Shown: piece after piece, positions 1 through 64,000 of the stretch
Position numbering within the stretch: the stretch's first letter is position 1
Layout of the letters: the number at the start of each line of letters is the position of its first letter
NCBI RefSeq assembly: GCF_006402735.1
Contig: NZ_CP017174.1
Span: 3,475,001 to 3,539,000 of the forward strand
Source of the DNA: Myxococcus xanthus
GTDB taxonomy: Bacteria > Myxococcota > Myxococcia > Myxococcales > Myxococcaceae
Direction: 5' to 3'
DNA: 64,000 bases
Notes under the pieces: generated by a model
The model's database searches: none
What the model saw: the letters and a program-made list of their open reading frames with translations, nothing else
Told to the model about the DNA's origin: nothing
Translations under genes and position numbers: made by a program

Positions 1-590
1 CCGCTGATGTCCAGGAGGATGGCCTCGTCGTAGCCCGCCATCACCGCCTCGCGCTTGGCGAGGATGGAGTTGACGTACTGGCCGGTAATCTTCCCGCGCA
101 CCATGTTCACGTTGACGTGCATGCGCGTGTACGAGCTGACCTTGGCGCGGATGCCTTCCTTGATGCCCTTGTCGCCCAGGTACGCGCCCCAGTCCCAGGC
201 CGTCACGGCCGTGCGGGTGGGGTTCACCGCGCCCAGGCCCATGGCGCCGTCGCCCATGAAGGCCACCGGCCGCAGGTACGCGCCGTTGGCGAACAGGTCC
301 TTCTGTGCGCGGAGCAGATTCACGCACGCGTCGAAGAGCTCGTCCTCGGTGTACGGAATCTTCAGCATGATGATGTGGGCCGAGTCGAGCAGCCGGCGGA
401 CGTGCTCACGCAGCCGGAAGACAGCCAGCCGTCCGTCGTGCGTCTTGTATGCGCGGATGCCCTCGAAGACACCCAGGCCATAGTGAAGCGCGTGCGTCAT
501 CAGATGCACGTGGCCTTCGTCCCATTTCATCAGTCGGCCGTCGAGCCAGATTTGCTCGGCGCGCACTCCACTACTCGAGGTCGAGCTCAT
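1..590 (-). CDS. ilvE: Branched-chain amino acid aminotransferase, N-terminal part (runs off window)
   Basis: The reverse-strand reading starts at ATG 588-590 and stays open to the window edge, giving about 196 residues. The protein begins with an acceptor-binding segment (QIWLDGRLMKWDEGHVHLMT) followed by HALHYGLGVFEGIRAY, the hallmark N-terminal block of fold-type IV PLP aminotransferases of the IlvE group. Further on are the REHVRRLLDSA and LRPVAFMGDGAMGLG segments typical of IlvE. The catalytic lysine would lie beyond the part seen here, or near its end. The enzyme reversibly transaminates leucine, isoleucine and valine with 2-oxoglutarate in the cytosol; in myxobacteria this also feeds iso-branched fatty acid precursors (family knowledge). 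A purine-rich GAAGGAAC precedes the start by a few bases. The gene has its own promoter-like sequence at 633-661, so it need not depend on the upstream patatin gene. Confidence 0.93.
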   Translation of the reverse strand, partial: MSSTSSSGVRAEQIWLDGRLMKWDEGHVHLMTHALHYGLGVFEGIRAYKTHDGRLAVFRLREHVRRLLDSAHIIMLKIPYTEDELFDACVNLLRAQKDLFANGAYLRPVAFMGDGAMGLGAVNPTRTAVTAWDWGAYLGDKGIKEGIRAKVSSYTRMHVNVNMVRGKITGQYVNSILAKREAVMAGYDEAILLDIS

Positions 591-632
591 TCGATGTTCC
601 TTCGCCTGGATGTGTGAGGGGACAGCCCGGGC

Positions 633-661
633 CTTCTAGTCAGTGAAACCTATGAGGTCAA
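633..661 (-). promoter_or_regulatory. Sigma-70-type promoter for ilvE
   Basis: Reading the minus strand, TTGACC (656-661) is followed by a 17-base spacer and TAGAAG (633-638), a good -35/-10 pair. The -10 box ends 42 bases before the ilvE start. It lies in the 95-base gap after the patatin stop, so ilvE can be transcribed alone. The same TAGAAG -10 hexamer occurs before the TolQ homologue at 26713-26718. Confidence 0.6.
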
Positions 662-685
662 AGCGTGTTTCTCGTTCCGAAAAAG

Positions 686-2131
686 TCACAGCACCGGTGG
701 CAGGGGGGCAAGCATCCGTCGGAGGAACGGGAGGTCCTCCGCCAGTGCCGTCCTGCCAAAGTGTAACGCCTTCGAGGCGAGTTCCACCGACGGTACGACG
801 TCCAGCGGTGACAGTGTTCGCGGAAAGCGTTTGACGTGGTGCGTATAGGGAAGGTTCGGCGCCACCGTCATCGCGGCCAGCCGCTGGAGGGGCAGCCAGA
901 AGGGCGTGGTCAGCTTCGGGGCGAAGCCGTCGAGCGCGAGGATGAACGCGTTGCGCGTGCCGATGCGGCCCCGGGCCACTGCCTTCCACGCCGCCTTCGC
1001 TGGCAGGTTGTCCACCAGTCCTCCGTCGATGAGCCTCGCGACGCCGTGCTGGCCCATGAGTCCTTCCACCAACGTGTGCATGCCGGGGTCCTTGCGCAGC
1101 ACGTCGTAGTGGATGACGCCGGGCAGCGCGGATGAGAAGCCCGCGGCGTCGAGCGCGTCGAAGTCGCCGGTGGTGTCGTCCGCGCCCAGGTAGAGGCGGG
1201 TGGTGATTTCGGGGCGGGTGAAGAGCTCGGCCATGGCGCCCATGGCGGCCTGGATGCGGCGTGCCACACCCGCGGGGTTGAGCAGGCCCAGCGGACTGGT
1301 GCCCAACAGGCGCTCGTAATACTCCAGCGGCCGGGGAAGCATGCCGCGGCGGATGCCACCCACGGCGATGAGCGTCGGCACCGGCAAGTCCTTGAGCCGC
1401 ATGCCGCTGCTCTCCGGTCCCGCGCCGAAGAAGCGGCCCAGCCCCGCGCGCAGGAACAGCCGCAGCGCGGCGGGCAGGCCATAGCGGCTCTCCGTGGAGA
1501 TGAAGCGGAAGAGCTTCCGGAAGGACAGCCCGCGGACGATGTTGATCATGTCCGTGGGGTCGAAGCGCGTCAGGCGCGAGCGCATGATGGCGAGGATGGC
1601 GCCCATGGACGTCCCGGCGAGCAGGCGCGGCTCCAGGCCGTATTCGTCCAGGATGCTCATCACCCCCAGGTAGACGTAGGCCGTTCCGCCGCCGCCGCCG
1701 GTGACCAGCACCAGCTCCTTGTGCCGGATTTCCCGGTCCAGTGCCTCCGGTGGAACGCGCCCGCGCAGCCGTTGCGCCACCATGTCGCGCGCCTTGGCGG
1801 CGTGCTGGCGCAGGTCCTTCACGTGCGGCATCAGCCGGTCCCGCGTGGGCGGGAAGGGGGCTTGGAGGACGGGGCCCAGGCGGCGCTCCACCTCCTCGCG
1901 AAACGGGGTGAGCAGCGCGCCCACGCCCACGTCGAGTTCGCCGTGCCGCACCTTGTAGAGGCGCGCCAGCGACAGGGCGGTGCGGAGGATGGCTTCCTCG
2001 CGCGGGTCGACGAGGGCCGCGTTGGCCAGCGACGCGCGCACGAGGCGGAGCTCCATCTCCTCGAGCGGCCGGGTGATTTGGAAGCGTTCCTTCAGCAGCA
2101 CGCGCTTCGAGGGCCCGTCAGGCCTGGGCAA
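686..2131 (-). CDS. Patatin-like phospholipase
   Basis: The product is about 481 residues and contains a patatin catalytic domain in its middle. It has a glycine-rich oxyanion loop (VTGGGGGTAYVYLG, about residues 143-156), the nucleophile elbow GTSMG with Ser175, and the second dyad motif DGG at 369-371. The family hydrolyses acyl esters of phospholipids or other lipids with a Ser-Asp dyad. No signal peptide is visible, and the about 140-residue N-terminal part is not recognised. The listed start is TTG, overlapping the end of the AAA+ ATPase gene by 14 bases; a GTG ten codons further in (position 2101) is an alternative, and neither has a strong ribosome binding site. The overlap suggests translational coupling with the MoxR gene. 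The physiological lipid substrate cannot be told from sequence. Confidence 0.88.
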   Translation of the reverse strand: MPRPDGPSKRVLLKERFQITRPLEEMELRLVRASLANAALVDPREEAILRTALSLARLYKVRHGELDVGVGALLTPFREEVERRLGPVLQAPFPPTRDRLMPHVKDLRQHAAKARDMVAQRLRGRVPPEALDREIRHKELVLVTGGGGGTAYVYLGVMSILDEYGLEPRLLAGTSMGAILAIMRSRLTRFDPTDMINIVRGLSFRKLFRFISTESRYGLPAALRLFLRAGLGRFFGAGPESSGMRLKDLPVPTLIAVGGIRRGMLPRPLEYYERLLGTSPLGLLNPAGVARRIQAAMGAMAELFTRPEITTRLYLGADDTTGDFDALDAAGFSSALPGVIHYDVLRKDPGMHTLVEGLMGQHGVARLIDGGLVDNLPAKAAWKAVARGRIGTRNAFILALDGFAPKLTTPFWLPLQRLAAMTVAPNLPYTHHVKRFPRTLSPLDVVPSVELASKALHFGRTALAEDLPFLRRMLAPLPPVL

Positions 2132-3056
2132 TCTGCGAGAGGTTGGCCTTCGCCTTCTCGATGTCGCCTTCGTATTTGAGGACGAGGTTCAGCGTGGAGG
2201 CCACCACGTCGGCGGTGAGCTGCTCCGCGTTCAGCAGCGCCAGGCTCTGGGCCCAGTCGAGCGTCTCGCTGATGGAGGGCGCCTTCTTCAGGTCGAGCGA
2301 GCGGATGGCGGCCACCGCTTCCACCACCTGCTCCGCCAGCACCTGCGGCACCTGGGGCAGTCGCGAGCGGACGATGCGCAGCTCGCGCTCGCGGTCCGGG
2401 AAGTCGATGTGCAGGTGGAGGCAGCGGCGCTTGAGCGCGTCGGACAGCTCGCGCGCGGCGTTGGAGGTGAGCAGCACGCGGGGGATGTGCTTTGCCCGGA
2501 AGGTGCCCAACTCGGGGATGGTGACGGCGTTGTCGGAGAGCACCTCCAGCAGGAAGGCCTCGAACTCCGGGTCCGCCTTGTCGATTTCGTCCACCAGCAG
2601 CAGGGCGGGGCGCTCGGAGAGCTGCGCCTTCAGCACGGGGCGGGGCAGCAGGAAGCGTTCGGAGAAGAACACCGCGTCGCTGGAGGCCAGCCGGTCCGCC
2701 GCCTGCGCCAGCGTGGTGGTGCCTTGCACCATGTCCCCAATCTTGTCCTTGAGGAGCTGGGTGTAGAGCAGCTGCTTGGCGTACTCCCACTCGTAGAGGG
2801 CCTTCGCTTCGTCCAGGCCTTCGTAGCACTGGAGCCGGATGAACTCGCGGCCCAGCGCCTGGGCCAGGGCCTTGGCCAGCTCCGTCTTGCCGACGCCGGC
2901 GGGGCCTTCCACCAGGATGGGTTTGTCCATCCGGTCCGCCAGGAAGGCCGCCGTGGCGATCTCCGGCGAGGATAGATAGCCCACCTGCTCCAGGCGCTTT
3001 TCCGCGTCCTCCACGCTGGTGAAGGCGTGGCTCTCAACCGTCGAAGGGGTGCTCAC
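2118..3056 (-). CDS. MoxR-family AAA+ ATPase
   Basis: This 312-residue protein is close to the usual MoxR/RavA ATPase length. It has a Walker A motif (GPAGVGKTELAKAL, about residues 54-67), a Walker B motif (LLVDEIDKAD) and a sensor-1 segment (LLTSNAAREL), followed by the helical lid. MoxR ATPases act as cytosolic chaperones that activate or assemble partner proteins, often together with a VWA-domain protein encoded next door; no VWA gene is visible here. The start is GTG at 3054-3056, with only a weak ACAGG upstream. It heads a minus-strand pair with the patatin gene, whose start overlaps its stop, so the phospholipase is a plausible client or functional partner. That link is inferred from overlap only. 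Confidence 0.9.
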   Translation of the reverse strand: MSTPSTVESHAFTSVEDAEKRLEQVGYLSSPEIATAAFLADRMDKPILVEGPAGVGKTELAKALAQALGREFIRLQCYEGLDEAKALYEWEYAKQLLYTQLLKDKIGDMVQGTTTLAQAADRLASSDAVFFSERFLLPRPVLKAQLSERPALLLVDEIDKADPEFEAFLLEVLSDNAVTIPELGTFRAKHIPRVLLTSNAARELSDALKRRCLHLHIDFPDRERELRIVRSRLPQVPQVLAEQVVEAVAAIRSLDLKKAPSISETLDWAQSLALLNAEQLTADVVASTLNLVLKYEGDIEKAKANLSQIAQA

Positions 3057-3245
3057 CCTGTGAACTTAACCGACGCCCTCCGGTCGACTGCGGCAAAAAT
3101 GCCAGGGTTCCGGCGTCGTCACCGTGGCCCGTTCGCCTCGCTGCCTGGCAAACCCGCGTAACTGTGGAGGGAAATTTTCTGCGCAACGTGGGCACACGTC
3201 GTGCATCTCATGGATTCGAATCGGTATTCAGGGAGGTGAGCGGTC

Positions 3246-3467
3246 ATGGTGTGGGCGTGGTTGCGGATGGTGATGATGGTGGCGGTGGTCCTGCTTCCGG
3301 GCGGCTTCCCGCTCCTGCTGGCCTATGTCTCCTTGCGTACACTCCGCAACAGTTGGCGCCGTGCCCAGGAGGAGGCCCAGACGGGGGGCCGCGTGGTGTC
3401 GCTCCGGGACGTCGTCTCCACGCTCCACTTCAAGGAGCTGGTCCGCGAGGCACGCGCCGCGCTCTGA
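3246..3467 (+). CDS. Small membrane protein, function unknown
   Basis: The 73-residue product has one hydrophobic segment near the N-terminus (about residues 7-30), then a basic, Arg-rich cytosolic tail with helical propensity. A good Shine-Dalgarno sequence (GGAGGT, nine bases before ATG 3246) and the strong GC bias at third positions support it as a real gene. It sits alone between the divergent MoxR gene and the convergent aglZ. I do not recognise a family. By position it may match the small gene preceding aglZ in M. xanthus, but I have not compared them. Confidence 0.6.
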   Translation: MVWAWLRMVMMVAVVLLPGGFPLLLAYVSLRTLRNSWRRAQEEAQTGGRVVSLRDVVSTLHFKELVREARAAL

Positions 3468-3510
3468 GCGCGGATGGAACCGCTCGACGCTTCCTGGGTT
3501 GGAACTGAAA

Positions 3511-3621
3511 CGGCCCTGACACACCTGCCCGGCTAGGGCACGGATGTCAGGGCCGCTTCATTGAGGCCTCGGGGTTTCGAGGCCGAGGCCGTCGGGATTC
3601 CGGCGGGGTGCCGGAATCCCG
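3511..3621. terminator. Three stacked inverted repeats between convergent genes
   Basis: Three perfect inverted repeats lie end to end. The first is CGGCCCTGACA (3511-3521) with TGTCAGGGCCG (3545-3555), enclosing a small inner hairpin TGCCC/GGGCA. The second is GGCCTCG (3565-3571) with CGAGGCC (3578-3584). The third is a 12-base arm, 3593-3604 with 3610-3621, loop GGGGT. They separate the end of the small membrane gene from the end of aglZ, so a bidirectional terminator or mRNA 3'-end stabiliser is the likely role. None has a T-run, so factor-independent termination is not certain. Confidence 0.6.
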
Positions 3622-3627
3622 GCGCCG

Positions 3628-6600
3628 TTACTTGTCCAGCTCGTCCACCAGGGCCGTCCAGTCGTCGTCTTCCTTGGCCGTGGGCAACTGGATGACCAGG
3701 GTCCGGTCGGTGGGCTCGGACTCGTCACTCAGCGCCGCCGGCGGGGCGGGAGCCGGGGCAGGGGCCTTCTTCGCGGCGGCGGCCTGGGCCGCAGGCTTGG
3801 CGGTCGGCTTCTTCGCCGGGGCCTGGGCTGCAGCGGGCGCGATGACCTGGTTGAGCTGCGTCCTCACGGCCAGCTCGTCGTCCTCGGCCGTCGCGGGCTT
3901 GGCGGCGGCCTTGGCCGGGGTGGCCGCGGTGGCGGACTTGCTCTTGTATCGGGCCAGCTCCAGCTCGGCGACCTTGAGGGCCTTGCTCTTCTCCTGCACG
4001 GACTGCTGCAGGCGGGCGACCTCCTGCGCCTTGATGGCGTCGCGACGCTCCAGCTCCGCCTTCTGCTTGGCGGTGAGGTCTTCCTGCTCCTTGGCGTGCC
4101 GCGCCTCCAGGTCCTTGCGCTCCTTCTGCGCGGCGGCCAGGCGGGTGGAAGCCTCGTGGGCCTTGCTCTCGGCGGCGGCCACCTTGGCGTTTAGTTCCTT
4201 CTCCGCGCGGGACTTGGCGCCCTGCGCGTTCTCCACCGCCAGCTCCAGGTCCTGGATCTTCTTCGCCCGCGCGCTCAGCTGGCCCTGCAGGTCCTTGGCC
4301 CTGGCGTCGGCCTCGGTGGCCTGCGTCTGGGCGTCCTGCGTGAACTGGGCGATGCGCTGCTCGGCCTTGGCCAGCTTCGCGGCCAGTTCGTCCGCCGCGC
4401 GCTTGGCGTCGGCACGTTCCTGGTTCGCCTGCTGGGCCTGCTGCTGGAGCCGGGCCTCGGCCTGCTGGACCTGTCCCGCGAGGCCGTCCCGCTCGGCGGT
4501 GAGTTTCTGCTGGGCGGCGCCCGCGGCGCGCAGCTGGTCCTCGCGGCCCGCCAGCGCCTTGCGGCCCTGTTCGAGCTGCTCGTTGAGACCCGTAATCTGC
4601 TGACCCAGGCCCTCGGCCTGACGGTGGGCCTCGGTGGCCTGCGTCTGGAGCTTGGCCTCCAGGGACTTGAGCTGCTCGGTGCGGGTGGCGACCTCGCGGT
4701 TGAGCACCTCCGCCTGACGCATCTTCTCCTGCGTCACGTGGGTGAGCTTGCGGAGCGTGTCCGACAGCTCCGTGCCCTTCTGCGTCAGGTCGTTCTGGAG
4801 GAGCTCCTCGCGGCGCTGCGACTCCTCGGTGAGCGTGTGCAGCCGCTCCTCGAGGTGGGCCCGGGTGTTCTCCGTCTGCGCCAGCGCGGCGGTGAGCTGC
4901 GTCAGCTCGGCGACGCGTGTGCCCAGCTCGTGCTTGGTGAGGGTGAGGTGTTCGCCCAGGTCCTCGCCATGGGCACGCGCTTCGGCCAGCTGGCCTTCCA
5001 GCGCGGCCTGGGTGCTCGCGGCGGCCTTCCGGCTCTCCTGGTGCGCGTGCTGCTCGCGCGCCAGCGCGTCGCGGGTGGCGGCGAGCTGGCCTTGGGTCTG
5101 CTCCAGCGTCTGGCTGGTGGCCTCCAGCTCGGAGCGGAGTCCGTCGCGCTCACTGGTGAGGTCACCGATGTGCGCGCTCGTCTCCTCGGCCAGCTTCTCG
5201 TGCGCGGCCCGCTCGGCCTCGTAGTTGCCCTGCGTCTCGGACAGCTCGCTGCGGAGCTGACCAATCTGCCCGGTGAGGTCCTGCTCCAGCGCGTCCTTGG
5301 CCGCGCCCAGGTCCGCCAGCTCCGCGATGCGCTGGTCGCGCTCGCGGGTGGTGTGGGCCAGTGTGTCGCTGGTCTCCTGGAGCGCGCCGCGCGTGTCCTC
5401 CAGCGCCGCATGCGTCTGCTGGAGCGTCTGGGAGGTGGCGTCCAACTCGCCGCGCGTCTGCGCCAGCGTGTCCTCGGTCTGGGCCAGCGTCTGCTGCGTC
5501 TGAGCCAGCGTCTGGGAAGTGGCCTCCAGCTCGCCGCGGGTCTCCGCCAGCGCGCCTTCCGTCTGGGCCAGCGCCTGCTGCGTCTGGCCCAGCGTCTGGC
5601 TGGTGGCGTCCAGCTCGCCGCGGGTCTCCGCCAGCGCGCCTTCCATCTGGGCCAACGTCTGCTGCGTCTGGCCCAGCGTCTGGCTGGTGGCGTCCAGCTC
5701 GCCGCGCGTCTCCGCCAGCGCGCCTTCCGTCTGGGCCAGCGCCTGCTGCGTCTGGCCCAGCGTCTGGCTGGTGGCGTCCAGCTCGCCGCGCGTCTCCGCC
5801 AGCGCGCCCTCGGTATCCGAGAGGCGCGCCTGCGTATCCGCCAGCGTCTGGCTGGTGGCGTCCAGTTCGCCGCGCGTCTCCGCCAGCGTGCCTTCGGTGC
5901 TGGCGAGCGTGTTCTGCGTGTCGGCGAGCTGCTGCTCCGTCTGCGCCAGCGTCTGTTGTGTCTGCGTCAGCGTCTGGCTGGTGGCCTCCAGGTCTCCGCT
6001 CAGCTCGGAGATGCGCTGGTCGCGCGCGGCCACGTCCCCTTGCAGGGACTCGATGGTGGACTCCCGCTGGGTGACGGTGTCCTCCAGCTGGGCCACGCGC
6101 GCGGAGAGCTGTTCGCCGGTCCGCTGCGAGTCATCGAGCTGCCGCTGCGTCTCCTCGAGCTGCGAGGTGAGCGCCTGGATCTGGCCGGTGAGGTCCGCTT
6201 CGAGCTCGGCCTTGGCGGAGCGCAGCTCCTCCAGCTGACGGGAGAGGTCCGCCTCCAGCGCGTCCTTCGCCTGGGAGAGGGCCTGGAGCCGGTCGTTGAG
6301 GTCCGTCTCCAGTTCGTCCTTGGCCTGGCCCAGCGCCTGGAGCTCCGCGGTCAGCTCATTCTCGCGGTCCTCCAGGTGCGTCTTGACGGCCTCGACTTCG
6401 CCCTCGAGCTCGCCGATGCGCTCCAACTGCTGCTGGATGTTGGCGTTGAGCTCCGCCTCGGTGTGCTCGTTCCGGGCGATGGTCTCCGACAGCTCACGCT
6501 CGAGCGTGCCGAGCTTCGCGTCACGCTCCTCGACGCGCTGGGTGAGCTCGGCCTCCTGGGCGTCCTTGTCCAGCCGGAGCTGGTCGCGCTCGCCCGTGGT

Positions 6601-8019
6601 GCGCGCGAGGTCCGCCTCCAGGTCCGCGACCTGCTGGCTGAGCTTCGCCTCCAGCGCATCACGCTCGGCGTTGAGCCGGTGGATTTCCGCGTCCGCCTGG
6701 GTGCCGTGCTCCTCGGCGCGGGCAGCGCGGGCTTCCAGGCCGCGCACGGTGGTGTCGCGCTCCTGCTCGGTCTGCTGCAGCCGCTCCTGGAGGGCCTGGA
6801 TTTCACCGTCCAGCTCGGCGAAGCGCTGGTCACGCTCGCTGATGGTGCGGTTCAGCTCGGCCTCGAAGTCGTCACCGCGCTTCGTCAGCCGCGCGATTTC
6901 GCCTTCATTCGCGAGGACGGTGTCCTGGAGCTTCTGCTCCTTGACCTCGAACTCGAGCGTGACGACGCCGAGGTGCTTCTCCAGCTTGTCGTACTCGTTG
7001 CGGCCGTGCTCCAGCTCGCCGGCGCGGCGGCTCAGCTCCTCCTCGGCGCGGGAGACTTCCCGGCGCAGGAGGTTGATGTCCTTCTCCTTGGAGGCGACGA
7101 CCTCGATGAGGTCCTTCTCCGCGGAGAACTTCTGGAGGAGCAGGTCGTCGACGGTGGCGCCGTGCTCGCGTTCCTTCTGGATGGTGGCCTGCTGGGCCTC
7201 GTTGAAGCGGCGCAGCAGGTCGTCCACCTGCATCTTCAGGCCCTGCAGCTCCACGTCCTTCTCGTGGATGCGGTCCTCGCCGGAGAGCAGCTCGCGCTCG
7301 CGCACGTTCCAGATCTCGGAGAGGCGGGCGAGCTGGGCCTCGCGCGTCTTCAGCTCGTCGCGGAGGATTTGAATCTTGCCCTCGGGCGTGCCCATCAGCT
7401 CGCGCCGCGGCGGCGGACGCTTGAGCTGGCGGGACTCGGCGAGCAGCTCCGCCTTGCGGTCCGCGATGGACTGGAAGGTGCGGTCGAGGAACGCGCGGTC
7501 CTCTTCCGTCATCGCGCTACGGCGCTCGCGCTTGGGCAGCTTCGGCGGCCCACCCGCGGCGGCCTTGAGTGACGGAGGCATGGGCGGCGGCGCCTCGCGC
7601 GTCCCGTTCAGCGCGGCATCCAGCGACGCGCCCGTGTCATCCGTGCCCGGCGGCACGATGCCGTGGCTCAGGGCGGCCAGCTCGCCCATCTCGAATGGGA
7701 TGGCGAGGTAGCCGTCCGCGGCCTGTGGCGTCTGACGATGCTGCGCCAGACCATCCACGCCGCTCTCGGAGGAGAGCAGGAGGACCTTGAGGTTCTGACC
7801 CCACTTGCCCTTCTTGATGTTGCCGCAGAGGACGAAGCCGGACTGATCCTTCAGCTCCGCGCGGAGGACGACCAGGTCTGGCCGGCGCTTCTCCAGCTCA
7901 CGCTGTGCGTCAGCCGCCGTCTCAGCCAAGGCTGTCTGGTATCCCGCGCCCTTGAGCACGGTGGCCATACTGAGCGCAAAATCATGCTCGCTTTCGACGA
8001 TGAGGACCCGACGCTCCAT
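3628..8019 (-). CDS. aglZ: AglZ, gliding-motility filament-forming pseudo-receiver/coiled-coil protein
   Basis: The 1463-residue protein has an N-terminal CheY-like fold (residues 1 to about 120) and then a nearly unbroken coiled coil of about 1150 residues ending in an Ala/Pro/Lys-rich tail (last about 100 residues). This is the architecture of AglZ, the cytosolic partner of MglA and the gliding (A-motility) complexes of Myxococcus xanthus. The receiver looks non-phosphorylatable: by my alignment the phospho-acceptor aspartate position is Arg53 and the conserved Lys of the KPF motif is Ile107 (YLAIPF). Six near-identical 28-residue (four-heptad) units lie in the middle of the coil. I recall the M. 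xanthus protein as about 1395 residues, so this allele is somewhat longer. The start is ATG 8017-8019 with AAAGGG upstream. Its role in polarised gliding and Frz signalling is literature knowledge, not visible here. Confidence 0.93.
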   Translation of the reverse strand: MERRVLIVESEHDFALSMATVLKGAGYQTALAETAADAQRELEKRRPDLVVLRAELKDQSGFVLCGNIKKGKWGQNLKVLLLSSESGVDGLAQHRQTPQAADGYLAIPFEMGELAALSHGIVPPGTDDTGASLDAALNGTREAPPPMPPSLKAAAGGPPKLPKRERRSAMTEEDRAFLDRTFQSIADRKAELLAESRQLKRPPPRRELMGTPEGKIQILRDELKTREAQLARLSEIWNVRERELLSGEDRIHEKDVELQGLKMQVDDLLRRFNEAQQATIQKEREHGATVDDLLLQKFSAEKDLIEVVASKEKDINLLRREVSRAEEELSRRAGELEHGRNEYDKLEKHLGVVTLEFEVKEQKLQDTVLANEGEIARLTKRGDDFEAELNRTISERDQRFAELDGEIQALQERLQQTEQERDTTVRGLEARAARAEEHGTQADAEIHRLNAERDALEAKLSQQVADLEADLARTTGERDQLRLDKDAQEAELTQRVEERDAKLGTLERELSETIARNEHTEAELNANIQQQLERIGELEGEVEAVKTHLEDRENELTAELQALGQAKDELETDLNDRLQALSQAKDALEADLSRQLEELRSAKAELEADLTGQIQALTSQLEETQRQLDDSQRTGEQLSARVAQLEDTVTQRESTIESLQGDVAARDQRISELSGDLEATSQTLTQTQQTLAQTEQQLADTQNTLASTEGTLAETRGELDATSQTLADTQARLSDTEGALAETRGELDATSQTLGQTQQALAQTEGALAETRGELDATSQTLGQTQQTLAQMEGALAETRGELDATSQTLGQTQQALAQTEGALAETRGELEATSQTLAQTQQTLAQTEDTLAQTRGELDATSQTLQQTHAALEDTRGALQETSDTLAHTTRERDQRIAELADLGAAKDALEQDLTGQIGQLRSELSETQGNYEAERAAHEKLAEETSAHIGDLTSERDGLRSELEATSQTLEQTQGQLAATRDALAREQHAHQESRKAAASTQAALEGQLAEARAHGEDLGEHLTLTKHELGTRVAELTQLTAALAQTENTRAHLEERLHTLTEESQRREELLQNDLTQKGTELSDTLRKLTHVTQEKMRQAEVLNREVATRTEQLKSLEAKLQTQATEAHRQAEGLGQQITGLNEQLEQGRKALAGREDQLRAAGAAQQKLTAERDGLAGQVQQAEARLQQQAQQANQERADAKRAADELAAKLAKAEQRIAQFTQDAQTQATEADARAKDLQGQLSARAKKIQDLELAVENAQGAKSRAEKELNAKVAAAESKAHEASTRLAAAQKERKDLEARHAKEQEDLTAKQKAELERRDAIKAQEVARLQQSVQEKSKALKVAELELARYKSKSATAATPAKAAAKPATAEDDELAVRTQLNQVIAPAAAQAPAKKPTAKPAAQAAAAKKAPAPAPAPPAALSDESEPTDRTLVIQLPTAKEDDDWTALVDELDK
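5423..5926 (-). repeat. 84-bp tandem repeats inside aglZ
   Basis: The anchor AGCGTCTG recurs at 5423, 5507, 5591, 5675, 5759 and 5843, exactly 84 bases apart. Each unit encodes 28 residues, four heptads, built around ETRGELDATSQTL and QTQQALAQTE. The units between about 5591 and 5800 are almost identical, while the outer ones have diverged. Because 84 bases is a whole number of heptads, unit gain or loss would change coil length without breaking register. Confidence 0.9.
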
Positions 8020-8084
8020 GAAGCCCTTTGTCCCGGAAAAAGTGCTGTGAAAACCGGAACATCCTATCGGGCGGGTGCGACCCT

Positions 8085-8097
8085 TGGAAAGTTTCCA
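8085..8097. promoter_or_regulatory. Palindrome upstream of aglZ
   Basis: TGGAAA-G-TTTCCA is a perfect 13-base palindrome 66-78 bases before the aglZ start codon, in the 99-base gap after the glycosyltransferase gene. On the minus strand TTTCCA is followed after 18 bases by TAGGAT, so the palindrome could overlap the -35 region of an aglZ promoter. The regulator is unknown. Confidence 0.35.
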
Positions 8098-8118
8098 GGA
8101 GCAGGTCGGTTGGCTGCC

Positions 8119-11100
8119 TCACGAGCTCTTGCCGCGGACGACGACTTCCGAACGGCCTGAGGGGGCCGGGTGGGCGGGGTTCGTGGGCTCGTCGCGGCCG
8201 GGGAACGTCGTAGGGGGCGTGTGCCGGTCGAAGCGGATTCCGTCGGGGGGGCAGTACCCGTGCGCGAGCTGGGCGAACCACGGGTTCAGCGTCGAGGGGA
8301 CGGGCTCCGGGGCGGGGCCCTCGTCGTGGGGCTCGGGGGCCACGTCGGCGTCGGCTTCCTCCAGATCGTCGTCCGATTCGATGAGCTGCGCTGCACTGCT
8401 AACGGAAATCTCCGCTTCCTCCACCTCGTCGCTGCTGATTTCGTCCGGCTCCTCGGGCTGGGGCCGCGCGCGGGAGAGGCTGTCGTCGTCGCCCTCGTCG
8501 ATGGACTGGGCTTCGTCCTCGGAGATTTCCTCGGGCTCTTCGTCCTCGCCGCTGGGGACGGGGACCGAGGCTGAGGCCTTGAGCGCCTGCGGGCTGACGG
8601 GTTCGAGCCGGGGGGGACCGTCCACGGACTGGAGCCGGGGCGGACGCTGCCGGGGAACGGGCGGGGGCGCCGCCGCGCGCGGAGGCAGGGCGGGGGGCTG
8701 GTCGGCTTCCGGCGTCGAGGTGCTCTGGCGGAGGGTCGGAGGCGGGCGCTCCGGTGTGCTCGTGGATGCGCCTCCCCGGATGGGCGGCAGGCGCTCTGCT
8801 TCGGAGGCACCCGGGCGGGAGATGGGCGGCGGCCGTTCCGTGTTCGTGGACCGCGGTTGTGGCGTCAGTGCCGTCATCCGTCCGACGGGCGTCTCCATGC
8901 GTGCGGAGATGCTCCGGCTCGACAGCGAGGAGGGCGCGGGGACGATGGGCGTGGGGGTGGGGTGCTCTTCGGGCCGGCTTGAGGAATTGGGGCCACGGCT
9001 GCTGGATGAGCGCGTGGGGATGAGCTCCTGGAGCAGTTCGGTGGGCACGCGGATGATGGGCGTCGGCGCGGGTGGCTCGTCCCGCTGGCGGTCGTAGGGC
9101 GAGCGCACCACGGGCGTGGCGGAGGAGGTCTCATCCCGTTCCGTCTCGAAGGGCGAGCGCACCACCGGCGTGTGCGAGGGCGGCTCGTAACGCGCTCCGA
9201 TGACGGGGCTGCGGACGACCGGGGTCGGCGCGGGGGCTTCAGCAGAGTCCCCGGCAGGTTCGCTGGTGCCCGCGTCCGTCCGGTTCAGCGCGGCGGGCGC
9301 CTTGATGATGGGCGTCGCTGATGAGGTTTCGCTGGAATCCGCGCCCACGGGCGAAGGAGACCGGCCCGGAGGTGGGGGGACCTTGACGACGGGCGTCGTC
9401 GCCGAGGCTTCGCTTCCGTCCTCGTTCAGCACCGACGGCAGTCGGCCTGAAGACGATGGCGCCTTGACAATGGGCGTCTTCCCCGAGGCTTCGCTGTCGT
9501 CGTCACTCTGCACGGAGGAGAACCGGCCCGATGAGGAGGGCGCTTTCACGACGGGCGTCGTCGCCGCGTGCTCACTCGTATCGTCGCTCACCGTCGAAGA
9601 GGCCTGCGCAGACGGAGCCGGCGCCTTGACGATGGGCGTCGGCGACGGGGGCGCGTCCGCGTCTTCGACCTCTGTTGCCTGCACGATGGGAAGCGCGCTT
9701 TCAGAATCGTCGTCGTCGCTCGCGTCGTGCGCGGAACCTTCCGGCGTCGCGTCCTTGCCGGCCACGCTGGACGCGGAGGCCTCGCTCTCGCGGACCGTGC
9801 TGGTCGCGGCATCGGCGGCCGCTGCGAAACGCTCTCGCAGCGGCGCGCCCATCACCACGGGCGGCTCGATGGGATTCGTCTCGAGCTCCGTCTTGATGAG
9901 GCGCGTGTCGAGCCCCTCCTCGAGCACCTGCCCCATGACCAGCGGCAGGTCTTCGCGCGCACGCCCCGTGGCAGGCGCGTCCTTGTCCTTCCGAGGCTCC
10001 GGCGCCTTCTTGGAGACCGGTGCCGCCGTGGGGGCGGGCTCGGGGGGCAGCAGCGCCGCCAGCCGGTTCGTGGGCGTTCCCGTCACCGTGGTGGGCGCGG
10101 GCAGGTTGTCCTCGCTCGTGGTGGAGACTGGCTCCGACCGCTTCTCCAGCAGCGAGTCATACAGGTCCAGGAGCTTGCCGCGGATGAGCCCCGCGTCGAG
10201 CGCCGCCTCCGCGTGCGCCCGAGCCACCTGGCCCAGCTCCATCCGGCGCTTCACGTCGCGCGCCAGCTCGATGATGCGGTCGGCCAAGGCCTGGCTGTCG
10301 CCCGGAGGGAAGAAGACGCCTGCGCCAGCCGGGATGAGCTCCCGCGTCACGGGCAGGTCCGCCGCGATGATGGGGCGGCCCGCGGCGCAGTACTCCGACA
10401 CCTTCGCCAGCGGTCCGCCCTGAACGCGATTGCGCTCCACGTCATCCATGGGCAGCACACCCACGTCCGCGAGCGCGAGCACCTTGGCCAGGTCGTCGTG
10501 GTGCACCGGGGGTTGGAACTCCACCCGGTCGCCCAGGCCCAGCTCCTTCACCAGGTCATCCATGTGCGGCTGCCAGTCCGCGTGGCGCGCGCCCACCACC
10601 GTGAGGCGCACCTCTTCCTTCCGGGCCGCCACCTCCACCGCGCGCAGCAGCGTGGACAGGCCCTGCCACCCCACCTGGCTGCCCAGGTACATCATCCGGA
10701 GCGGTTCTCCGTCCGGGGCGCCCAGCACCTCGGGCGTGAAGGGCTGGAGGTCCACCGGCGCGGGCAGCACCCGGACCTGCTCCTCACTGGCGCCGAGCGA
10801 CTGGATGTACGCGCGCGTCGTCTCCGAGCCAGTGACGACGAGGTCCGCGTTCATCAGGCAGAACAGCTCCTGCCTGCGAATCTTCGACAGGAAGCGCCGG
10901 TCCCCCTCCGTCTGCGGGTGGGTGTACCGCAGCTCCTGCGAGGGGAACGTCTGGGCCTCGTAGATGAGCCGGTACCCGTAGTCTCCCTTCAGCTCGCACA
11001 ACGCATATCCGCCGAAGGGGTCCGTGAAGTGGGCGAGCGCGTAGTCCTCGCTTTCGAGCTGCCGGCGCACGGCCCGCTCGAAGGCCTGGATGCGTGAGGC

Positions 11101-11307
11101 CAGGTCCCCCGAGCCTACCGGGACGCGCAGCAGCCGGGCGCCCTGGTACTTCTCGATGTGGGAGTGGTCAGGCGTCTTCGCCGACAGCACCACCACGGAG
11201 AAGCGGTCCGGCAACGCCTTCAAGTATTCGGTCAAACGCCGGGATGAACCCGACGGACCGGGGATGACGTCGAAACTGCACAGGAGCAGTCTGGGCAGGT
11301 CGCTCAA
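8119..11307 (-). CDS. GT4-type glycosyltransferase with long repetitive disordered tail
   Basis: Residues 1 to about 390 form a GT-B glycosyltransferase of the GT4/group 1 kind. The N-terminal domain begins PRLLLCSFDVIPGPSGSSRR, and the C-terminal nucleotide-sugar domain includes RMMYLGSQVGWQGLSTLLRA and KVSEYCAAGRPIIAADLPV. The remaining about 670 residues are low-complexity, rich in Ser, Pro, Glu and Asp. They contain about ten copies of a TP[VI][VI][KR]xP motif, then an acidic Glu/Asp stretch (EEPEEISEDEAQS and the like) near the C-terminus. The start is TTG at 11305-11307; no better start is apparent. Divergently adjacent are the DUF4912 and GH57 genes, which suggests an alpha-glucan or related sugar polymer, but neither donor nor acceptor is known. 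The tail is not a feature of ordinary GT4 enzymes and could be a localisation or scaffold region next to aglZ. Confidence 0.85.
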   Translation of the reverse strand: MSDLPRLLLCSFDVIPGPSGSSRRLTEYLKALPDRFSVVVLSAKTPDHSHIEKYQGARLLRVPVGSGDLASRIQAFERAVRRQLESEDYALAHFTDPFGGYALCELKGDYGYRLIYEAQTFPSQELRYTHPQTEGDRRFLSKIRRQELFCLMNADLVVTGSETTRAYIQSLGASEEQVRVLPAPVDLQPFTPEVLGAPDGEPLRMMYLGSQVGWQGLSTLLRAVEVAARKEEVRLTVVGARHADWQPHMDDLVKELGLGDRVEFQPPVHHDDLAKVLALADVGVLPMDDVERNRVQGGPLAKVSEYCAAGRPIIAADLPVTRELIPAGAGVFFPPGDSQALADRIIELARDVKRRMELGQVARAHAEAALDAGLIRGKLLDLYDSLLEKRSEPVSTTSEDNLPAPTTVTGTPTNRLAALLPPEPAPTAAPVSKKAPEPRKDKDAPATGRAREDLPLVMGQVLEEGLDTRLIKTELETNPIEPPVVMGAPLRERFAAAADAATSTVRESEASASSVAGKDATPEGSAHDASDDDDSESALPIVQATEVEDADAPPSPTPIVKAPAPSAQASSTVSDDTSEHAATTPVVKAPSSSGRFSSVQSDDDSEASGKTPIVKAPSSSGRLPSVLNEDGSEASATTPVVKVPPPPGRSPSPVGADSSETSSATPIIKAPAALNRTDAGTSEPAGDSAEAPAPTPVVRSPVIGARYEPPSHTPVVRSPFETERDETSSATPVVRSPYDRQRDEPPAPTPIIRVPTELLQELIPTRSSSSRGPNSSSRPEEHPTPTPIVPAPSSLSSRSISARMETPVGRMTALTPQPRSTNTERPPPISRPGASEAERLPPIRGGASTSTPERPPPTLRQSTSTPEADQPPALPPRAAAPPPVPRQRPPRLQSVDGPPRLEPVSPQALKASASVPVPSGEDEEPEEISEDEAQSIDEGDDDSLSRARPQPEEPDEISSDEVEEAEISVSSAAQLIESDDDLEEADADVAPEPHDEGPAPEPVPSTLNPWFAQLAHGYCPPDGIRFDRHTPPTTFPGRDEPTNPAHPAPSGRSEVVVRGKSS
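8943..9650 (-). repeat. TP[VI][VI][KR]xP short repeats in the glycosyltransferase tail
   Basis: About ten copies of a heptapeptide (TPIVKAP, TPVVKAP, TPVVRSP, TPIIRVP and variants) are spaced mostly by 15-30 residues. Between them are Ser-rich and Asp/Glu-rich linkers such as SSSGR and DDDSEAS. At DNA level the mark is repeated GATGGGCGTC/GACGGGCGTC. The motif is far better conserved than the linkers. Confidence 0.8.
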
Positions 11308-11437
11308 GCGTGGGCAGGATACCTAGCCGCCCCCTGAGTGTCATCGGGTGATGAAACGAAAGGGGGTCGGGCGAAGAACACATGTAATGCTGGCACGTTG
11401 ACCCTCTACGACCAGCGACCTAAAGGCCTGCTTGCCT

Positions 11438-13948
11438 ATGGAAGACCTCAAGAGCGTGACGGTCAGCTACCTCAGGGAGTTGGCACGGAAGCACCTGGGG
11501 AGCGGCTACAGCCGGATGAAAAAAGAGGAGCTGCTCGCAGCTCTGGCCGCCTACGTCCCCGCCCTGGCGAAGCTCGCCCGGTTGGCAGGCATCCGCGTGC
11601 CTCCCAAGCGTTCGGCCGCGAAACCCGCAGCGTCTCCTGCCCGGGCCTCCGCCGCCAAGAAGGCCAAGGCGCCCACCACTGACGCCGCGAAGGCGCCCCG
11701 GAAGTCGAAGACCCCGACCGCCGCGAAGCCCAAGACCGACGGCGCGCAAGGCCAGGGGAGGGTGTCCGCGCCCAAGCGGGTGGCCGCCAAGCGGGCCTCC
11801 GAGAAGCCCGGGAGCAAGCCGACCGTCAAACCCGCGAAGGTGGTCACGTTCCCGCCCAAGCCCCGAGTGGAACGGGCGCGTGAGCCGGTGACGCCCGTCA
11901 TGCCTTCCGTCACGAGGCCGCCCGTTCCCGCGCCGGAACCGGTGCCGCAATCCGTCACGCGGCCCGCGCCCGTGCAAAAGCCCGCGGAGCCCGTGGTGGA
12001 GGGCTTCTTCGTGGCGCGCGTGGCTGGCGAGGAGGAGGCGCGTAGCCACCACCTGGTGGAAAGCGTGCCTGTTCCGCCTCCGGCCTCCGCGGATACCGAA
12101 AGATTGGGTGAGCTGCCGGAGGGGTATCAGGACGACGCCGTCCTCCTGTTGCCCAGGGACCCGCACACGCTCTTCGTGTCCTGGGACTTCAGTCTGGGGG
12201 CCCTGCTGCGCGCGCGGGATGCACTGGAGGCGCCGCGTCCCGTGCTTCGTGTGTTCGGTGATGAACAGCTGGAGCGGGAGTTGGACTTCGCGGTGGAGGC
12301 TCCCGGCTTCTACATCCACGGGTTGCCGGCGGGGCGGACGTATCGCGTGGAGGCGCACTTCGCCGGTCGTGATGGGCGGAGCCGCCGCATCGGTGCTTCG
12401 AGCAACCGCGTGACGCTGCCTCCCGCGGGTGTCTCCACGGATTTGACGGTGCGTTTCCTTCGGGTTCCTCCGCTTGAGGCGGCGCTGCCCGCGGCGGTCG
12501 TGGAAGCGCCGCCGCCGGAAGAGGAGCGCGAGTACGTGTCGTGGCGCCGGGTGAACCTGCCTGGCAGTGGCGGCGTGCTGGATGTGCCGGAAGTCCACAG
12601 ACAGCGTCGTGGCGGTGACATGACGGAGGCGCACCTGGAGGGCCCCGCGCGAGCGCCGGGCGCTTCGGACCAGCGGTACGTGGAGTCGGTGGAACGCGTG
12701 CCTGGGGCTTCGGACCAACGGTACGTGGACTCGGTGGGGCGAGCGGCGGGGGCTTCGGACCAGCGCTATCAGTCGGACGCGGCGCAGCGGAATGCGCGCG
12801 AGGTGCGTGGCCCCGTGACGGCTCCCGTGTCGCGCTACCTGGAGACCCTGGGCCGTGCACCGGGGGCTTCGGATATGCGTCATGCGGAAGGGGACGCTCG
12901 CGAGGCGGGGAGGGGGCAAGGGTCCCGTGCGTATCTGGAGGTGAAGGGCGTCCCGGGCGCATCGGACCTGCGCTACGCGGAAGGCGGCGCGGCACGCCAG
13001 GCAGGCAGTGACACGTCACCGCACCGCTACCTGGACGTGAAGGGCATCCCGGGCGCATCAGACCTGCGCTACTCGGAAGGCGGCACGGCTGTCCCTACGG
13101 GCAGTGGCACGTCGCCTCATCGATACCTGGACGTGAAGGGCATCCCGGGCGCATCAGAGCTGCGCTACGCGGAAGGCGGTGCGACGCGCGCGCCGGTCAG
13201 CGGCGCTTCGCCTTATCGCTATCTCGATGTGAGGGGCATTCCGGGTGCATCGGACCTCCGCTATGCGGAAGGTGCGGCGACTTCGCATCAGCATCACCTG
13301 GACGTAAGGCGCATTCTGGGAGCGTCGGACATGCGCTACCTGGAGTCGCCGCCCCGCGCGCCGGGTGCATCGGAGCAACGCTACCTGGCGCCACCTCCAC
13401 AGCGGGCAGGCGCCTCGGATCTTCGTTACCTGGATGCCCCGGAACGGGCGTCGGGTGCCTCGGAGCGTCGCTACCTGGAGCCATCGCAGCCGCAGCCGGG
13501 CGCATCGGATCGCCGCCACCTGGATTCTCCTCGGCAGGGGACAGGCGCCTCGGGTCGTGGCTTCCTCGAGGCTCCGACTCAACCGTCGGGCGCTTCCGAC
13601 AGCCAGCACGCGGACGCGTCGTCAGCACGCACAGAAACCGGAACCACCGCCAAGGATGCTCGCGGCTCCGGTACTCAACCCCCTGCGGTCGAGGAGAACC
13701 ACCGCGACTTCGAGGCTCCTCCACGTTCATCCCGCGCCACGGTTCCGGGCAGCGACGCCCAGGCGCAGGGAGACGCCGGCGCGGAGGAGAACCACCGCTA
13801 CTTCGAAGTGCCCCGGTCCCGAGCGGAAGGCGCGCCACATCACCGCACGGCGGCTCCTTCCTCCTTCGAGGCCCGCGACGGCCATGCCACCCCCGACGCG
13901 GCCGAGCCACCTCCCCAGAAGCCGCCTTCGGACGACGGCCGCTCCTGA
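11438..13948 (+). CDS. Rho_N/SAP-DUF4912 protein with GASDxRY repeats
   Basis: The about 836-residue product has four parts. Residues 1 to about 45 resemble a Rho N-terminal/SAP helix-extended-loop-helix (YLRELARKHLGSGYSRMKKE). A Lys/Ala/Pro-rich linker runs to about 190. A DUF4912-type domain follows (about 220-350; DDAVLLLPRDPHTLFVSWDF, then FYIHGLPAGRTYRVEAHF). The last part is a long repeat region with 15 GAS[DE]xRY-type motifs. Rho_N/SAP folds commonly bind nucleic acid, while DUF4912 is often encoded beside GH57 enzymes and may bind carbohydrate (family knowledge). The GH57 gene starts 25 bases downstream, so they probably form an operon. The ATG at 11438 is chosen; an in-frame TTG six bases earlier is better spaced from the TAAAGG at 11421-11426 and could be used. 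Confidence 0.8.
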   Translation: MEDLKSVTVSYLRELARKHLGSGYSRMKKEELLAALAAYVPALAKLARLAGIRVPPKRSAAKPAASPARASAAKKAKAPTTDAAKAPRKSKTPTAAKPKTDGAQGQGRVSAPKRVAAKRASEKPGSKPTVKPAKVVTFPPKPRVERAREPVTPVMPSVTRPPVPAPEPVPQSVTRPAPVQKPAEPVVEGFFVARVAGEEEARSHHLVESVPVPPPASADTERLGELPEGYQDDAVLLLPRDPHTLFVSWDFSLGALLRARDALEAPRPVLRVFGDEQLERELDFAVEAPGFYIHGLPAGRTYRVEAHFAGRDGRSRRIGASSNRVTLPPAGVSTDLTVRFLRVPPLEAALPAAVVEAPPPEEEREYVSWRRVNLPGSGGVLDVPEVHRQRRGGDMTEAHLEGPARAPGASDQRYVESVERVPGASDQRYVDSVGRAAGASDQRYQSDAAQRNAREVRGPVTAPVSRYLETLGRAPGASDMRHAEGDAREAGRGQGSRAYLEVKGVPGASDLRYAEGGAARQAGSDTSPHRYLDVKGIPGASDLRYSEGGTAVPTGSGTSPHRYLDVKGIPGASELRYAEGGATRAPVSGASPYRYLDVRGIPGASDLRYAEGAATSHQHHLDVRRILGASDMRYLESPPRAPGASEQRYLAPPPQRAGASDLRYLDAPERASGASERRYLEPSQPQPGASDRRHLDSPRQGTGASGRGFLEAPTQPSGASDSQHADASSARTETGTTAKDARGSGTQPPAVEENHRDFEAPPRSSRATVPGSDAQAQGDAGAEENHRYFEVPRSRAEGAPHHRTAAPSSFEARDGHATPDAAEPPPQKPPSDDGRS
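12649..13612 (+). repeat. GASDxRY tandem peptide repeats
   Basis: Fifteen copies of a GAS[DEG]xR[YHF] motif occur in the C-terminal third of the DUF4912 protein. The first three and the last seven recur every 15 residues (form R-x-P-GASDQRY-x5). Units 4-8 are longer, about 32 residues in the clearest cases, and add an insert containing SPHRYLDVK. The last two copies are degenerate (GASGRGF, GASDSQH). Confidence 0.88.
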
Positions 13949-13973
13949 ACCCGCACGGAGACATTGAACGACC

Positions 13974-15563
13974 ATGAGTCTGGGCTCCCTCGCGCTGGTG
14001 CTCCACGCGCACCTTCCCTTCGTCCGGCACCCCGAGCATGAGGACTTCCTCGAGGAGGACTGGCTCTACGAGGCCATCTCCGAGACGTACCTCCCGCTGC
14101 TCCAGGTCTTCGACGGACTGGCGGAGGACGGCGTCCCGTTCCGCCTGGCGATGACGCTGTCTCCAACGCTCGTCTCCATGCTGCGCGACGAGCTGCTGAT
14201 GAGCCGCTACGCACGGCGGCTGGACCTGCTCTGCGAACTGGGCGCGCGAGAGGCGCACCGGACGCGAGACGACGCCACCTTCGGCCCCATTGCCCGCTTC
14301 TACCGGGACCACTTCGAGTCTCTGCGCCGCGCGTTCCACGACCGCTACAAGCGCGACCTCGTCTCTGGGTTCCGGCGGCTCCAGGACGCGGGCTACCTGG
14401 ACATCCTCACCTGCAACGCGACGCACGGTTTCCTGCCGTTGATGCAGCAGGTGCCCGAAGCCGTTCGCGCCCAGGTGACGGTGGCCGCGAATCACTACCG
14501 CCAGCACTTCGGCAGGGACCCGGCCGGTATCTGGCTCGCCGAGTGCGGCTACTACCCGGGCCTGGAGCGCCTGCTGGCCAGTGAGCGCATCCGTTACTTC
14601 TTCGTCGACACGCACGGCCTGACGGACGCCGTGCCCCGGCCCTTGCATGGCCCCTACGCACCCGTCTTCACCGAGGCGGGCGTCGCCGCGTATGCCCGAG
14701 ACCCGGAGAGCAGCCAGCAGGTGTGGAGCACCGAGCACGGCTACCCGGGCGACCCGGACTACCGCGAGTTCTACCGGGACATCGGCTGGGACCTGGACCT
14801 GGACTACATTCGCCCGTTCATCCAGCCCACCGGCGAGCGCAAGAACACCGGCTTCAAGTACTTCCGCATCACCGGGAAGACGAACGACAAGCGCCCGTAT
14901 GATCCGCTCGCTGCGCGTGAGCGGGCCTCGGTGCATGCGGGCAACTTCCTGTTCAACCGCCAACGGCAGATTGAAGACCTGGCCTCGCGCCTGGGTGGCC
15001 GGGAGCCCGTGGTCGTCGCGCCCTATGACGCCGAGCTCTTCGGCCACTGGTGGTTCGAGGGGCCCCAGTTCCTCGACTTCCTCATCCGCAAGGTCGCGTA
15101 TGACCAGACGACGTTCCGGCTGGTGACGCCGTTGGATGACCTGCGGGAGCATCCGGAGAACCAGGTGGCGACGCCGCCGCTGTCCTCGTGGGGCGCGGGG
15201 GGCTACGCCAACATGTGGCTCGACGGGAGCAATGATTGGATCTACCGCCACCTCAACCACTGCGCGAAGCAGATGGTGGAGCTGGCGCGGGACTTCCCGG
15301 ATGCCGGTGAGCTGCAACGTCGCGCGCTCAATCAGGCCGCCAGGGAGTTGTTGCTCGCCCAGTCCTCCGACTGGGCCTTCATCATGAAGACGGGCACCAT
15401 GGTGGAGTACGCCCAGCGCCGCACGCGCGAGCACATCCTGCGCTTCCAGCGCCTGCACGAGCAGCTGCGCGGCGGCAGTCTGGACGAGGGCTGGCTCACC
15501 CACGTGGAAGGCCGGGACAACCTCTATCCAGAGCTGGACTACCGCCTCTATCTGCCTGCCTGA
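13974..15563 (+). CDS. GH57 family 1,4-alpha-glucan branching enzyme
   Basis: This 529-residue protein matches the GH57/DUF1957 branching enzymes. It has the N-terminal barrel start (LALVLHAHLPFVRHPE), the nucleophile segment GIWLAECGYYPGLE with Glu190, and the acid/base segment APYDAELFGHWWFEG with Asp352. A C-terminal all-helical domain follows (SSDWAFIMKTGTMVEYAQRR). These enzymes cut alpha-1,4 linkages and re-form alpha-1,6 branches in glycogen-like glucans in the cytosol. It starts 25 bases after the DUF4912 gene, with GGAG about 13 bases before ATG. The pairing GT4-DUF4912-GH57 suggests synthesis or remodelling of a storage or surface alpha-glucan. Branching rather than hydrolytic activity is inferred from overall similarity. 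Confidence 0.9.
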   Translation: MSLGSLALVLHAHLPFVRHPEHEDFLEEDWLYEAISETYLPLLQVFDGLAEDGVPFRLAMTLSPTLVSMLRDELLMSRYARRLDLLCELGAREAHRTRDDATFGPIARFYRDHFESLRRAFHDRYKRDLVSGFRRLQDAGYLDILTCNATHGFLPLMQQVPEAVRAQVTVAANHYRQHFGRDPAGIWLAECGYYPGLERLLASERIRYFFVDTHGLTDAVPRPLHGPYAPVFTEAGVAAYARDPESSQQVWSTEHGYPGDPDYREFYRDIGWDLDLDYIRPFIQPTGERKNTGFKYFRITGKTNDKRPYDPLAARERASVHAGNFLFNRQRQIEDLASRLGGREPVVVAPYDAELFGHWWFEGPQFLDFLIRKVAYDQTTFRLVTPLDDLREHPENQVATPPLSSWGAGGYANMWLDGSNDWIYRHLNHCAKQMVELARDFPDAGELQRRALNQAARELLLAQSSDWAFIMKTGTMVEYAQRRTREHILRFQRLHEQLRGGSLDEGWLTHVEGRDNLYPELDYRLYLPA

Positions 15564-15660
15564 GGCCAGGGGGAAGCAGGGTGGGGCGATGTGTCCTCCT
15601 GTCGCCACGGCAGACGGTTTGGCTTGCGGGGCGGGTTTTCGGCTTTAGCTTGGTCTGCAT

Positions 15661-17142
15661 ATGAACCGTTCGACCGTCTCGTTCCGGAAGGCGCTCGTCG
15701 CCGCGCTCCTGGTCGCGTTGCCCCCCGCTGGTGCTGTCGCCCAGGCGCCGAAGTCGCCGCCCGCGGCCACCCAGCCAGGCGCCGGCAACGTTCTCCAGCC
15801 CGCGACGCGGGAGGCCCAGACGCTTCCGTCGCTGGCGCCGCTGGTGGAGTCGGTGAAGTCGGCGGTGGTCAACGTGGACGTGCAGGCCCGAGGGGGCGGC
15901 ATGCCGCGTGGGATGGAGGACAACCCGCTCTTCGAGCGCTTCTTCGGTGGAGGCCGCGAGGGCGGCAGTCAGCGCCGCGAGCCGCTGCGACAGGGGGCAG
16001 GGTCCGGCTTCATCATCGACCCGAAGGGCGTCGTCCTCACCAACAACCACGTGGTGGAGGATGCCATCAGCATCACCATCCGCCTGGATGACGGACGCAG
16101 CTTCAGTGGCGAAGTGGTGGGGCGGGATCCGCTCACCGACGTGGCGCTCGTGCGGCTCAAGGAGAAGGTGGAGAACCTGCCCACCGTGAAGCTGGGCGAC
16201 TCGGACGCGCTGCGTGTGGGTGACTGGGTGGTGGCCATCGGCAACCCCTTCGGTCTGGCCTCCAGCGTCAGCCTGGGCATCGTCTCCGCGCGGGCGCGCG
16301 AGATTGGCGCCAGCCAGTACGACGAGTTCCTCCAGACGGACGCGGCCATCAACCCGGGCAACTCGGGCGGCCCGCTCTTCAACATGAAGGGCGAAGTGGT
16401 GGGCATCAACACCGCCATCGTCGGCGGTGGCTCCGGCATCGGCTTCGCGGTGCCCAGCAATCTCATCGGCTCGCTGCTGCCGCAGCTGGAGAAGGAAGGC
16501 TCCGTCACGCGCGCATGGTTGGGCGTGGGCATCCAGGATTTGACGCGGGACCTGGCCAGCGCGCTCAATCTCCCCGTGAATCAGGGCGCCATCCTCACGC
16601 AGGTGATGCCGTCTTCTCCCGCGGCGAAGGCGGGCCTGAAGCAGGACGACGTCGTCATCGCCATCGACGGGCGGACCGTCACCTCCAGCGGCGAGCTGAC
16701 GCGCACCGTGGCGCTCAAGCGTCCCGGAAGTACATCCACGCTGACGCTCTTCCGCGACGGCAAGAAGCAAGACGTGAAGGTGGCGCTGGGCACGCGCCCG
16801 GACCTGGAGGGAGTGGCCTCGGCGAAGCAGCGGCCGGAGGACCAGCAAGAAAGCTCCCGGCGCGTGGGCGTCAGCCTCCAGAACCTGGATGCGCGCACCG
16901 CACAGCAGGCCGGCTTCACGGACAGCAGCGGCGCGCTCATCACCGACGTGGTGCCCGGCTCGCCGGCGGACCGCGCGCAGCTGGAGCCCGGCATGGTCGT
17001 CATCGAGGCCAACCGCAAGAAGGTGGAGAACGCGGACGCCCTGGCCCGCATCATCAAGGGCGCCGCGTCCGGGAGCACCTTGCTGTTGCGCGTGACGGCG
17101 CCGGGTGGGGCTCGCAACCTGCGCGCCCTGCGGGTGCCGTGA
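15661..17142 (+). CDS. HtrA/DegP-type periplasmic serine protease
   Basis: The 493-residue protein begins with a signal peptide (about residues 1-28, cleaved near AVAQA). A trypsin-like domain follows with the full triad: His130 in LTNNHVVEDA, Asp160 in DPLTDVALVRL, and Ser235 in NPGNSGGPLF. Two PDZ domains follow (about 265-365 and 395-490; the first begins AWLGVGIQDLTRD). The length and the two PDZ domains fit DegP/DegQ. These enzymes form cage-like oligomers that degrade or refold damaged periplasmic and outer-membrane proteins. An SGNH esterase gene follows after 22 bases and is probably co-transcribed. No clear sigma-E-like promoter was found in the 97-base upstream gap. Confidence 0.93.
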   Translation: MNRSTVSFRKALVAALLVALPPAGAVAQAPKSPPAATQPGAGNVLQPATREAQTLPSLAPLVESVKSAVVNVDVQARGGGMPRGMEDNPLFERFFGGGREGGSQRREPLRQGAGSGFIIDPKGVVLTNNHVVEDAISITIRLDDGRSFSGEVVGRDPLTDVALVRLKEKVENLPTVKLGDSDALRVGDWVVAIGNPFGLASSVSLGIVSARAREIGASQYDEFLQTDAAINPGNSGGPLFNMKGEVVGINTAIVGGGSGIGFAVPSNLIGSLLPQLEKEGSVTRAWLGVGIQDLTRDLASALNLPVNQGAILTQVMPSSPAAKAGLKQDDVVIAIDGRTVTSSGELTRTVALKRPGSTSTLTLFRDGKKQDVKVALGTRPDLEGVASAKQRPEDQQESSRRVGVSLQNLDARTAQQAGFTDSSGALITDVVPGSPADRAQLEPGMVVIEANRKKVENADALARIIKGAASGSTLLLRVTAPGGARNLRALRVP

Positions 17143-17164
17143 GTCCGGAGCGTGGGAGCGGCGG

Positions 17165-17758
17165 ATGAGCGTCAACTACGTCGCGCTGGGAGACAGCACG
17201 GCCGTGGGCGTGGGGGCGGCGCGAGGAGGGGGCTATCCCGAGCGCCTCGCCTCCCGGCTGCGCGCTGTCGGCCTGCCCGTGGGCCTCACCAACCTGGGGC
17301 AGAGCGGCGCGCGCATCCGTGACGTCTTCACGGGGCAGGTGAAGCGCGCCGTGGCCGTGCAGCCCACGCTGGTGACGCTGGGCATCGGGACGAATGACCT
17401 CTGGCGCGGCACGCCTGTGGAGGACTTCCAGGACGATCTGGACCGCATCGCGCGAAGGTTGAAGCAGACCGGAGCGCCGCTGGTGGTGGTGAACCTCGCG
17501 GACCTGGCGCTGGCCCCGGTGGCGCGGCTGGTGCCCGCGGCGCTGTACGAAGGGCGCATCGAGCCCTTCAACGCCGCCATCGCGGAGGTGGCCCGGGTGC
17601 ACGGCATGCACCACGTGGACCTCTTCACGGCAAGCAAGGACATGATTCCCAGGGGTCCGCACTTCTTCTCGGACGACGGCTTCCATCCGTCGGCCGATGG
17701 CTATGAGGAGTGGGCGGACCTGCTGCTGCCCACGGTGCAGACGCTCGTGAGCCGCTGA
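17165..17758 (+). CDS. SGNH/GDSL-type esterase
   Basis: The about 197-residue product has the SGNH hydrolase blocks: GDS with nucleophile Ser11 near the N-terminus (VALGDSTAVGVG), a glycine block (LGQSGAR), GTND, and the C-terminal DxxH pair in DDGFHPSADGY. The family hydrolyses esters of lipids, sugars or acyl-modified cell-wall polymers. No signal peptide is visible, so the enzyme is probably cytosolic. The start at ATG 17165 is supported by GGGAG six bases upstream. The gene follows htrA by 22 bases. It ends four bases before the convergent cyclase gene ends, leaving no room for a separate terminator. The substrate is unknown. Confidence 0.87.
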   Translation: MSVNYVALGDSTAVGVGAARGGGYPERLASRLRAVGLPVGLTNLGQSGARIRDVFTGQVKRAVAVQPTLVTLGIGTNDLWRGTPVEDFQDDLDRIARRLKQTGAPLVVVNLADLALAPVARLVPAALYEGRIEPFNAAIAEVARVHGMHHVDLFTASKDMIPRGPHFFSDDGFHPSADGYEEWADLLLPTVQTLVSR

Positions 17759-17762
17759 GCGC

Positions 17763-19700
17763 CTACGCTTTGGCCACGCCACCCGGAGGCTTGGGGGCGG
17801 CAGTCACGGCGGGAGGCTCGGCCGTGGGCGTGTGCGGGCCCCGCTCGCGGCCCGGGTGCAGCTCCATGCCACCTTCGTACAAGGTGGTGCGGTTCCGGCC
17901 GGTGCGCTTGCTGAAGTAGAGCGCCGCGTCCGCGCAGTCCACCAGCTCTTCCTGGGCGGAGGCATCGGAGGGGAAGTGCGACACGCCAATGGACACCGTG
18001 ATGTGGTTGCCCGGCAGGCCCGGCTGGACCAGCGCCACGGATTCCGCCACGGCCCGGCGCAGCTTCTCCGCGACCTCCATGGCCTCCGTCTTGTTCGTCT
18101 GGGGCAGGAGGATGACGAACTCCTCGCCGCCGTAGCGCGCCAGCGTGTCCACCTTGCGCACGCGCAGCCGCAGCACGTCGCACACCCGGCGCAGCGTCTC
18201 GTCACCCACGCGGTGGCCGGCCAGGTCGTTGATGCGCTTGAAGTGGTCCACGTCCACCATGAGCAGCGCCAGCGGGGTGCCGAAGCGGTTCGCGCGTGCC
18301 AGCTCCAGCTCCATGCGCTGGAAGAGGTGGCGGCGGTTGGGCACGCCGGTGAGCGGGTCCGTCATGGTGAGCTTCACCGTCTCCGCGTGCAGCCGGGCGT
18401 TCTTCACCGCCGTGGCCACCACGTCCGCCACCGCGGTGAGCAGCTCGATTTCCTCCGCGGAGAAGCTGGCCACCTCGGGGCGCTGGAAGTTCATCACGCC
18501 CAGCAGCGTCTCCATGTGCACCATGGGCGCCGCCAGCAGCGCGCCGCTGTTCAGCCCGCCCTTCACCAGGTCCGGCCTGGCGAACACGCTGGAGCGGTCC
18601 GCCGTGTCCGGCAGGTACACCGACTTGCGCGTCTCCGCCGCGCGCCCGCAGGCGCCTTCGCCCAGCGCGAAGGTGAGGCCCTCCGCGCCGCGGCCCTCCG
18701 GCCAGGCGTGCTTGATCTCCAGCAGGCCCTCCGGGTTCATCAACATGATGGAGAACTCGGGGATGCGCAGGCGCTCCGTCACCAGCCGGGTGACGGCGTC
18801 CAGCAGCTCATCCAGCTCCAGCGTGGCGTTGAGCGAGCGCGCCACGTCGAAGAGCAACGACAGCTCCTTGAGGCGGTCCTCCAACTCGTCCTTGAGGGCC
18901 AGCTTCTCCTTCACCAGCTCCAGGTCGCGGTGGGTGTCGATCTCCTCCGCCTTCATGGAGGTGAGCCGCGCCAGCATCTGGTTGAAGGCCGCGCCCAGCT
19001 GCGCGAGCTCGTCGGTGCCTCGTGCCTCTGCGCGCACCAGCAGGTCACCCGCCTCCGCGCGCCGCATGGCCACGCTCAGCTTGCGCAGCGGGCGGGTGAG
19101 GACGAAGTGCAGCGCCAGCCCGGTGATGAGCGCCAGCAGCACCACGAACAGGCCCATGGAGCCGAGCGCCGCGCCGAACACGGACGACAGCTCCTGGTGC
19201 AGCGCCGGCTCCGCCATGCGCAGCTGCAGGATGCTGGCGCCCGGCACGTCGCCGGAGGTGTGGCAGCCGGCGCACTCCGGCCCGCCGAGGGGACGGATGA
19301 CCTCCGTCATCTGCGCCACCGAGCGCGCCCGCTCGGGGCCAGGGGCCGTCAGCCGCGCGGCCTCCGGGTGCGTCGTGCCTTCTTCACCCGTGCGGCGGGA
19401 CCAGAGGATGCGCCCGTCCGGCGTCAGCACCCGGACGTCCTCCACCGAGCGGAAGAGCCGGGTGTCGGAGCGCATCACCTCCGTCACCGCGCCATGGGCC
19501 GGAGCCCCGCGCGCCTGCGGAAGGGTGAAGGTGGAAGCGACGAACTCCGCCAGCGCCAGAGACTCCACCTGGGTGGCGTCCTGGACCGCGACCCGCGCCT
19601 CACGCCAGAAGTGGCCGACGCCCAGCAGTGCCACGAGCAGCCCGGGCAGGGCGATGCTCCACAGCAGCTTGCGACCAACGGTGTCGGGACCCAGGGGCAT
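17763..19700 (-). CDS. Membrane diguanylate cyclase with CxxCH periplasmic sensor, HAMP, GAF and GGDEF
   Basis: The 645-residue protein has a first membrane helix at about 12-30 and a periplasmic domain of about 145 residues containing CAGCH (143-147), a canonical covalent haem-c attachment motif. A second membrane helix lies at about 177-200. HAMP (about 200-255), a short coiled coil, GAF (about 285-435) and a GGDEF domain follow. The active site is GGEEF (524-528), a catalytically competent variant. An RxxD inhibitory site (RKVD, 515-518) lies exactly five residues before it, as in product-inhibited cyclases. It therefore should make cyclic di-GMP from GTP under control of a redox or gas signal sensed by haem. 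Haem attachment is inferred from the motif and location. By gene order it would correspond to the GGDEF protein MXAN_2997 (from memory). It is transcribed divergently from the laccase-domain gene. Confidence 0.9.
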   Translation of the reverse strand: MPLGPDTVGRKLLWSIALPGLLVALLGVGHFWREARVAVQDATQVESLALAEFVASTFTLPQARGAPAHGAVTEVMRSDTRLFRSVEDVRVLTPDGRILWSRRTGEEGTTHPEAARLTAPGPERARSVAQMTEVIRPLGGPECAGCHTSGDVPGASILQLRMAEPALHQELSSVFGAALGSMGLFVVLLALITGLALHFVLTRPLRKLSVAMRRAEAGDLLVRAEARGTDELAQLGAAFNQMLARLTSMKAEEIDTHRDLELVKEKLALKDELEDRLKELSLLFDVARSLNATLELDELLDAVTRLVTERLRIPEFSIMLMNPEGLLEIKHAWPEGRGAEGLTFALGEGACGRAAETRKSVYLPDTADRSSVFARPDLVKGGLNSGALLAAPMVHMETLLGVMNFQRPEVASFSAEEIELLTAVADVVATAVKNARLHAETVKLTMTDPLTGVPNRRHLFQRMELELARANRFGTPLALLMVDVDHFKRINDLAGHRVGDETLRRVCDVLRLRVRKVDTLARYGGEEFVILLPQTNKTEAMEVAEKLRRAVAESVALVQPGLPGNHITVSIGVSHFPSDASAQEELVDCADAALYFSKRTGRNRTTLYEGGMELHPGRERGPHTPTAEPPAVTAAPKPPGGVAKA

Positions 19701-19878
19701 GCGGGTGCTCGCAGCTCTCGAGCGCGAAGTTTCGGACTGGTTTCACGGAGTTCGGACGGTCCGTGAATTGTCTGGTGGCTGACGCTACCTGTCAAACGAA
19801 GCGGCGAAATCATCCTACGATTGCGCTGACGTTGGATCACCTCTTGGTGCATCAATCAGGTGGATTCCTGGAGATTCC

Positions 19879-20640
19879 ATGTCGACCGAGTTTCTCACCT
19901 CCGCGCTGTTGCCGGTGCCGCACGGCTTCACCACCCGCGCTGGCGGTTGTTCGGAGGGGCCCTACGCGTCACTCAACCTGGGTTTCTCCGTGGGCGACGA
20001 GCGCTCGCGCGTGGAGGAGAACCACCGCCGCCTGGCACAGGCCGCTGGCGCGCCGCTCGAAGCGCTGAGCCGCGTGTCGCAGGTGCACGGTGATCGCGTG
20101 GTGGAGGCCCGGAGCGGGGAGGGGGCCCAGGGGCTGCGCCCCACGGAGGGCGAGGCGGACGGACTGTGGACGCAGGCACCGGGAAGCTGGGTGGCGGTGG
20201 GCACGGCGGACTGCGTGCCGGTGCTGCTGGTGGACCCGGACGGGCGCTGCGTGGCGGCGGTGCACTCCGGCTGGCGGGGGACGGACGCGGACATCAGCGC
20301 GCGCGCCGTGGAGGTGCTGGTGGCGCGCGGTGCGCGGCCCGAGCGGCTGCTGGCGGCGGTGGGGCCGTCGATACAGGTCTGTTGCTACGAGGTGTCGGAG
20401 GAACTGGCGCAGCGCTTCAGCGCGCGCTTCGGGGATGAAGTGGTGCGGTGGGTGGAAGGCAAGCCACGGCTGGACCTGACCCTCGCGGTGCGTCAGACGT
20501 TGGTGGGGGCGGGACTCAAGCTGGCCCACGTCGATGTGCTACAGGCCTGTACGGCGTGTGAGCCCACGCGCTTCTTCTCCCACCGGCGGGACGCGGGGCG
20601 GACGGGGCGGCACCTCAATTACGTGGTACACCGCTTCTAG
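19879..20640 (+). CDS. pgeF: Laccase-domain (PgeF/YlmD/LACC1-type) purine nucleoside enzyme
   Basis: The 253-residue protein belongs to the DUF152/multicopper-like family now known as PgeF/LACC1. The conserved His/Cys site is visible as QVHGD, GTADCVPVLL and AAVHSGWRG, with a C-terminal ACTACEPTRFFSHRRD. Family members are reported as purine nucleoside phosphorylases/adenosine deaminases, or as peptidoglycan-editing factors that remove wrongly placed serine (PgeF of E. coli). ATG 19879 is preceded by GGAG. The divergent neighbour is the cyclase gene. Downstream, after a promoter, is a CpoB-like gene, so an envelope connection is possible but not shown. Confidence 0.88.
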   Translation: MSTEFLTSALLPVPHGFTTRAGGCSEGPYASLNLGFSVGDERSRVEENHRRLAQAAGAPLEALSRVSQVHGDRVVEARSGEGAQGLRPTEGEADGLWTQAPGSWVAVGTADCVPVLLVDPDGRCVAAVHSGWRGTDADISARAVEVLVARGARPERLLAAVGPSIQVCCYEVSEELAQRFSARFGDEVVRWVEGKPRLDLTLAVRQTLVGAGLKLAHVDVLQACTACEPTRFFSHRRDAGRTGRHLNYVVHRF

Positions 20641-20664
20641 CCACCCGGTGTGGGGGCCGATTTC

Positions 20665-20694
20665 TTGACGCTCTCTGACGGGCCTTCCTATCCT
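20665..20694 (+). promoter_or_regulatory. Sigma-70-type promoter for the CpoB-like gene
   Basis: TTGACG (20665-20670) and TATCCT (20689-20694) are separated by 18 bases. They sit in the 83-base gap after the laccase-domain gene, with the -10 box 29 bases before the GTG start at 20724. It would drive the CpoB-like and LysM genes. Confidence 0.6.
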
Positions 20695-20723
20695 CGGGGG
20701 GACCCCTCTGCTGAAAAAGGCCC

Positions 20724-21584
20724 GTGCCCGCGCGCTCCGTCATCTTCCGTCTGCTCGCCGCCGCGCCCCTGTGTGCGCTGGGCGCTTGCGCCACCACCGC
20801 TTCCTCGGATGCGGAGGTGAGTGCGCTGCGCTCCGAGCTGCGCACGCTGCGCGCGTCCCAGGAACGGCTGGTGGAGCGGGTGGCCCGGCTGGAGGCGCAC
20901 GACGCCGTGTCGCGCGCGGGGGCTTCGAGTGAGCGCCCGCCCGCGCGTTCCATTCCGGTGAAGGTGGAGGCGTCCGCCCAGGAGTCGATGGGCGCCACGC
21001 CGGAGCTGGCGGTGGTGAAGCTCAAGCCGCGCCACGAGCCCGCGCCGAAGCTGCCCACCGCCGTGGCGGTGATGGAGCCGGACGACGAGCAGATGGAGAT
21101 GTTCATCAGCCCCGCGCCAGACGAAGGGCCCGCCTCGTCGGCGAGCGCCGAGTCGGCCGCGACCATGGTGGCGTCGAACGAGGACGCGGGGGAGCAGCAG
21201 GACCCCGACGTGCTCGACGCGGAGTTCGACAAGGCCGTGAACATGCTGCGCACCGGGAACGTGGAGGGCGGGGTGGAGAAGCTGCGCCGCTTCGCCGATG
21301 AGAACCCGCGTCACCCGCGCGCCGACAACGCGCTCTATTTCAGCGGGTTGGGCCAGATTGGCCTCAACGAGTTCAAGGGGGCCGCGAAGACGTTCGAGCG
21401 GCTCATCGACAAGTATCCCGCCGGGGACGCCATGCTGGACGGCATGCTCCGGCTCGCCGAGTGCCGGATGCGGCTCAACCAGGCCGCGGATGCCAAGGTG
21501 CTCTACACCCGCGTCGTCACCCAGTTCCCGGGGACGGCGGCTGCTACCCAGGCGGAACAGCGGCTCGCCGCGATCCCCCAGTGA
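20724..21584 (+). CDS. CpoB/YbgF-like TPR lipoprotein
   Basis: The 286-residue product starts with a lipoprotein signal peptide whose lipobox reads LGAC (Cys about residue 22). A short coiled coil follows (about 30-60; SALRSELRTLRASQERLVER). A variable Pro/Ala/Glu-rich linker runs to about 165, and a C-terminal TPR block (about 170-285) is similar to YbgF/CpoB. In E. coli CpoB works with Tol-Pal and PBP1B to couple peptidoglycan synthesis to outer-membrane constriction. Here it is not in a tol-pal operon, although TolQ/TolR homologues lie about 5 kb downstream. The start is GTG. Its stop overlaps a possible ATG (ATGA at 21583-21586) of the LysM gene, indicating an operon. Confidence 0.8.
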   Translation: MPARSVIFRLLAAAPLCALGACATTASSDAEVSALRSELRTLRASQERLVERVARLEAHDAVSRAGASSERPPARSIPVKVEASAQESMGATPELAVVKLKPRHEPAPKLPTAVAVMEPDDEQMEMFISPAPDEGPASSASAESAATMVASNEDAGEQQDPDVLDAEFDKAVNMLRTGNVEGGVEKLRRFADENPRHPRADNALYFSGLGQIGLNEFKGAAKTFERLIDKYPAGDAMLDGMLRLAECRMRLNQAADAKVLYTRVVTQFPGTAAATQAEQRLAAIPQ

Positions 21585-21610
21585 TGCTTCTTTCGAAAGG
21601 ACGTCCCGCG

Positions 21611-22816
21611 ATGCGCTCCCGGATTCTCACCTCGCTGATGTTGAGCCTCGCCGTCGCGCCAACCGTGTACGCCCAGCAGGAGAACGAGGAAGAGCAGGAC
21701 ACGGGCGGTGAGATGGACGGCGCCGAGGTGATGGACGAGGCGCCCGATTCCGCGCGGCCGACCTCCGTGGCCATTCCGCCCGGCGCGCCCCGGGGCCGTG
21801 AGAGCGCCCCCGGTGAGGTCCACTCCGTGGAGTCGGGTGACACGCTGTGGGACTTGTCCCAGCGTTACCTGGGCAGCCCCTGGTACTGGCCCAAGGTCTG
21901 GTCCTACAACCCGGAGATCGCCAACCCGCACTGGATCTACCCCGGCAACCAGGTGCGCTTCTTCGCCGCGGGCGAGGAGGTCCCCACCCAGGTGACGGAG
22001 ATGGTGGTGGACGAGGGCGACGTGACGGCCCCCATGGAGATGGCCTCCAACGACCAGGTCACCGTGACGGGCAAGATTGGCTTCGACGTGGCCAGCTCCG
22101 TCCCCGTGACGACGCAGGGTTTCGTCACCCAGCGAGAGCTGGACGAGGCCGGCCGCATCGAGGGTTCGCCCTCCAACGCGGTGATGCTCTCCTTCCCGGA
22201 CAGCGTCTACGTGCGCTTCAAGCGGAAGGGTGACGTGAAGGTGGGGGACCGCTACGTCGTCTACCACACCACCCAGGCCGTGAAGCACCCGGTGAACGGG
22301 CGTCAGCTGGGCTTCCTCACCGACTTCGTGGGCACCCTGCGCGTGCAGCGCGTGGGCGACGGCATCGTCACCGCGCAGATCATGGACACCTGGGACGGCA
22401 TCGAGCGTGGCGACCTGGTGGGCCCCGTGGGTGAGCGCCTCACCGAGCGCGTGGCGCCGAAGCCAAACGCGAAGCAGGTGGACGGCACCGTCATCACCGC
22501 GCTGGTGCCGTACCTCACGGTGCTGGGTGAGAACCACAGCATCGTCGTGGACAAGGGCAGCGCGGACGGCGTGGAGCTGGGCAACACCTTCAACATCCTC
22601 CGCAAGGGCGACCCGTCCCGCCACGTGCTGGGCCACGACGTGCGCAAGCCGTCCAAGGAGGAGCAGTCCTTCCCCTGGCGGAGCATCGGCGCGTGCATGG
22701 TGACCGAGGTCAAGGAGCGCACCTCCAACTGCCTCATGACCCGCTCCCTGGAGGAACTGGTCCCCGGCGACCGCGCCCACATGTCCGCGGGCTCGTCGCC
22801 CTCGGCCAGCCGCTGA
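21611..22816 (+). CDS. Secreted LysM-domain protein
   Basis: The about 401-residue protein has a signal peptide (MRSRILTSLMLSLAVAPTVYA). An acidic, low-complexity segment follows, then a LysM domain at about 70-118 (VHSVESGDTLWDLSQRYLG ... NPHWIYPGNQVRF). About 280 further residues are predicted to be largely beta and are not recognised. LysM binds GlcNAc-containing glycans, usually peptidoglycan, so the protein is probably periplasmic or outer-membrane associated. The start at 21611 is favoured because it gives a clean signal peptide and follows AAAGGA; an in-frame ATG at 21584 overlapping the previous stop is the alternative. Family members with one LysM and a long C-terminal part are common in myxobacteria, but no function is assigned. 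Confidence 0.85.
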   Translation: MRSRILTSLMLSLAVAPTVYAQQENEEEQDTGGEMDGAEVMDEAPDSARPTSVAIPPGAPRGRESAPGEVHSVESGDTLWDLSQRYLGSPWYWPKVWSYNPEIANPHWIYPGNQVRFFAAGEEVPTQVTEMVVDEGDVTAPMEMASNDQVTVTGKIGFDVASSVPVTTQGFVTQRELDEAGRIEGSPSNAVMLSFPDSVYVRFKRKGDVKVGDRYVVYHTTQAVKHPVNGRQLGFLTDFVGTLRVQRVGDGIVTAQIMDTWDGIERGDLVGPVGERLTERVAPKPNAKQVDGTVITALVPYLTVLGENHSIVVDKGSADGVELGNTFNILRKGDPSRHVLGHDVRKPSKEEQSFPWRSIGACMVTEVKERTSNCLMTRSLEELVPGDRAHMSAGSSPSASR

Positions 22817-22842
22817 GCGGCGCGGCAGGAAAAGTGCAACGG

Positions 22843-22861
22843 GCCCCTCGGATGGAGGGGC
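22843..22861 (+). terminator. Hairpin after the LysM gene
   Basis: GCCCCTC (22843-22849) pairs with GAGGGGC (22855-22861) around a five-base loop, 27 bases after the LysM stop codon. No T-run follows, so it may end or stabilise the transcript rather than act as a classic intrinsic terminator. Confidence 0.4.
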
Positions 22862-22868
22862 TGAGTGC

Positions 22869-22897
22869 TTGACCGGTGGCGGTCCGGTGTCTATGTG
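22869..22897 (+). promoter_or_regulatory. Sigma-70-type promoter for dprA-topA
   Basis: TTGACC (22869-22874) and TATGTG (22892-22897) are separated by 17 bases, about 60 bases upstream of the dprA start. It lies directly after the putative terminator of the LysM gene. Confidence 0.5.
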
Positions 22898-22916
22898 TCG
22901 CGCCCCTCCCAGCGGC

Positions 22917-22937
22917 CCCACCTTCTATATAGGTGGG
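22917..22937 (+). promoter_or_regulatory. Inverted repeat in the dprA leader
   Basis: CCCACCT (22917-22923) and AGGTGGG (22931-22937) form a perfect seven-base inverted repeat around TCTATAT. It lies between the promoter and the ATG at 22957, where it could be an operator for a dimeric regulator or a 5' UTR hairpin. The right arm (AGGTGG) also resembles a ribosome binding site for an unlikely GTG start at 22933. Confidence 0.35.
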
Positions 22938-22956
22938 TATCGAGCGGGGGACGGGT

Positions 22957-24078
22957 ATGGCGGACGCTGAGACGGACAGCCTCACGGCGGAGCAGCAGGC
23001 ATGCCTCGCACTCTGGGCCGTTCCCGGCCTGGGGCCGAGGACGCTGGTCGCCCTGCGTGCGTTCGCGGACGGAAGCCTCGCGCCGCTCGCCGCGACTCCG
23101 GTGCGAGACTGGGTGTCCCAGGCGCCGGTTTCCTCACAGGTTCGTCGCAAGCTCGCCTCCGTGGAGCGCCTGGCGCCGGTGGCGTGGCGGGTGTGGGACG
23201 CCTGCCGGACGTCGGGCATGAAGGTGGCGTTCCAGGGGCAGGCGGCCTATCCAGAGCGGCTGGCGGAGGTGGTGGATGCGCCGCCGGTGCTCTTCTACCG
23301 GGGCGTGCCGGGGCTGCCGCGGCGCCGGCTGGCCATGGTAGGCAGCCGTCATCCGGATCAGGGCTTCCTGCCGTTCGCGCGGCGCTTCGCCCGGCAGGTG
23401 GCGGAGTCGGGCGTGGGGGTGGTGTCAGGGGCGGCGGCGGGGGTGGACCGGGCCTGTCACTGGGGCGCGCTGGAGGCGGGGGGAGAGACGTGGGCCTTCC
23501 TGGGGTCCGCCCTGGATGCACTCGACACGGCGCAAGCCCGCCTGCTTCCTCATTTCCTGGACCGAGGGGGCGTGTTCTTCAGCGAGCTGCCTCCCGGCGT
23601 CCGGGCAAGCACCACGACGTTTCCCCGGCGCAACCGGCTCATCTCCGGGGCATCCGACGCAGTCTTGGTGCTGAGGGCGGGGAAGGATTCGGGGAGCCTG
23701 TACACGGCGGAGGCGGGGCGGGCGCAGGGGCGGCCGGTGTTCGCGATGCCCGGTGACGTACGCCAGGAGGAGGCGGCCGGCTGCAACGCATTGCTGCGGG
23801 ACGGGGAGGCGGCGGTGTGCCTGGGCCCGGATGATGTGTGGAGGGTGCTGAAAGTCGACCCTCTGGCGGCGGTTCCTCCTGGGACGATGGGCTCCTGGGA
23901 GGACCTCTCCGTGGAAGCGAAGGGGGCCTTCGCGATGTTGGACCGGGTTCCCCGGAGCTTCGACGAGGTGCTGGTCGGCAGCACCTTCTCACCGGCGGCG
24001 CTCGCCAGCGCGCTGGTGGAGCTGGAATTGACGGGGCTGGTCATCCAGCACCCCGGAAGGCTGTACGAAAGAATCTAG
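22957..24078 (+). CDS. dprA: DNA processing protein DprA
   Basis: The about 373-residue protein has the DprA/Smf Rossmann-like core (MVGSRHPDQGFLPFARRFAR, then SGVGVVSGAAAGVDRACHWGALEAGGETWAFLGSALD). The conserved RNRLISG-type block reads RRNRLISGASDAVLVLRA. A C-terminal winged-helix domain follows (WEDLSVEAKGAFAMLDRVPR, last about 70 residues). DprA loads RecA onto incoming single-stranded DNA during transformation; many non-competent bacteria also keep it. ATG 22957 is preferred over the upstream GTG 22933. topA starts 11 bases after its stop, so the two are co-transcribed, a common pairing of dprA with topA in bacteria. Confidence 0.92.
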   Translation: MADAETDSLTAEQQACLALWAVPGLGPRTLVALRAFADGSLAPLAATPVRDWVSQAPVSSQVRRKLASVERLAPVAWRVWDACRTSGMKVAFQGQAAYPERLAEVVDAPPVLFYRGVPGLPRRRLAMVGSRHPDQGFLPFARRFARQVAESGVGVVSGAAAGVDRACHWGALEAGGETWAFLGSALDALDTAQARLLPHFLDRGGVFFSELPPGVRASTTTFPRRNRLISGASDAVLVLRAGKDSGSLYTAEAGRAQGRPVFAMPGDVRQEEAAGCNALLRDGEAAVCLGPDDVWRVLKVDPLAAVPPGTMGSWEDLSVEAKGAFAMLDRVPRSFDEVLVGSTFSPAALASALVELELTGLVIQHPGRLYERI

Positions 24079-24089
24079 GTAGGAGAGTC

Positions 24090-26651
24090 ATGGCCACGCG
24101 GACGAAGAAGAAGGTGGAAGAGACTGAGGCGGCCGAGGTGAAGGCGCCCGCCAAGAAGGCCGCCGCCAAGAAGAAGCCTGCGGCCAAGAAGAAGACCGCC
24201 GCCAAGAAGAAGACGGCGGCCCGCCGCCGCACCAAGAAGGGCGACGAGGACGAACTCCCCACCGTGGAAGCAGACGCGGAGGAGGAGGTCACGCCCCGTG
24301 GCAAGGGCCCGCACTACCTGGTCGTCGTGGAGTCTCCCGCCAAGGCGAAGACCATCAAGAAGTACCTGGGCTCCGGCTACACGGTGAAGGCCTCCGTGGG
24401 CCACGTGAAGGACCTGCCCAAGAGCAAGATGGGCGTCGACGTGGAGCACGACTTCCGGCCCGAGTACACGGTCATCAAGGGCAAGGAGAAGGTCCTCAAC
24501 GAGCTCAAGAAGATGGCGAAGTCGGCCGACCGCGTCTTCCTGGCCACGGACCCCGACCGCGAGGGCGAGGCGATTGCCTGGCACATCAAGGAGGAGCTGG
24601 CGCATCCCGACGCGCTCCGGGTGACCTTCAACGAAATCACCAAGAAGGCCATCCAGGAAGCCATCGCCCAGCCGCGCCAGCTCAACCAGGACAACTACGA
24701 CTCGCAGCAGACGCGCCGCATCCTCGACCGGCTGGTGGGGTATCAAATCTCCCCGCTGCTCTGGAAGAAGGTGCGCCGAGGCCTGTCCGCCGGCCGCGTG
24801 CAGTCCGTGGCGGTGCGCCTCATCGTGGAGCGCGAGGACGAAATCAAGGCCTTCGTCCCCGAGGAGTATTGGACGCTGGACGCGCTGCTGGAGGGACCCG
24901 CGGGCCCGCCGCCGTTCAAGGCCAAGCTGTCCAAGCTGGACGGCAAGAAGGTGGAGCTGAAGGAGCGCGTCTTCACGGAGAGCCTGGTCGCCGAGCTCCA
25001 GACGGCCAGCTTCGTGGTGGCGAAGGTGGACCGCCGCGAGCGCCGCCGCAACGCGCCCGCGCCGTTCATCACCTCCAAGCTCCAGCAGGAGGCGGCGAAC
25101 CGGCTGTCCTTCACCGCGAAGAAGACGATGACGCTGGCGCAGCGCCTCTACGAAGGTGTGCCGCTGGGTGACGAGGGCCAGACGGCGCTCATCACATACA
25201 TGCGTACGGACTCCACCCGTCTGTCCGACGACGCGGTGACGCAGGTGCGCGAGTTCATCGGCGGCAAGTACGGCAAGGACTTCCTGCCCGACGAGCCCAT
25301 GGTGTACCGCAGCAAGAAGAGCGCCCAGGACGCGCACGAGGCCATCCGGCCCACGTCGCTGGAGTACCCGCCGGAGCGGGTGAAGTCCTTCTTCGAGGCC
25401 ATGGGCGAGGAGGACATGTACCGCCTCTACGAGCTCATCTGGAACCGCTTCGTCGCGTGTCAGATGAAGCCCGCCGTCTATGACCAGACCAGCGCGGACA
25501 TCGCCGCGGGCCGGGCCACCTTCCGCGCCTCCGGCAGCACGCTGAAGTTCGCCGGCTACCTGGCGGTGTACGGCGCTGGCCTGACGCCGGAGGAAGAGGC
25601 GGAGAAGGAGAAGGCCAAGGCCGCAGGTGACGAGAACGCCGAGGGCGCCGACGCCGTGGGCGACCTGCCGGTGCTCAACGACGGTGACGCGCTGAACCTC
25701 CAGAAGCTGCTCCACGAGCAGCACTTCACCCAGCCGCCCCCGCGCTTCAGCGAGGCCACGCTGGTGAAGGAGCTGGAAGAGCGCGGCATCGGCCGTCCGT
25801 CCACCTACGCGGCCATTCTCTCCACCATCCAGGACAAGAAGTACGTGGAGAAGCTGGAGGGGCGCTTCCGGCCCACGGACCTGGGGAACATGACCAACGA
25901 GATGCTGGTCAAGCACTTCCCCCACGAACTGGACGTCACCTTCACGGCGACCATGGAGGAGAAGCTCGACCAGATCTCCGAGGGCGGCGCCAACTGGAAG
26001 TCCGTGCTGCACGACTTCTACGGGCCCTTCAAGGAGACGCTCGAGAAGGCCGAAGCGGAGATGCGCGACGTCAAGCGGGAGGAGATCAAGACGGACATCC
26101 CCTGCGAGAAGTGCGGCAACCTCTTCGTCATCAAGTTCGGGAAGATGGGGCACTTCCTCGCGTGCTCGAACTACCCGGACTGCAAGAACACGAAGGACTT
26201 CAAGCGCGACGCCGAGGGCAAGATCGTCATGGTGGAGGAGGAGACCACCGACGAGATTTGCGAGAAGTGCGGCAAGCCCATGGTCATCAAGCGGGGTCGC
26301 TTCGGGCGCTTCCTGGCCTGTTCGGGCTACCCGGACTGCAAGACGTCCAAGCCCATCTCCATCGGCGTGTCGTGTCCGGAGTGCAAGGAGGGCTACCTGA
26401 CGGAGCGCCGCAGTGGCCGCGGGAAGATCTTCTTCGGCTGCAACCGCTACCCGGACTGCAAGTTCGCCGCCTGGGACCGGCCGCTGGCCGAGCCGTGCCC
26501 CACCTGCGCGTCGCCCTATCTGCTCCAGAAGTTCTCCAAGCGGGACGGCCCGTACGTGGCGTGCCCCAACAAGGAGTGCGACTACCGGCGCGAAATCACC
26601 GAGCAGCCCGGGGGCCCGGGTGGGTCACCCGAAGCCTCCTCGGCTGCTTGA
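24090..26651 (+). CDS. topA: DNA topoisomerase I
   Basis: The about 853-residue protein is a type IA topoisomerase. It opens with an unusual Lys/Ala-rich segment (residues about 10-50, repeated AAKKK). The Toprim domain follows (YLVVVESPAKAKTIKKYLG, then TDPDREGEAIAWHI). The catalytic tyrosine lies in ITYMRTDSTRLSD. Four C-terminal cysteine modules end it, beginning CEKCGNLF, CEKCGKPM, CPECKEGY and CPTCASPY, so all four look able to bind zinc. It relaxes negative supercoils using single-strand passage. A strong ribosome binding site (AGGAGA) precedes ATG 24090. The basic N-terminal extension resembles histone H1-like tails and is not part of the E. coli enzyme. Confidence 0.96.
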   Translation: MATRTKKKVEETEAAEVKAPAKKAAAKKKPAAKKKTAAKKKTAARRRTKKGDEDELPTVEADAEEEVTPRGKGPHYLVVVESPAKAKTIKKYLGSGYTVKASVGHVKDLPKSKMGVDVEHDFRPEYTVIKGKEKVLNELKKMAKSADRVFLATDPDREGEAIAWHIKEELAHPDALRVTFNEITKKAIQEAIAQPRQLNQDNYDSQQTRRILDRLVGYQISPLLWKKVRRGLSAGRVQSVAVRLIVEREDEIKAFVPEEYWTLDALLEGPAGPPPFKAKLSKLDGKKVELKERVFTESLVAELQTASFVVAKVDRRERRRNAPAPFITSKLQQEAANRLSFTAKKTMTLAQRLYEGVPLGDEGQTALITYMRTDSTRLSDDAVTQVREFIGGKYGKDFLPDEPMVYRSKKSAQDAHEAIRPTSLEYPPERVKSFFEAMGEEDMYRLYELIWNRFVACQMKPAVYDQTSADIAAGRATFRASGSTLKFAGYLAVYGAGLTPEEEAEKEKAKAAGDENAEGADAVGDLPVLNDGDALNLQKLLHEQHFTQPPPRFSEATLVKELEERGIGRPSTYAAILSTIQDKKYVEKLEGRFRPTDLGNMTNEMLVKHFPHELDVTFTATMEEKLDQISEGGANWKSVLHDFYGPFKETLEKAEAEMRDVKREEIKTDIPCEKCGNLFVIKFGKMGHFLACSNYPDCKNTKDFKRDAEGKIVMVEEETTDEICEKCGKPMVIKRGRFGRFLACSGYPDCKTSKPISIGVSCPECKEGYLTERRSGRGKIFFGCNRYPDCKFAAWDRPLAEPCPTCASPYLLQKFSKRDGPYVACPNKECDYRREITEQPGGPGGSPEASSAA

Positions 26652-26688
26652 AAGCCCAGTAGTTACATGGGCATGGCCCGTCCTCGGC

Positions 26689-26718
26689 TTGACAGCCTTG
26701 GCGGGCCCGCCCTAGAAG
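26689..26718 (+). promoter_or_regulatory. Sigma-70-type promoter for the TolQ/TolR operon
   Basis: A consensus TTGACA (26689-26694) is followed, after 18 bases, by TAGAAG (26713-26718). This is the best -35 box seen in the window. It lies in the gap after topA and would leave a leader of roughly 90 bases before the TolQ homologue. Confidence 0.65.
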
Positions 26719-26811
26719 TCCAGGCTGCTCCCTCCCCGGGAACGTCGAACGGGTGCCCGCCTCTGGATGGGCGCGCCCCGGGGGGCGGGCGTCGAAAGGA
26801 CTCTGGGCGCA

Positions 26812-27549
26812 ATGATTCCCTCGGTAAGCGAGCTGCTGCTGGACGTGACCCTCGCGGCCACGGAAGGGGGCAAGCTGGGCGTCACGGACTCCGTCATCAA
26901 GTTCTTCAAGGATGGCGGACCGTTCATGTTCGTGAACCTGTTCTGGCTGGCGTGCTCGCTGGCGGTCGCGCTGGAGCGCATCGTCACCCTGGTGTTCCGC
27001 TACAACCTCAACGCGCCGCCTTTCATGGAGCAGATCGCCAAGCTGGTGCGCAGCGGCAACCTGGACCGCGCCGTGAAGGTGTGCGCCATGGCGCCCAACG
27101 CGCCGCTGGCCAAGGTGGTCCGCGCGGGCCTGGTGAACGCCAACCGCGGTGAGATTGAGGTCTCCAAGGCGGTGGAAGAGGCCATCGTCGAGCACAGCCC
27201 GAACGTGTCCAAGCGCATCCCCTGGCTGTGGTCGCTGGCGAACATCGCCACGCTGGTGGGGTTGGTGGGCACCATCTTCGGCCTCATCGGCACCTTCCAG
27301 GCGCTGGGCAACGTGCCGGCGGAGCAGAAGCAGGTGCTGCTGTCGGACGGCATCTCCAAGGCGATGAACAACACCGCCTTCGCGCTCTCCATCGCCGTCA
27401 TCTGCATCATCTTCCACCTGTTCCTCACGTCGTACGCGAAGAGCATGGTGGAGGGGCTGGAGCTCAACGCGCTCAAGCTGGAGAACCTCCTGTCGCGCCG
27501 CGGTTCCGTGGACCCGGCCACCACGGAGCTCGAGGCGCGCGCGTCGTAG
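26812..27549 (+). CDS. aglX: TolQ/ExbB/MotA-family proton-channel protein (AglX)
   Basis: The about 245-residue protein has three membrane segments (about 32-53, 133-158 and 178-202) and a cytoplasmic loop between the first two, as in TolQ/ExbB/MotA. The conserved block LANIATLVGLVGTIFGLIGTFQAL is present. With TolR-type partners these proteins conduct protons and drive motion of a periplasmic partner. In M. xanthus a TolQ/TolR pair named AglX/AglV is required for gliding motility. The assignment rests on family, on two following TolR genes, and on gene order relative to aglZ recalled from M. xanthus (MXAN_3003). ATG 26812 was chosen over an upstream start because it follows AAAGGA and gives the usual N-terminus. 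Role in gliding versus a housekeeping Tol system cannot be decided from sequence. Confidence 0.8.
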   Translation: MIPSVSELLLDVTLAATEGGKLGVTDSVIKFFKDGGPFMFVNLFWLACSLAVALERIVTLVFRYNLNAPPFMEQIAKLVRSGNLDRAVKVCAMAPNAPLAKVVRAGLVNANRGEIEVSKAVEEAIVEHSPNVSKRIPWLWSLANIATLVGLVGTIFGLIGTFQALGNVPAEQKQVLLSDGISKAMNNTAFALSIAVICIIFHLFLTSYAKSMVEGLELNALKLENLLSRRGSVDPATTELEARAS

Positions 27550-27568
27550 AGCGCAAGGGCACGCGGCC

Positions 27569-28090
27569 ATGGCGTTCCACTACTCCCGGCGCAAGCTGAA
27601 GGTTCGTGAGGAAGAAGAGGCGGGCGAGCTGAACATCGTCCCGTACCTCGACATCCTCATGAACCTCATCATCTTCATGCTGCTGTCCATCACCGGCCTG
27701 GCGACGTTCGGCATCATCAACGTCAACGCCCCCGCCTACGGTGCGCCGACGACGGGCATGGCCCAGGAGAACCCGGACGATGCGCCGAAGCTGACGCTGT
27801 CCGTGCTCATCTCCAAGAAGGGGCACTTCGTCAGCAGCGAGAACGCCATCCTCGGGGAGGCGGGTACGCCCACCATCCCCGTGAAGGCGGACGGCGCGCA
27901 CGACTTCTCCGCGCTCAACGCGAAGATGGTGGAGATCAAGTCCGCCTTCCCCAAGGAGACGAAGGTCATCGTGGGCGCGGACCCGGACGTCCCCTACGAG
28001 ACGCTGACGCAGACGCTGGACGCCATCCGTGAGACGCAGGGCCGCGAGCGCCGGCTGCTGTTCCCGGACGTCACCCTGGGAGCCATCTGA
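27569..28090 (+). CDS. aglV: TolR/ExbD-family motor protein (AglV)
   Basis: The 173-residue protein has a short cytosolic N-terminus and one membrane helix (about 23-45) that carries the essential Asp in NIVPYLDILMNLIIF. A periplasmic domain ends with the TolR/ExbD fold (VIVGADPDVPYETLTQTLDAI). The Asp is the proton-binding residue of TolR/ExbD/MotB proteins. The gene starts 19 bases after the TolQ homologue and is followed three bases later by a second TolR gene, so all three are one operon. The symbol aglV is taken from the expected order in M. xanthus; the next gene could instead be the AglV equivalent. Confidence 0.75.
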   Translation: MAFHYSRRKLKVREEEEAGELNIVPYLDILMNLIIFMLLSITGLATFGIINVNAPAYGAPTTGMAQENPDDAPKLTLSVLISKKGHFVSSENAILGEAGTPTIPVKADGAHDFSALNAKMVEIKSAFPKETKVIVGADPDVPYETLTQTLDAIRETQGRERRLLFPDVTLGAI

Positions 28091-28093
28091 GCC

Positions 28094-28675
28094 ATGGCCG
28101 ACCCGACGACATCCGCCCTGGAGACGCCCGACGCGGAAGCCGTGGCGCGGCTGAGCTACCGCCGGGCCCTGGCGCGCAAGAAGCGCAAGGAGCGCGAGGC
28201 GGCGGGGGAGATCAAGGAGCTGAACATCACCGCGATGATGGACATGATGACCATCCTCCTGGTGTTCCTGCTCAAGTCCTTCGCCTCGTCGTCCGCGGCG
28301 GTGACGGCGTCCGAGGACGTGCGCCCGCCCGTGTCCTCCACGCGCGCCACGCCCAAGGACACCGTGGCCGTCACCATCACGCCCAGGAATGTGCTGGTGG
28401 GTGAGCGGGAGGTCCTGCGGCTGCAGAACGGTCAGTTCCCGGCCGACAAGGTCCAGGGGCGGCTGGTGCTGCCGCTGGATGCGCAGCTGAAGAAGGAAGT
28501 GGAGAAGCTGAAGTACATCGCCGCGCGCAACCCGTCGGCGCCCTTCAGTGGGGAGCTGTCCGTCATCGCGGACAAGAAGATTCCCTACGACATGCTCCTC
28601 ACCGTGCTCTACACGGCGGGGCAGAACGAGCTGGAGAACTACCGCTTCGTGGTGCTCCAGAAAGAGGGCGAGTAG
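28094..28675 (+). CDS. Second TolR/ExbD-family motor protein
   Basis: The 193-residue protein has a longer, strongly basic cytosolic start (RRALARKKRKERE). One membrane helix (about 53-72) contains the conserved Asp (NITAMMDMMTILLVFL), and a periplasmic TolR-like domain ends with a KKIPYDMLLTVLYTAG motif. It has only three bases between it and the preceding TolR gene. A TolQ with two different TolR subunits is the stoichiometry also seen in the M. xanthus AglRQS gliding motor, so a heteromeric 5:2-type complex is plausible. It is closed off by a hairpin shared with the convergent DksA-like gene. Confidence 0.85.
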   Translation: MADPTTSALETPDAEAVARLSYRRALARKKRKEREAAGEIKELNITAMMDMMTILLVFLLKSFASSSAAVTASEDVRPPVSSTRATPKDTVAVTITPRNVLVGEREVLRLQNGQFPADKVQGRLVLPLDAQLKKEVEKLKYIAARNPSAPFSGELSVIADKKIPYDMLLTVLYTAGQNELENYRFVVLQKEGE

Positions 28676-28678
28676 CAC

Positions 28679-28701
28679 GCTCCCGGGGCGGCACCGGGAG
28701 C
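28679..28701. terminator. Bidirectional hairpin between convergent TolR and DksA-like genes
   Basis: GCTCCCGG (28679-28686) pairs with CCGGGAGC (28694-28701) around a seven-base loop. It begins four bases after the TolR stop and lies 17 bases from the end of the convergent gene, so it can serve both transcripts. No T-run is present. Confidence 0.5.
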
Positions 28702-28717
28702 GCGCGCTCGCATCGCC

Positions 28718-29110
28718 TCAGAGAGACGGGCTGGCCATGGGGCCGCCGCGCGTCTCGAGTTCGTGGATGCTGGCGTCCTCCTCGCAGCGGATGGCGAAGG
28801 GCAGGGCCTCCAGGCGTTCGATGGGAATCTCGAAGCCGCAGTCCACGCACTCGCCGAACACGCCCATCTCCATGCGGCGCAGCGCCGCGTCGATGAGCAT
28901 GATTTCGCGCCGCTGCGATTCCATCAGACTGGAAAGGGTGTAGTCGGCCAGCTCGGACTGGGCGTTCTCTTCGTATTCGGGGTCCCGCTCCTGGTTCTTC
29001 AGGGCGGTGAGCTCGCGGTGCGCACCCTCGTTGGCGCTGAGAATCTCCCGGCGGCGGCGCTGCAGGAGTTCGCGGATCCGGATCAGGTCCTGATTTCGGC
29101 GGGTCGCCAT
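28718..29110 (-). CDS. DksA/TraR-family protein with incomplete zinc finger
   Basis: The about 130-residue protein has a helical coiled-coil part (RIRELLQRRRREILSANEG ... LKNQERDPEYEENAQSELADY) and a C-terminal finger (GECVDCGFEIPIERLEALPF, then IRCEED). DksA-type proteins reach into the RNA polymerase secondary channel and alter promoter kinetics together with ppGpp. Three of the four zinc cysteines are present, but the fourth position is Asp (CxxC-x17-CxxD), reminiscent of low-cysteine DksA variants that tolerate zinc shortage. The acidic coil tip typical of DksA is not obvious. The ATG at 29110 is preferred because GGGAG lies about ten bases upstream; an in-frame ATG at 29140 would add ten residues. 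Confidence 0.82.
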   Translation of the reverse strand: MATRRNQDLIRIRELLQRRRREILSANEGAHRELTALKNQERDPEYEENAQSELADYTLSSLMESQRREIMLIDAALRRMEMGVFGECVDCGFEIPIERLEALPFAIRCEEDASIHELETRGGPMASPSL

Positions 29111-29382
29111 GGCTTCGGTACTCCCAGTGTTCGAGTTCATTGGCGCTCGCCCGGTTGCTGGCCGCCCCCGAGCGGCGAACGCGAGAAACGTAGGGGTTCA
29201 ACCCAGGTAGGGAAACCGCGCCTTCCAGCCGGAGACGGAGGCGGCCTGCTGGGCAGCCGGCCAGGTGCGAATCCATTGCGAAAGCGTGGGGTTGCACACG
29301 GCTGAATCGACACTGGGCCAGGGCGTGTCAGTCCTGCTAACAGTTGCTGGACGGCCCAGCGGCGCGGGCCTGGAGGAAGCGG

Positions 29383-30756
29383 ATGGCGGATCAGAAGCAG
29401 CGGGTGACGGTGATTGGCGGCGGCCTGGCGGGGACGGAGTGTGCCTACCAGCTCGCCCGCCGCGGGGTGCCGGTGGTGCTGCGGGAGATGAAGCCCCAGA
29501 AGCGCTCGCCCGCGCACAAGTCGGACACGCTGGCGGAGCTGGTGTGCAGCAACTCGCTGCGCTCGGACAACCCGGAGAGCGCCATTGGCCTGCTACACGC
29601 GGAGCTGCGCGCGCTGGGCTCGCTGGTGCTGGGCGCGGCGGACGCGAACCGGGTGCCCGCGGGTGACGCGCTGGCGGTGGAGCGTGAGCGCTTCTCCGCC
29701 ACGATTACGGAGTCCCTGCTGCGCCAGCCCGGCGTGGAGATGGTGGCCGGCGAGGTGGAGCACCTGCCCGAGGACGGCCCGGTGGTGATTGCCACGGGAC
29801 CGCTCACGTCGGACGCGCTCACGCGGGAGCTGGAGCGCCACGTGGGCGCCAAGCTCTACTTCTATGACTCCATCGCGCCCATCCTGTCGGCGGACTCCAT
29901 CGACATGAACGTGGCGTTCCGCCAGAGCCGCTACGGCAAGGGCGGCGGGGACGACTACCTCAACCTGCCGATGACGAAGGACGAGTACTACCGCTTCATC
30001 GCCGAGGTGAAGGCGGGTCAGAAGGTGGTGCCCCACGCTTTCGAGGAACCCAAGTACTTCGAAGGGTGTCTGCCCATTGAAGTGATGGCCGAGCGTGGCG
30101 ACGACACCCTGGCCTACGGGCCCATGAAGCCGGTGGGCCTGAGGGACCCGCGCACGGGCCAGGATCCCCACGCGGTGGTTCAGCTGCGCATGGAGGACGT
30201 GGGCGGCACGTCCTGGAACATGGTGGGCTTCCAGACGCGGCTGACCTGGGGTGAACAGAAGCGCATCTTCAGCAACTTCATCCCCGGACTTCAGCAAGCG
30301 GAGTTCCTCCGGATGGGGCAGATCCACCGGAACACCTTCATCGACTCGCCCCGGCTGCTGGCGAAGGACTTGTCGCTGAAGACGGAGCCCCGGCTCTACT
30401 TCGCCGGGCAGATCTCCGGCGTGGAGGGCTACGTGGAGAGCGCGGCATGTGGATACCTGGTGGCGTTGGCGCTGCACGCCCGGCTGACGGGGACGGAGTT
30501 CGTTCCGCCGCCGGCCACCACGGCGATGGGCGCGCTGCTGCGGCACGTGACGGGCGAGGCGCATCCGCCGGACTACCCGCACCAGCCCACCAACATCATC
30601 TTCGGCATCTTTCCGCCGCTGACCGGGCGGATGAAGAAGGCGGAGAAGCGCGCGGCGTATTCGGCGCGAGCGAAGCAGGACCTGGCGGCATGGCTGCCGC
30701 ATGCGGGCGTCCCGGCGGCGGGCGCCCCCGAGCACGTGGATCAGAGGAGCGCATGA
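29383..30756 (+). CDS. trmFO: tRNA uracil-54 C5-methyltransferase, folate/FAD-dependent
   Basis: The about 457-residue protein is a full-length TrmFO (formerly Gid). It has an N-terminal FAD Rossmann motif ([20 protein letters not shown]), the catalytic cysteine block [11 protein letters not shown], and the C-terminal FAD-binding region ([20 protein letters not shown]). The enzyme uses methylenetetrahydrofolate and FADH2 to make m5U54 in the T-loop of tRNA. This fits with folD elsewhere in the window. ATG 29383 is supported by GGAGGAAG just upstream. The lipoprotein gene that follows overlaps its stop (ATGA), giving translational coupling. Confidence 0.95.
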
Positions 30757-32396
30757 TGCGGATGCGGCAGGGGCGGCTGTGGACCGCGGGCCTGATGGCC
30801 TCGCTGGTGATGGCGGGCACGGGCTGCAAGCAGGGGGAGAATGGCGGCTCGGAGGCCCCGGGCGTGCGGCGAACCAAGGCCGCCGCGACGGCGGAGAAGT
30901 CGCCACCGCCCGGTGCCCCTGGCGCGGGGCAGGGCACGCTGCTGGCCTCGGGGCGCGTGACGGACCTGCGGGTGACGCCGGACGGCCGCTTCGCCACGTA
31001 CATCGTCAACGGGCAGAAGCCCCGGATGGATGGCATCCCGCCGCAGATGGTGCTGGGCGAGCTGTACGTGGTTCCGGTGGAGGGCGGCGAACCGCGCAAG
31101 CTGGGCGAGGGCGTGACGAACGTCCCGGGCGGCCAGCTGGTGGCGCCAGGCTCGAAGCACGTCCTCTTCCTCTCCGGCTACAGCCCGGCGACGCAGTCGG
31201 GCTCGCTGACCGTGGCGTCGTTGGATGACGCGAAGGCGGCGCCTGTCATGCTGGGCACGGCGGTCAGCTACATGCTGCCCAGCCCGGATGGGACGAAGCT
31301 GGCCTACGTGGACGGCGGCAAGCTGAAGCTGGGGGCGCTGCCGTCGGGGCCCTTCACGGACGTGGCGGCGGAGGTCAGCACGGCCCAGTTCACGCCGGAC
31401 GGCAAGACGCTGCTCTTCAAGCGCCGGCTGTCCGCGGCGGGGGGCCTTGCGGCCATCTCCGTGGAGAAGCCAGACGCGCCGCCCGTCAAGGTGGGGGACC
31501 AGGTGGGGGACTACGAAGTCTCCCCGGATGGTCAGCGCGTGGCCTTCCAGGTGCGCAGCGAGTCGGTGCGGGGGCTGTATGACTTGTACCTGGCGGAGCT
31601 GCCGGAGCTGAAGGCGAAGCGGCTGGCGGTGGCCTCGGGGGTGTTTGCCTTTTCGCCCGACGGCAAGTGGCTGGCGCGCACGGAGAATGGCAAGCCGAAC
31701 GTGCCCGGGGACTTGCACCTGGGCCCGGCGACGGGGGGCGCGGGGCGCAAGCTGGGCGTGCAGGTGGAGAAGCTGGTCTTCTCGCCGGACTCGCAGGCGG
31801 TGGGCTTCCTGGAGAAGTATGACTCGACGGCGAACGCGGGGCTGATGTCGGTGGCCGCGCTGCCGGACGGCACGACGAAGCAGGTGGGCGGCCGCGTGCC
31901 CAACTTCGTCTGGGGCTCGGACGGGCGCTATGTGGCGTTCCTCTCGCGCATCCTCAAGCCCGCGTACTCGGTGGACCTGATGCTGTACACCCTGGGTGAG
32001 GAGCGGGCGGCGAAGGTGCAGCAGGGCGTCTTCGGCTATGGCTTCACGCCGGGCAACGGGCAGGTGGTGTTCCGCTCCAACTGCATCCGCAACGGGCGCT
32101 CGTGTGACTTCATGGCCATGGACCTGCCCCGGCAGGCGGACCCCCGCACGTGGCTGCAGGGCATCTTCAGCTACAAGCTGTCCGAGGACGGCCAGCGGGT
32201 GCTCGTCACCTATGCCCGCATGGACTCGGACACCTATGACGTGGCGGTGTACGACGTGAAGACGCAGGCGCGGAAGACGCTGGACCAGGGCGTCCAGGTG
32301 CCGGTGTCCTTCGGGGGCAAGAATGACTCGCTTGCCGTGTACGCCATTACGCAGGGGCCCAAGGCCGGCATCTACAGCGTCCCCGCGACGCCGTAG
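30753..32396 (+). CDS. Beta-propeller (PD40/TolB-like) lipoprotein
   Basis: The about 547-residue protein starts with a signal peptide ending at a probable lipobox (MAGTGC, Cys near residue 25). A Gly/Glu/Ala-rich linker follows. At least six PD40/WD40-like repeats then occur, seen as [56 protein letters not shown] and [10 protein letters not shown]. This is a TolB-like beta-propeller fold. Such proteins often serve as protein-interaction platforms at the outer membrane. The start overlaps the trmFO stop by four bases. No TolB partner genes (tolA, pal) are next to it, so equating it with TolB is not justified. Confidence 0.82.
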
Positions 32397-32455
32397 CTTT
32401 TGACTGTTGAGGATCGTGCGATTCGCCGGGCGGTGTGCTTACTTCCGCCGCCTGA

Positions 32456-34717
32456 ATGGCTTCGCTCATCTATCGCCGCTACGGCGGCTCGCTCCAGGTC
32501 GACATCCCCTCCTTCGATGTGCTGGTGGAGGCCATCCGCATCCCTGAAACGCAGTGGATTGCCACGGCGTGCCCGTTGGAGGGCCTGAGCTGTGATCCTC
32601 GCCTGCTGACGTTGATGGACGCGGACGGCAATGGCCGCATCCGCGTGGCGGAGGTGCGCACGGCGGTGGACTGGGCCGCCAAACAGCTCAAGGACCGGCG
32701 CGGCGCGGACGCCTCCAGTGACGTGCTGGAGCTGGACGCGCTCAGCGAGGAGGCGAAGCCCCTGCGCGGCGCGGCGGAGATGATTCTCCGGACGCTGAAG
32801 GCGACGGACGCCGGGCGCATCTCCCTGGCGCAGGTTCGCGAGAGCGAGAAGGCCCTGCGAGAGGCCGGGCAGAACGGCGATGGCATCGTCGCGCCCGAGC
32901 ACCTGCCCGAGCACCTGCGGCCCCTGGCCCAGGAGCTGATGGCCAGCTTTCCCGCGCTGACGAACCGGGCGGGCAAGGTGGGCGTGGACGCGACGCTGGT
33001 GGCACGCTTCCGCGAGGAGCGCGCGAAGCTGAGGGAGCACCGGGAGAAGCAGGGCGCGGCGTTCGTCTGGGGCGACGTCAGCCTGGACACGGCGAAGCGC
33101 GTGCGCGACGTGGCGCCGCTGCTGGATGCGTACTTCGTGCAGTGCCGGTTGGTGGCCGCGCAGCCCGAAGCGGCGGCGAGCCTGCGCCTGCGCGCGGAGC
33201 GGGTGGAGGGGGCGCTGGGTGACGTGGCGGCGCTGGGGAAGGCGGCGGGCGACCTGCCCATCGCGCCGCCGGATGCGTCGGGTGTGCTGGAGTGGGCCCG
33301 TCTCCTGCGCGGGCCCGCGTACGAGGTGCTGGATGCGTTCCGGACGGACGTCGCCACGCCGATGACGGGGGATTCGCAGCGACTGTCGGACTCGGCGTGG
33401 CGGGAGTTGGCGGCGAAGGCGGACGGCGTGCTGGCGTGGCAGGCACAGCTCGAGGCGAACCCGGTGCGCAAGCTGATGGACACGCTGCCGTCGGTTTCGG
33501 ACGCGGACCTTGGTGCCCTGGACGCCGCGAGCGCGGCGGACCTCGCGCTCAAGCCCACGCTGGATGCAGTCAACGAGTTGGAGCGGTTGGTGCTCTACCA
33601 GCGCTGGCTGCTGCTGTTCGCGAACAACTTCATCAGCATGCCCAGCCTCTACATGCCCAAGCGGTTGGCGCTGGTGGAGAAGGGGACGCTCATCCTGGGC
33701 GGGCGCAAGTACACGCTGTCGGTGCTGGTGACGAACCGGGCCGCGCACTCCGCGCTCACCGCGCTGGGGACCACCTGCATCCTCTACGTCCAGGTGGCGC
33801 CGAAGGACGGGACGCCCGGGTATGAAGTGGCGGTGCCGGTGACGAGCGGCCGGAGCACGGAGCTCGCGGTGGGCAAGCGGGGCGTCTTCTACGACGTGGA
33901 CGGCGTGGAGAGCGACGCCATCGTGACGCAGGTGGTGCGTCAGCCCGTGTCGCTGTGGGAGGCGATGACCATGCCCTTCGCGCGCATTGGTGACTTCATC
34001 ACCAGTAAGGTGGAGGGCCTGGCCTCGGCGGGGGAGAAGACGTTCGATTCGACGCTGGAGCAGGGCTACACGAACGCGACGAACGCGCCGCTGGTGGCGC
34101 CTCCTCCGGCGGCGGGCGCGGCTCCCGCTGCCGCCGCGGCGCCCGCGGGAGGCGGGTTGGCGGGCATCGTGGCGGCGGGCGGCCTGGCGGCGGCGGCGCT
34201 GGGGTCGTCCTTCGCGTTCATCATGACGCAGGTGAAGTCGCTGACGCTGGTGGACCTCATCTCCGCGGCGACGCTGATTGCCATTGTCGTCATGGCCCCG
34301 GCGGGGCTCCTGGGCTGGCTGAAGCTGCGCCGGCGCAACCTGGCGCTGCTGTTGGAAGGCTCGGGCTGGGCGCTGAATGACCGTCTGATGCTGACGCCGG
34401 AGCTGTCCTCGCTGGTGACGCGCCGTCCGAAGCTGCCCTCGAACGCCCGGGTGGACCGCATGGACATGGTGCGCTCGGCGCTGGCTCGGCAGCAGCAGGA
34501 CGACGAGGCGGAGGGCACGTCCGGGTGGACGAAGCTGGCCATCACGCTGGCGGTGATTTTCGTCCTGCTCTGGCAGATCCGGATTCCGCTGCTGACCTGG
34601 TTCTGCCACGCGGGCTGGTTGTCTCAGGACACTTGCCTGGCGGTGTTGCCGTCCCAGGCGGAACCGGCTCCGGCGGCGGCAGCGGCGCCTGCCGCGGCTC
34701 CAGCCAAGGCACCGTAG
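32456..34717 (+). CDS. Large EF-hand membrane protein, function unknown
   Basis: The 753-residue protein opens with a segment containing an EF-hand calcium loop (LMDADGNGRIRVAEVR; Asp55, Asp57, Asn59, Glu66). A second weaker loop is near GQNGDGIVAPEHL. Long alpha-helical regions follow, then a beta-rich stretch (about 370-490). Towards the C-terminus is an Ala/Pro linker and three membrane helices (about 560-590, 598-625 and 690-712), ending in an Ala/Pro tail. I recognise no named family. It is preceded by a 59-base gap without a good ribosome binding site and followed closely by xerC. The architecture suggests a membrane-anchored protein with a large, possibly calcium-responsive, soluble part. 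Confidence 0.78.
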   Translation: MASLIYRRYGGSLQVDIPSFDVLVEAIRIPETQWIATACPLEGLSCDPRLLTLMDADGNGRIRVAEVRTAVDWAAKQLKDRRGADASSDVLELDALSEEAKPLRGAAEMILRTLKATDAGRISLAQVRESEKALREAGQNGDGIVAPEHLPEHLRPLAQELMASFPALTNRAGKVGVDATLVARFREERAKLREHREKQGAAFVWGDVSLDTAKRVRDVAPLLDAYFVQCRLVAAQPEAAASLRLRAERVEGALGDVAALGKAAGDLPIAPPDASGVLEWARLLRGPAYEVLDAFRTDVATPMTGDSQRLSDSAWRELAAKADGVLAWQAQLEANPVRKLMDTLPSVSDADLGALDAASAADLALKPTLDAVNELERLVLYQRWLLLFANNFISMPSLYMPKRLALVEKGTLILGGRKYTLSVLVTNRAAHSALTALGTTCILYVQVAPKDGTPGYEVAVPVTSGRSTELAVGKRGVFYDVDGVESDAIVTQVVRQPVSLWEAMTMPFARIGDFITSKVEGLASAGEKTFDSTLEQGYTNATNAPLVAPPPAAGAAPAAAAAPAGGGLAGIVAAGGLAAAALGSSFAFIMTQVKSLTLVDLISAATLIAIVVMAPAGLLGWLKLRRRNLALLLEGSGWALNDRLMLTPELSSLVTRRPKLPSNARVDRMDMVRSALARQQQDDEAEGTSGWTKLAITLAVIFVLLWQIRIPLLTWFCHAGWLSQDTCLAVLPSQAEPAPAAAAAPAAAPAKAP

Positions 34718-34767
34718 GCTCACCGCGAATCTTGCCAGGATTTCTCCGGCCCGTAGGCTCGTCCCCG

Positions 34768-35670
34768 ATGACGAGCCTGTCGCCGCTGCTGGAGAAGTTC
34801 CGCGCCCACCTGGAGGACGAGAAGGGCTCGTCCCCGCACACGGTGCGCAACTACCTCATCGACCTGGTGGACTTCGAGCGCTACCTGGTGGAGCGAATGA
34901 AGTTGTCGCTCCTGTCGGGGACGCACGCGGCGATTCGTGGCTACCTGGGCACGTTGAGCACGGACCACGCCCCGGCGAGCCGGGCGCGGCGGTTGGCGAG
35001 CATCAAGTCGTTCTACAAGTACCTCGTTCGGCAGAAGCTGTTGCCCGCGAGCCCCGCGAAGCTGGTGAAGAGTCCGAAGCTGCCGAAGACGCTGCCCAAG
35101 GTGCTGCCGGTGGAGGAGGTCTTCGCCATCCTGGACATGCCCGACCTGAAGACGGTGCTCGGGCTGCGGGACAGGGCGATTCTCGAGCTGCTCTATGGCG
35201 GCGGCCTGCGTATCAGTGAGTTGTGCGGGTTGGACATGCTGGACATCGACCGGAGCGGGCGAATCGTCCGGGTGATGGGCAAGGGGAGCAAGGAGCGGCT
35301 CGTGCCCGTGAATGCGCAGTCCATCCGGGCGCTGGAGGCGTACCTCGCGAGGCGGGGAGAGCTGCTGGCCACGATTCGGAAGGACCAGGCGCCGGATGCG
35401 ATGTTCCTCAACTTCCGGGGTGGACGCCTGACGCCGAGGAGCATCGCGCGGCACCTGGATACATACGTGCTGAAGTGCGCGCTGACGCGGAAGGTGAGCC
35501 CGCACGCCATGCGTCACTCCTTCGCCACGCACCTGCTGGGCGGCGGCGCGGACATCCGCAGCATCCAGGAGTTGCTGGGCCATTCGAGCCTGTCCACCAC
35601 GCAGCGGTATACCCAGGTGACGTGGGAGCAGCTCCAGCAGGTCTACGACTCCGCGCATCCGCGGGCGTGA
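34768..35670 (+). CDS. xerC: Tyrosine recombinase XerC
   Basis: The about 300-residue protein has an N-terminal SAM-like core-binding domain (LLEKFRAHLEDEKGSSPHTVRNY) and a catalytic domain. The catalytic domain contains the conserved Arg in LLYGGGLRISELCGL, the beta-hairpin Lys in GKGSKERLVPV, His-x-x-Arg in HAMRHSFATHLL, His in LLGHSSLSTTQRY and the nucleophile Tyr in TTQRYTQV. It resolves chromosome dimers at dif together with XerD. Size and motifs fit XerC/D rather than a phage integrase, and no attachment-site duplication or prophage genes are adjacent. The C-terminal side is followed by a weakly coding 380-base region. Confidence 0.9.
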   Translation: MTSLSPLLEKFRAHLEDEKGSSPHTVRNYLIDLVDFERYLVERMKLSLLSGTHAAIRGYLGTLSTDHAPASRARRLASIKSFYKYLVRQKLLPASPAKLVKSPKLPKTLPKVLPVEEVFAILDMPDLKTVLGLRDRAILELLYGGGLRISELCGLDMLDIDRSGRIVRVMGKGSKERLVPVNAQSIRALEAYLARRGELLATIRKDQAPDAMFLNFRGGRLTPRSIARHLDTYVLKCALTRKVSPHAMRHSFATHLLGGGADIRSIQELLGHSSLSTTQRYTQVTWEQLQQVYDSAHPRA

Positions 35671-36050
35671 GTGCTCGTCGACCAGGCGACGCCGCGTGAT
35701 GGGGACCGTCATTGCTATCGCGAACGGGCTGGCTTGGTTCCTCCTGCCCTGGGTTTGTTGACGGACGGGTACACCGCGTTTCTGTTCCTCGGGACGGCAC
35801 GCATGCAGCAGATGGCTTCGGGCGTTCCCGTGGTCTCACTGATTTTTTACGCCCGGTTCTGCTCCATTCGTTCGGCGTTGTCCCTGTCCTGTTTTGCCCC
35901 GGTACTCGCGGCGTTCTGTCTCGTCCATCTGGGCGTGCAGTGGGGCTTGCCGGTGCTATTTGGCGCGCCAGCGGTCGTGGCGTCGAACCTGGGGCGTGGG
36001 CTGGGCGTAGGGGTAGCGAATCCCTATGTGGGGTGTCATAGCTGCTCGAT
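35671..36050 (+). other. 380-bp region with a weak 127-codon frame
   Basis: No convincing gene is seen here. One plus-strand frame runs from a GTG directly after the xerC stop to a TGA at 36052-36054 that overlaps the GTG of the transporter gene, and it would encode 127 residues with hydrophobic stretches. Its third-position GC is only about 72 percent, clearly below the neighbours, and it lacks a ribosome binding site and any recognised motif. The region also holds a T6 run (about 35843-35848) without a clear stem. It may be a decayed or recently acquired gene, or plain intergenic DNA. Confidence 0.3.
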
Positions 36051-37871
36051 GTGACCCCTCCTGCGCTCATCACCCTTGGCGTCCTCGCCGTCTCCCTGGT
36101 GCTCTTCGTGAGCGACCGGGTACGGCTGGACATCGTGGCGTTGCTCGCGCTGCTGTCGCTCCTCCTCTTCGACATCGTTCCTGTGGAGGATGCGCTCGCG
36201 GGTTTCAGCAACCCGGTGGTCATCATGCTCGTGGGGCTCTTCGTGATTGGCGGCGCCATCACGGAGACAGGGCTGGCGGGGTGGCTGGGACAGCGGCTGG
36301 GGCACCTCGCGGGGGAAGGGGAGGGGCGCACCATCGCCGTGGTGATGCTGGCCACCGCCGCGCTGTCTGCCTTCATGAGCTCCACGGGGACCGTGGCCAT
36401 CCTGATGCCGGTGGTGGGGACGCTCGCCCTCCGGCGCGGAATCGCGCCCGCTCGCATCTACCTGCCCTTCGCGTTCGCCGCCCACCTGGGCAGCATGCTG
36501 ACGCTTATCAGCACCCCGCCGAACCTCATCGTGAGTGGGGCGCTTCGGGATGCAGGCCATGAGCCGTTCCGCTTCTTCACCTTCTTCCCCATCGGTGTGG
36601 TGATGCTCGCCGCGGGCATGCTGTTCCTCATCTTCGTCGGCAAATACCTGCTGCCCTCGGCGGCGCAGGGGCAGGTCGCGGCGCAGGCCGTGCTGTCGCC
36701 CGAGGACTTCGCCACTGAGTACGGCCTGGGAACGATGCTTCATTCCCTCCGCGTTCCTCGTGGTTCGAAGCTCATGGGCCGGACGCTCGGCGAAGCCAAC
36801 CTGCGCTCCGCGCACGCAGTGAACGTGGTGGGCATCTCATTGGCGGGCGCTGCGCATCCGGTGGTTCCGCACCGTCCCTTCGGAGCGAACGAAGTCCTGG
36901 TCGTCCAGGGCCATGAGGATGCAGTCGTCGCGACGGTGGAGCACTGGGGGTTGGAGCGGCTCCCGTCCTTGCAATCGCTGTCGCTGCCTCCCGAGGAGTC
37001 GCTCGCGGAGGTGGTGATTCCCCGCCGCTCGGCGCTGGTGGGCCGGACGCTCCGTCAGGCGCGCTTTCGCGACCAGTTCCGGGCCACGGTGCTCGCGATT
37101 CGCCGGGGCACGGACGCGGTGGTGGATGCCTCGTCTCCCGCACTCAAGGACTTCACGCTGCGGCGCGGCGACACCCTGCTCGTGAAGGGCCGCAAGAAGC
37201 ACCTGCGCAACCTGTCCGAGGCCCGAAGGGACCTCGTTCTCCTCGCCGAACCCGACCCGCGCACCGACCGCCTCGCGGACCCGCGGCGGGCGGCGCTCAC
37301 CGTCGTCATCACCCTGGCGATGTTGACGGTGATGGCCCTGGGCCTGCTGCCCAACGTGGTTGCTGTGCTGCTCGCGGCGGTGGCCATGGTGCTCACGGGT
37401 TGCGTGCGCTCCTCGGAAGTCTACCGCACGGTCAACTGGGAGAGCGTCGTGCTCATCGCCGGAATGTTCCCGCTGGCCACCGCGCTGGAGCGGACCGGCG
37501 TGACGCAACTGGCGGTGGCGGGCCTGGAGCGGCTCTTCACCGGCGCCAGCCCTCACGCCGTATTGGCGGTGCTCGCCATCGTGACGTCCACACTGGGCTT
37601 GTTCATCTCCAACACGGCCACCGCCGTCCTCGTGGCCCCGGTGGCCCTCCGCATCGCGGAGTCCATGGACCTCCGGCCCGAGCCGCTGTTGATGGCGGTG
37701 GCGATCACCGCGTCGGCGGCGTTCGCCACGCCCATCGCGTCGCCCGTGAACACGCTGGTCATGAGCCCTGGGGGCTACCGGTTCGCCGACTATGCCCGGG
37801 TGGGCATCCCGCTCCAGGTGCTCATCGTCGCGCTGGCGGTGCTGGTAGTGCCGTGGGTGCTTCCTTTTTGA
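36051..37871 (+). CDS. SLC13/DASS-type anion transporter with two TrkA-C (RCK_C) domains
   Basis: The 606-residue protein is an integral membrane transporter with two halves. The first has the motif GFSNPVVIMLVGLFVIGGAITETGLA and SSTGTVAILMP...NLIVS. A central soluble region (about 215-400) follows with two TrkA-C-like domains (GSKLMGRTLGEANLRS and RSALVGRTLRQARFRD). The second membrane half is NWESVVLIAGMFPLATALERTG and FISNTATAVLVAPVAL...SPVNTLVMSPG. This matches the SLC13-related sodium/sulfate or dicarboxylate symporters of the YfbS/CitT-like class with RCK_C inserts. The start is a GTG. The ion carried (sulfate, phosphate, dicarboxylate) is not decided by sequence. Confidence 0.88.
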   Translation: MTPPALITLGVLAVSLVLFVSDRVRLDIVALLALLSLLLFDIVPVEDALAGFSNPVVIMLVGLFVIGGAITETGLAGWLGQRLGHLAGEGEGRTIAVVMLATAALSAFMSSTGTVAILMPVVGTLALRRGIAPARIYLPFAFAAHLGSMLTLISTPPNLIVSGALRDAGHEPFRFFTFFPIGVVMLAAGMLFLIFVGKYLLPSAAQGQVAAQAVLSPEDFATEYGLGTMLHSLRVPRGSKLMGRTLGEANLRSAHAVNVVGISLAGAAHPVVPHRPFGANEVLVVQGHEDAVVATVEHWGLERLPSLQSLSLPPEESLAEVVIPRRSALVGRTLRQARFRDQFRATVLAIRRGTDAVVDASSPALKDFTLRRGDTLLVKGRKKHLRNLSEARRDLVLLAEPDPRTDRLADPRRAALTVVITLAMLTVMALGLLPNVVAVLLAAVAMVLTGCVRSSEVYRTVNWESVVLIAGMFPLATALERTGVTQLAVAGLERLFTGASPHAVLAVLAIVTSTLGLFISNTATAVLVAPVALRIAESMDLRPEPLLMAVAITASAAFATPIASPVNTLVMSPGGYRFADYARVGIPLQVLIVALAVLVVPWVLPF

Positions 37872-37941
37872 AGTCTGAGAGCAGACAGCCAGTCACTGTT
37901 CCTTGGAAACACCGCGCCCGGCTTGTTAAACCCCGGGTCCT

Positions 37942-38469
37942 ATGTTCCACGGCACCACCATTCTTTGCGTGCGGCGCGACGGGAAGGTCGCCATCGCCAG
38001 CGACGGCCAGGTCTCCCTCGAAAAGACCGTGATGAAGAACACGGCGAAGAAGGTCCGCCGGCTGGGCGAAGGCCAGGTGCTCGCCGGCTTCGCTGGCAGC
38101 ACCGCGGACGCCTTCACGCTCTTCGAGCGCTTCGAGGCCAAGCTCAAGGAGCACCAGAAGAACATGGCCCGCGCCTGCGTGGAGCTGGGCAAGGACTGGC
38201 GCACCGACCGCTTCCTCCGCCGGCTGGAAGCGCTCCTCATCGTCGCCGACAAGGAGAAGACGTTCATCCTCTCCGGCGCGGGTGACGTGATTGAACCCGA
38301 CTACGGCATCGCCGCCGTGGGCAGTGGTGGCCCCTACGCGTTCGCCGCCGCGCGCGCCCTCATGGCGCACACGCAGATGTCTGCTCGCGACGTGGTGCAC
38401 CAGTCGCTCACCATCGCGGGTGAAATCGACATCTACACCAACGCCAACATCTCCATCGAAGAGCTCTAG
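37942..38469 (+). CDS. hslV: HslV, ATP-dependent protease proteolytic subunit
   Basis: The 175-residue protein is an HslV/ClpQ peptidase. The proteasome-like N-terminal threonine is embedded in [24 protein letters not shown]. The likely active Thr5 is therefore preceded by a four-residue prosequence rather than by Met alone, as in E. coli. Conserved blocks include [18 protein letters not shown] and [16 protein letters not shown]. HslV dodecamers with HslU hexamers degrade misfolded proteins in the cytosol. It lies 12 bases upstream of hslU, the standard operon. A heat-shock-type promoter could not be assigned with confidence. Confidence 0.94.
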
Positions 38470-38481
38470 GAGACACACCCC

Positions 38482-39879
38482 GTGGCCGAATCGCGCAAGT
38501 TGTCCGCCTTCACGCCTCGCGAGGTCGTCAGCGAGCTGGACCGCTACATCGTCGGGCAGAACGCCGCCAAGCGCGCCGTCGCCATTGCCCTGCGCAACCG
38601 GTGGCGCCGCCAGCAGGTCAACGACGACCTGCGGGACGAAATCCACCCGAAGAACATCATCATGATTGGCCCCACTGGCGTGGGGAAGACGGAGATTGCC
38701 CGCCGCCTGGCGAAGCTCGCCCAGGCGCCCTTCGTCAAGGTGGAGGCCTCCAAGTTCACCGAGGTCGGCTACGTCGGCCGTGACGTCGAGTCGATGATTC
38801 GCGACCTCGTCGAGGCCGCCATCGCGCTGGTCCGCGAGGAGGAGACCGAGAAGGTCGGCCCCCGCGCCGAGGAACTGGCCGAGGACCGCTTGATCGAGCT
38901 GATGCAGGGCGGCGGCGTGAAGTCGTCGTCCGCGACGCCGCCGTTCGGCTTCGCCCCACCGCCACCTCAACCGGCCCAGCGTGTCAGCGACACCGCGCGC
39001 GAGAAGTTCCGCGCCCAGCTCCGCGCCGGCACCCTGGATGACGTGGAGGTGGAGGTGGAGACCGCGGAGTCGTCGCCCACCTTCATGCGGGGCTTCTCCG
39101 GCCAGGGCATGGAGGAGATTGGCGTCAACCTCCAGGACCTCTTCAAGAACATGCCGGGCATGAACAAGACGCGCCGTCGTCGCGTGCGCGTGCCCGAGGC
39201 GCTTCAGCTCCTGCGCAAGGAAGAGGCCGCCAAGCTGGTGGACCCCGACCGCGTCCAGCGCGAGGCCGTGGTCCGCGCCGAGATGAACGGCATCATCTTC
39301 ATCGACGAAATCGACAAGATTGCCAGCCGCGAGGGCGGCAAGGGTGGGGGAGGGCCGGACGTGTCCCGGGAGGGCGTCCAGCGGGACATTCTCCCCATCG
39401 TCGAGGGCTCCACCGTCAATACCAAGTATGGCGTCGTGAAGACGGACCACATGCTCTTCATCGCCGCTGGCGCCTTCCACGTCTCCAAGCCCAGCGACCT
39501 CATCCCGGAATTGCAGGGCCGCTTCCCCATCCGCGTGGAGCTGGAGCCCCTGACGGGCGAGGACCTGGTCCGAATCCTCCGTGAGCCGAAGAATTCACTC
39601 TTGCGACAGTACACGGCCCTGCTCAGCACCGAAGGTGTGCGTCTGTCCTTCACCGACGACGCGGTGACGGAGCTGGCGCGCATCGCCCAGCAGGCCAACG
39701 AGCGCACGGCGAACATCGGCGCTCGGCGGTTGCACACCATCCTGGAGCGACTGCTGGACGAGGTGTCCTTCTCCGCCAGTGAGATGGGCCCCCGGGATTT
39801 CCAGGTGGACGCCGCCTACGTGCGCGAGCGCCTGGCCGCCATCGTCCAGGACGAGGACCTGTCGCGCTACATCCTGTAG
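38482..39879 (+). CDS. hslU: HslU, ATPase subunit of the HslVU protease
   Basis: The 465-residue AAA+ protein has [33 protein letters not shown] at its N-terminus, typical of HslU. It has Walker [10 protein letters not shown], the pore motif [10 protein letters not shown], an intermediate I-domain (about residues 110-240), Walker [10 protein letters not shown], and the C-terminal peptide ending SRYIL that docks into HslV. HslU unfolds substrates and gates HslV. The start is GTG with AGGAGA upstream, 12 bases after hslV. Confidence 0.96.
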
Positions 39880-39916
39880 CGCGCTATATGCGGAGGGGCA
39901 CCGTACCGCACGAAGG

Positions 39917-41161
39917 ATGACTGCCTTGTCGCAATCCGAGCCGTCCCCCTCCGCATCGTCCGACTCCTCCACCGACGCCCTGGTCCAGAAGGCGAAGCGC
40001 CACCTGCTGCAGAACTACAAGCAGCCGCCCTTCGTCCTGGTTCGGGGCCAGGGAACTCGAGTCTGGGACACGGATGGCCGCGAGTACCTGGACCTGATTG
40101 GTGGCATCGCCACGTGCGCGCTGGGACACTGCCACCCGGACGTCGTGGCCGCCGCGAAGGCGCAGCTGGACTCACTGTGGCACGTCTCCAACGCGTTCTA
40201 TTCGCAGCCCCAGATTGACCTGGCCGCGCAGCTCACCGAGTGGTCCGGCCTGTCGCGCGCGTTCTTCTGCAACTCGGGCGCGGAGGCGAACGAGGCGCTG
40301 CTCAAGCTGACGCGCAAGGTGATGAAGGACCGCGGCACGCCGGAGCGCTTCGAGGTCATCTCCTTCGACAGCAGTTTCCACGGCCGCACCCTGGCCACCG
40401 TCACCGCCACGGGCCAGACGAAGTACCAGAAGGGCTTCGAGCCGCTGCCCGCCGGCTTCACCCACGTGCCCTACGGCGACCTCGAAGCGGTGCGCAAGGC
40501 CGTGGGCCCGGCGACCGCCGCCATCCTCGTGGAGCCCATCCAGGGGGAGGGCGGGGTGCGAGTGGCGCCCCTGGGTTTCCTCGCCGGTCTGCGCGCGCTG
40601 TGTGACGAGCACGGGCTGCTGCTGCTGGTGGACGAAGTGCAGACGGGCATGGGCCGCACCGGCAAGCCATTCGGCTTCATGCACGAGGGCATCGTCCCGG
40701 ACGGCATCAGCGTGGCGAAGGCGCTGGGCAACGGCCTGCCCATTGGCGCCATGCTCTGCAAGGACGAGTTGGGCGCCAGCCTCACGCCGGGCACGCACGG
40801 CTCCACCTTCGGTGGCAACCCGGTGGCCGCGGCCGCCGCCAACGCCGTGGTGCGCATCCTCCGCCGTCCCGGCTTCCTGGACGAGGTCCAGGAGAAGGGC
40901 GCCTACCTCCTCGCCCGGGCGCGTGAGCTCCAGGGCCGGCTGCCCGCGGGCCGCATCCAGGCCGTGCGCGGCCAGGGGCTGCTGCTGGGCGTGGAGCTGG
41001 ATCGCGAGGTGGCGCCCGTCATCGCCCAGCTGCGTGGGGAGGGGCTGCTGGTGAATGCCGCCGGCGACCGCACGCTGCGCTTCGCGCCGCCCTTCATCGT
41101 CACCGTGCGCGAGCTGGACGAAGGCCTGTCCATCCTCGAGCGCGTGCTCGCCGCCAACTGA
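39917..41161 (+). CDS. argD: Acetylornithine-type aminotransferase (class III PLP)
   Basis: The about 414-residue protein has the class III aminotransferase layout. It has GTRVWDTDGREYLDLIGGIATCALGHCHP, a PLP phosphate cup FFCNSGAEANEALLKLTRK, FHGRTLATVTATGQ, the Asp in LLLLVDEVQTGMGRTG, and the Schiff-base Lys in SVAKALGNGLPIGAM. ArgD converts N-acetylglutamate semialdehyde to N-acetylornithine in arginine synthesis and often also acts in lysine/diaminopimelate synthesis. It starts 37 bases after hslU. The ATG at 39917 is directly behind GAAGG, too close for good initiation; a TTG at 39926 nine bases behind that sequence is an alternative. A substrate other than acetylornithine (for example succinylornithine) is possible. 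Confidence 0.88.
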   Translation: MTALSQSEPSPSASSDSSTDALVQKAKRHLLQNYKQPPFVLVRGQGTRVWDTDGREYLDLIGGIATCALGHCHPDVVAAAKAQLDSLWHVSNAFYSQPQIDLAAQLTEWSGLSRAFFCNSGAEANEALLKLTRKVMKDRGTPERFEVISFDSSFHGRTLATVTATGQTKYQKGFEPLPAGFTHVPYGDLEAVRKAVGPATAAILVEPIQGEGGVRVAPLGFLAGLRALCDEHGLLLLVDEVQTGMGRTGKPFGFMHEGIVPDGISVAKALGNGLPIGAMLCKDELGASLTPGTHGSTFGGNPVAAAAANAVVRILRRPGFLDEVQEKGAYLLARARELQGRLPAGRIQAVRGQGLLLGVELDREVAPVIAQLRGEGLLVNAAGDRTLRFAPPFIVTVRELDEGLSILERVLAAN

Positions 41162-41207
41162 CCGGCGCGGCCGCGTTCCACCGCATGGGGGAAGGGTTCA
41201 CGGGCGT

Positions 41208-41236
41208 TTGACGCCCTGCGTCCGGAACCCTAGTCT
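41208..41236 (+). promoter_or_regulatory. Sigma-70-type promoter for the J-TPR/DnaK operon
   Basis: TTGACG (41208-41213) and TAGTCT (41231-41236) are separated by 17 bases. The -10 box ends 34 bases before the GTG start at 41271. No CIRCE inverted repeat or heat-shock consensus is visible, so this DnaK set is probably not the heat-shock-controlled one. Confidence 0.6.
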
Positions 41237-41270
41237 GGAAACTCCGGAAGTCTTTCCTCGGACCGCCACT

Positions 41271-42632
41271 GTGAGTGCGCCAAACACGATCATCGGGCTG
41301 GGGGCCCTGACGGATCACATTGCCACGGTGCCCCAACTGGATGCAGCGCGTCTCCAGCTCACCGCGGAAGAGGGCTCGGTGCTCCAGCTCGTGGGGCGCG
41401 TGGAGCGCATCGACCAGGTGCTGGCGCGCTCCAAGCTGGGCGAGCCGCGCACCATCGCCGTGCTGCTGGCGCTGCGAGCCAAGGGCGCCATCGTCCCCGC
41501 CCGGGTGGTGCCCCGGGGCGCGCCCGCGCCCGTGGTGGACGCGGCCATGGCCGAGCAGGTGGACCTGGAGCCGGAGCGGAAGAAGGAGATCATCGAGCTG
41601 GAGCGCTCGCTCGACGCGATGGACCACTTCGCCGTGCTGGGGCTGAAGCCCGGGGCTCCGGCGTCGGAGGTAAAGCAGGCGTACTACAACGCCTCGCGCC
41701 GCTTCCATCCGGACCGCTACTTCGGAAAGAACCTGGGCAGCTTCCGCGCCCGCATGGAGCGCATCTTCCGGCGCCTCACGGACGCGCACAACGTGCTCAT
41801 GCAGCCCGACAAGCGCGAGGCCTACCTGCGCGCGAATCCGGCACTGGCTCAGGCCGAACGCGCCGCCGCGCCGCCGCCCCCCTCCGCGCCGCCTCCGTCC
41901 GCGCCTGCGCAGCAACTGCTGACGCCAGAGCCGCCGCCGGTGCATCAGGTTTCATCGCTACCCCCGGCGCCCCGTCCGCCCGTGGCGTCCAGCGGGCCTT
42001 CATCCATTCCTCCGCCGTCGCGTCCGCTGGCGCCACCGCCGGATGATGGCGCGTCCGAGGCGCGCCGGGCGGAGCGGCAGGCCCGGTTGGCCCGGCATCC
42101 CTACCTGGCCCGCACGGGCCGGCTGGCCGAGTTGATTGCCCGGGGCAAGGCCGCCATCGCCAGTGGCGACTGGGAGCGGGCCTATCACGACTTCCATCAG
42201 GTCCAGACGATGGACCCGAAGAACCGCGAAGTCGCGCTTCTCCTGGTCAAGGCGCGCCGGGGGCATGACTCGCAGCGGGCGACCATCGAAGTCGCTCGAG
42301 GGCGGGAGATGGAACAGCACGGTGACACGCATGGCGCCATGTCGGCCTACCGGCTCGCTTGCTCCCTGGACGACCAGAACGCCGAGGCCGCCTGGCGCTG
42401 CGCCCGCCTGGGGCACCTGCTGGGGCAGGATGCCGCCGAAAGCCGAGGGCTGGCGCAGCGCGCCGTGGATCTGGACCCCGGCAAAGTCGAGCACCAACTG
42501 ATGCTGGGAAAGGTGCTGTTGGACACCGGATCGAAGAAACTCGCGAAGCGGGCCTTCGAGGATGCGGCGAAGCTGGCCCCGGACAACGCGGAAGCGAAGG
42601 CCGCGCTCAAGAAGCTGCGCTGGACGTTCTAG
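41271..42632 (+). CDS. J-domain protein with C-terminal TPRs
   Basis: The about 453-residue protein has an N-terminal part of about 100 residues with an unassigned helical fold. A J domain lies at about 120-185 (MDHFAVLGLKPGAPASEVKQ) with the essential HPD in SRRFHPDRY. A long Pro/Ala-rich linker follows (about 200-260), then TPR-like helices to the end (GKAAIASGDWERAYHDFHQV ... ALDDQNAEAAWR-type pattern). J domains stimulate the ATPase of Hsp70. It is encoded 18 bases upstream of a dnaK homologue, so it is the likely dedicated co-chaperone of that protein, with the TPRs choosing clients. It lacks the Gly/Phe and zinc-finger regions of true DnaJ. The start is GTG, in line with the promoter. 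Confidence 0.85.
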   Translation: MSAPNTIIGLGALTDHIATVPQLDAARLQLTAEEGSVLQLVGRVERIDQVLARSKLGEPRTIAVLLALRAKGAIVPARVVPRGAPAPVVDAAMAEQVDLEPERKKEIIELERSLDAMDHFAVLGLKPGAPASEVKQAYYNASRRFHPDRYFGKNLGSFRARMERIFRRLTDAHNVLMQPDKREAYLRANPALAQAERAAAPPPPSAPPPSAPAQQLLTPEPPPVHQVSSLPPAPRPPVASSGPSSIPPPSRPLAPPPDDGASEARRAERQARLARHPYLARTGRLAELIARGKAAIASGDWERAYHDFHQVQTMDPKNREVALLLVKARRGHDSQRATIEVARGREMEQHGDTHGAMSAYRLACSLDDQNAEAAWRCARLGHLLGQDAAESRGLAQRAVDLDPGKVEHQLMLGKVLLDTGSKKLAKRAFEDAAKLAPDNAEAKAALKKLRWTF

Positions 42633-42650
42633 GAGTAAGTACGGTTCCCC

Positions 42651-44492
<1,842 letters not shown>

Positions 44493-45380
44493 ATGAGCCG
44501 CCAGCGCGCGAACCAGCTCATCGAAGCAGGACTGTGGCTGCGCCTCAGTGGCGACACCCAGGGGGCGCAGCGTCTCTTCGAGCGCGCGCTGGAGCTGGAT
44601 CCGACCAACACCCGCGCCCGGGAGTACCTGGCGGCCGCCACGGGCGCGCCTTCGCGGGGCACGGCGACGCCGTTCGAGCGGCCTCCGGAGTTGGAGCCTT
44701 CGCTGGGGCGGCTGGCGCCCACCGACGCGGACCTGCCCGTCTCACCGGCGCTGGAAGGCGACTGGGGCGCATGGGCGGAAGGGCAGGGCGGCCCCGCGGA
44801 GGCCGGTGGCAGGTCGCCCCCGGTGCCCGTCGTCCTTCCGGAGGCGCTGGACGGCGGCACGCCGGCGGACGTGCTGGAGCTGCTGGCGCGCGACGTGGTC
44901 ATCGAGTTCGACGAGCCCGTCATCCAGCCGAAGGGGGACACCGACGAGTACGGCATCCCCGAGGGCCACACCCAGGAGTTCGGCCTCCCCGCGGCGGAGA
45001 GCGAGCTGGACCTGCTTCTTCGCGGGGCCGAGGACCTGCTGGAGCTGGATGACCACTCCGGCGCGGTGGACCTGCTCTTCAAGGCGAAGGAGCTGGCGCC
45101 GTCGGACATCCGCGTGGAGTCGCTGCGCGCGCGCAGTGAGCGGATGCTGATGGCCCGGCTGGAGTCCAAGCTGGGCGACCTGGGCCGGGTGCCCGCGGTG
45201 CGCCTGCAGCCGGACGACATCATCTGGCTCAACCTGGACCACCGCGCCGGCTTCGTGCTGGCGCAGATTGATGGCTCGGTGAGCTACGAGGACCTCTTCT
45301 CGCTGTCGGGGATGACGCGGCTGGATACCGCGCGCATCCTCGTCCAGCTCATTGATGAAGGCGTCATCTCCGCGGGCTGA
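44493..45380 (+). CDS. TPR protein with a C-terminal conserved myxobacterial domain
   Basis: The 295-residue protein starts directly after the dnaK stop with no spacing. An N-terminal TPR (about residues 1-45; LIEAGLWLRLSGDTQGAQRL) and a Pro/Gly-rich linker precede a second TPR-like segment (about 168-215; LLRGAEDLLELDDHSGAVDL). A C-terminal domain of about 60 residues ends with IDGSVSYEDLFSLSGMTRLD and ARILVQLIDEGVI. That last pattern is familiar from many myxobacterial regulatory and TPR proteins and resembles DUF4388-type ends, but it has no assigned function. The operon position makes it a candidate partner or client adaptor of the DnaK paralogue. Confidence 0.8.
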   Translation: MSRQRANQLIEAGLWLRLSGDTQGAQRLFERALELDPTNTRAREYLAAATGAPSRGTATPFERPPELEPSLGRLAPTDADLPVSPALEGDWGAWAEGQGGPAEAGGRSPPVPVVLPEALDGGTPADVLELLARDVVIEFDEPVIQPKGDTDEYGIPEGHTQEFGLPAAESELDLLLRGAEDLLELDDHSGAVDLLFKAKELAPSDIRVESLRARSERMLMARLESKLGDLGRVPAVRLQPDDIIWLNLDHRAGFVLAQIDGSVSYEDLFSLSGMTRLDTARILVQLIDEGVISAG

Positions 45381-45383
45381 CGG

Positions 45384-45863
45384 CTAGCCGCGGATGATGG
45401 CCGTCCACGTGCCCTTCACCACCAGGGTGCCGTGCTGGTTGCGCGACTCGCTGGTGACGATGACGAAGCCCATGCGGGCGCGCTCGTAGAGGTCCGCGAT
45501 GCGGCCGGTGGTCGTCATCACGTCGCCGGGGCGCATGACGTCCAGGAACTCCAGGTCCTGTTCGCCATGCACCAGCATCTGCATGTTGATGTTCAGCGCG
45601 GGGTCCGCGATGGCGGCGCTGAAGGGGCGGATGGCGAAGACGACGGCGAAGCTGGGGAAGGCGATGAGGCCCCCGTGAGGCCCCGCCTTGGCGGCCTGCT
45701 CGTCGTAGAGGAGCGGGCTGACGTGCGCGGGGGGCTCGCCCGGCGTTCCGGCGCCCGGCTTCGCGCCGCCGACGGCGAGCGTGAACTCGCGCATCTTCTC
45801 CTCGCCCAGGGTGTAGCGGTACGGGCCGTACTCACGGCCGATGAATTGCTTGTCGAGGGCCAT
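45384..45863 (-). CDS. Hot-dog fold dehydratase subunit, HadA-like
   Basis: The about 159-residue protein has the MaoC/FAS1 dehydratase N-terminal type sequence (GREYGPYRYTLGEEKMREFTLAVG), then LLYDEQAAKAGPHGGLIAFPSFAVVF and a C-terminal VKGTWTAIIRG. It lacks the Asp-x4-His catalytic motif that its neighbour has. This matches the split HadA (substrate-binding) plus HadB (catalytic) arrangement of actinobacterial 3-hydroxyacyl-ACP dehydratases. It starts five bases after the stop of the HadB-like gene, so the pair is co-translated and probably forms a heterodimer. Which acyl chain is used is not known. Confidence 0.82.
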   Translation of the reverse strand: MALDKQFIGREYGPYRYTLGEEKMREFTLAVGGAKPGAGTPGEPPAHVSPLLYDEQAAKAGPHGGLIAFPSFAVVFAIRPFSAAIADPALNINMQMLVHGEQDLEFLDVMRPGDVMTTTGRIADLYERARMGFVIVTSESRNQHGTLVVKGTWTAIIRG

Positions 45864-45868
45864 GGTCG

Positions 45869-46264
45869 TTACCTGATGAAGGCTTCGACGACGGCGCCCT
45901 TGAGGACGTCCTCGCCGCGCTGGTTGGTGGCGGAGACTTCCGCCGTGAGCCGCCCGTCCTGGACGGCGGTGACCCGGCCCTGGAAGGTAATCGTGTCCTC
46001 GGGCCGCACCGGGCGCGAGAAGCGCGCCTTCACGCGGCGGACCCGGCCCGGGTCCTCCACGAAACCGGCAATGGCTTCCACGACCCAGCCGAGGGTGCAC
46101 AGCCCCTGGAGGATGTTGCCGTTGAGTCCGGCGGCGGAGCCCGCCTCCGGGTCGATGTGGATGGGGTTGTAATCCCCCGAAGCGCCCGCGTAGTAAATCG
46201 GCCGGTACCGGTCGCACTCGCGGACGTGCGTGAACGTGTCGCCTGGCTGGTAGGTGCGTGGCAT
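45869..46264 (-). CDS. MaoC-type hydratase/dehydratase subunit, HadB-like
   Basis: The 131-residue hot-dog protein carries the hydratase-2 motif YYAGASGDYNPIHIDPEA, with the catalytic Asp and His four residues apart, and ILQGLCTLGWVVEAI downstream. Enzymes of this family dehydrate 3-hydroxyacyl-ACP/CoA or hydrate enoyl-CoA. It is transcribed just upstream of the HadA-like gene. The next gene upstream on the same strand is the SDR/reductase-like gene (40 bases away), so a lipid-modifying pathway is likely. The start ATG is at 46262-46264. Confidence 0.87.
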   Translation of the reverse strand: MPRTYQPGDTFTHVRECDRYRPIYYAGASGDYNPIHIDPEAGSAAGLNGNILQGLCTLGWVVEAIAGFVEDPGRVRRVKARFSRPVRPEDTITFQGRVTAVQDGRLTAEVSATNQRGEDVLKGAVVEAFIR

Positions 46265-46303
46265 GGGAACCGTGGATTTACCACGGCTGGCCGCCGCGCG
46301 TGT

Positions 46304-47446
46304 TCAGGGACGTTCCACGTCGGGTGCTGCGCCCTGATCCAACGGGTCGTCCTCGTCCGAGCCCTCGCGGCGCTTGCGGTACTGGTCCCGCACGTAGGCC
46401 ACGAGCTGATCCAGATACGACGACAGGGGAGGGCACCGCACGCCGGTGCCGTCCAGCAGCTCCAGCGTGTTGTGGCAGTTGTAGATGGCCAGGTGGTTGA
46501 CGTAGCTGATGGCGGCGCGCTGTGGGCGGGCCAGCTTCTCCAGCAGCGGAAGCCGCAGCATGACGTCCGCCGCCCGCGCGGAGAGGTTGAAGCGCGGCAG
46601 CTTCTTGTTCGACTTCTCCGCGATGAGCTCGTACACGCGGCGCGCGCTCATCGGGTTGGGGTCCACCAGGTGGAAGGTGTTGCCCTGGGCGCGCGGGTCC
46701 TTCGACAGGCGCCACACCGCCTCCACCACGTAGTCCACCGGCACCACGTTCAGCGGCGCCACGCCGTTGCCCGGCAGGGGCAGGGGCACCACCAGCGGCG
46801 AGGTGACCAGGAGGATGCCCAGGTAGTAGGGCCCCTCGAAGCGGTCGATCTCCCCCGTGCGGGAGTCGCCCACCACGCTGGAGGGCCGGAAGACGGTGAT
46901 GGGCAGGGTGGCGCCCGCGCGCTGCACCAGCCGCTCCGCCTGGAACTTCGTCTCCTCGTAGGCGTTGCGGAAGCCCTGGCCCCGGTCCAGCTCGTCCTCG
47001 GCGATGACGCCCAGGCGGTCGCCGGACACGTAGCAGGTGGAGAAGTAGTTGAAGCGCGTGAGCTTCCCGCAGTCCCGGGCCAGCTCCAGCATGTTGCGGG
47101 TGCCGTCCACGTTCACCCGCCAGGCCGTCTCCTTGGCCACGCCCAGCTGGGCCACCGCCGCCAGGTGGAAGATGTCCGTCACCCGCTCGCACAGGCGCTG
47201 GTACTCCTCGCCCGACAGGCCCAGGTGCATGTCCACCACGTCGCCGGTGAGCAGCTCCACCTTGGCGCCCTTCACGCGGGCGGCGTGCTGCTGCGCTTCC
47301 TTGAACGACTTGGGCTGCACCAGCGCGTAGATGTGCCCCTTCGGGTCCTCGCGGGCGATGTGCTCCACCAGCCGCTTGCCGATGAACCCCGGGTAGCCGG
47401 TGAGGAAGTACGTTCCGGCCGTGGCCTTCTTGCGCGTCTCGCTCAT
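46304..47446 (-). CDS. Extended SDR / thioester-reductase-like NAD(P)-dependent protein
   Basis: The about 380-residue protein has an N-terminal nucleotide-binding motif TGYPGFIGKRLVEH (residues 16-29) and the catalytic Tyr163-x3-Lys167 (NAYEETKFQAE). Segments such as HLAAVAQLGVAKETAWRVNVDGTRNMLELA are typical of extended SDRs. Its closest feel is to thioester-reductase/fatty-acyl reductase-type domains (Male-sterile/NAD_binding_4), which reduce acyl thioesters, but simple sugar epimerase activity is not excluded. The C-terminal about 120 residues are helical. ATG 47446 is preferred over longer upstream starts that give an Arg-rich nonsense-like extension. Placement next to two dehydratase subunits supports an acyl-chain substrate. 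Confidence 0.8.
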   Translation of the reverse strand: MSETRKKATAGTYFLTGYPGFIGKRLVEHIAREDPKGHIYALVQPKSFKEAQQHAARVKGAKVELLTGDVVDMHLGLSGEEYQRLCERVTDIFHLAAVAQLGVAKETAWRVNVDGTRNMLELARDCGKLTRFNYFSTCYVSGDRLGVIAEDELDRGQGFRNAYEETKFQAERLVQRAGATLPITVFRPSSVVGDSRTGEIDRFEGPYYLGILLVTSPLVVPLPLPGNGVAPLNVVPVDYVVEAVWRLSKDPRAQGNTFHLVDPNPMSARRVYELIAEKSNKKLPRFNLSARAADVMLRLPLLEKLARPQRAAISYVNHLAIYNCHNTLELLDGTGVRCPPLSSYLDQLVAYVRDQYRKRREGSDEDDPLDQGAAPDVERP

Positions 47447-47469
47447 GCGGCGCGCAGCATACCCGGCGC

Positions 47470-48066
47470 TCAGCCGCGCGCGAGCATGGCGCGCCACATC
47501 GCTTCAACCTGGGCGCGGGTGGAGGCCAGGTCCCCACTGTTGTCGATGACCCAGGTGGCATGGGCGCGCTTGTCGTCCAGGGGGAGCTGGGCGGCCAGCC
47601 GGGCGTCGGCGGCGTCGGAGTCCAGCCCGTCGCGCGACATCAGCCGGGCTTTCTGTAGCGCGCGGGGCACCCACACCACCGCCACGGCCTCCATCCAGGC
47701 GTGCATGCCACTTTCGATGAGCAGGGGCACGTCATAGATGACGCGCGCCACGCCCCGTTCCTCCAGCGCCTGGAGCTTGTCCATGAAGGCCTGACGCACC
47801 AGCGGGTGGGTGATGTCGTTGAGCGCGGCGCGCTCTGCGGGGTCCCCGAAGACGCGTGCGCCCAGCTTCACCCTGTCCAGCCGGCCGTCCGAGCCCACCA
47901 CGCCGGGGAAGCGCGCCGCCACCGCGGCCAGCCCGGGCGTGCCCGGTTCCACCACCTCGCGGGCAATCACGTCCGCGTCCAGCACCTCCGCGCCCAGCTC
48001 CCGCAGGACGCGCGTCACGGTGCTCTTACCGGAGGCGATGCCTCCCGTCAGTCCGAAGACGTGCAC
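47470..48066 (-). CDS. coaE: Dephospho-CoA kinase
   Basis: The 198-residue protein has the CoaE P-loop at the very N-terminus (VFGLTGGIASGKSTVTRVLRE), the DADVIAREVVEPGTPG segment that binds dephospho-CoA, and the lid/Walker-B region VIYDVPLLIESGM. Length is normal for the family. It phosphorylates the ribose 3'-OH of dephospho-CoA, the last step of coenzyme A synthesis. The start is GTG at 48064-48066. It begins ten bases after the stop of the BamE/SmpA-like gene and ends 23 bases before the SDR start, so 48544 down to 45384 may be one transcript. Confidence 0.95.
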   Translation of the reverse strand: MHVFGLTGGIASGKSTVTRVLRELGAEVLDADVIAREVVEPGTPGLAAVAARFPGVVGSDGRLDRVKLGARVFGDPAERAALNDITHPLVRQAFMDKLQALEERGVARVIYDVPLLIESGMHAWMEAVAVVWVPRALQKARLMSRDGLDSDAADARLAAQLPLDDKRAHATWVIDNSGDLASTRAQVEAMWRAMLARG

Positions 48067-48076
48067 GGGCGTGGCC

Positions 48077-48544
48077 TTACTTCGCGGCCTTCTGCGTGGT
48101 GAACGTCAACGACTGAACCGTCTTGCCGTCCTCGTTGAAGAAGATGGCCAGGCCCAGGCGGGGGTAGAGAAAGTAGGTGCGGAAGTCGTCCGTCAGCTTG
48201 CGCAGGTAGCAGGGCGTGGCGGGCGCGGCGCCGGAGGGGCAGGAGGGACCGTAGCTGTTCTCCACCGTCTCCTTGTCGATGATGGGCCCGGGGAACACGT
48301 CGATGCGCTCCACCAGCTGCGTGTCCGGATCCACCTTGAACTGGGCCTGGGTGGTGCCCTTGATGGCCTCCTTGGCCAGGTAGGCGATGATCTCCTTGCC
48401 GTCCTGTTTGACGGTGCGCGAGGGCTCACCGAACTTCTTGATGATTTCGTCGCGCTTCGACACGCCCGGCTCGATGCCCTGCCAGGGCTTGGCGGCGGCG
48501 GGGACGGCGAAGGTGAGGACGGCGAGGACGGTCAGGATGCGCAT
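48077..48544 (-). CDS. Secreted protein with BamE/SmpA-like fold
   Basis: The about 155-residue protein has a clear signal peptide (MRILTVLAVLTFAVPAAA). A domain starting PWQGIEPGVSKRDEIIKKFGEPSRT follows, the GxSxxEVxxxLGxPxxx pattern of the BamE/SmpA/OmlA fold. Four such beta strands follow, ending with LGLAIFFNEDGKTVQSLTF. There is no lipobox Cys at the cleavage site, so it is probably soluble in the periplasm, unlike BamE itself. A strong GGAGGAG precedes the ATG at 48544. It is divergent from the cytochrome gene and upstream of coaE. The fold assignment is by pattern only. Confidence 0.72.
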   Translation of the reverse strand: MRILTVLAVLTFAVPAAAKPWQGIEPGVSKRDEIIKKFGEPSRTVKQDGKEIIAYLAKEAIKGTTQAQFKVDPDTQLVERIDVFPGPIIDKETVENSYGPSCPSGAAPATPCYLRKLTDDFRTYFLYPRLGLAIFFNEDGKTVQSLTFTTQKAAK

Positions 48545-48671
48545 ACGGCTCCTCCCTGCTGGAACGGGCGGGCAAGGCTCTAGCAATCCCCTATGCCCGA
48601 CGGAAGTTTCTGCCGGTCATTCAACCACGAGACGCCTTGCCCCGTCCGGGGGGCTCTGCTACTCCGGCTCC

Positions 48672-49148
48672 ATGCGCGTTCCTGGCATCAGGATCCTCTC
48701 CCTTCTCGTGCTGGCCGCCGCTGGGGCGGCCGGGGGCGCCGACTTCGTAGGCCCGGACAGCTGCAAGGGCTGCCACCCCGAGGCCTACGACGCCTGGATG
48801 CAGTCGAAGCACGCCCGGGCGGAGAGTTCGCTCACCGAGCAGCAGAAGAAGGACGGGCGCTGCCTGTCCTGCCACTCGCCGGAGCAGGTCACCCAGGCGA
48901 CGGTGAATGTCACCTGTGAGACGTGCCACGGCGGTGGGCAGTACTACTCGCCCGAGTACGTGATGAAGGACTCGGAGCTGGCGCGCCTGGTGGGCCTGGT
49001 GGACCCCTCTGAGAAGCAGTGCCGCTCCTGCCACGACGCTTCCTCGCCCTCCCTCCGGCCGTTCGACTTCAAGGAGTCGCTCAAGGCCATCGACCACTGG
49101 TCCGCCGAGCGCGCCCGCCGCGCCGCGGATCCGTCGGCCAAGAAATGA
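48672..49148 (+). CDS. Periplasmic tetrahaem c-type cytochrome
   Basis: The about 158-residue protein has a signal peptide (MRVPGIRILSLLVLAAAGAAGG) and four CxxCH haem-binding motifs: CKGCH (31-35), CLSCH (64-68), CETCH (82-86) and CRSCH (117-121). Spacing and the opening GPDSCKGCHPEAYDAWMQSKHARA resemble cytochrome c554/c-prime type multihaem proteins. These shuttle electrons in the periplasm, for example to nitrogen-oxide or metal reductases, but no such enzyme is encoded here. engB begins four bases after its stop with a weak ribosome binding site, so the two genes may be translationally linked. The redox partner is unknown. Confidence 0.9.
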   Translation: MRVPGIRILSLLVLAAAGAAGGADFVGPDSCKGCHPEAYDAWMQSKHARAESSLTEQQKKDGRCLSCHSPEQVTQATVNVTCETCHGGGQYYSPEYVMKDSELARLVGLVDPSEKQCRSCHDASSPSLRPFDFKESLKAIDHWSAERARRAADPSAKK

Positions 49149-49152
49149 TGTC

Positions 49153-49773
49153 GTGATCAAGGTCCTCGACGCACGCTTCGTCACCACCGCCGTGGAGCCC
49201 AAGGGCTACCCGACGGACCACGTTGCGGAGGTGGCCTTCGTCGGCCGCTCCAACGTGGGCAAGTCTTCCATGATCAACGCGCTCACCGGCCGCAAGAAGC
49301 TGGTGCGCGTGTCCAACACGCCGGGGCGCACCCGGACACTGAACTTCTTCGACGTGGACCTGGAGCGCGGCGGCGTCCGCCACCAGCTCCGCCTGGCCGA
49401 CCTGCCGGGCTACGGCTTCGCCAAGGCCAGCAAGGCGGACAAGGCCCAGTGGGAGAAGATGATCACCACCTACCTGGAGAAGCGGCACCGCCTGGAGGCC
49501 GTGGTCAGCATCGTGGACGTGGAGGTGGGCCCCACGCCGGACGACCTCGCCACGCTCGACTATCTCCAGGCGCACAACCGCCGGGTGCTGGTGGTGGCCA
49601 CCAAGGTGGACCGGCTCACCAAGGCCAAGCGCAAGCCTCGGCTGGTGGAGCTCTCCAAGCTGATGGACCTGCCGCTGGAGGTCATCCTCCCATTCTCCTC
49701 CACGGAGAAGCTGGGCGTGGACGAGGTCTGGGGCGCGCTGCTCGACACCTTCGGCAAGTCCACCCGCGTCTGA
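49153..49773 (+). CDS. engB: Ribosome-biogenesis GTPase EngB/YsxC
   Basis: The 206-residue protein has G1 AFVGRSNVGKSSMINAL, the switch I region NTPGRTRTLNFF, G3 LADLPGYGFAK and G4 VATKVDRLTK, the full set of EngB. The N-terminal VLDARFVTTAVEPKGYPTD is also typical. It acts in late assembly of the large ribosomal subunit and is essential in several bacteria. The start is GTG at 49153 and no strong ribosome binding site is present, consistent with coupling to the cytochrome gene just upstream. Confidence 0.95.
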   Translation: MIKVLDARFVTTAVEPKGYPTDHVAEVAFVGRSNVGKSSMINALTGRKKLVRVSNTPGRTRTLNFFDVDLERGGVRHQLRLADLPGYGFAKASKADKAQWEKMITTYLEKRHRLEAVVSIVDVEVGPTPDDLATLDYLQAHNRRVLVVATKVDRLTKAKRKPRLVELSKLMDLPLEVILPFSSTEKLGVDEVWGALLDTFGKSTRV

Positions 49774-49856
49774 GGGCCGCCGGCATCATCCGGTAGCCGC
49801 CGCTCCCGGTGGGGTTCTGCTCCCGGGCCGGGGGGCGCTGTGGTAGGGACCGCGCC

Positions 49857-51524
49857 GTGTCCGAAAACGGCAAGGGAAATGGAAGCGACACGCAGCTGGC
49901 TCCCCGGGAGCTGCGTCAGCGGTTGATGAGGCTGTCCCCGCGTCAGCGGGTGGACGCCCTCCTGGATGTCGCGGAGGCCCGCGCGCTGGTGCGCTCGATG
50001 CCCGCCGAGGACCTCTACGTCACCATCCAGGAACTGGGGCTCGCGGATTCGACGGAGCTGGTGCAGCTCGCCTCGCCCGGCCAGTTCCGCGCCTTCGTGG
50101 ACCTGGCCGGCTGGCGGCGGGACGCGCTGGACTCGCACGCCGTCCTCACCTGGCTGCGCGCCGCGCGGGGCGGGGTGGAGGACACGGGGGAGTTCCTGCG
50201 CAAGCTGCACGCGCTGGACCTGGAAGTGTTCGAAATCCTCCTGCGCGAGTTCATCGAGGTGCACGACCTGGAGGAGAACCCGGACGTCAACCCGCCGGGC
50301 GTGACGATGGAGACCCCGGAGGGGCGTTACCTCGTCGAAATCAAGGTGGAGGGCGTGGAGATGTCCGCCGTCCGCTCGCTCCTCAACGACCTCATCGCGG
50401 AGAACCCCTTCGAGGCCGTGCGCCTGTTGGAGGCCGTGCGCTGGGAGATTCCCAGTGAGTTGGAGGAGACGGCGTACCAGTTCCGCCGCGGCCGGCTCCA
50501 GGACATGGGCTTCCCGTCGCTGGAGGAGGCGGTGTCCCTGTTCAGCCGCGTGGACGTGGCGCCCGCGCCCGTGTCCGCCGCCCGTCCGGGGTTGGCTCCC
50601 ACCACGGGCCATGTGGACTACCTGGAGGCGGCCTTCCGCGGTCTGACGATGGTGGAGGCGGTGAACGCGGAGGATGAGCTGCGCGAGGTGGCCAGCGCCG
50701 CGCTGGTGGCGGACCTGGCGGACCCGGGGGATTTGGACGCCATCCGCCGCGCGAGCGAGACGGTGCGCGACTACCTGTCCCTGGCGCTCGAGCACCTGAC
50801 GGGCGCGGACCCGGAGCGCGCCACGGACGTGCTGCGTGACACGCCCCTGCGGCGCATCTTCCAGACGGGCTTCTCGCTCACGCTCCAGCTCAAGTTCCGC
50901 GCGGACCGGCTGGCCAAGGCGCCGGGCGCCCTGGTCGAGGGTGTGCTGATGGTGCTTCCGGAGGAGGCGGCGGCCATCTCCGCGCTGCGCCAGAAGCGGC
51001 CCCGGCGGGCGCTGCGCGTGGAAGGCGCGGAGCCGGTGTCGTTCCGCTCCCGGCGCGAGCTGGCCGCCACCGAGGCGCTGCTGGGCCGCGCGGAGGCCCA
51101 GGTGCAGGTGTTCCGGGGTGTGCTGGGCGGCACCGAGGACTCGGCGCGTGAGGCCCTGGCTCGCTTCGGCGTGCCCCTGGAGACGCTGGGCCTGGAGCGC
51201 CTCCTTGCCGCGGTGGTGGCCATGGCGGTGCTGGAGGAGCGCGCGGACGCGCGTCCGGTGCCGCTGGGACGGGTGGTGGAGTTGGGGCAGCGCCTCTTCG
51301 AAGGTGCCCCGGAGGCGCCGCGCCTGCGCGCCTCCGCGGCCGAGCGCGCCCAGAAGGGCCTGGAGCCGGTGGTGGCGCCAGAGGCACATGCGGAGCTGCG
51401 CCGTCTGGTGACGCTGACCCTGTCGCGGCTGTTGGAGGAACTGGGCACGCCCTGGCTCCAGGACGGGCGGCTGGAGCCGATGGCCTCGGCGGTTCTTCCG
51501 ATGGAGAGCAGCCCCATCCCGTAG
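49857..51524 (+). CDS. DUF6178-like protein
   Basis: The about 555-residue cytosolic protein is mostly alpha-helical. Its opening half includes LSPRQRVDALLDVAEARALVR, MPAEDLYVTIQELGLADSTE, then LVQLASPGQFRAFVDLAGWRRD. This is the pattern of DUF6178, a family seen mainly in deltaproteobacterial lineages. No catalytic motif, membrane helix or signal peptide is visible. The C-terminal half continues with helical segments (HLTGADPERATDVLRDT, VLPEEAAAISALRQKRP). It stands between engB and the exoM polymer gene but is separated from exoM by 150 bases with a promoter-like element. Function unknown; the start is GTG. Confidence 0.75.
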   Translation: MSENGKGNGSDTQLAPRELRQRLMRLSPRQRVDALLDVAEARALVRSMPAEDLYVTIQELGLADSTELVQLASPGQFRAFVDLAGWRRDALDSHAVLTWLRAARGGVEDTGEFLRKLHALDLEVFEILLREFIEVHDLEENPDVNPPGVTMETPEGRYLVEIKVEGVEMSAVRSLLNDLIAENPFEAVRLLEAVRWEIPSELEETAYQFRRGRLQDMGFPSLEEAVSLFSRVDVAPAPVSAARPGLAPTTGHVDYLEAAFRGLTMVEAVNAEDELREVASAALVADLADPGDLDAIRRASETVRDYLSLALEHLTGADPERATDVLRDTPLRRIFQTGFSLTLQLKFRADRLAKAPGALVEGVLMVLPEEAAAISALRQKRPRRALRVEGAEPVSFRSRRELAATEALLGRAEAQVQVFRGVLGGTEDSAREALARFGVPLETLGLERLLAAVVAMAVLEERADARPVPLGRVVELGQRLFEGAPEAPRLRASAAERAQKGLEPVVAPEAHAELRRLVTLTLSRLLEELGTPWLQDGRLEPMASAVLPMESSPIP

Positions 51525-51605
51525 GAATTTCAGTCCGGGGCGGCCCGCACGTCCGGCGTGGCCGTCCCGTTCTAGAAGATTCAGGGCTTTGCCCAACGGG
51601 GCCCC

Positions 51606-51621
51606 TGGCATGTCCTCTGCT
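51606..51621 (+). promoter_or_regulatory. Putative sigma-54 (-24/-12) promoter for exoM-exoN
   Basis: TGGCATG-TCCT-CTGCT at 51606-51621 matches the RpoN consensus TGGCACG-N4-TTGCT with two mismatches. The invariant GG (-24) and GC (-12) are exactly 12 bases apart. The start codon of exoM is 53 bases downstream. Sigma-54 promoters are common in Myxococcus developmental genes, which fits the expected sporulation role of this operon. No enhancer-binding site was searched for. Confidence 0.5.
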
Positions 51622-51674
51622 TTCGCCCAGGCACGCGTATTGGTGCGCGACGCAACTGCCGGGAGGTGGAGTGA

Positions 51675-52955
51675 ATGGTGCTGGGAGAGCAGGGGCAGCG
51701 CCGTGACGTGTGGGCCTTCTATGCGCTGACCGCTTTCGCGGCGGTCATATACGCGGTGCCGGGGGAGTGGATCCCGGCGCTCGCACCGCTGCGCCTCGCG
51801 TTGGTGACGTCGGGGCTGGCGGCGGGACTCATGGTGATACGCCGGCTGGGGCGGGCGGAGCCGCTGTATGTGGACGGCTCGCGCGGTCTGGCGCTGATCG
51901 CCTTCTCCACGCTGGCGGTGGCGTCCGTCGGCTGGTCCGTGAATCCGGAGGTGACGACCACCACGGGCGTCGAGCTGCTGAAACTGACGGCCATCTACAT
52001 CACCTTCGTCAACGTCATCACCACCGGCCGCCGGCTGGCGGTGGTGTGCGGGGCCCTGGTGCTGGCGTCGGTGGTGACGTCCATTGGGGCCATCAACTGG
52101 TATCTGGTGGGTGAGGACCTGGTGGAAGGCTTCCGCGCGCGCTGGGTGGGCGTCTACGCGGACCCGAACCACATGGCCATGAACCTGGCGCTGGTGGTGC
52201 CGCTGGCGGTGGCCTTCGTGGCGCGCAAGGGCAGCGGCTGGTTGTGGCGCCTGGCGTGTCTGACGGCGGCCATCCTGGCGGTGGCGGCCATCGTCGTCTC
52301 GCACTCGCGCGGCGGCTTCATCGGCCTTTCCGCGGCCATGGCGCTGTGGGCCATCCGCGAGAAGCGCCGCATCCAGGCCATTGTCGTGGGCTCGCTCTTC
52401 GTGATGGGCCTGCTCGTCTTCGCGCCGCAGAGCTTCTGGCAGCGCAACGAGACGGTGGCTGAGTTCCATGAGGACGCGTCCGCCATGGGCCGCGTCTACG
52501 CGTGGCAGGTGGCCAGCCGCATCAGCCTGGACAAGCCGCTGCTGGGCGTGGGCGCGGGCAGCTTCCGCTATGCGTGGCCCATGTACGCGCCCCCCGAGGC
52601 GCGCCGGGCGTACGTGGCCCACAACATCTTCCTGGACGTCATTGGCGAGCTGGGCTGGGTGGGCTTGCTGTTCTTCATGGTGTTCGCGGGTGGTGCCGCG
52701 GGCGGCGCCTTCGAGGCGTCGCGGGACAAGGAAGTGGGGTGGCTGGCGCGAGCCTTGTCCGCGTCAGTGGTGGGCTACCTCGTGTGTGACTTGTTCTCCG
52801 GCTACATCCTGTCCGCGCACTGCTACGTGCTCTTCGGCCTGGCGGCGGCGGCGCACCGGGTGGCGCGCGCGTCCGAGGCGGCGGACATGCAACGGGTTCC
52901 GGCTCCGAGCGAGCCGGTGGTGGCGACGTGGGAGGGGTCCGGACATGCGGCGTGA
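51675..52955 (+). CDS. exoM: Wzy/O-antigen-ligase family polymerase (spore-coat ExoM/WzyS-like)
   Basis: The 426-residue protein is very hydrophobic, with about ten to twelve membrane helices. It has Wzy/O-antigen ligase features: HSRGGFIGLSAAMALWA, then a large periplasmic loop, and the Wzy_C-type motif VAHNIFLDVIGELGWVGLLFFMVF. Such proteins polymerise lipid-linked oligosaccharide repeats on the periplasmic side. A strong GGGAGGTGG precedes ATG 51675. In gene order it falls where M. xanthus has ExoM (also called WzyS, MXAN_3026), required for the spore-coat polysaccharide. The symbol rests on that recalled synteny and on the family. A glycosyltransferase gene follows immediately. Confidence 0.78.
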   Translation: MVLGEQGQRRDVWAFYALTAFAAVIYAVPGEWIPALAPLRLALVTSGLAAGLMVIRRLGRAEPLYVDGSRGLALIAFSTLAVASVGWSVNPEVTTTTGVELLKLTAIYITFVNVITTGRRLAVVCGALVLASVVTSIGAINWYLVGEDLVEGFRARWVGVYADPNHMAMNLALVVPLAVAFVARKGSGWLWRLACLTAAILAVAAIVVSHSRGGFIGLSAAMALWAIREKRRIQAIVVGSLFVMGLLVFAPQSFWQRNETVAEFHEDASAMGRVYAWQVASRISLDKPLLGVGAGSFRYAWPMYAPPEARRAYVAHNIFLDVIGELGWVGLLFFMVFAGGAAGGAFEASRDKEVGWLARALSASVVGYLVCDLFSGYILSAHCYVLFGLAAAAHRVARASEAADMQRVPAPSEPVVATWEGSGHAA

Positions 52956-52965
52956 GGAGGCGCGG

Positions 52966-54099
52966 ATGGGGCAGGAGCCCCTCCGCCTGGTTCAGTTCAC
53001 CCGGTCTTTCCACATTGGAGGGACCGAGGTGCAGGTGCTGGAGCTGCTGCGGGGACTGCCGGCCAGCTACCGGTTGCAGGTGTCCGTGCTGGATGATTCG
53101 GGGCCGCTGATTGGCGCGGTGTGGAAGCTGGGTCACGCGCCCGCGGCCTTCCCGCTCAAGGGCTCCGTGGTGCAGCCGAACACGGCGTATCAGGTGTACC
53201 GCATGGCGCGCTGGCTCAAGGCGAACCGCGTGGAGCTGGTGCACGTGCATGACTTCTACTCCACGATGGTGGCCGTGCCGGCGGCGAAGCTCGCGGGCTC
53301 GAAGGTCATCGTGGGCCGGTTGGACCTGGCGCACTGGCAGGGGCGGGCGCGGCGCGCGGTGCAGTCTCAGCTGTGCCGCATTTCGGACCATGTGATTGGC
53401 AACGCGGAGGCCATCCGCTACCAGCTCATCACCGAGGAGGGCCTGCCGGCCTCTCGTGTGTCCGTCATCCACAACGGCTTGGACTTGCCGCGCTTCGAGT
53501 CCCGCAGGCGCGAAGGGCTGCGCGGCCCGCTCCCCGACACGGGGGACGCGCCGGTGGTGGTCCACGTGGCCAACATGAATCATCCGGTGAAGCGGCAGGA
53601 GGACCTGCTGCTCGCGGTGGCCCAGCTGCGCCATGCCGGCATCACGCTGCACGCCTTCCTGGTGGGAGATGGTCCGCGCCGGCCGGGCCTGGAGAAGCTG
53701 GCCGGTGAGCTGGGCGTGTCCGATACCGTGCACTTCCTGCGGCACCGCACGGACGTGCCCGCCATCTACGCCCGGGCGACCTTCGGCGTCCTCTGCTCCA
53801 CCGCGGAAGGCATGTCCAACGCGGTGATGGAGGGCATGGCTGCGGGGCTGCCCATGGTGGTGACGCGCGTGGGTGGAAACACCGACCTGGTTCGCGATGG
53901 CGAACGCGGCCTCGTGGTGGACCCCGAGCGTCCCGCTCAGCTGGCCCAGGCCTTCCGTCAGCTTCTCGCGAATCCCGAGAAGGCGAGAAGCATGGGGCAT
54001 GCGGCGCGGGACTTCGTGGCGCGCGAGCTCTCCCTGGAGAAGATGGTCCGGCGCCATGACGCGCTGTACCAGCGGATTGCCCGGGGCGCGGACGCCTGA
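52966..54099 (+). CDS. exoN: GT4-type glycosyltransferase (spore-coat ExoN-like)
   Basis: The about 377-residue protein is a GT-B, group 1 glycosyltransferase. Its N-terminal domain starts LRLVQFTRSFHIGGTEVQVL (loop that binds acceptor). The C-terminal domain has VVHVANMNHPVKRQEDLLLAVAQL and the donor-site E-x7-E-type segment CSTAEGMSNAVMEGMAAGLP. It probably adds a sugar to the lipid-linked repeat polymerised by the preceding protein, working at the inner face of the membrane. The start is ATG 52966 with GAGGAGG five bases upstream; an earlier in-frame ATG at 52945 overlaps the exoM stop but lacks such a signal. Identification as ExoN comes from adjacency and recalled gene order. Confidence 0.78.
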   Translation: MGQEPLRLVQFTRSFHIGGTEVQVLELLRGLPASYRLQVSVLDDSGPLIGAVWKLGHAPAAFPLKGSVVQPNTAYQVYRMARWLKANRVELVHVHDFYSTMVAVPAAKLAGSKVIVGRLDLAHWQGRARRAVQSQLCRISDHVIGNAEAIRYQLITEEGLPASRVSVIHNGLDLPRFESRRREGLRGPLPDTGDAPVVVHVANMNHPVKRQEDLLLAVAQLRHAGITLHAFLVGDGPRRPGLEKLAGELGVSDTVHFLRHRTDVPAIYARATFGVLCSTAEGMSNAVMEGMAAGLPMVVTRVGGNTDLVRDGERGLVVDPERPAQLAQAFRQLLANPEKARSMGHAARDFVARELSLEKMVRRHDALYQRIARGADA

Positions 54100-54200
54100 G
54101 GCATGTCAGAGCGGTGTGGATACTGCGTCTCCACCGGGCGCAATGAGGGCGGGGCTGGGGCGTAGGGAAGGGTGCATCCCACACCTTCCGGAGCCCGCAC

Positions 54201-54887
54201 ATGGTCCTGCCCTTGCTGCTCATCCTCGCCGCCGCGCCGTCCACCCAGACGTGGACGTTCAATACGGATGGTACGCCTGAAGTTCACATCGGCAATGTTG
54301 ATGGCGCGGTGCGCGTAGATGCGGTAGACGGGAATGACGTGGTAATCACGGTTGTTTGGGAAGGCGCGGAGAATTCCCGGAACGAAGTGGACGTGGAAGT
54401 CGTCCAAGAAAAGGGCGTCATCCGGGCGCGGGTTTGTTGCGGTCCGTGTGAACAAGAAACGCGGTCCTGCCGTCGGAGCGGGCCCGCGGTGAGGTTCACG
54501 GCGAAGGTGCCACGGCGGGCGCGTTTGGATTTGGCGACGGTGGGCGGTCCGGTGACGGTGGCGGGCGTGACGGGGCGGCAGACGCTGGCGACGGTCAACG
54601 GCCGTGTGGAGGTGAACGGTTCAGAGGAGCGGTTGGATGTCAGCACGGTGAACGGCACCGTGGCATTGGCACCGCGGAAGGTCGTGACTACTTCTGTGTC
54701 CTCGGTGGGTGGGGATGTCCGGCTGAAGCTGCCGGCCCGGGCGGATGTGAGATTGGAATTCAATACTGTCGGTGGTCGTTTCAACGACAGTCCCGCGAGG
54801 TTGGGCGGCCGCGAGCAGACGTATGGCTCGGGCACCCATGCGGTGGATGTCAGCACGGTCGGCGGCTCGCTCACCGTGCAGCAATAG
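54201..54887 (+). CDS. Secreted DUF4097-like repeat protein
   Basis: The 228-residue protein has an N-terminal hydrophobic segment (MVLPLLLILAAAPS), likely a signal peptide. Repeated short beta segments with the form xxVxxVxGxVxV then occur (VDGAVRVDAVDG, LATVNGRVEVNG, VSTVNGTVALA, VSTVGGSLTV), the look of a DUF4097/right-handed beta-structured domain. Near residues 78-90 is a cysteine-rich loop (CCGPCEQETRSC). Codon use is less GC-biased than the neighbours in the first third. A ribosome binding site-like CGGAG precedes the ATG at 54201. A strong terminator follows. Function unknown. Confidence 0.72.
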   Translation: MVLPLLLILAAAPSTQTWTFNTDGTPEVHIGNVDGAVRVDAVDGNDVVITVVWEGAENSRNEVDVEVVQEKGVIRARVCCGPCEQETRSCRRSGPAVRFTAKVPRRARLDLATVGGPVTVAGVTGRQTLATVNGRVEVNGSEERLDVSTVNGTVALAPRKVVTTSVSSVGGDVRLKLPARADVRLEFNTVGGRFNDSPARLGGREQTYGSGTHAVDVSTVGGSLTVQQ

Positions 54888-54918
54888 CTTTCGAGGCCCG
54901 TCAAGCACTGGGCCCGGG

Positions 54919-54964
54919 GCGCTCGCCGGTGAAACTCCAAGGCGCCGGCGAGCGCTCATTTTTT
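54919..54964 (+). terminator. Intrinsic terminator
   Basis: GCGCTCGCCGG (54919-54929) pairs perfectly with CCGGCGAGCGC (54945-54955) around a 15-base loop, and six T residues (54959-54964) follow. This is the only textbook Rho-independent terminator found in the window. It closes the exoM-exoN/DUF4097 side before the convergent pyrD gene. Confidence 0.88.
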
Positions 54965-54986
54965 GTCCGCGGATTGGTGCGATGCG

Positions 54987-56090
54987 TCAGTTTGGGGCGC
55001 CGGGCTTCCGGTGCTCGGCGCCGATGACGTCGCGGACCTGCTTGTAGCCGTCGTGGGCGAGCAGGGTGGCCAGGGCGGGGAGGATGTGTCCCACCATGCC
55101 CGGCCCCTCGTAGATGAAGCCCGTGTACACCTGCACCACTGACGCGCCCGCGCGCAGCTTCTCGTAGACGTCCTGGGCGGTGAAGACGCCGCCCACGCCG
55201 ATGATGGGCAGCGCGCCCCTGCTGCGCAGCCAGGCACGGCGGATGACGGCGTTGGCGGGCTCGCGAACGGGCGCGCCGGAAAGGCCGCCCGCTTCCTTCG
55301 CCAGGGGATGCTCGAAGGGCCGGGCCACGGTGGTGTTGGTGGCGATGAGGCCGGCGAGCTTCTGCGCCCGCGCGACATCCACCACCTCGTCCACGGCCTC
55401 GGGGGACAAATCCGGGGCAATCTTGAGGAACAGCGGCTTGCCCGGGGCCACGGTGGCCAGGCGCTCCTGCACCGCGCCCAAAAGCTGTCCCAACTGTTCG
55501 GGCTCCTGGAGCTTGCGCAGGCCCGGCGTGTTGGGGGACGAGGCGTTGACCACCACGTAGTCACCCAGGGGCGCCAGCGCGTCCACGCAGGCCACGTAGT
55601 CATCCACCGCCTGCTCCAGCGGCGTGTCCTTGTTCTTGCCGATGTTCACCCCCAGCGGCCCCGGGCGCCACGTCTGCATGCGCAGTCGCGCGGCGGCCCG
55701 GTCGGCGCCGTGGTTGTTGAAGCCCATGCGGTTGATGACCGCGCGGTGCTCCGGCAGGCGGAACAGGCGAGGGCTGGGGTTGCCGGGCTGGGGCCGGGGC
55801 GTGAGGGTGCCAATCTCCACCGCGGAGAAGCCGCAGGCGAAGAGGCCGTCCACGGCCTCCGCGTCCTTGTCCAGGCCGGCGGCCAGCGCCACGGGGTGGG
55901 CGAAGCGCAGGCCGGCCACCTCGACGGCCAGGCCGGGTGGGGCACCCTCCAGGGCCTTCTCGCGCAGGGACTCGCACAAGTCCCGTGAGCGGCCCAGGTA
56001 ATGGAGCCCCGCCATGCCGAGCTGGTGCGCGCGCTCCGCGGAGAGCTGGAAGAGGAGCGAGCGGGTGAGTCCGTACATGGCGTGGCTCAC
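54987..56090 (-). CDS. pyrD: Dihydroorotate dehydrogenase (quinone), class 2
   Basis: The 367-residue protein starts with the amphipathic, membrane-associating helix typical of class 2 enzymes (MYGLTRSLLFQLSAERAHQ). It then shows GLRFAHPVALAAGLDKDAEAVDGL, the FMN/active-site block GFSAVEIGTLTPRPQPGNPSPRLFRL, and SSPNTPGLRKLQ. Lys/Ser residues in these positions match PyrD of E. coli. It oxidises dihydroorotate to orotate and passes electrons to quinone at the inner membrane. GTG 56090 overlaps the stop of the deaminase-like gene (GTGA); an in-frame ATG at 56078 is an equally plausible start. Confidence 0.94.
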   Translation of the reverse strand: MSHAMYGLTRSLLFQLSAERAHQLGMAGLHYLGRSRDLCESLREKALEGAPPGLAVEVAGLRFAHPVALAAGLDKDAEAVDGLFACGFSAVEIGTLTPRPQPGNPSPRLFRLPEHRAVINRMGFNNHGADRAAARLRMQTWRPGPLGVNIGKNKDTPLEQAVDDYVACVDALAPLGDYVVVNASSPNTPGLRKLQEPEQLGQLLGAVQERLATVAPGKPLFLKIAPDLSPEAVDEVVDVARAQKLAGLIATNTTVARPFEHPLAKEAGGLSGAPVREPANAVIRRAWLRSRGALPIIGVGGVFTAQDVYEKLRAGASVVQVYTGFIYEGPGMVGHILPALATLLAHDGYKQVRDVIGAEHRKPGAPN

Positions 56091-57082
56091 GCGGGAATGA
56101 ACGAGGCCTCACGGGCCCAGGCGAGCGTCTGATCCACCTGCTCGGGCGTGAGGATGCCGTTCTGCTCGATGATGTCGATCTCCCTCCGCATGTCCGTCTC
56201 CAGCAGGTAGGGGCCGTCGGTGTTGATGGTGAACTTCACCTTGCGGTCCCAGAAGGTGCGGACGATGTGGCGCAGCTCCTCCACGCCCTCCACGGCCTTG
56301 GTGTGCAGGTTGGACGTGGGGCATAGCTCCAGGACGATGTCGCGCTCGCGCAGCACCTTCATCGCGTGCTCGTCGTAGGCGGCGCGGATGCCGTGGCCGA
56401 TGCGGTGCGGCTGGAGCTTCTCCACCACGGCCATGACGCCTTCGGCGCCCGTGCCGCGCGTCTCACCGGTGTGCACCGTGCACTTGAGCCCCGCGCGGCG
56501 GGCGCGCGAGAAGAGCTCCTCGTACTGGGTGACGACCTCCGGCTTCAGCTCCATGGCGTTCGTCTCCGTGCCGGCCAGGTCGATGCCGTACACGCCGCGC
56601 GTGCGGTACTTGATGGCCTTGTCCACGATGATGCTGTTGAGCCGGTGGTCGAACTCGCGGGCCAGGCAGAAGATGAGGCCCATCTTCACGCCGTACTCCA
56701 GCACCGCGCGGTCCATGCCGCGCAGGGCGGCGTGGATGATGTGGTCCAGGTCCAGCTCGGAGTTCAGGTTGCGCTTCATCGGGTTGAAGCGCAGCTCCAT
56801 CTGCGTCACGCGGCTGCCGCGGTACTCCTTGCCGATGACCTCGTAGACGGAGCGCTCGATCGCGCTGGGGGACGACTGGATCTTCTCCGTCCAGGTGTGG
56901 AGGATTTTCAGGTAGTCGTCCAGGCTTCCCACCTTGCCCGGACGGGAGGTGATGAGCTCCACGAAGTCGAAGTAGTTCTTCACCGGGAGCTTGAAGCCCT
57001 GCTGGTGGGCGATGGACCAGAGGATGTGGGGCGCCACAGCGCCACCCACGTGGATATGCAGGTCGATCAGATCGCGTGCCAT
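56087..57082 (-). CDS. Adenosine-deaminase-family protein with altered active site
   Basis: The about 331-residue protein is a metal-dependent amidohydrolase of the adenosine/adenine deaminase family. Zinc ligands and catalytic residues are seen as LHIHVGG (His9, His11), TVHTGE (His204, Glu207) and RIGHGIR (His230), together with CPTSN (254-258). The usual SxNTDDP motif reads TINTDGP: Asp289, a zinc ligand, is kept, but the following Asp that contacts the purine is Gly290. This could mean a different substrate or loss of deaminase activity. ATG 57082 is the favoured start. Its stop overlaps the pyrD start, so both are co-expressed, consistent with a role in nucleotide metabolism. Confidence 0.83.
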   Translation of the reverse strand: MARDLIDLHIHVGGAVAPHILWSIAHQQGFKLPVKNYFDFVELITSRPGKVGSLDDYLKILHTWTEKIQSSPSAIERSVYEVIGKEYRGSRVTQMELRFNPMKRNLNSELDLDHIIHAALRGMDRAVLEYGVKMGLIFCLAREFDHRLNSIIVDKAIKYRTRGVYGIDLAGTETNAMELKPEVVTQYEELFSRARRAGLKCTVHTGETRGTGAEGVMAVVEKLQPHRIGHGIRAAYDEHAMKVLRERDIVLELCPTSNLHTKAVEGVEELRHIVRTFWDRKVKFTINTDGPYLLETDMRREIDIIEQNGILTPEQVDQTLAWAREASFIPA

Positions 57083-57119
57083 GGCGGCATGTATGCACAG
57101 TGCCGGGCGCGCGTAAAGA

Positions 57120-57833
57120 CTACCGCCGGAGCAACACGTACACCGCGCCGGTGCCTCCGTCCTGAGGCCGTGCGGAAGCGAACGCCAGCACCATCCGTCC
57201 AATCCGCTTCTCGGACAGCCATCCCTTGAGCCGCTCCTTCAGCACGGGAATCTGGTCCTTGGAGTTCAAACCGCGACCGTGCACGACGAGCACGCAGCGC
57301 TTCTTCGCGCGGCGACTGTCACCCAGGAACCGCTCCAGCGCGTCGCGCGCCTCGTTCTGCGTCTTCCCATGCAGGTCCAGCTGTCCCTGGATGGCGAAGT
57401 CGCCCCGGCGCAGCGCGCGCAGCAGGTTCCGGTCGATTCCGGGGCCCGCGCCTTCGATGAACTCATCCGTGCCGGTGAAGTCGAAGTCGCCCTGGCCGGC
57501 GACCAGCTCGGAGAGCTGCGCGAGCGCCTCCGCGTTTTCATCGATGATTTCCGGCAGGCGCGGGTTGGGCGCGGGCGCTTCGCCCCGGTGGGTGAGCTGC
57601 TGCACGCCGTCCATGGCGGAGAAGAAGAGGGAGGCATCGTCTTCCTCGCGGACCTTGGGCGCCTTCGTGGCCCGGGGCGGGGGCGCCGCGACCTTGCGCT
57701 TCGCGACCTCCGCCGCGGCCTTCTCCTGCGCCTCCTTCTTCTCCTGGTCCTTCATTACCTGGATGGCGGACTTGAAGGGGTTGTTACTGAAAGCCGCTTC
57801 CTTCTTCTTGGGGCCGTTGCGCTGCTGACTCAT
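57120..57833 (-). CDS. Smr-domain protein
   Basis: The 237-residue protein has a basic N-terminal region rich in Lys/Ala/Glu (about 1-60). A linker follows, then a C-terminal Smr domain (about 150-235) with QLDLHGKTQNEARDALERFL, the catalytic HGRG-type loop VVHGRGLNSK and FASARPQDGGTGAVYVLLRR. Smr domains of this stand-alone type (YdaL/SmrA/SmrB-like) are RNA or DNA endonucleases; E. coli SmrB cuts mRNA at collided ribosomes. Both key motifs are intact, so nuclease activity is likely. It is transcribed upstream of the deaminase-like gene with a 37-base gap. Confidence 0.88.
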   Translation of the reverse strand: MSQQRNGPKKKEAAFSNNPFKSAIQVMKDQEKKEAQEKAAAEVAKRKVAAPPPRATKAPKVREEDDASLFFSAMDGVQQLTHRGEAPAPNPRLPEIIDENAEALAQLSELVAGQGDFDFTGTDEFIEGAGPGIDRNLLRALRRGDFAIQGQLDLHGKTQNEARDALERFLGDSRRAKKRCVLVVHGRGLNSKDQIPVLKERLKGWLSEKRIGRMVLAFASARPQDGGTGAVYVLLRR

Positions 57834-57884
57834 GGCGGAAAGTGCGTCCTCGTCGTGGGCGACTGTGAGGGATGTAATCCGGCG

Positions 57885-58706
57885 CTACAGCCCGCGCAGG
57901 CGCCGAATCTCTTCGTAGGCGTCGCGGACCTGCTGGAAGCGACGGGCGGCCTGCTCGGCGGCCTGACGGCCGAGGTGGGCGGATTTGTCGGGGTGGTGCT
58001 CCGCGGCGAGCTGCCGGAAGGCGCGCTTCACCTCGACGTCGGTGGCGTCCGGCGTCAGGCCCAGCGCGGCGTAGTGTTCATCCCCGGCGCCCAGGTGCAG
58101 GGCGATGATGGCCTGCTCGTCCGCCTCGGAGATGCCCAGGCCCTCGGCGACGCGGCGCAGGACCTCCCGTTCGGAGCGCTGCATTCCTCCGTCGGCCAGC
58201 GCCAGCTCGTAGAGCGTGTCCAGCAGCCGGTGCCGCTCGGCCGAGGGGAGCTGGGCATGGCAGGCGCTGACGGCCGCGTCCAGGTCGGGCGGGTGGGCCA
58301 GGAAGACCTTGAGGTGGCTCCGGACGACCTCCAGGGCCTCGGGTCCGTAGCCCAGGGTCGTCTGGAAGTAGCGCCGCACCACGCGCACCTCGTCGCGACG
58401 GACCTCGCCATCCGCGTGGGCCACCTCGACGAACACGGCGCACAGGTCGCTGGCGAACTGCTCGTAGGGCTCCTCCTGGCGAGGCACGAGCGCCGCCTCC
58501 GAGGTGGCGTCTTGGGCGGAAGCGTAGGGGGCGTGGGAGAAGTCGGACAGCGCCTCCGGGTCTTCGGGCGGTAGGGCGTTCTGGGCGTCGTAGTATCGCC
58601 CCGCGAAGCCGCCCGCGATGAGCAGCAGGACAATGGCCCAGGGGCTGCCCACGAGCAGCCCCGCCATCAACCCCAGCATTGCTCCCAGAACTGTTCCTGC
58701 GCCCAT
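57885..58706 (-). CDS. djlA: DjlA-like membrane-anchored TerB/J-domain protein
   Basis: The about 273-residue protein has a Gly-rich hydrophobic N-terminus with one or two membrane helices ([20 protein letters not shown] and on). A TerB-type helical domain lies at about 80-195 ([20 protein letters not shown] ... [16 protein letters not shown]). A C-terminal J domain (about 205-270; [20 protein letters not shown]) has an intact HPD in [11 protein letters not shown]. This order (membrane segment, TerB, J) is that of DjlA, a DnaK co-chaperone fixed to the inner membrane. ATG 58706 is favoured; a GTG at 58757 would overlap the divergent folD start. It could deliver membrane clients to DnaK, possibly including the paralogue at 42651. 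Confidence 0.85.
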
Positions 58707-58750
58707 GGCCGAGGTTCCGCTCCCTTTCCGGCGGGGGAGTTTCGCATAGA

Positions 58751-59626
58751 GTGGCACGGGTGAACGCCCAGTTGATTGATGGCAAGGCAGTTGCGGCGCG
58801 CGTGCGAGCGGAGGTCAAGGCGGAGGTCGACCGGCTCAAGCTCGAGCATGGCCTGACGCCGGGGCTGGCCGTGGTGCGCGTGGGGGAGGACCCCGCCTCC
58901 AAGGTCTACGTCAATGGGAAGAAGAAGGCCGCGGAGGAGGTGGGCTTCCGCTCCTGGGAGCTCCACCCGGACGAGGGCATCACCCAGGAGGCGCTGCTGG
59001 AGGTCATCCACCAGCTCAATGCGGATCCGGCGGTGCACGGCATCCTGGTACAGCTGCCGTTGCCCAAGCACATCGACCCGGACGTCATCATCTCCGCAGT
59101 GAAGCCGGAGAAGGACGTGGACGGCTTCCACCCGCTCAACGCCGGCAACCTGCTGCTGGGCCGGTCCACCACCCGGGCGTGCACGCCCTATGGGGTGATG
59201 CGGCTGCTGGAGGAGATGGGCTGCGACCCCGCGGGCAAGCGGGCGGTGGTGGTGGGGCGCAGCAACATCGTGGGCAAGCCCATGGCGCTGATGCTGCTCC
59301 AGAAGAACGCCACGGTGACCCTCTGCCACAGCAAGAGCGACCTGCGCCGTGAAGTGGAGGGCGCGGACATCCTGGTGGTGGCGGTGGGTGTGGCCGAGTT
59401 GGTGAAGGGCGCGTGGATCAATCCCGGCGCGGTGGTGATTGACGTGGGGATGAATCGCAAGCCGGACGGCAAGCTCGTGGGCGACGTGGAGTTCGCGGCC
59501 GCCGCCGAGCGCGCGTCGTTCATCACCCCCGTGCCCGGTGGCGTGGGGCCCATGACCATCGCCATGCTGATGCGCAACACGCTCGACGCGGCCGTCCGCT
59601 ACGGCCTGGTGCCTGTGGTCAGGTAG
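58751..59626 (+). CDS. folD: Methylenetetrahydrofolate dehydrogenase/cyclohydrolase
   Basis: The about 291-residue protein has the FolD signatures [18 protein letters not shown] (with the catalytic Tyr-x3-Lys), [26 protein letters not shown] and [19 protein letters not shown]. The NADP-binding [15 protein letters not shown] is also present. It interconverts 5,10-methylene- and 10-formyl-tetrahydrofolate, supplying one-carbon units, including the methylene-THF used by TrmFO. GTG 58751 is best spaced from GGGGGAG (58733-58739); GTG 58760 is the alternative. Its 3' end overlaps the convergent methyltransferase gene by 28 bases. Confidence 0.95.
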
Positions 59627-60408
59627 GCCGTGAGGGTGACGCGCTGGGGCCCCGGTCCCAGCTCCGCCTGCGCGTACTCGTGCATGGACCAGAGCAGCGG
59701 CTCCCACTGCGCGCCCAGCGCCCTGCGTGCCAGCACGACGGGCGCGCTGGAGCGGGTGGTGGCATCCACCATGGCCGCCGTGGACGGGTAGTCGATGGAG
59801 CCTTCCACTTCGTGCACCGTGACATCGGTGAAGCCCGCGCTGGACATCTCCCGCTGACAGGTGCCGGGGTCGGACAGGGGGATGGCGCCCGGTTGTGACG
59901 GCTTCGCGCCCATCTGCTCCCAGAGGCGCGTGTACACAGCGCGCAGCTCCTTCGATCGTTCGAAGGGCGTCCAACTGGACACGACGGCCCGGCCGCCCGG
60001 CTTCAGCACCCGGCGAAGCTCCTGGAAGCCACGTGCCCGGTCCGGGAAGAACATCAGGCCGAACATGGAGAAGGCGGCGTCGAACGCGTTTGCCTCGAAG
60101 GGCAGCGCCATGCCGTCACCCTCCAGGATGTCGATGTCGAGCTTCGCCTCCGCGGTCCGAGCGCGCAGGGCGGCGATCATCTCCGGGGAGAAATCCACCG
60201 CCGTGACGCGGGCGCCGTCGCGCGCGGCGAGCAGCGCGAGCGTGCCCGGCCCCGTGGCGACGTCCACGACACGCGTCCCTTGAGCCACGCCGGCCCGGAG
60301 CAGGGCATCCCTGGAGAACGTCTCGAAGGTGGGCATCAGCTCGCGCACGTACTCCGGCGCCACCAGGTTCCAGGCCTCGGGTTGGGCAAGGGGCGATACG
60401 GCGGACAT
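59599..60408 (-). CDS. SAM-dependent class I methyltransferase
   Basis: The about 269-residue protein has a Rossmann-like methyltransferase core: motif [20 protein letters not shown], then [38 protein letters not shown] (motif II area) and [16 protein letters not shown]. It resembles the UbiE/Coq5-type group, but several small-molecule methyltransferases share this pattern, and its acceptor is not evident. Divergent from it is the ADP-ribosylglycohydrolase gene; convergent is folD, with 28 shared bases at the 3' ends. ATG 60408 is chosen. Confidence 0.85.
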
Positions 60409-60591
60409 GGGGGCTCCTGGACGTGGGGGCTCGGCATGGCCCGGTTCGCGTGGAAGCCTGCATGGCGGGGCCTGAAGGCGCAATTTTGTTGCGACAGCCA
60501 TGGCCCCCAGCCTTCAGCGGCGTGCCTCCGCTGTACGTGCGCTCGGGCGTTGTCCTAGCGTGTTTCGCCTCACCGTGGGGGAGGCAACACC

Positions 60592-61542
60592 ATGCCGAGT
60601 CGCGAGGAACAGATCGCCGGGGGAATCTACGGATTGCTGGTGGGGGATGCCTTGGGCGTGCCCTACGAGTTCCACGCACCCGCGCGGATTCCACCGCCCG
60701 AGGACATCGACTTCCAGCCGCCCGAGGGCTTCCAGCGCGCGCATGACGGGGTTCAGCCGGGGACCTGGTCCGACGATGGCGCGCATGCGCTGTGCCTGCT
60801 GGACTCGTTGCTCTTCCATGGGCGATTGGACCCGGAAGACCTGGGCCGCCGCCTGGTGAACTGGCTGGAGTGGGGCTACCTCGCGGTGGACGGCCAGGTG
60901 TTCGACGTGGGCATCCAGACACGCACGGCCCTGGCCGCGGTCCACGCCGGGACGCCCGCGCTGATGGCCGGCCCCAAGGGCGAACGAGACAATGGCAATG
61001 GCTCGTTGATGCGCGTGCTGCCATTGGCGCTCTGGCATTCAGGCAATGACGCGAAGCTCGCCTCGGACGCGATGACACAGTCGCGTGTCACGCATGGACA
61101 CATGCGCTCCCAGGTGTGCTGTGCGCTGTATTGCTTGTGGGCCCGCCGCATCCTCCAGGGCGCGCGTGCTTCGGATGCATGGACGGACGCGGTGGAGACG
61201 TTCCGCAATCTGTATCCCGAAGGCTTCGAGGCTCGCACCGAACTGGACACGCAGGTCCTGCCGCCGGGCTGGGAGGAGATTCGAGGCACGGGCACGGGCT
61301 ACGTGGTGGATTGCCTCCGCTCCGCGCGCCAGTGCGTGGTCGAGCACGACACCTACGAGCAGGTGGTGAAGGCCGCGGTGCGCCTGGGCCGGGATACCGA
61401 CACCACCGCGGCGGTGGCGGGAGGTATCGCCGGGCTCATCCACGGCGTGAATGGCATCCCCGCGCGTTGGCGTGAGTCGTTGCGCGGGGGCGGGTTGTTG
61501 CATCCTGTGTTACAGAAGCTGCTCAGGTGCGCCGTGAGTTGA
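60592..61542 (+). CDS. ADP-ribosylglycohydrolase family protein
   Basis: The 316-residue protein belongs to the DraG/ARH family. It has the opening GGIYGLLVGDALGVPYEF, the first metal-binding block TWSDDGAHALCLLDSLL, the NGNGSLMRVLPLAL motif and the C-terminal GRDTDTTAAVAGGIAGLIHG with the Asp pair that binds magnesium. Family members remove ADP-ribose from Arg (dinitrogenase reductase) or Ser residues or hydrolyse related conjugates. No draT or nif gene is nearby, so a nitrogenase role is unlikely. A strong ribosome binding site-like GGGGGAGG lies about ten bases before ATG 60592. The substrate is unknown. Confidence 0.9.
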   Translation: MPSREEQIAGGIYGLLVGDALGVPYEFHAPARIPPPEDIDFQPPEGFQRAHDGVQPGTWSDDGAHALCLLDSLLFHGRLDPEDLGRRLVNWLEWGYLAVDGQVFDVGIQTRTALAAVHAGTPALMAGPKGERDNGNGSLMRVLPLALWHSGNDAKLASDAMTQSRVTHGHMRSQVCCALYCLWARRILQGARASDAWTDAVETFRNLYPEGFEARTELDTQVLPPGWEEIRGTGTGYVVDCLRSARQCVVEHDTYEQVVKAAVRLGRDTDTTAAVAGGIAGLIHGVNGIPARWRESLRGGGLLHPVLQKLLRCAVS

Positions 61543-61597
61543 GTTTGACCCGGCGCCGCAAAATGCAACCAAGGCTGATTTTCCCGGGGTGCGGTTG

Positions 61598-62838
61598 ACT
61601 GCGGTTTATCGAAGGATGCCTCCAGCCGTGCGCTCGTGAAGGCGCTTCCTTCCGGCCGGCACACGCTGCGGGTGACGGCCGAGGGTTTCGAGCCCGTCTG
61701 GAAAGTGGTGCAGGTCGGCGCCGCGTCGGCGGTGCCGCCGCAGCTCTCCGTGGAGCTGCGCGCCGGCGCCGCGGTGTCGGGCACGGTGGTGGACGCGCGC
61801 GGTGCCCCGGTGCCCAGACCTCGGTGGATGCGCGGGGGCCTTCCAGATGGAGGACCTGCGCCGTCGGCGGGTCGCGGTGGCGGCCGTCCATGATGCCGCG
61901 TCGTCGTCCACCCGCTACGTCGACCTCTCTCAGGACGGCGCGGGCTCGGCGGTGGAGCTGGTGCTGGATGCAACGGGCGTGGTGCGTGGGAGCGTGGAGT
62001 TCGCCAACGGCGAACCCGTGGGCGAAGCCGTCATCGTGGCCGAGCCCGCCAGCGCGCTGGTGCGCGGCCGCGTGGAGGGCACGCTGCGCGGCAAGCACGT
62101 CACCGTCGCGGACCCGGGCGGACGGTTCGAGGTCCGAGGCCTCGTCCACGGGACATACAACCTGCGAGCCGCGGCGCTCGGCATCCCCCTGCACCAGCGG
62201 CTGTCGTGGATGGGAACGCCGGTCCGCGTGGAGACGGGCGGCTCCGAAGTGGTCGTGCGAATGCGCCGGGGCGGCAGCCTGTCCGGCCAGGTGCGCCTGG
62301 AGGACGGCGCGGTGCCAGCCGCCTTCACCGTCACGCTGCGAGGCGGCTCCGGCACGTCGTTTGGCGGCGGCGATGGCCGCTTCCCGGTTAACGGCATCCC
62401 CGCGGGCGAGTACACCGTGTTCGTCTCCGGCCCTGGTTTCCTCACGAAGTCATTGCCCGCGCTGAAGGTGGAGGAGGACCAGGACACGAACCTGGGCGCG
62501 GTGGCCCTCTCGCGCGGACGCCGGCTCACCGGCCGGGTGGCGAGCGCGGCCGGGGCGCCAGTGCGGGCCACCGTCACCGTGTCGCAGCAGCTGCGCGGCT
62601 GCGCGGTAATGGTGGGCTCGGCGGCGGAGCTGGAGCACGGCCTGCAGCAGGTGAGCAGCGACGCGGAGGGGCACTTCGTGTTGGAAGGCCTGCCCATCTC
62701 CATCCTGCAGCTCGGAGCCGAGCACCCCGTGGAGGGCCGTTCCGCCTTCGTGCGGGTGGAGGAGGGCGTCCCAGTGTCAGCCTGTGAGCGTGTCGCTGGC
62801 CCCTCCGGAGCAGCTGATGATGGTCACCATGCCCACCC
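61598..62838 (+). pseudogene. Decayed carboxypeptidase-regulatory-like domain protein
   Basis: Several repeats of the carboxypeptidase-regulatory-like (beta-sandwich) type are readable but spread over different frames. The first part reads DASSRALVKALPSGRHTLRV from about 61608 in one frame. Near 61810-61850 the reading has to shift at least once to continue with GAFQMEDL. The main piece then runs to about 62770 with units such as DPGGRFEVRGLVHGTYNLRA and GDGRFPVNGIPAGEYTVFVS. Near 62775-62790 another shift is needed to recover the ending VSLAPPEQLMMVTMPTP and a TGA at 62836-62838. No start, signal peptide or complete 5' end exists. The most likely history is a 5'-truncated, frameshifted copy of a large surface repeat protein. 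Confidence 0.8.
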
Positions 62839-63144
62839 CCTGACACATGCCACGGTTGTTCAACGCTTGTTCAATCCCTGTCGATGGAACGAGCGGGTGA
62901 CGGTGTGTTTCACACCGTCATCAACGAGCCCCGAGGGCAAGTTGCATGTTTCTGCTGGAACAGTCTGCTTATTCCGACAAGTTTGGATTGCCAGGGGTAT
63001 GTAAGGGGTTAGGATGGCGACTCATCCGGGGGGGCCGGAATGGCCGGGGTGAGTCACGCAATGATTGACCAGGATGTGGGCGCGCCTGTGCTTCGGGGGC
63101 GATTCGGCCATACACGCGGGGAGAACGTGCGGACGGAGGGTACC
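62839..63144 (+). promoter_or_regulatory. 306-bp gap with direct repeat and palindrome upstream of the kinase gene
   Basis: No gene is seen here. TTGTTCAA occurs twice (62856-62863 and 62867-62874), 11 bases apart, one helical turn, as for a tandem operator. A palindrome, TGACGGTGTG (62898-62907) with CACACCGTCA (62911-62920) around TTT, follows. The region is less GC-rich than the surroundings. These could be a terminator remnant of the decayed gene or regulatory sites for the histidine kinase gene downstream. Confidence 0.35.
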
Positions 63145-64000
63145 GTGTCAACGGAGACTTCCGGCAACATGGGGCTCACACGTGGGGTCGACGCGCTGGA
63201 GGTGCGGGTGGAAGCACTGCTCGGCGAGCACCTGGAGGCCGTGCGACGGCGGGTGGACTCTCGCTTCGCCGTGCTGATGGTGGGGCAGTGGCTGGTCGCC
63301 ATCGCGGTGGCGGCGGTGTTGTCGCCCTTCGCCTGGCAGGGGACGTCGCGGGTGGTGCATCCCCATCTGCACGTGGCGGTGGTGCTGGGGGGCCTGCTGT
63401 CCGCCTTCCCGCTGGTGCTGGTGCGGCTGCGGGCCGGGGACGTCGTCACGCGGCACGTGGTGGCGGTAGCGCAGATGCTCTGGGCCGCGCTCTTCATCCA
63501 CCTGACGGGCGGCCGCATCGAAACGCACTTCTATGTGTTCGGCTCGCTGGCCTTCCTGGCCTTCTACCGGGACCCGGCGGTGATGGCGACCGCCACCGTC
63601 ACGGCGGTGCTGGAGCACTGCCTGCGCGGCATCTGGTGGCCGGAGTCCATCTTCGGCGTGTCGAACCCCGCGTGGTGGCGCTTCCTGGAGCACGCCTTCT
63701 GGATGGTGTTCGTCAACGGGGTGCTGGTGATTGCGTGCCGCGAGACGCTGGGGGAGATGCGGCGCGTGGCGGTGCAACAGGTGTTGCTGGAGGGCGCGTA
63801 CGCGAACGAGCGCGTGGACCATGAGCATGCGCTGGCACGCGCGCGCCGGGAGATGAGCTCCTACCGCGAGCAGGCCGCGCGGGTGGAGAAGCTGGCGGCG
63901 GTGGGGCGGATGACGGCGACGGTGAGCCACGAGCTGCGCAACCCGCTGGCCGCGGCCCGCACCGCCAACGCCGTGGTCGTCCGTCACCTGCGCAAGCTGG
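63145..64000 (+). CDS. Membrane histidine kinase, N-terminal part (runs off window)
   Basis: The open frame begins at GTG 63145 (GGAGGG four bases upstream) and continues past the window end, giving about 285 residues here. It has a hydrophobic N-terminal domain of about six membrane helices (about 30-205), including the polar motif HLTGGRIETHFYVFGSLAFL between helices, a membrane sensor module seen in many proteobacterial kinases. A helical linker follows (residues about 215-250), then a HisKA H-box (VSHELRNPLAAA; phospho-His near residue 264). The ATPase domain and any receiver lie outside the window. ATG 63169 and GTG 63127 are alternative starts. The signal it senses and its partner regulator are unknown. 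Confidence 0.85.
   Translation, partial: MSTETSGNMGLTRGVDALEVRVEALLGEHLEAVRRRVDSRFAVLMVGQWLVAIAVAAVLSPFAWQGTSRVVHPHLHVAVVLGGLLSAFPLVLVRLRAGDVVTRHVVAVAQMLWAALFIHLTGGRIETHFYVFGSLAFLAFYRDPAVMATATVTAVLEHCLRGIWWPESIFGVSNPAWWRFLEHAFWMVFVNGVLVIACRETLGEMRRVAVQQVLLEGAYANERVDHEHALARARREMSSYREQAARVEKLAAVGRMTATVSHELRNPLAAARTANAVVVRHLRKL

Follow-up and report, generated by a model that had tools for sequence, protein, structure and literature searches.

The DUF4912 protein encoded in a 64,000-nucleotide stretch of Myxococcus xanthus DNA (the window; NZ_CP017174.1, positions 3,475,001 to 3,539,000) has a tail in which a four-residue core, GAS[DE], recurs many times, and the question is what such an array does beside a gene for a glucan-branching enzyme. 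The features of the locus are listed in Table 1. A 15-copy repeat had been predicted here, and 15 GAS[DEG] cores are indeed present in the array at residues 408–718 (DNA 12659–13609). The spacings between cores are 15, 15, 38, 31, 32, 32, 32, 25 and then six times 15 residues. This agrees with the original prediction of a 15-residue period at both ends and middle units of about 32 residues, but the 32-residue unit is a pair of half-units, and both close with an aromatic residue or His followed by x-[DE]. SPHRYLDVK is found exactly in two middle units, and SPYRYLDVR, SHQHHLDVR and SRAYLEVK are related half-units. Two additional EENHR[YD]FE[VA]P copies lie beyond the proposed end at 13612. The repeat was also assigned to the C-terminal third of the protein; the array itself covers residues 402–733 approximately, and the predicted disordered tail (393–836) makes up over half of the protein.

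Table 1. Features of the DUF4912 locus (positions in the window)
Feature	Position	Strand	Remarks
DUF4912 protein with repeat tail, 836 aa	11438..13948	+	ATG at 11438
N-terminal helical domain, residues 9-49, Rho_N/SAP-like	11462..11584	+	helices 9-19, 29-39, 41-49 predicted (AlphaFold2)
Basic Pro/Ala/Lys-rich linker, residues 51-195	11588..12022	+	mostly low pLDDT
Conserved EGFFVARV...HHL segment preceding DUF4912, residues 188-206	11999..12055	+	near-invariant alignment columns
DUF4912 domain, residues 230-335, predicted FN3-like beta sandwich	12125..12442	+	Pfam profile, AlphaFold2 pLDDT ~95, fold searches
Predicted beta-hairpin REYVSWRRVNLPG..., residues 361-391	12518..12610	+	pLDDT ~82
Predicted disordered C-terminal tail, residues 393-836	12614..13945	+	pLDDT <50 almost throughout, no secondary structure (AlphaFold2)
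Repeat block A: three GASDQRY units, 15-aa spacing, then spacer ending SRYLETLGRAP	12659..12862	+	
Repeat block B: five GAS[DE]-R[YH] half-units alternating with xRYL[DE]V-type half-unit	12863..13318	+	spacing 31-32 aa, final one 25
Repeat block C: seven 15-aa GAS[DEG] units, degenerate toward end	13319..13612	+	
Two extra EENHR[DY]FE[AV]P copies	13691..13813	+	
C-terminal end KPPSDDGRS	13919..13945	+	consensus KPPSGxGR across 41 proteins
GH57 1,4-alpha-glucan branching enzyme	13974..15563	+	25 bp downstream of DUF4912 gene
GT4 glycosyltransferase, divergent, own TP[IV][VI][KR]xP repeat tail	8119..11307	-	

Over the units, G, A and S are each conserved in 15/15, D/E in 14/15, R in 13/15 and Y/H/F in 15/15. 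The pattern GAS[DEG].R[YHF] was observed 13 times, against a maximum of 1 and a mean of 0.002 in 20,000 shuffles of the 441-residue tail, and a chance or low-complexity origin was rejected on the basis of shuffles of this tail and of the proteins of relatives. The repeat falls outside any named family, as had been supposed: Pfam gave no match at E<=10 for the window tail and two long-form tails, NCBIfam gave none at E<=1 for the window tail, and the best hit of a repeat profile against the sequences of PDB chains was at chance level (an endoglycoceramidase, E 0.83), a result that concerns sequence, so that a similar fold may exist. Derivation of the repeat from the G[AHP]SSNRV end of the domain itself is less likely than coincidence, because relatives differ at the GAS of residue 319 (they have GHSSN or GPSSN).

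The ATG at 11438 agrees with the M-[ED]-DLKSVTV start of the relatives compared. The protein is predicted to have a helical N-terminus, one DUF4912 domain and a hairpin as folded parts, and a disordered tail carrying the array. The N-terminal region scored 19.6 bits against Rho_N (PF07498; Pfam cut-off 24.9), and with its three predicted helices it is therefore labelled Rho_N-like only. The following linker (residues 51–195) has a net charge of +23 and contains no Tyr, no Trp and three Phe. Among 41 aligned proteins, E188, G189, F190, F191, V192, A193, G197 and H204 in the segment preceding the domain are near-invariant columns, as are G408 and S410 in the first unit of block A; W369, R371, P375, G376 and S377 of the hairpin are also near-invariant. 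Residues 230–335 match DUF4912 (PF16258) with 55.7 bits, above the cut-off of 29.4. The domain has no significant sequence match to any solved structure. In a VIA search its model resembled FN3 chains (8fn9_H, Z 9.6, rmsd 3.0 over 90 residues, with many tied rows); the 50 matches listed had Z 8.7–9.6 and were mostly titled FN3, fibronectin, tenascin or receptor ectodomains. Foldseek matches were mostly of FN3 type too, one being a polygalacturonase, and no carbohydrate-binding module was among the VIA matches listed. The likeness to FN3 domains is one of predicted fold; FN3 is a generic fold and sequence support for it is absent here. A folded solenoid was rejected for the window tail, to which AlphaFold2 assigns no structure. 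The model of a long-form tail with 8-aa GASE repeats was also disordered but poor (mean pLDDT 41.5, 5 sequences), so the 8-aa repeats may yet fold.

The DUF4912 protein was found in 27/27 same-genus genomes searched, all of which retain the motif in 2–19 copies; loss of the motif from close relatives would have contradicted the original prediction. Only two copies occur in 4/27 of these proteins, which fits poorly with a strict role in clustering. The window has 15 copies, and relatives with a 97–98% identical GH57 have 13, 12, 11, 10 and 8. Blocks of 15 aa and of 32 aa vary in number independently among close relatives, in line with the separate amplification that had been suggested for the two unit lengths. 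Copy counts in relatives are lower bounds, because their loci span about 1,500 bp either side of the domain and some tails are cut. The strict GASD-RY proposed for the motif does not hold. What is retained widely is G[AS]S[DE], since other genera drop RY and replace the period (13 or 14 aa) and flanks; the variants are RY at 15 aa, QRYLSV at 14 aa, QWVWS at 13 aa and GASERRLG at 8 aa, the last in distant DUF4912 proteins. L[DE] after RY is unconstrained (pN/pS 0.94). At least two motifs, and more than in shuffles (p<=0.01), were found in 65/94 proteins examined, drawn from 92/128 DUF4912-positive genomes, in which a single genome stands for the 12 of group f2. Among redundant loci, 77/115 tails were motif-enriched, compared with 0/115 stretches preceding the domain. 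When a second repeat-bearing gene was sought in the 27 same-genus genomes, scoring the best 150 of 355–575 first-look candidates per genome, the best match outside this gene among those listed (to E ~0.04) was G018:C4 at 6.5e-4, and the next were at least 5e-3.

Such rapid change in copy number could reflect neutral tandem-repeat expansion, in which slippage or recombination in a GC-rich disordered tail carries the motif along as history and not function. The 45-bp and 96-bp DNA units are still recognisable as tandem arrays, picked out independently by Tandem Repeats Finder, and arrays are almost homogenised in some species (L006, L007, L022, L023). However, the core outlives the replacement of its period and flanks, and synonymous codons have diverged between units. 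Pooled pN/pS between the window and seven relatives was 0.14 for GAS[DE], 0.57 for linkers and 0.35 for the folded domain (0.10–0.28 for GAS[DE] and 0.42–0.72 for linkers with single relatives), as uncorrected proportions, with unequal pS across the categories and few sites behind the closest pairs. Among the 15 units of the window it was 0.054/0.619 for GAS[DE] and 0.610/0.656 for linkers, a figure biased by the choice of units by motif, which in the comparison with relatives affects the window side only. G-A-S is kept across the 15 units despite several codons per site. Because its pN/pS is below that of linkers and folded domain, the core looks selected, with a pattern of purifying selection in these coding sequences. 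Neutral expansion is disfavoured by the comparisons among units and with relatives, and we regard it as decidedly unlikely. Variable linkers between conserved copies had been expected of a multivalent binding array, and the unit comparison and pN/pS bear this out; polymerisation and glucan binding, also suggested at first, are possibilities only.

The gene downstream encodes a GH57 protein matching PF03065 (110.3 bits, cut-off 21.2) and PF09210 (BE_C; 137.5 bits, cut-off 25). Its closest relative among solved structures is T. maritima AmyC (2b5d, E 1.6e-167), described as a glycogen-branching enzyme in excerpts of PMC6616209. It scored 319.4 and 313.5 bits against the NCBIfam equivalogs of the Thermococcales and Thermus branching enzymes (thresholds 1000 and 920), and by these scores it is of a different sub-branch. 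By gene order it corresponds to MXAN_2994 of M. xanthus DK1622. GH57 lies directly downstream of the DUF4912 gene in 99/99 Myxococcota loci with room for it. It is present in 128/128 DUF4912-positive genomes, one of which (G186) scores below the Pfam cut-off, and DUF4912 was found in 0/54 GH57-negative genomes (Fisher p 4e-36). Thirteen genomes have a GH57 match without a DUF4912 call, and none of the 11 of these loci examined was counted as DUF4912. In G048, G083 and G154 just 425, 170 and 97 bp of contig precede GH57, and in G048 this stretch still has an ORF resembling the C-terminal end of the tail. A divergent upstream ORF matches the DUF4912 region in G078 and G074 (E 4.7e-6 and 2.7e-5), and one is similar by eye only in G087, G112 and G183. 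Upstream ORFs in G110, G184 and G185 gave no DUF4912 assignment; G077 and G105, outside the 11 loci, have weak GH57 matches (best E 2e-32 and 2e-38). Outside the phylum, DUF4912 matches occurred in 3/14 control genomes, two above the cut-off. Plasmids yielded two distant matches to GH57, and the window protein had no match in them. The GT4 gene adjoins in 19/20 family loci fetched with their surroundings. A literature search, mainly of titles and listings, found no paper on DUF4912 function; the one paper containing the name is irrelevant to it.

The tail is probably a multi-site docking tail, because the motif persists in many relatives that differ in its spacing, flanks and number of copies. 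We give about an even chance that the DUF4912 protein is an accessory or scaffold partner of GH57. Each GAS[DE] copy would then be a short linear motif that docks weakly onto one conserved partner, GH57 or its glucan product being the likeliest candidates, and many weak sites might cluster enzyme and/or substrate with high avidity and in a tunable way. The Tyr or Trp next to the core (RY in Myxococcus, W-x-W in other lineages) may be a lineage-specific sticker, and binding strength would be set by a copy number that drifts through tandem duplication and loss. According to the review PMC8573418, disordered repeats in EPYC1, CsoS2 and CcmM bind Rubisco many times and cluster the enzyme. The window tail is likewise predicted to be disordered and repeats one short motif many times, and its protein is tied to one enzyme gene, here by genetic linkage only; the enzyme is different, the core has four residues, no sequence relation is shown and binding is putative. 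The best reading is by analogy, that the tail works like the EPYC1 and CsoS2 linkers, and family membership is not implied. Pfam DUF4912 proteins beside GH57 share the domain and gene order, and the Pfam match does not extend to the GAS[DE] tail. The motif is absent from 9/9 f3 short forms examined and 6/6 f11 proteins, all with DUF4912 and GH57. The array is thus dispensable for the basic DUF4912–GH57 relation, and its partner may be another one.

An uncharacterised domain family is now tied to one enzyme across a phylum, and it gains a defined feature that can be mutated, a core of four residues in up to 19 copies. If the array docks GH57 or glucan, it would serve alpha-glucan synthesis as a bacterial scaffold that clusters enzyme and follows the logic of the Rubisco linkers, and natural variants with 2–19 copies within one genus would offer material on how valency sets clustering. 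The fast-evolving tail is also a clean case of core and linkers under different constraint.

The aromatic residues allow two other readings. Spaced Tyr/Trp might contact alpha-glucan as distributed aromatic platforms, with GAS[DE] as the presenting turn. Every window core has Y or H/F after it, most cores of the 13-aa genus have W there, the basic N-terminal linker of the window protein lacks Y and W, and the link to GH57 points toward alpha-glucan. We consider this unlikely, because the strictly conserved part is GAS[DE] and not the aromatic, and the GASE/GSE repeats of f3 long forms and L118 have few or no aromatics. Alternatively, R-Y stickers (W in other genera) could drive homotypic condensation while the folded domain recruits the enzyme. 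The window tail, predicted to be disordered, contains 50 Arg and 18 Tyr at a near-neutral net charge of -5. Aromatics are evenly spaced in 31/48 motif-rich arrays, in favour of this reading and of docking alike; the other 17/48, and 3/4 GASE long forms with only 4–6 aromatics, count against the docking reading. The chance of this self-association is small, since GASDxRY is missing from g3, g7 and g8 proteins and long forms that still have the core, and constraint is strongest at GAS[DE].

The core Ser, 15/15 in the window with D/E next to it in 14/15, might instead be phosphorylated or glycosylated, so that the number of sites would give a graded response, but there is no obvious kinase among the neighbour genes examined and we find this very unlikely. 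It is extremely doubtful that the Ser, or the nearby Tyr, are sugar acceptors on which GT4 would start glucan chains for GH57 to branch. Such a primer tail would be a bacterial, many-site counterpart of glycogenin, and copy number would set the chains per particle. The invariant Ser and the gene neighbours are compatible with this putative primer.

The predicted 15-copy repeat in a DUF4912 protein (see table) was borne out: 15 GAS[DEG] units extend across residues 408-718, and 13 of them fit GAS[DEG].R[YHF], a pattern occurring at most once in any of 20,000 shuffles of the tail. Successive units are 15, 15, 38, 31, 32, 32, 32 and 25 residues apart, followed by six spacings of 15. Of the two unit lengths in the original prediction, the 15-residue spacing at both ends stood, but the middle 31-32-residue unit is a composite of two half-units, one GAS[DE]xRYxEGG and one of the SPHRYLDVKGIP type. 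Two extra copies of EENHR[YD]FE[VA]P lie downstream of the array.

Features of the DUF4912 locus (nucleotide positions in the window unless residues are stated)
Feature	Position	Strand	Details
AglZ-like coiled-coil protein	3628-8019	-	1463 aa; tandem repeats 5423-5919
GT4 glycosyltransferase with repeat tail	8119-11307	-	tail at residues about 540-790
DUF4912-protein ORF	11438-13948	+	836 aa
DUF4912 domain	residues 230-335		Pfam 55.7 bits, cut-off 29.4
GH57 branching enzyme	13974-15563	+	

AlphaFold2, given an alignment of 41 proteins (that of the window and 40 from the loci), predicted helices within residues 9-49, a confidently modelled DUF4912 domain with pLDDT about 95 and, at about 82, a hairpin spanning residues 361-391. 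It placed no secondary structure in the region beginning at residue 393, and pLDDT there was below 50 nearly everywhere. A Rho_N match at residues 3-36 was below the Pfam threshold. The domain model resembled FN3 domains, with many tied matches and a best Z of 9.6 (rmsd 3.0 across 90 residues), and Foldseek gave a similar outcome; by sequence, no solved structure matched the profile, the best E being 0.67. Neither Pfam nor NCBIfam nor the PDB sequences contained a relative of the tail, which agrees with the original prediction, in which no named family was recognised for the repeat.

Uncorrected pN/pS among the 15 window units, which were picked by motif and are therefore biased, was 0.054/0.619 at GAS[DE], 0.171/0.614 at RY and 0.610/0.656 in the linkers. 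Pooled against seven relatives, pN/pS was 0.14 at GAS[DE], 0.27 at RY (few sites), 0.94 at the following L[DE], 0.57 in the linkers, 0.35 in the folded domain and 0.44 in the N-terminal disordered part; relative by relative, it was 0.10-0.28 at GAS[DE] and 0.42-0.72 in the linkers. On this measure the GAS[DE] core is thus more constrained than the folded domain, while the linkers drift. Such a pattern would be expected if the tail were disordered and carried a short linear motif, and not if the repeat had arisen by slippage without selection.

Each of the 27 Myxococcus genomes searched has one DUF4912 gene, with 2 to 19 copies of G[AS]S[DEG] per protein, although loci with short flanks are possibly cut in this count. 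Loss from same-genus orthologues had been set beforehand as a test, and the motif was kept in 27 of 27. Close relatives of the window, whose GH57 enzymes are 97-98% identical, have 13, 12, 11, 10 and 8 copies compared with 15. Therefore the array quickly gains and loses units, and this affects 15-aa as well as 32-aa blocks.

DUF4912 was called in 69/96 genomes of the family and in 128/195 genomes of the phylum, 127 of which exceed the cut-off. One genus has 14-aa units and the repeat RAAGASDQRYLSVP, another has 13-aa units and GPAGSSEQWVWSA, a third has SSGPAGSSEQG with WVW and a fourth RPGGSSEQYLDFSR, and long-form DUF4912 proteins of distant genomes (loci L102-L105) have C-terminal 8-aa repeats of the GASERRLG type. 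A motif-free count found some 4-mer present at least three times in 59 of 92 tails, and the commonest was a core word in 48 of these 59 (GASD 22, PGAS 10, SSEQ 6, GASE 4, GSSE 3, ASDQ 2, SDQR 1). With motif-rich defined as at least two G[AGS]S[DE] and p<=0.01 against 1,000 shuffles, 65 of 94 proteins qualified, including 27/27 in the genus and 31/37 in the remainder of the family. Among other families these were 3/3 long forms of f3, 1/2 in f8 and the sole members of f16, f17 and f27; there were none among nine f3 short forms, six f11 and two f19 proteins, or the single proteins of f2, f7, f9, f14 and f18. Enrichment was found in 77/115 tails and 0/115 pre-domain stretches, redundant loci included. 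The motif of the long forms may plausibly share its descent with that of the Myxococcus form, and convergence is possible. Three f3 genomes (G136, G141 and G143; loci L103-L105, L114 and L121) have two DUF4912 matches apiece; the long form with 8-aa GASE repeats is present in each, and a short form without them in G136 and G143. The tail ends of L088/L115, L099 and L101, from three genomes of other families, have a different short motif in common, RSSGPWSGS or close variants.

The next gene, 25 bp 3' of the DUF4912 gene, encodes the GH57 branching enzyme, whose closest solved structure is T. maritima AmyC (E 1.6e-167), described as a glycogen-branching enzyme in the part of PMC6616209 covered. 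A GH57 ORF directly follows DUF4912 in 99/120 loci; the remaining 21 extend at most 255 bp past the DUF4912 stop, so that GH57 is adjacent in 99/99 loci with room (some genomes contribute more than one locus to this count, and L087 is a further locus with no DUF4912 ORF by profile). GH57 was found in 128/128 DUF4912-bearing genomes, and DUF4912 in 0/54 GH57-negative genomes. Thirteen genomes have GH57 and no called DUF4912; in three of these the contig breaks off, and in two to five a divergent DUF4912-like ORF occupies that place. The three breaks, in G048:C15, G083:C168 and G154:C54, lie immediately upstream of GH57, where the repeat-bearing gene is expected, and therefore this gene may be undercounted in draft genomes.

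We see an even chance that the DUF4912 protein is an accessory scaffold of GH57, with a tail of many weak putative docking sites. The computational basis is predicted disorder, a conserved core in many copies and the genetic tie to GH57. GAS[DE] would bind some partner, which may be GH57 or glucan, and the valency of the motif could cluster them. Absence of the motif from lineages with both DUF4912 and GH57 argues against this reading. In working logic the tail may be likened to EPYC1, CsoS2 and CcmM (PMC8573418, in part), a likeness that makes no claim of membership, and the multivalent disordered linker is a kind of device already known.

The DUF4912 family is known by name only, and neither the repeat nor its wide core appears to have been described in the literature searched. 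There, DUF4912 was mentioned solely in a cotton transcriptome paper, and the name was absent from the portion of the long review PMC11046441 covered. Searches on MXAN_2990/2992/2993/2994, on aglZ with glycosyltransferase and branching enzyme, on GH57 branching enzyme in Myxococcus and on disordered scaffolds with branching enzyme gave no description of the repeat protein. In a miniTurbo proximity-labelling experiment, 11 proteins were enriched in the wild type near EpsW, a regulator of exopolysaccharide (EPS). One of them was MXAN_2994, a GH57 protein that gene order suggests is the orthologue of the window enzyme, and the authors, in the part of the paper covered, know of no role for it in EPS (PMC12802240, mBio 2025). 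We take this enrichment as no more than a lead.

Of the 20 loci of the family retrieved together with their flanking DNA (L058-L077), 19 have a divergent GT4 gene and all 20 have an aglZ-like gene. We presume the name AglZ for this neighbour from its receiver-plus-coiled-coil layout. AglZ is MXAN_2991 according to the part of PMC4546325 covered. The AglZ-like ORF contains about six 84-bp tandem repeats (GELDATSQTL...), and the GT4 tail has nine copies of [TS]P[IV][VIM][KR]xP, mostly at intervals of 27 residues and then of 18. Together with the GAS[DEG] array, tandem repeats therefore occur in three adjoining genes. Among ten relatives, the GT4 repeat has 3-6 copies in four (L061, L063, L070 and L077) and none in six.
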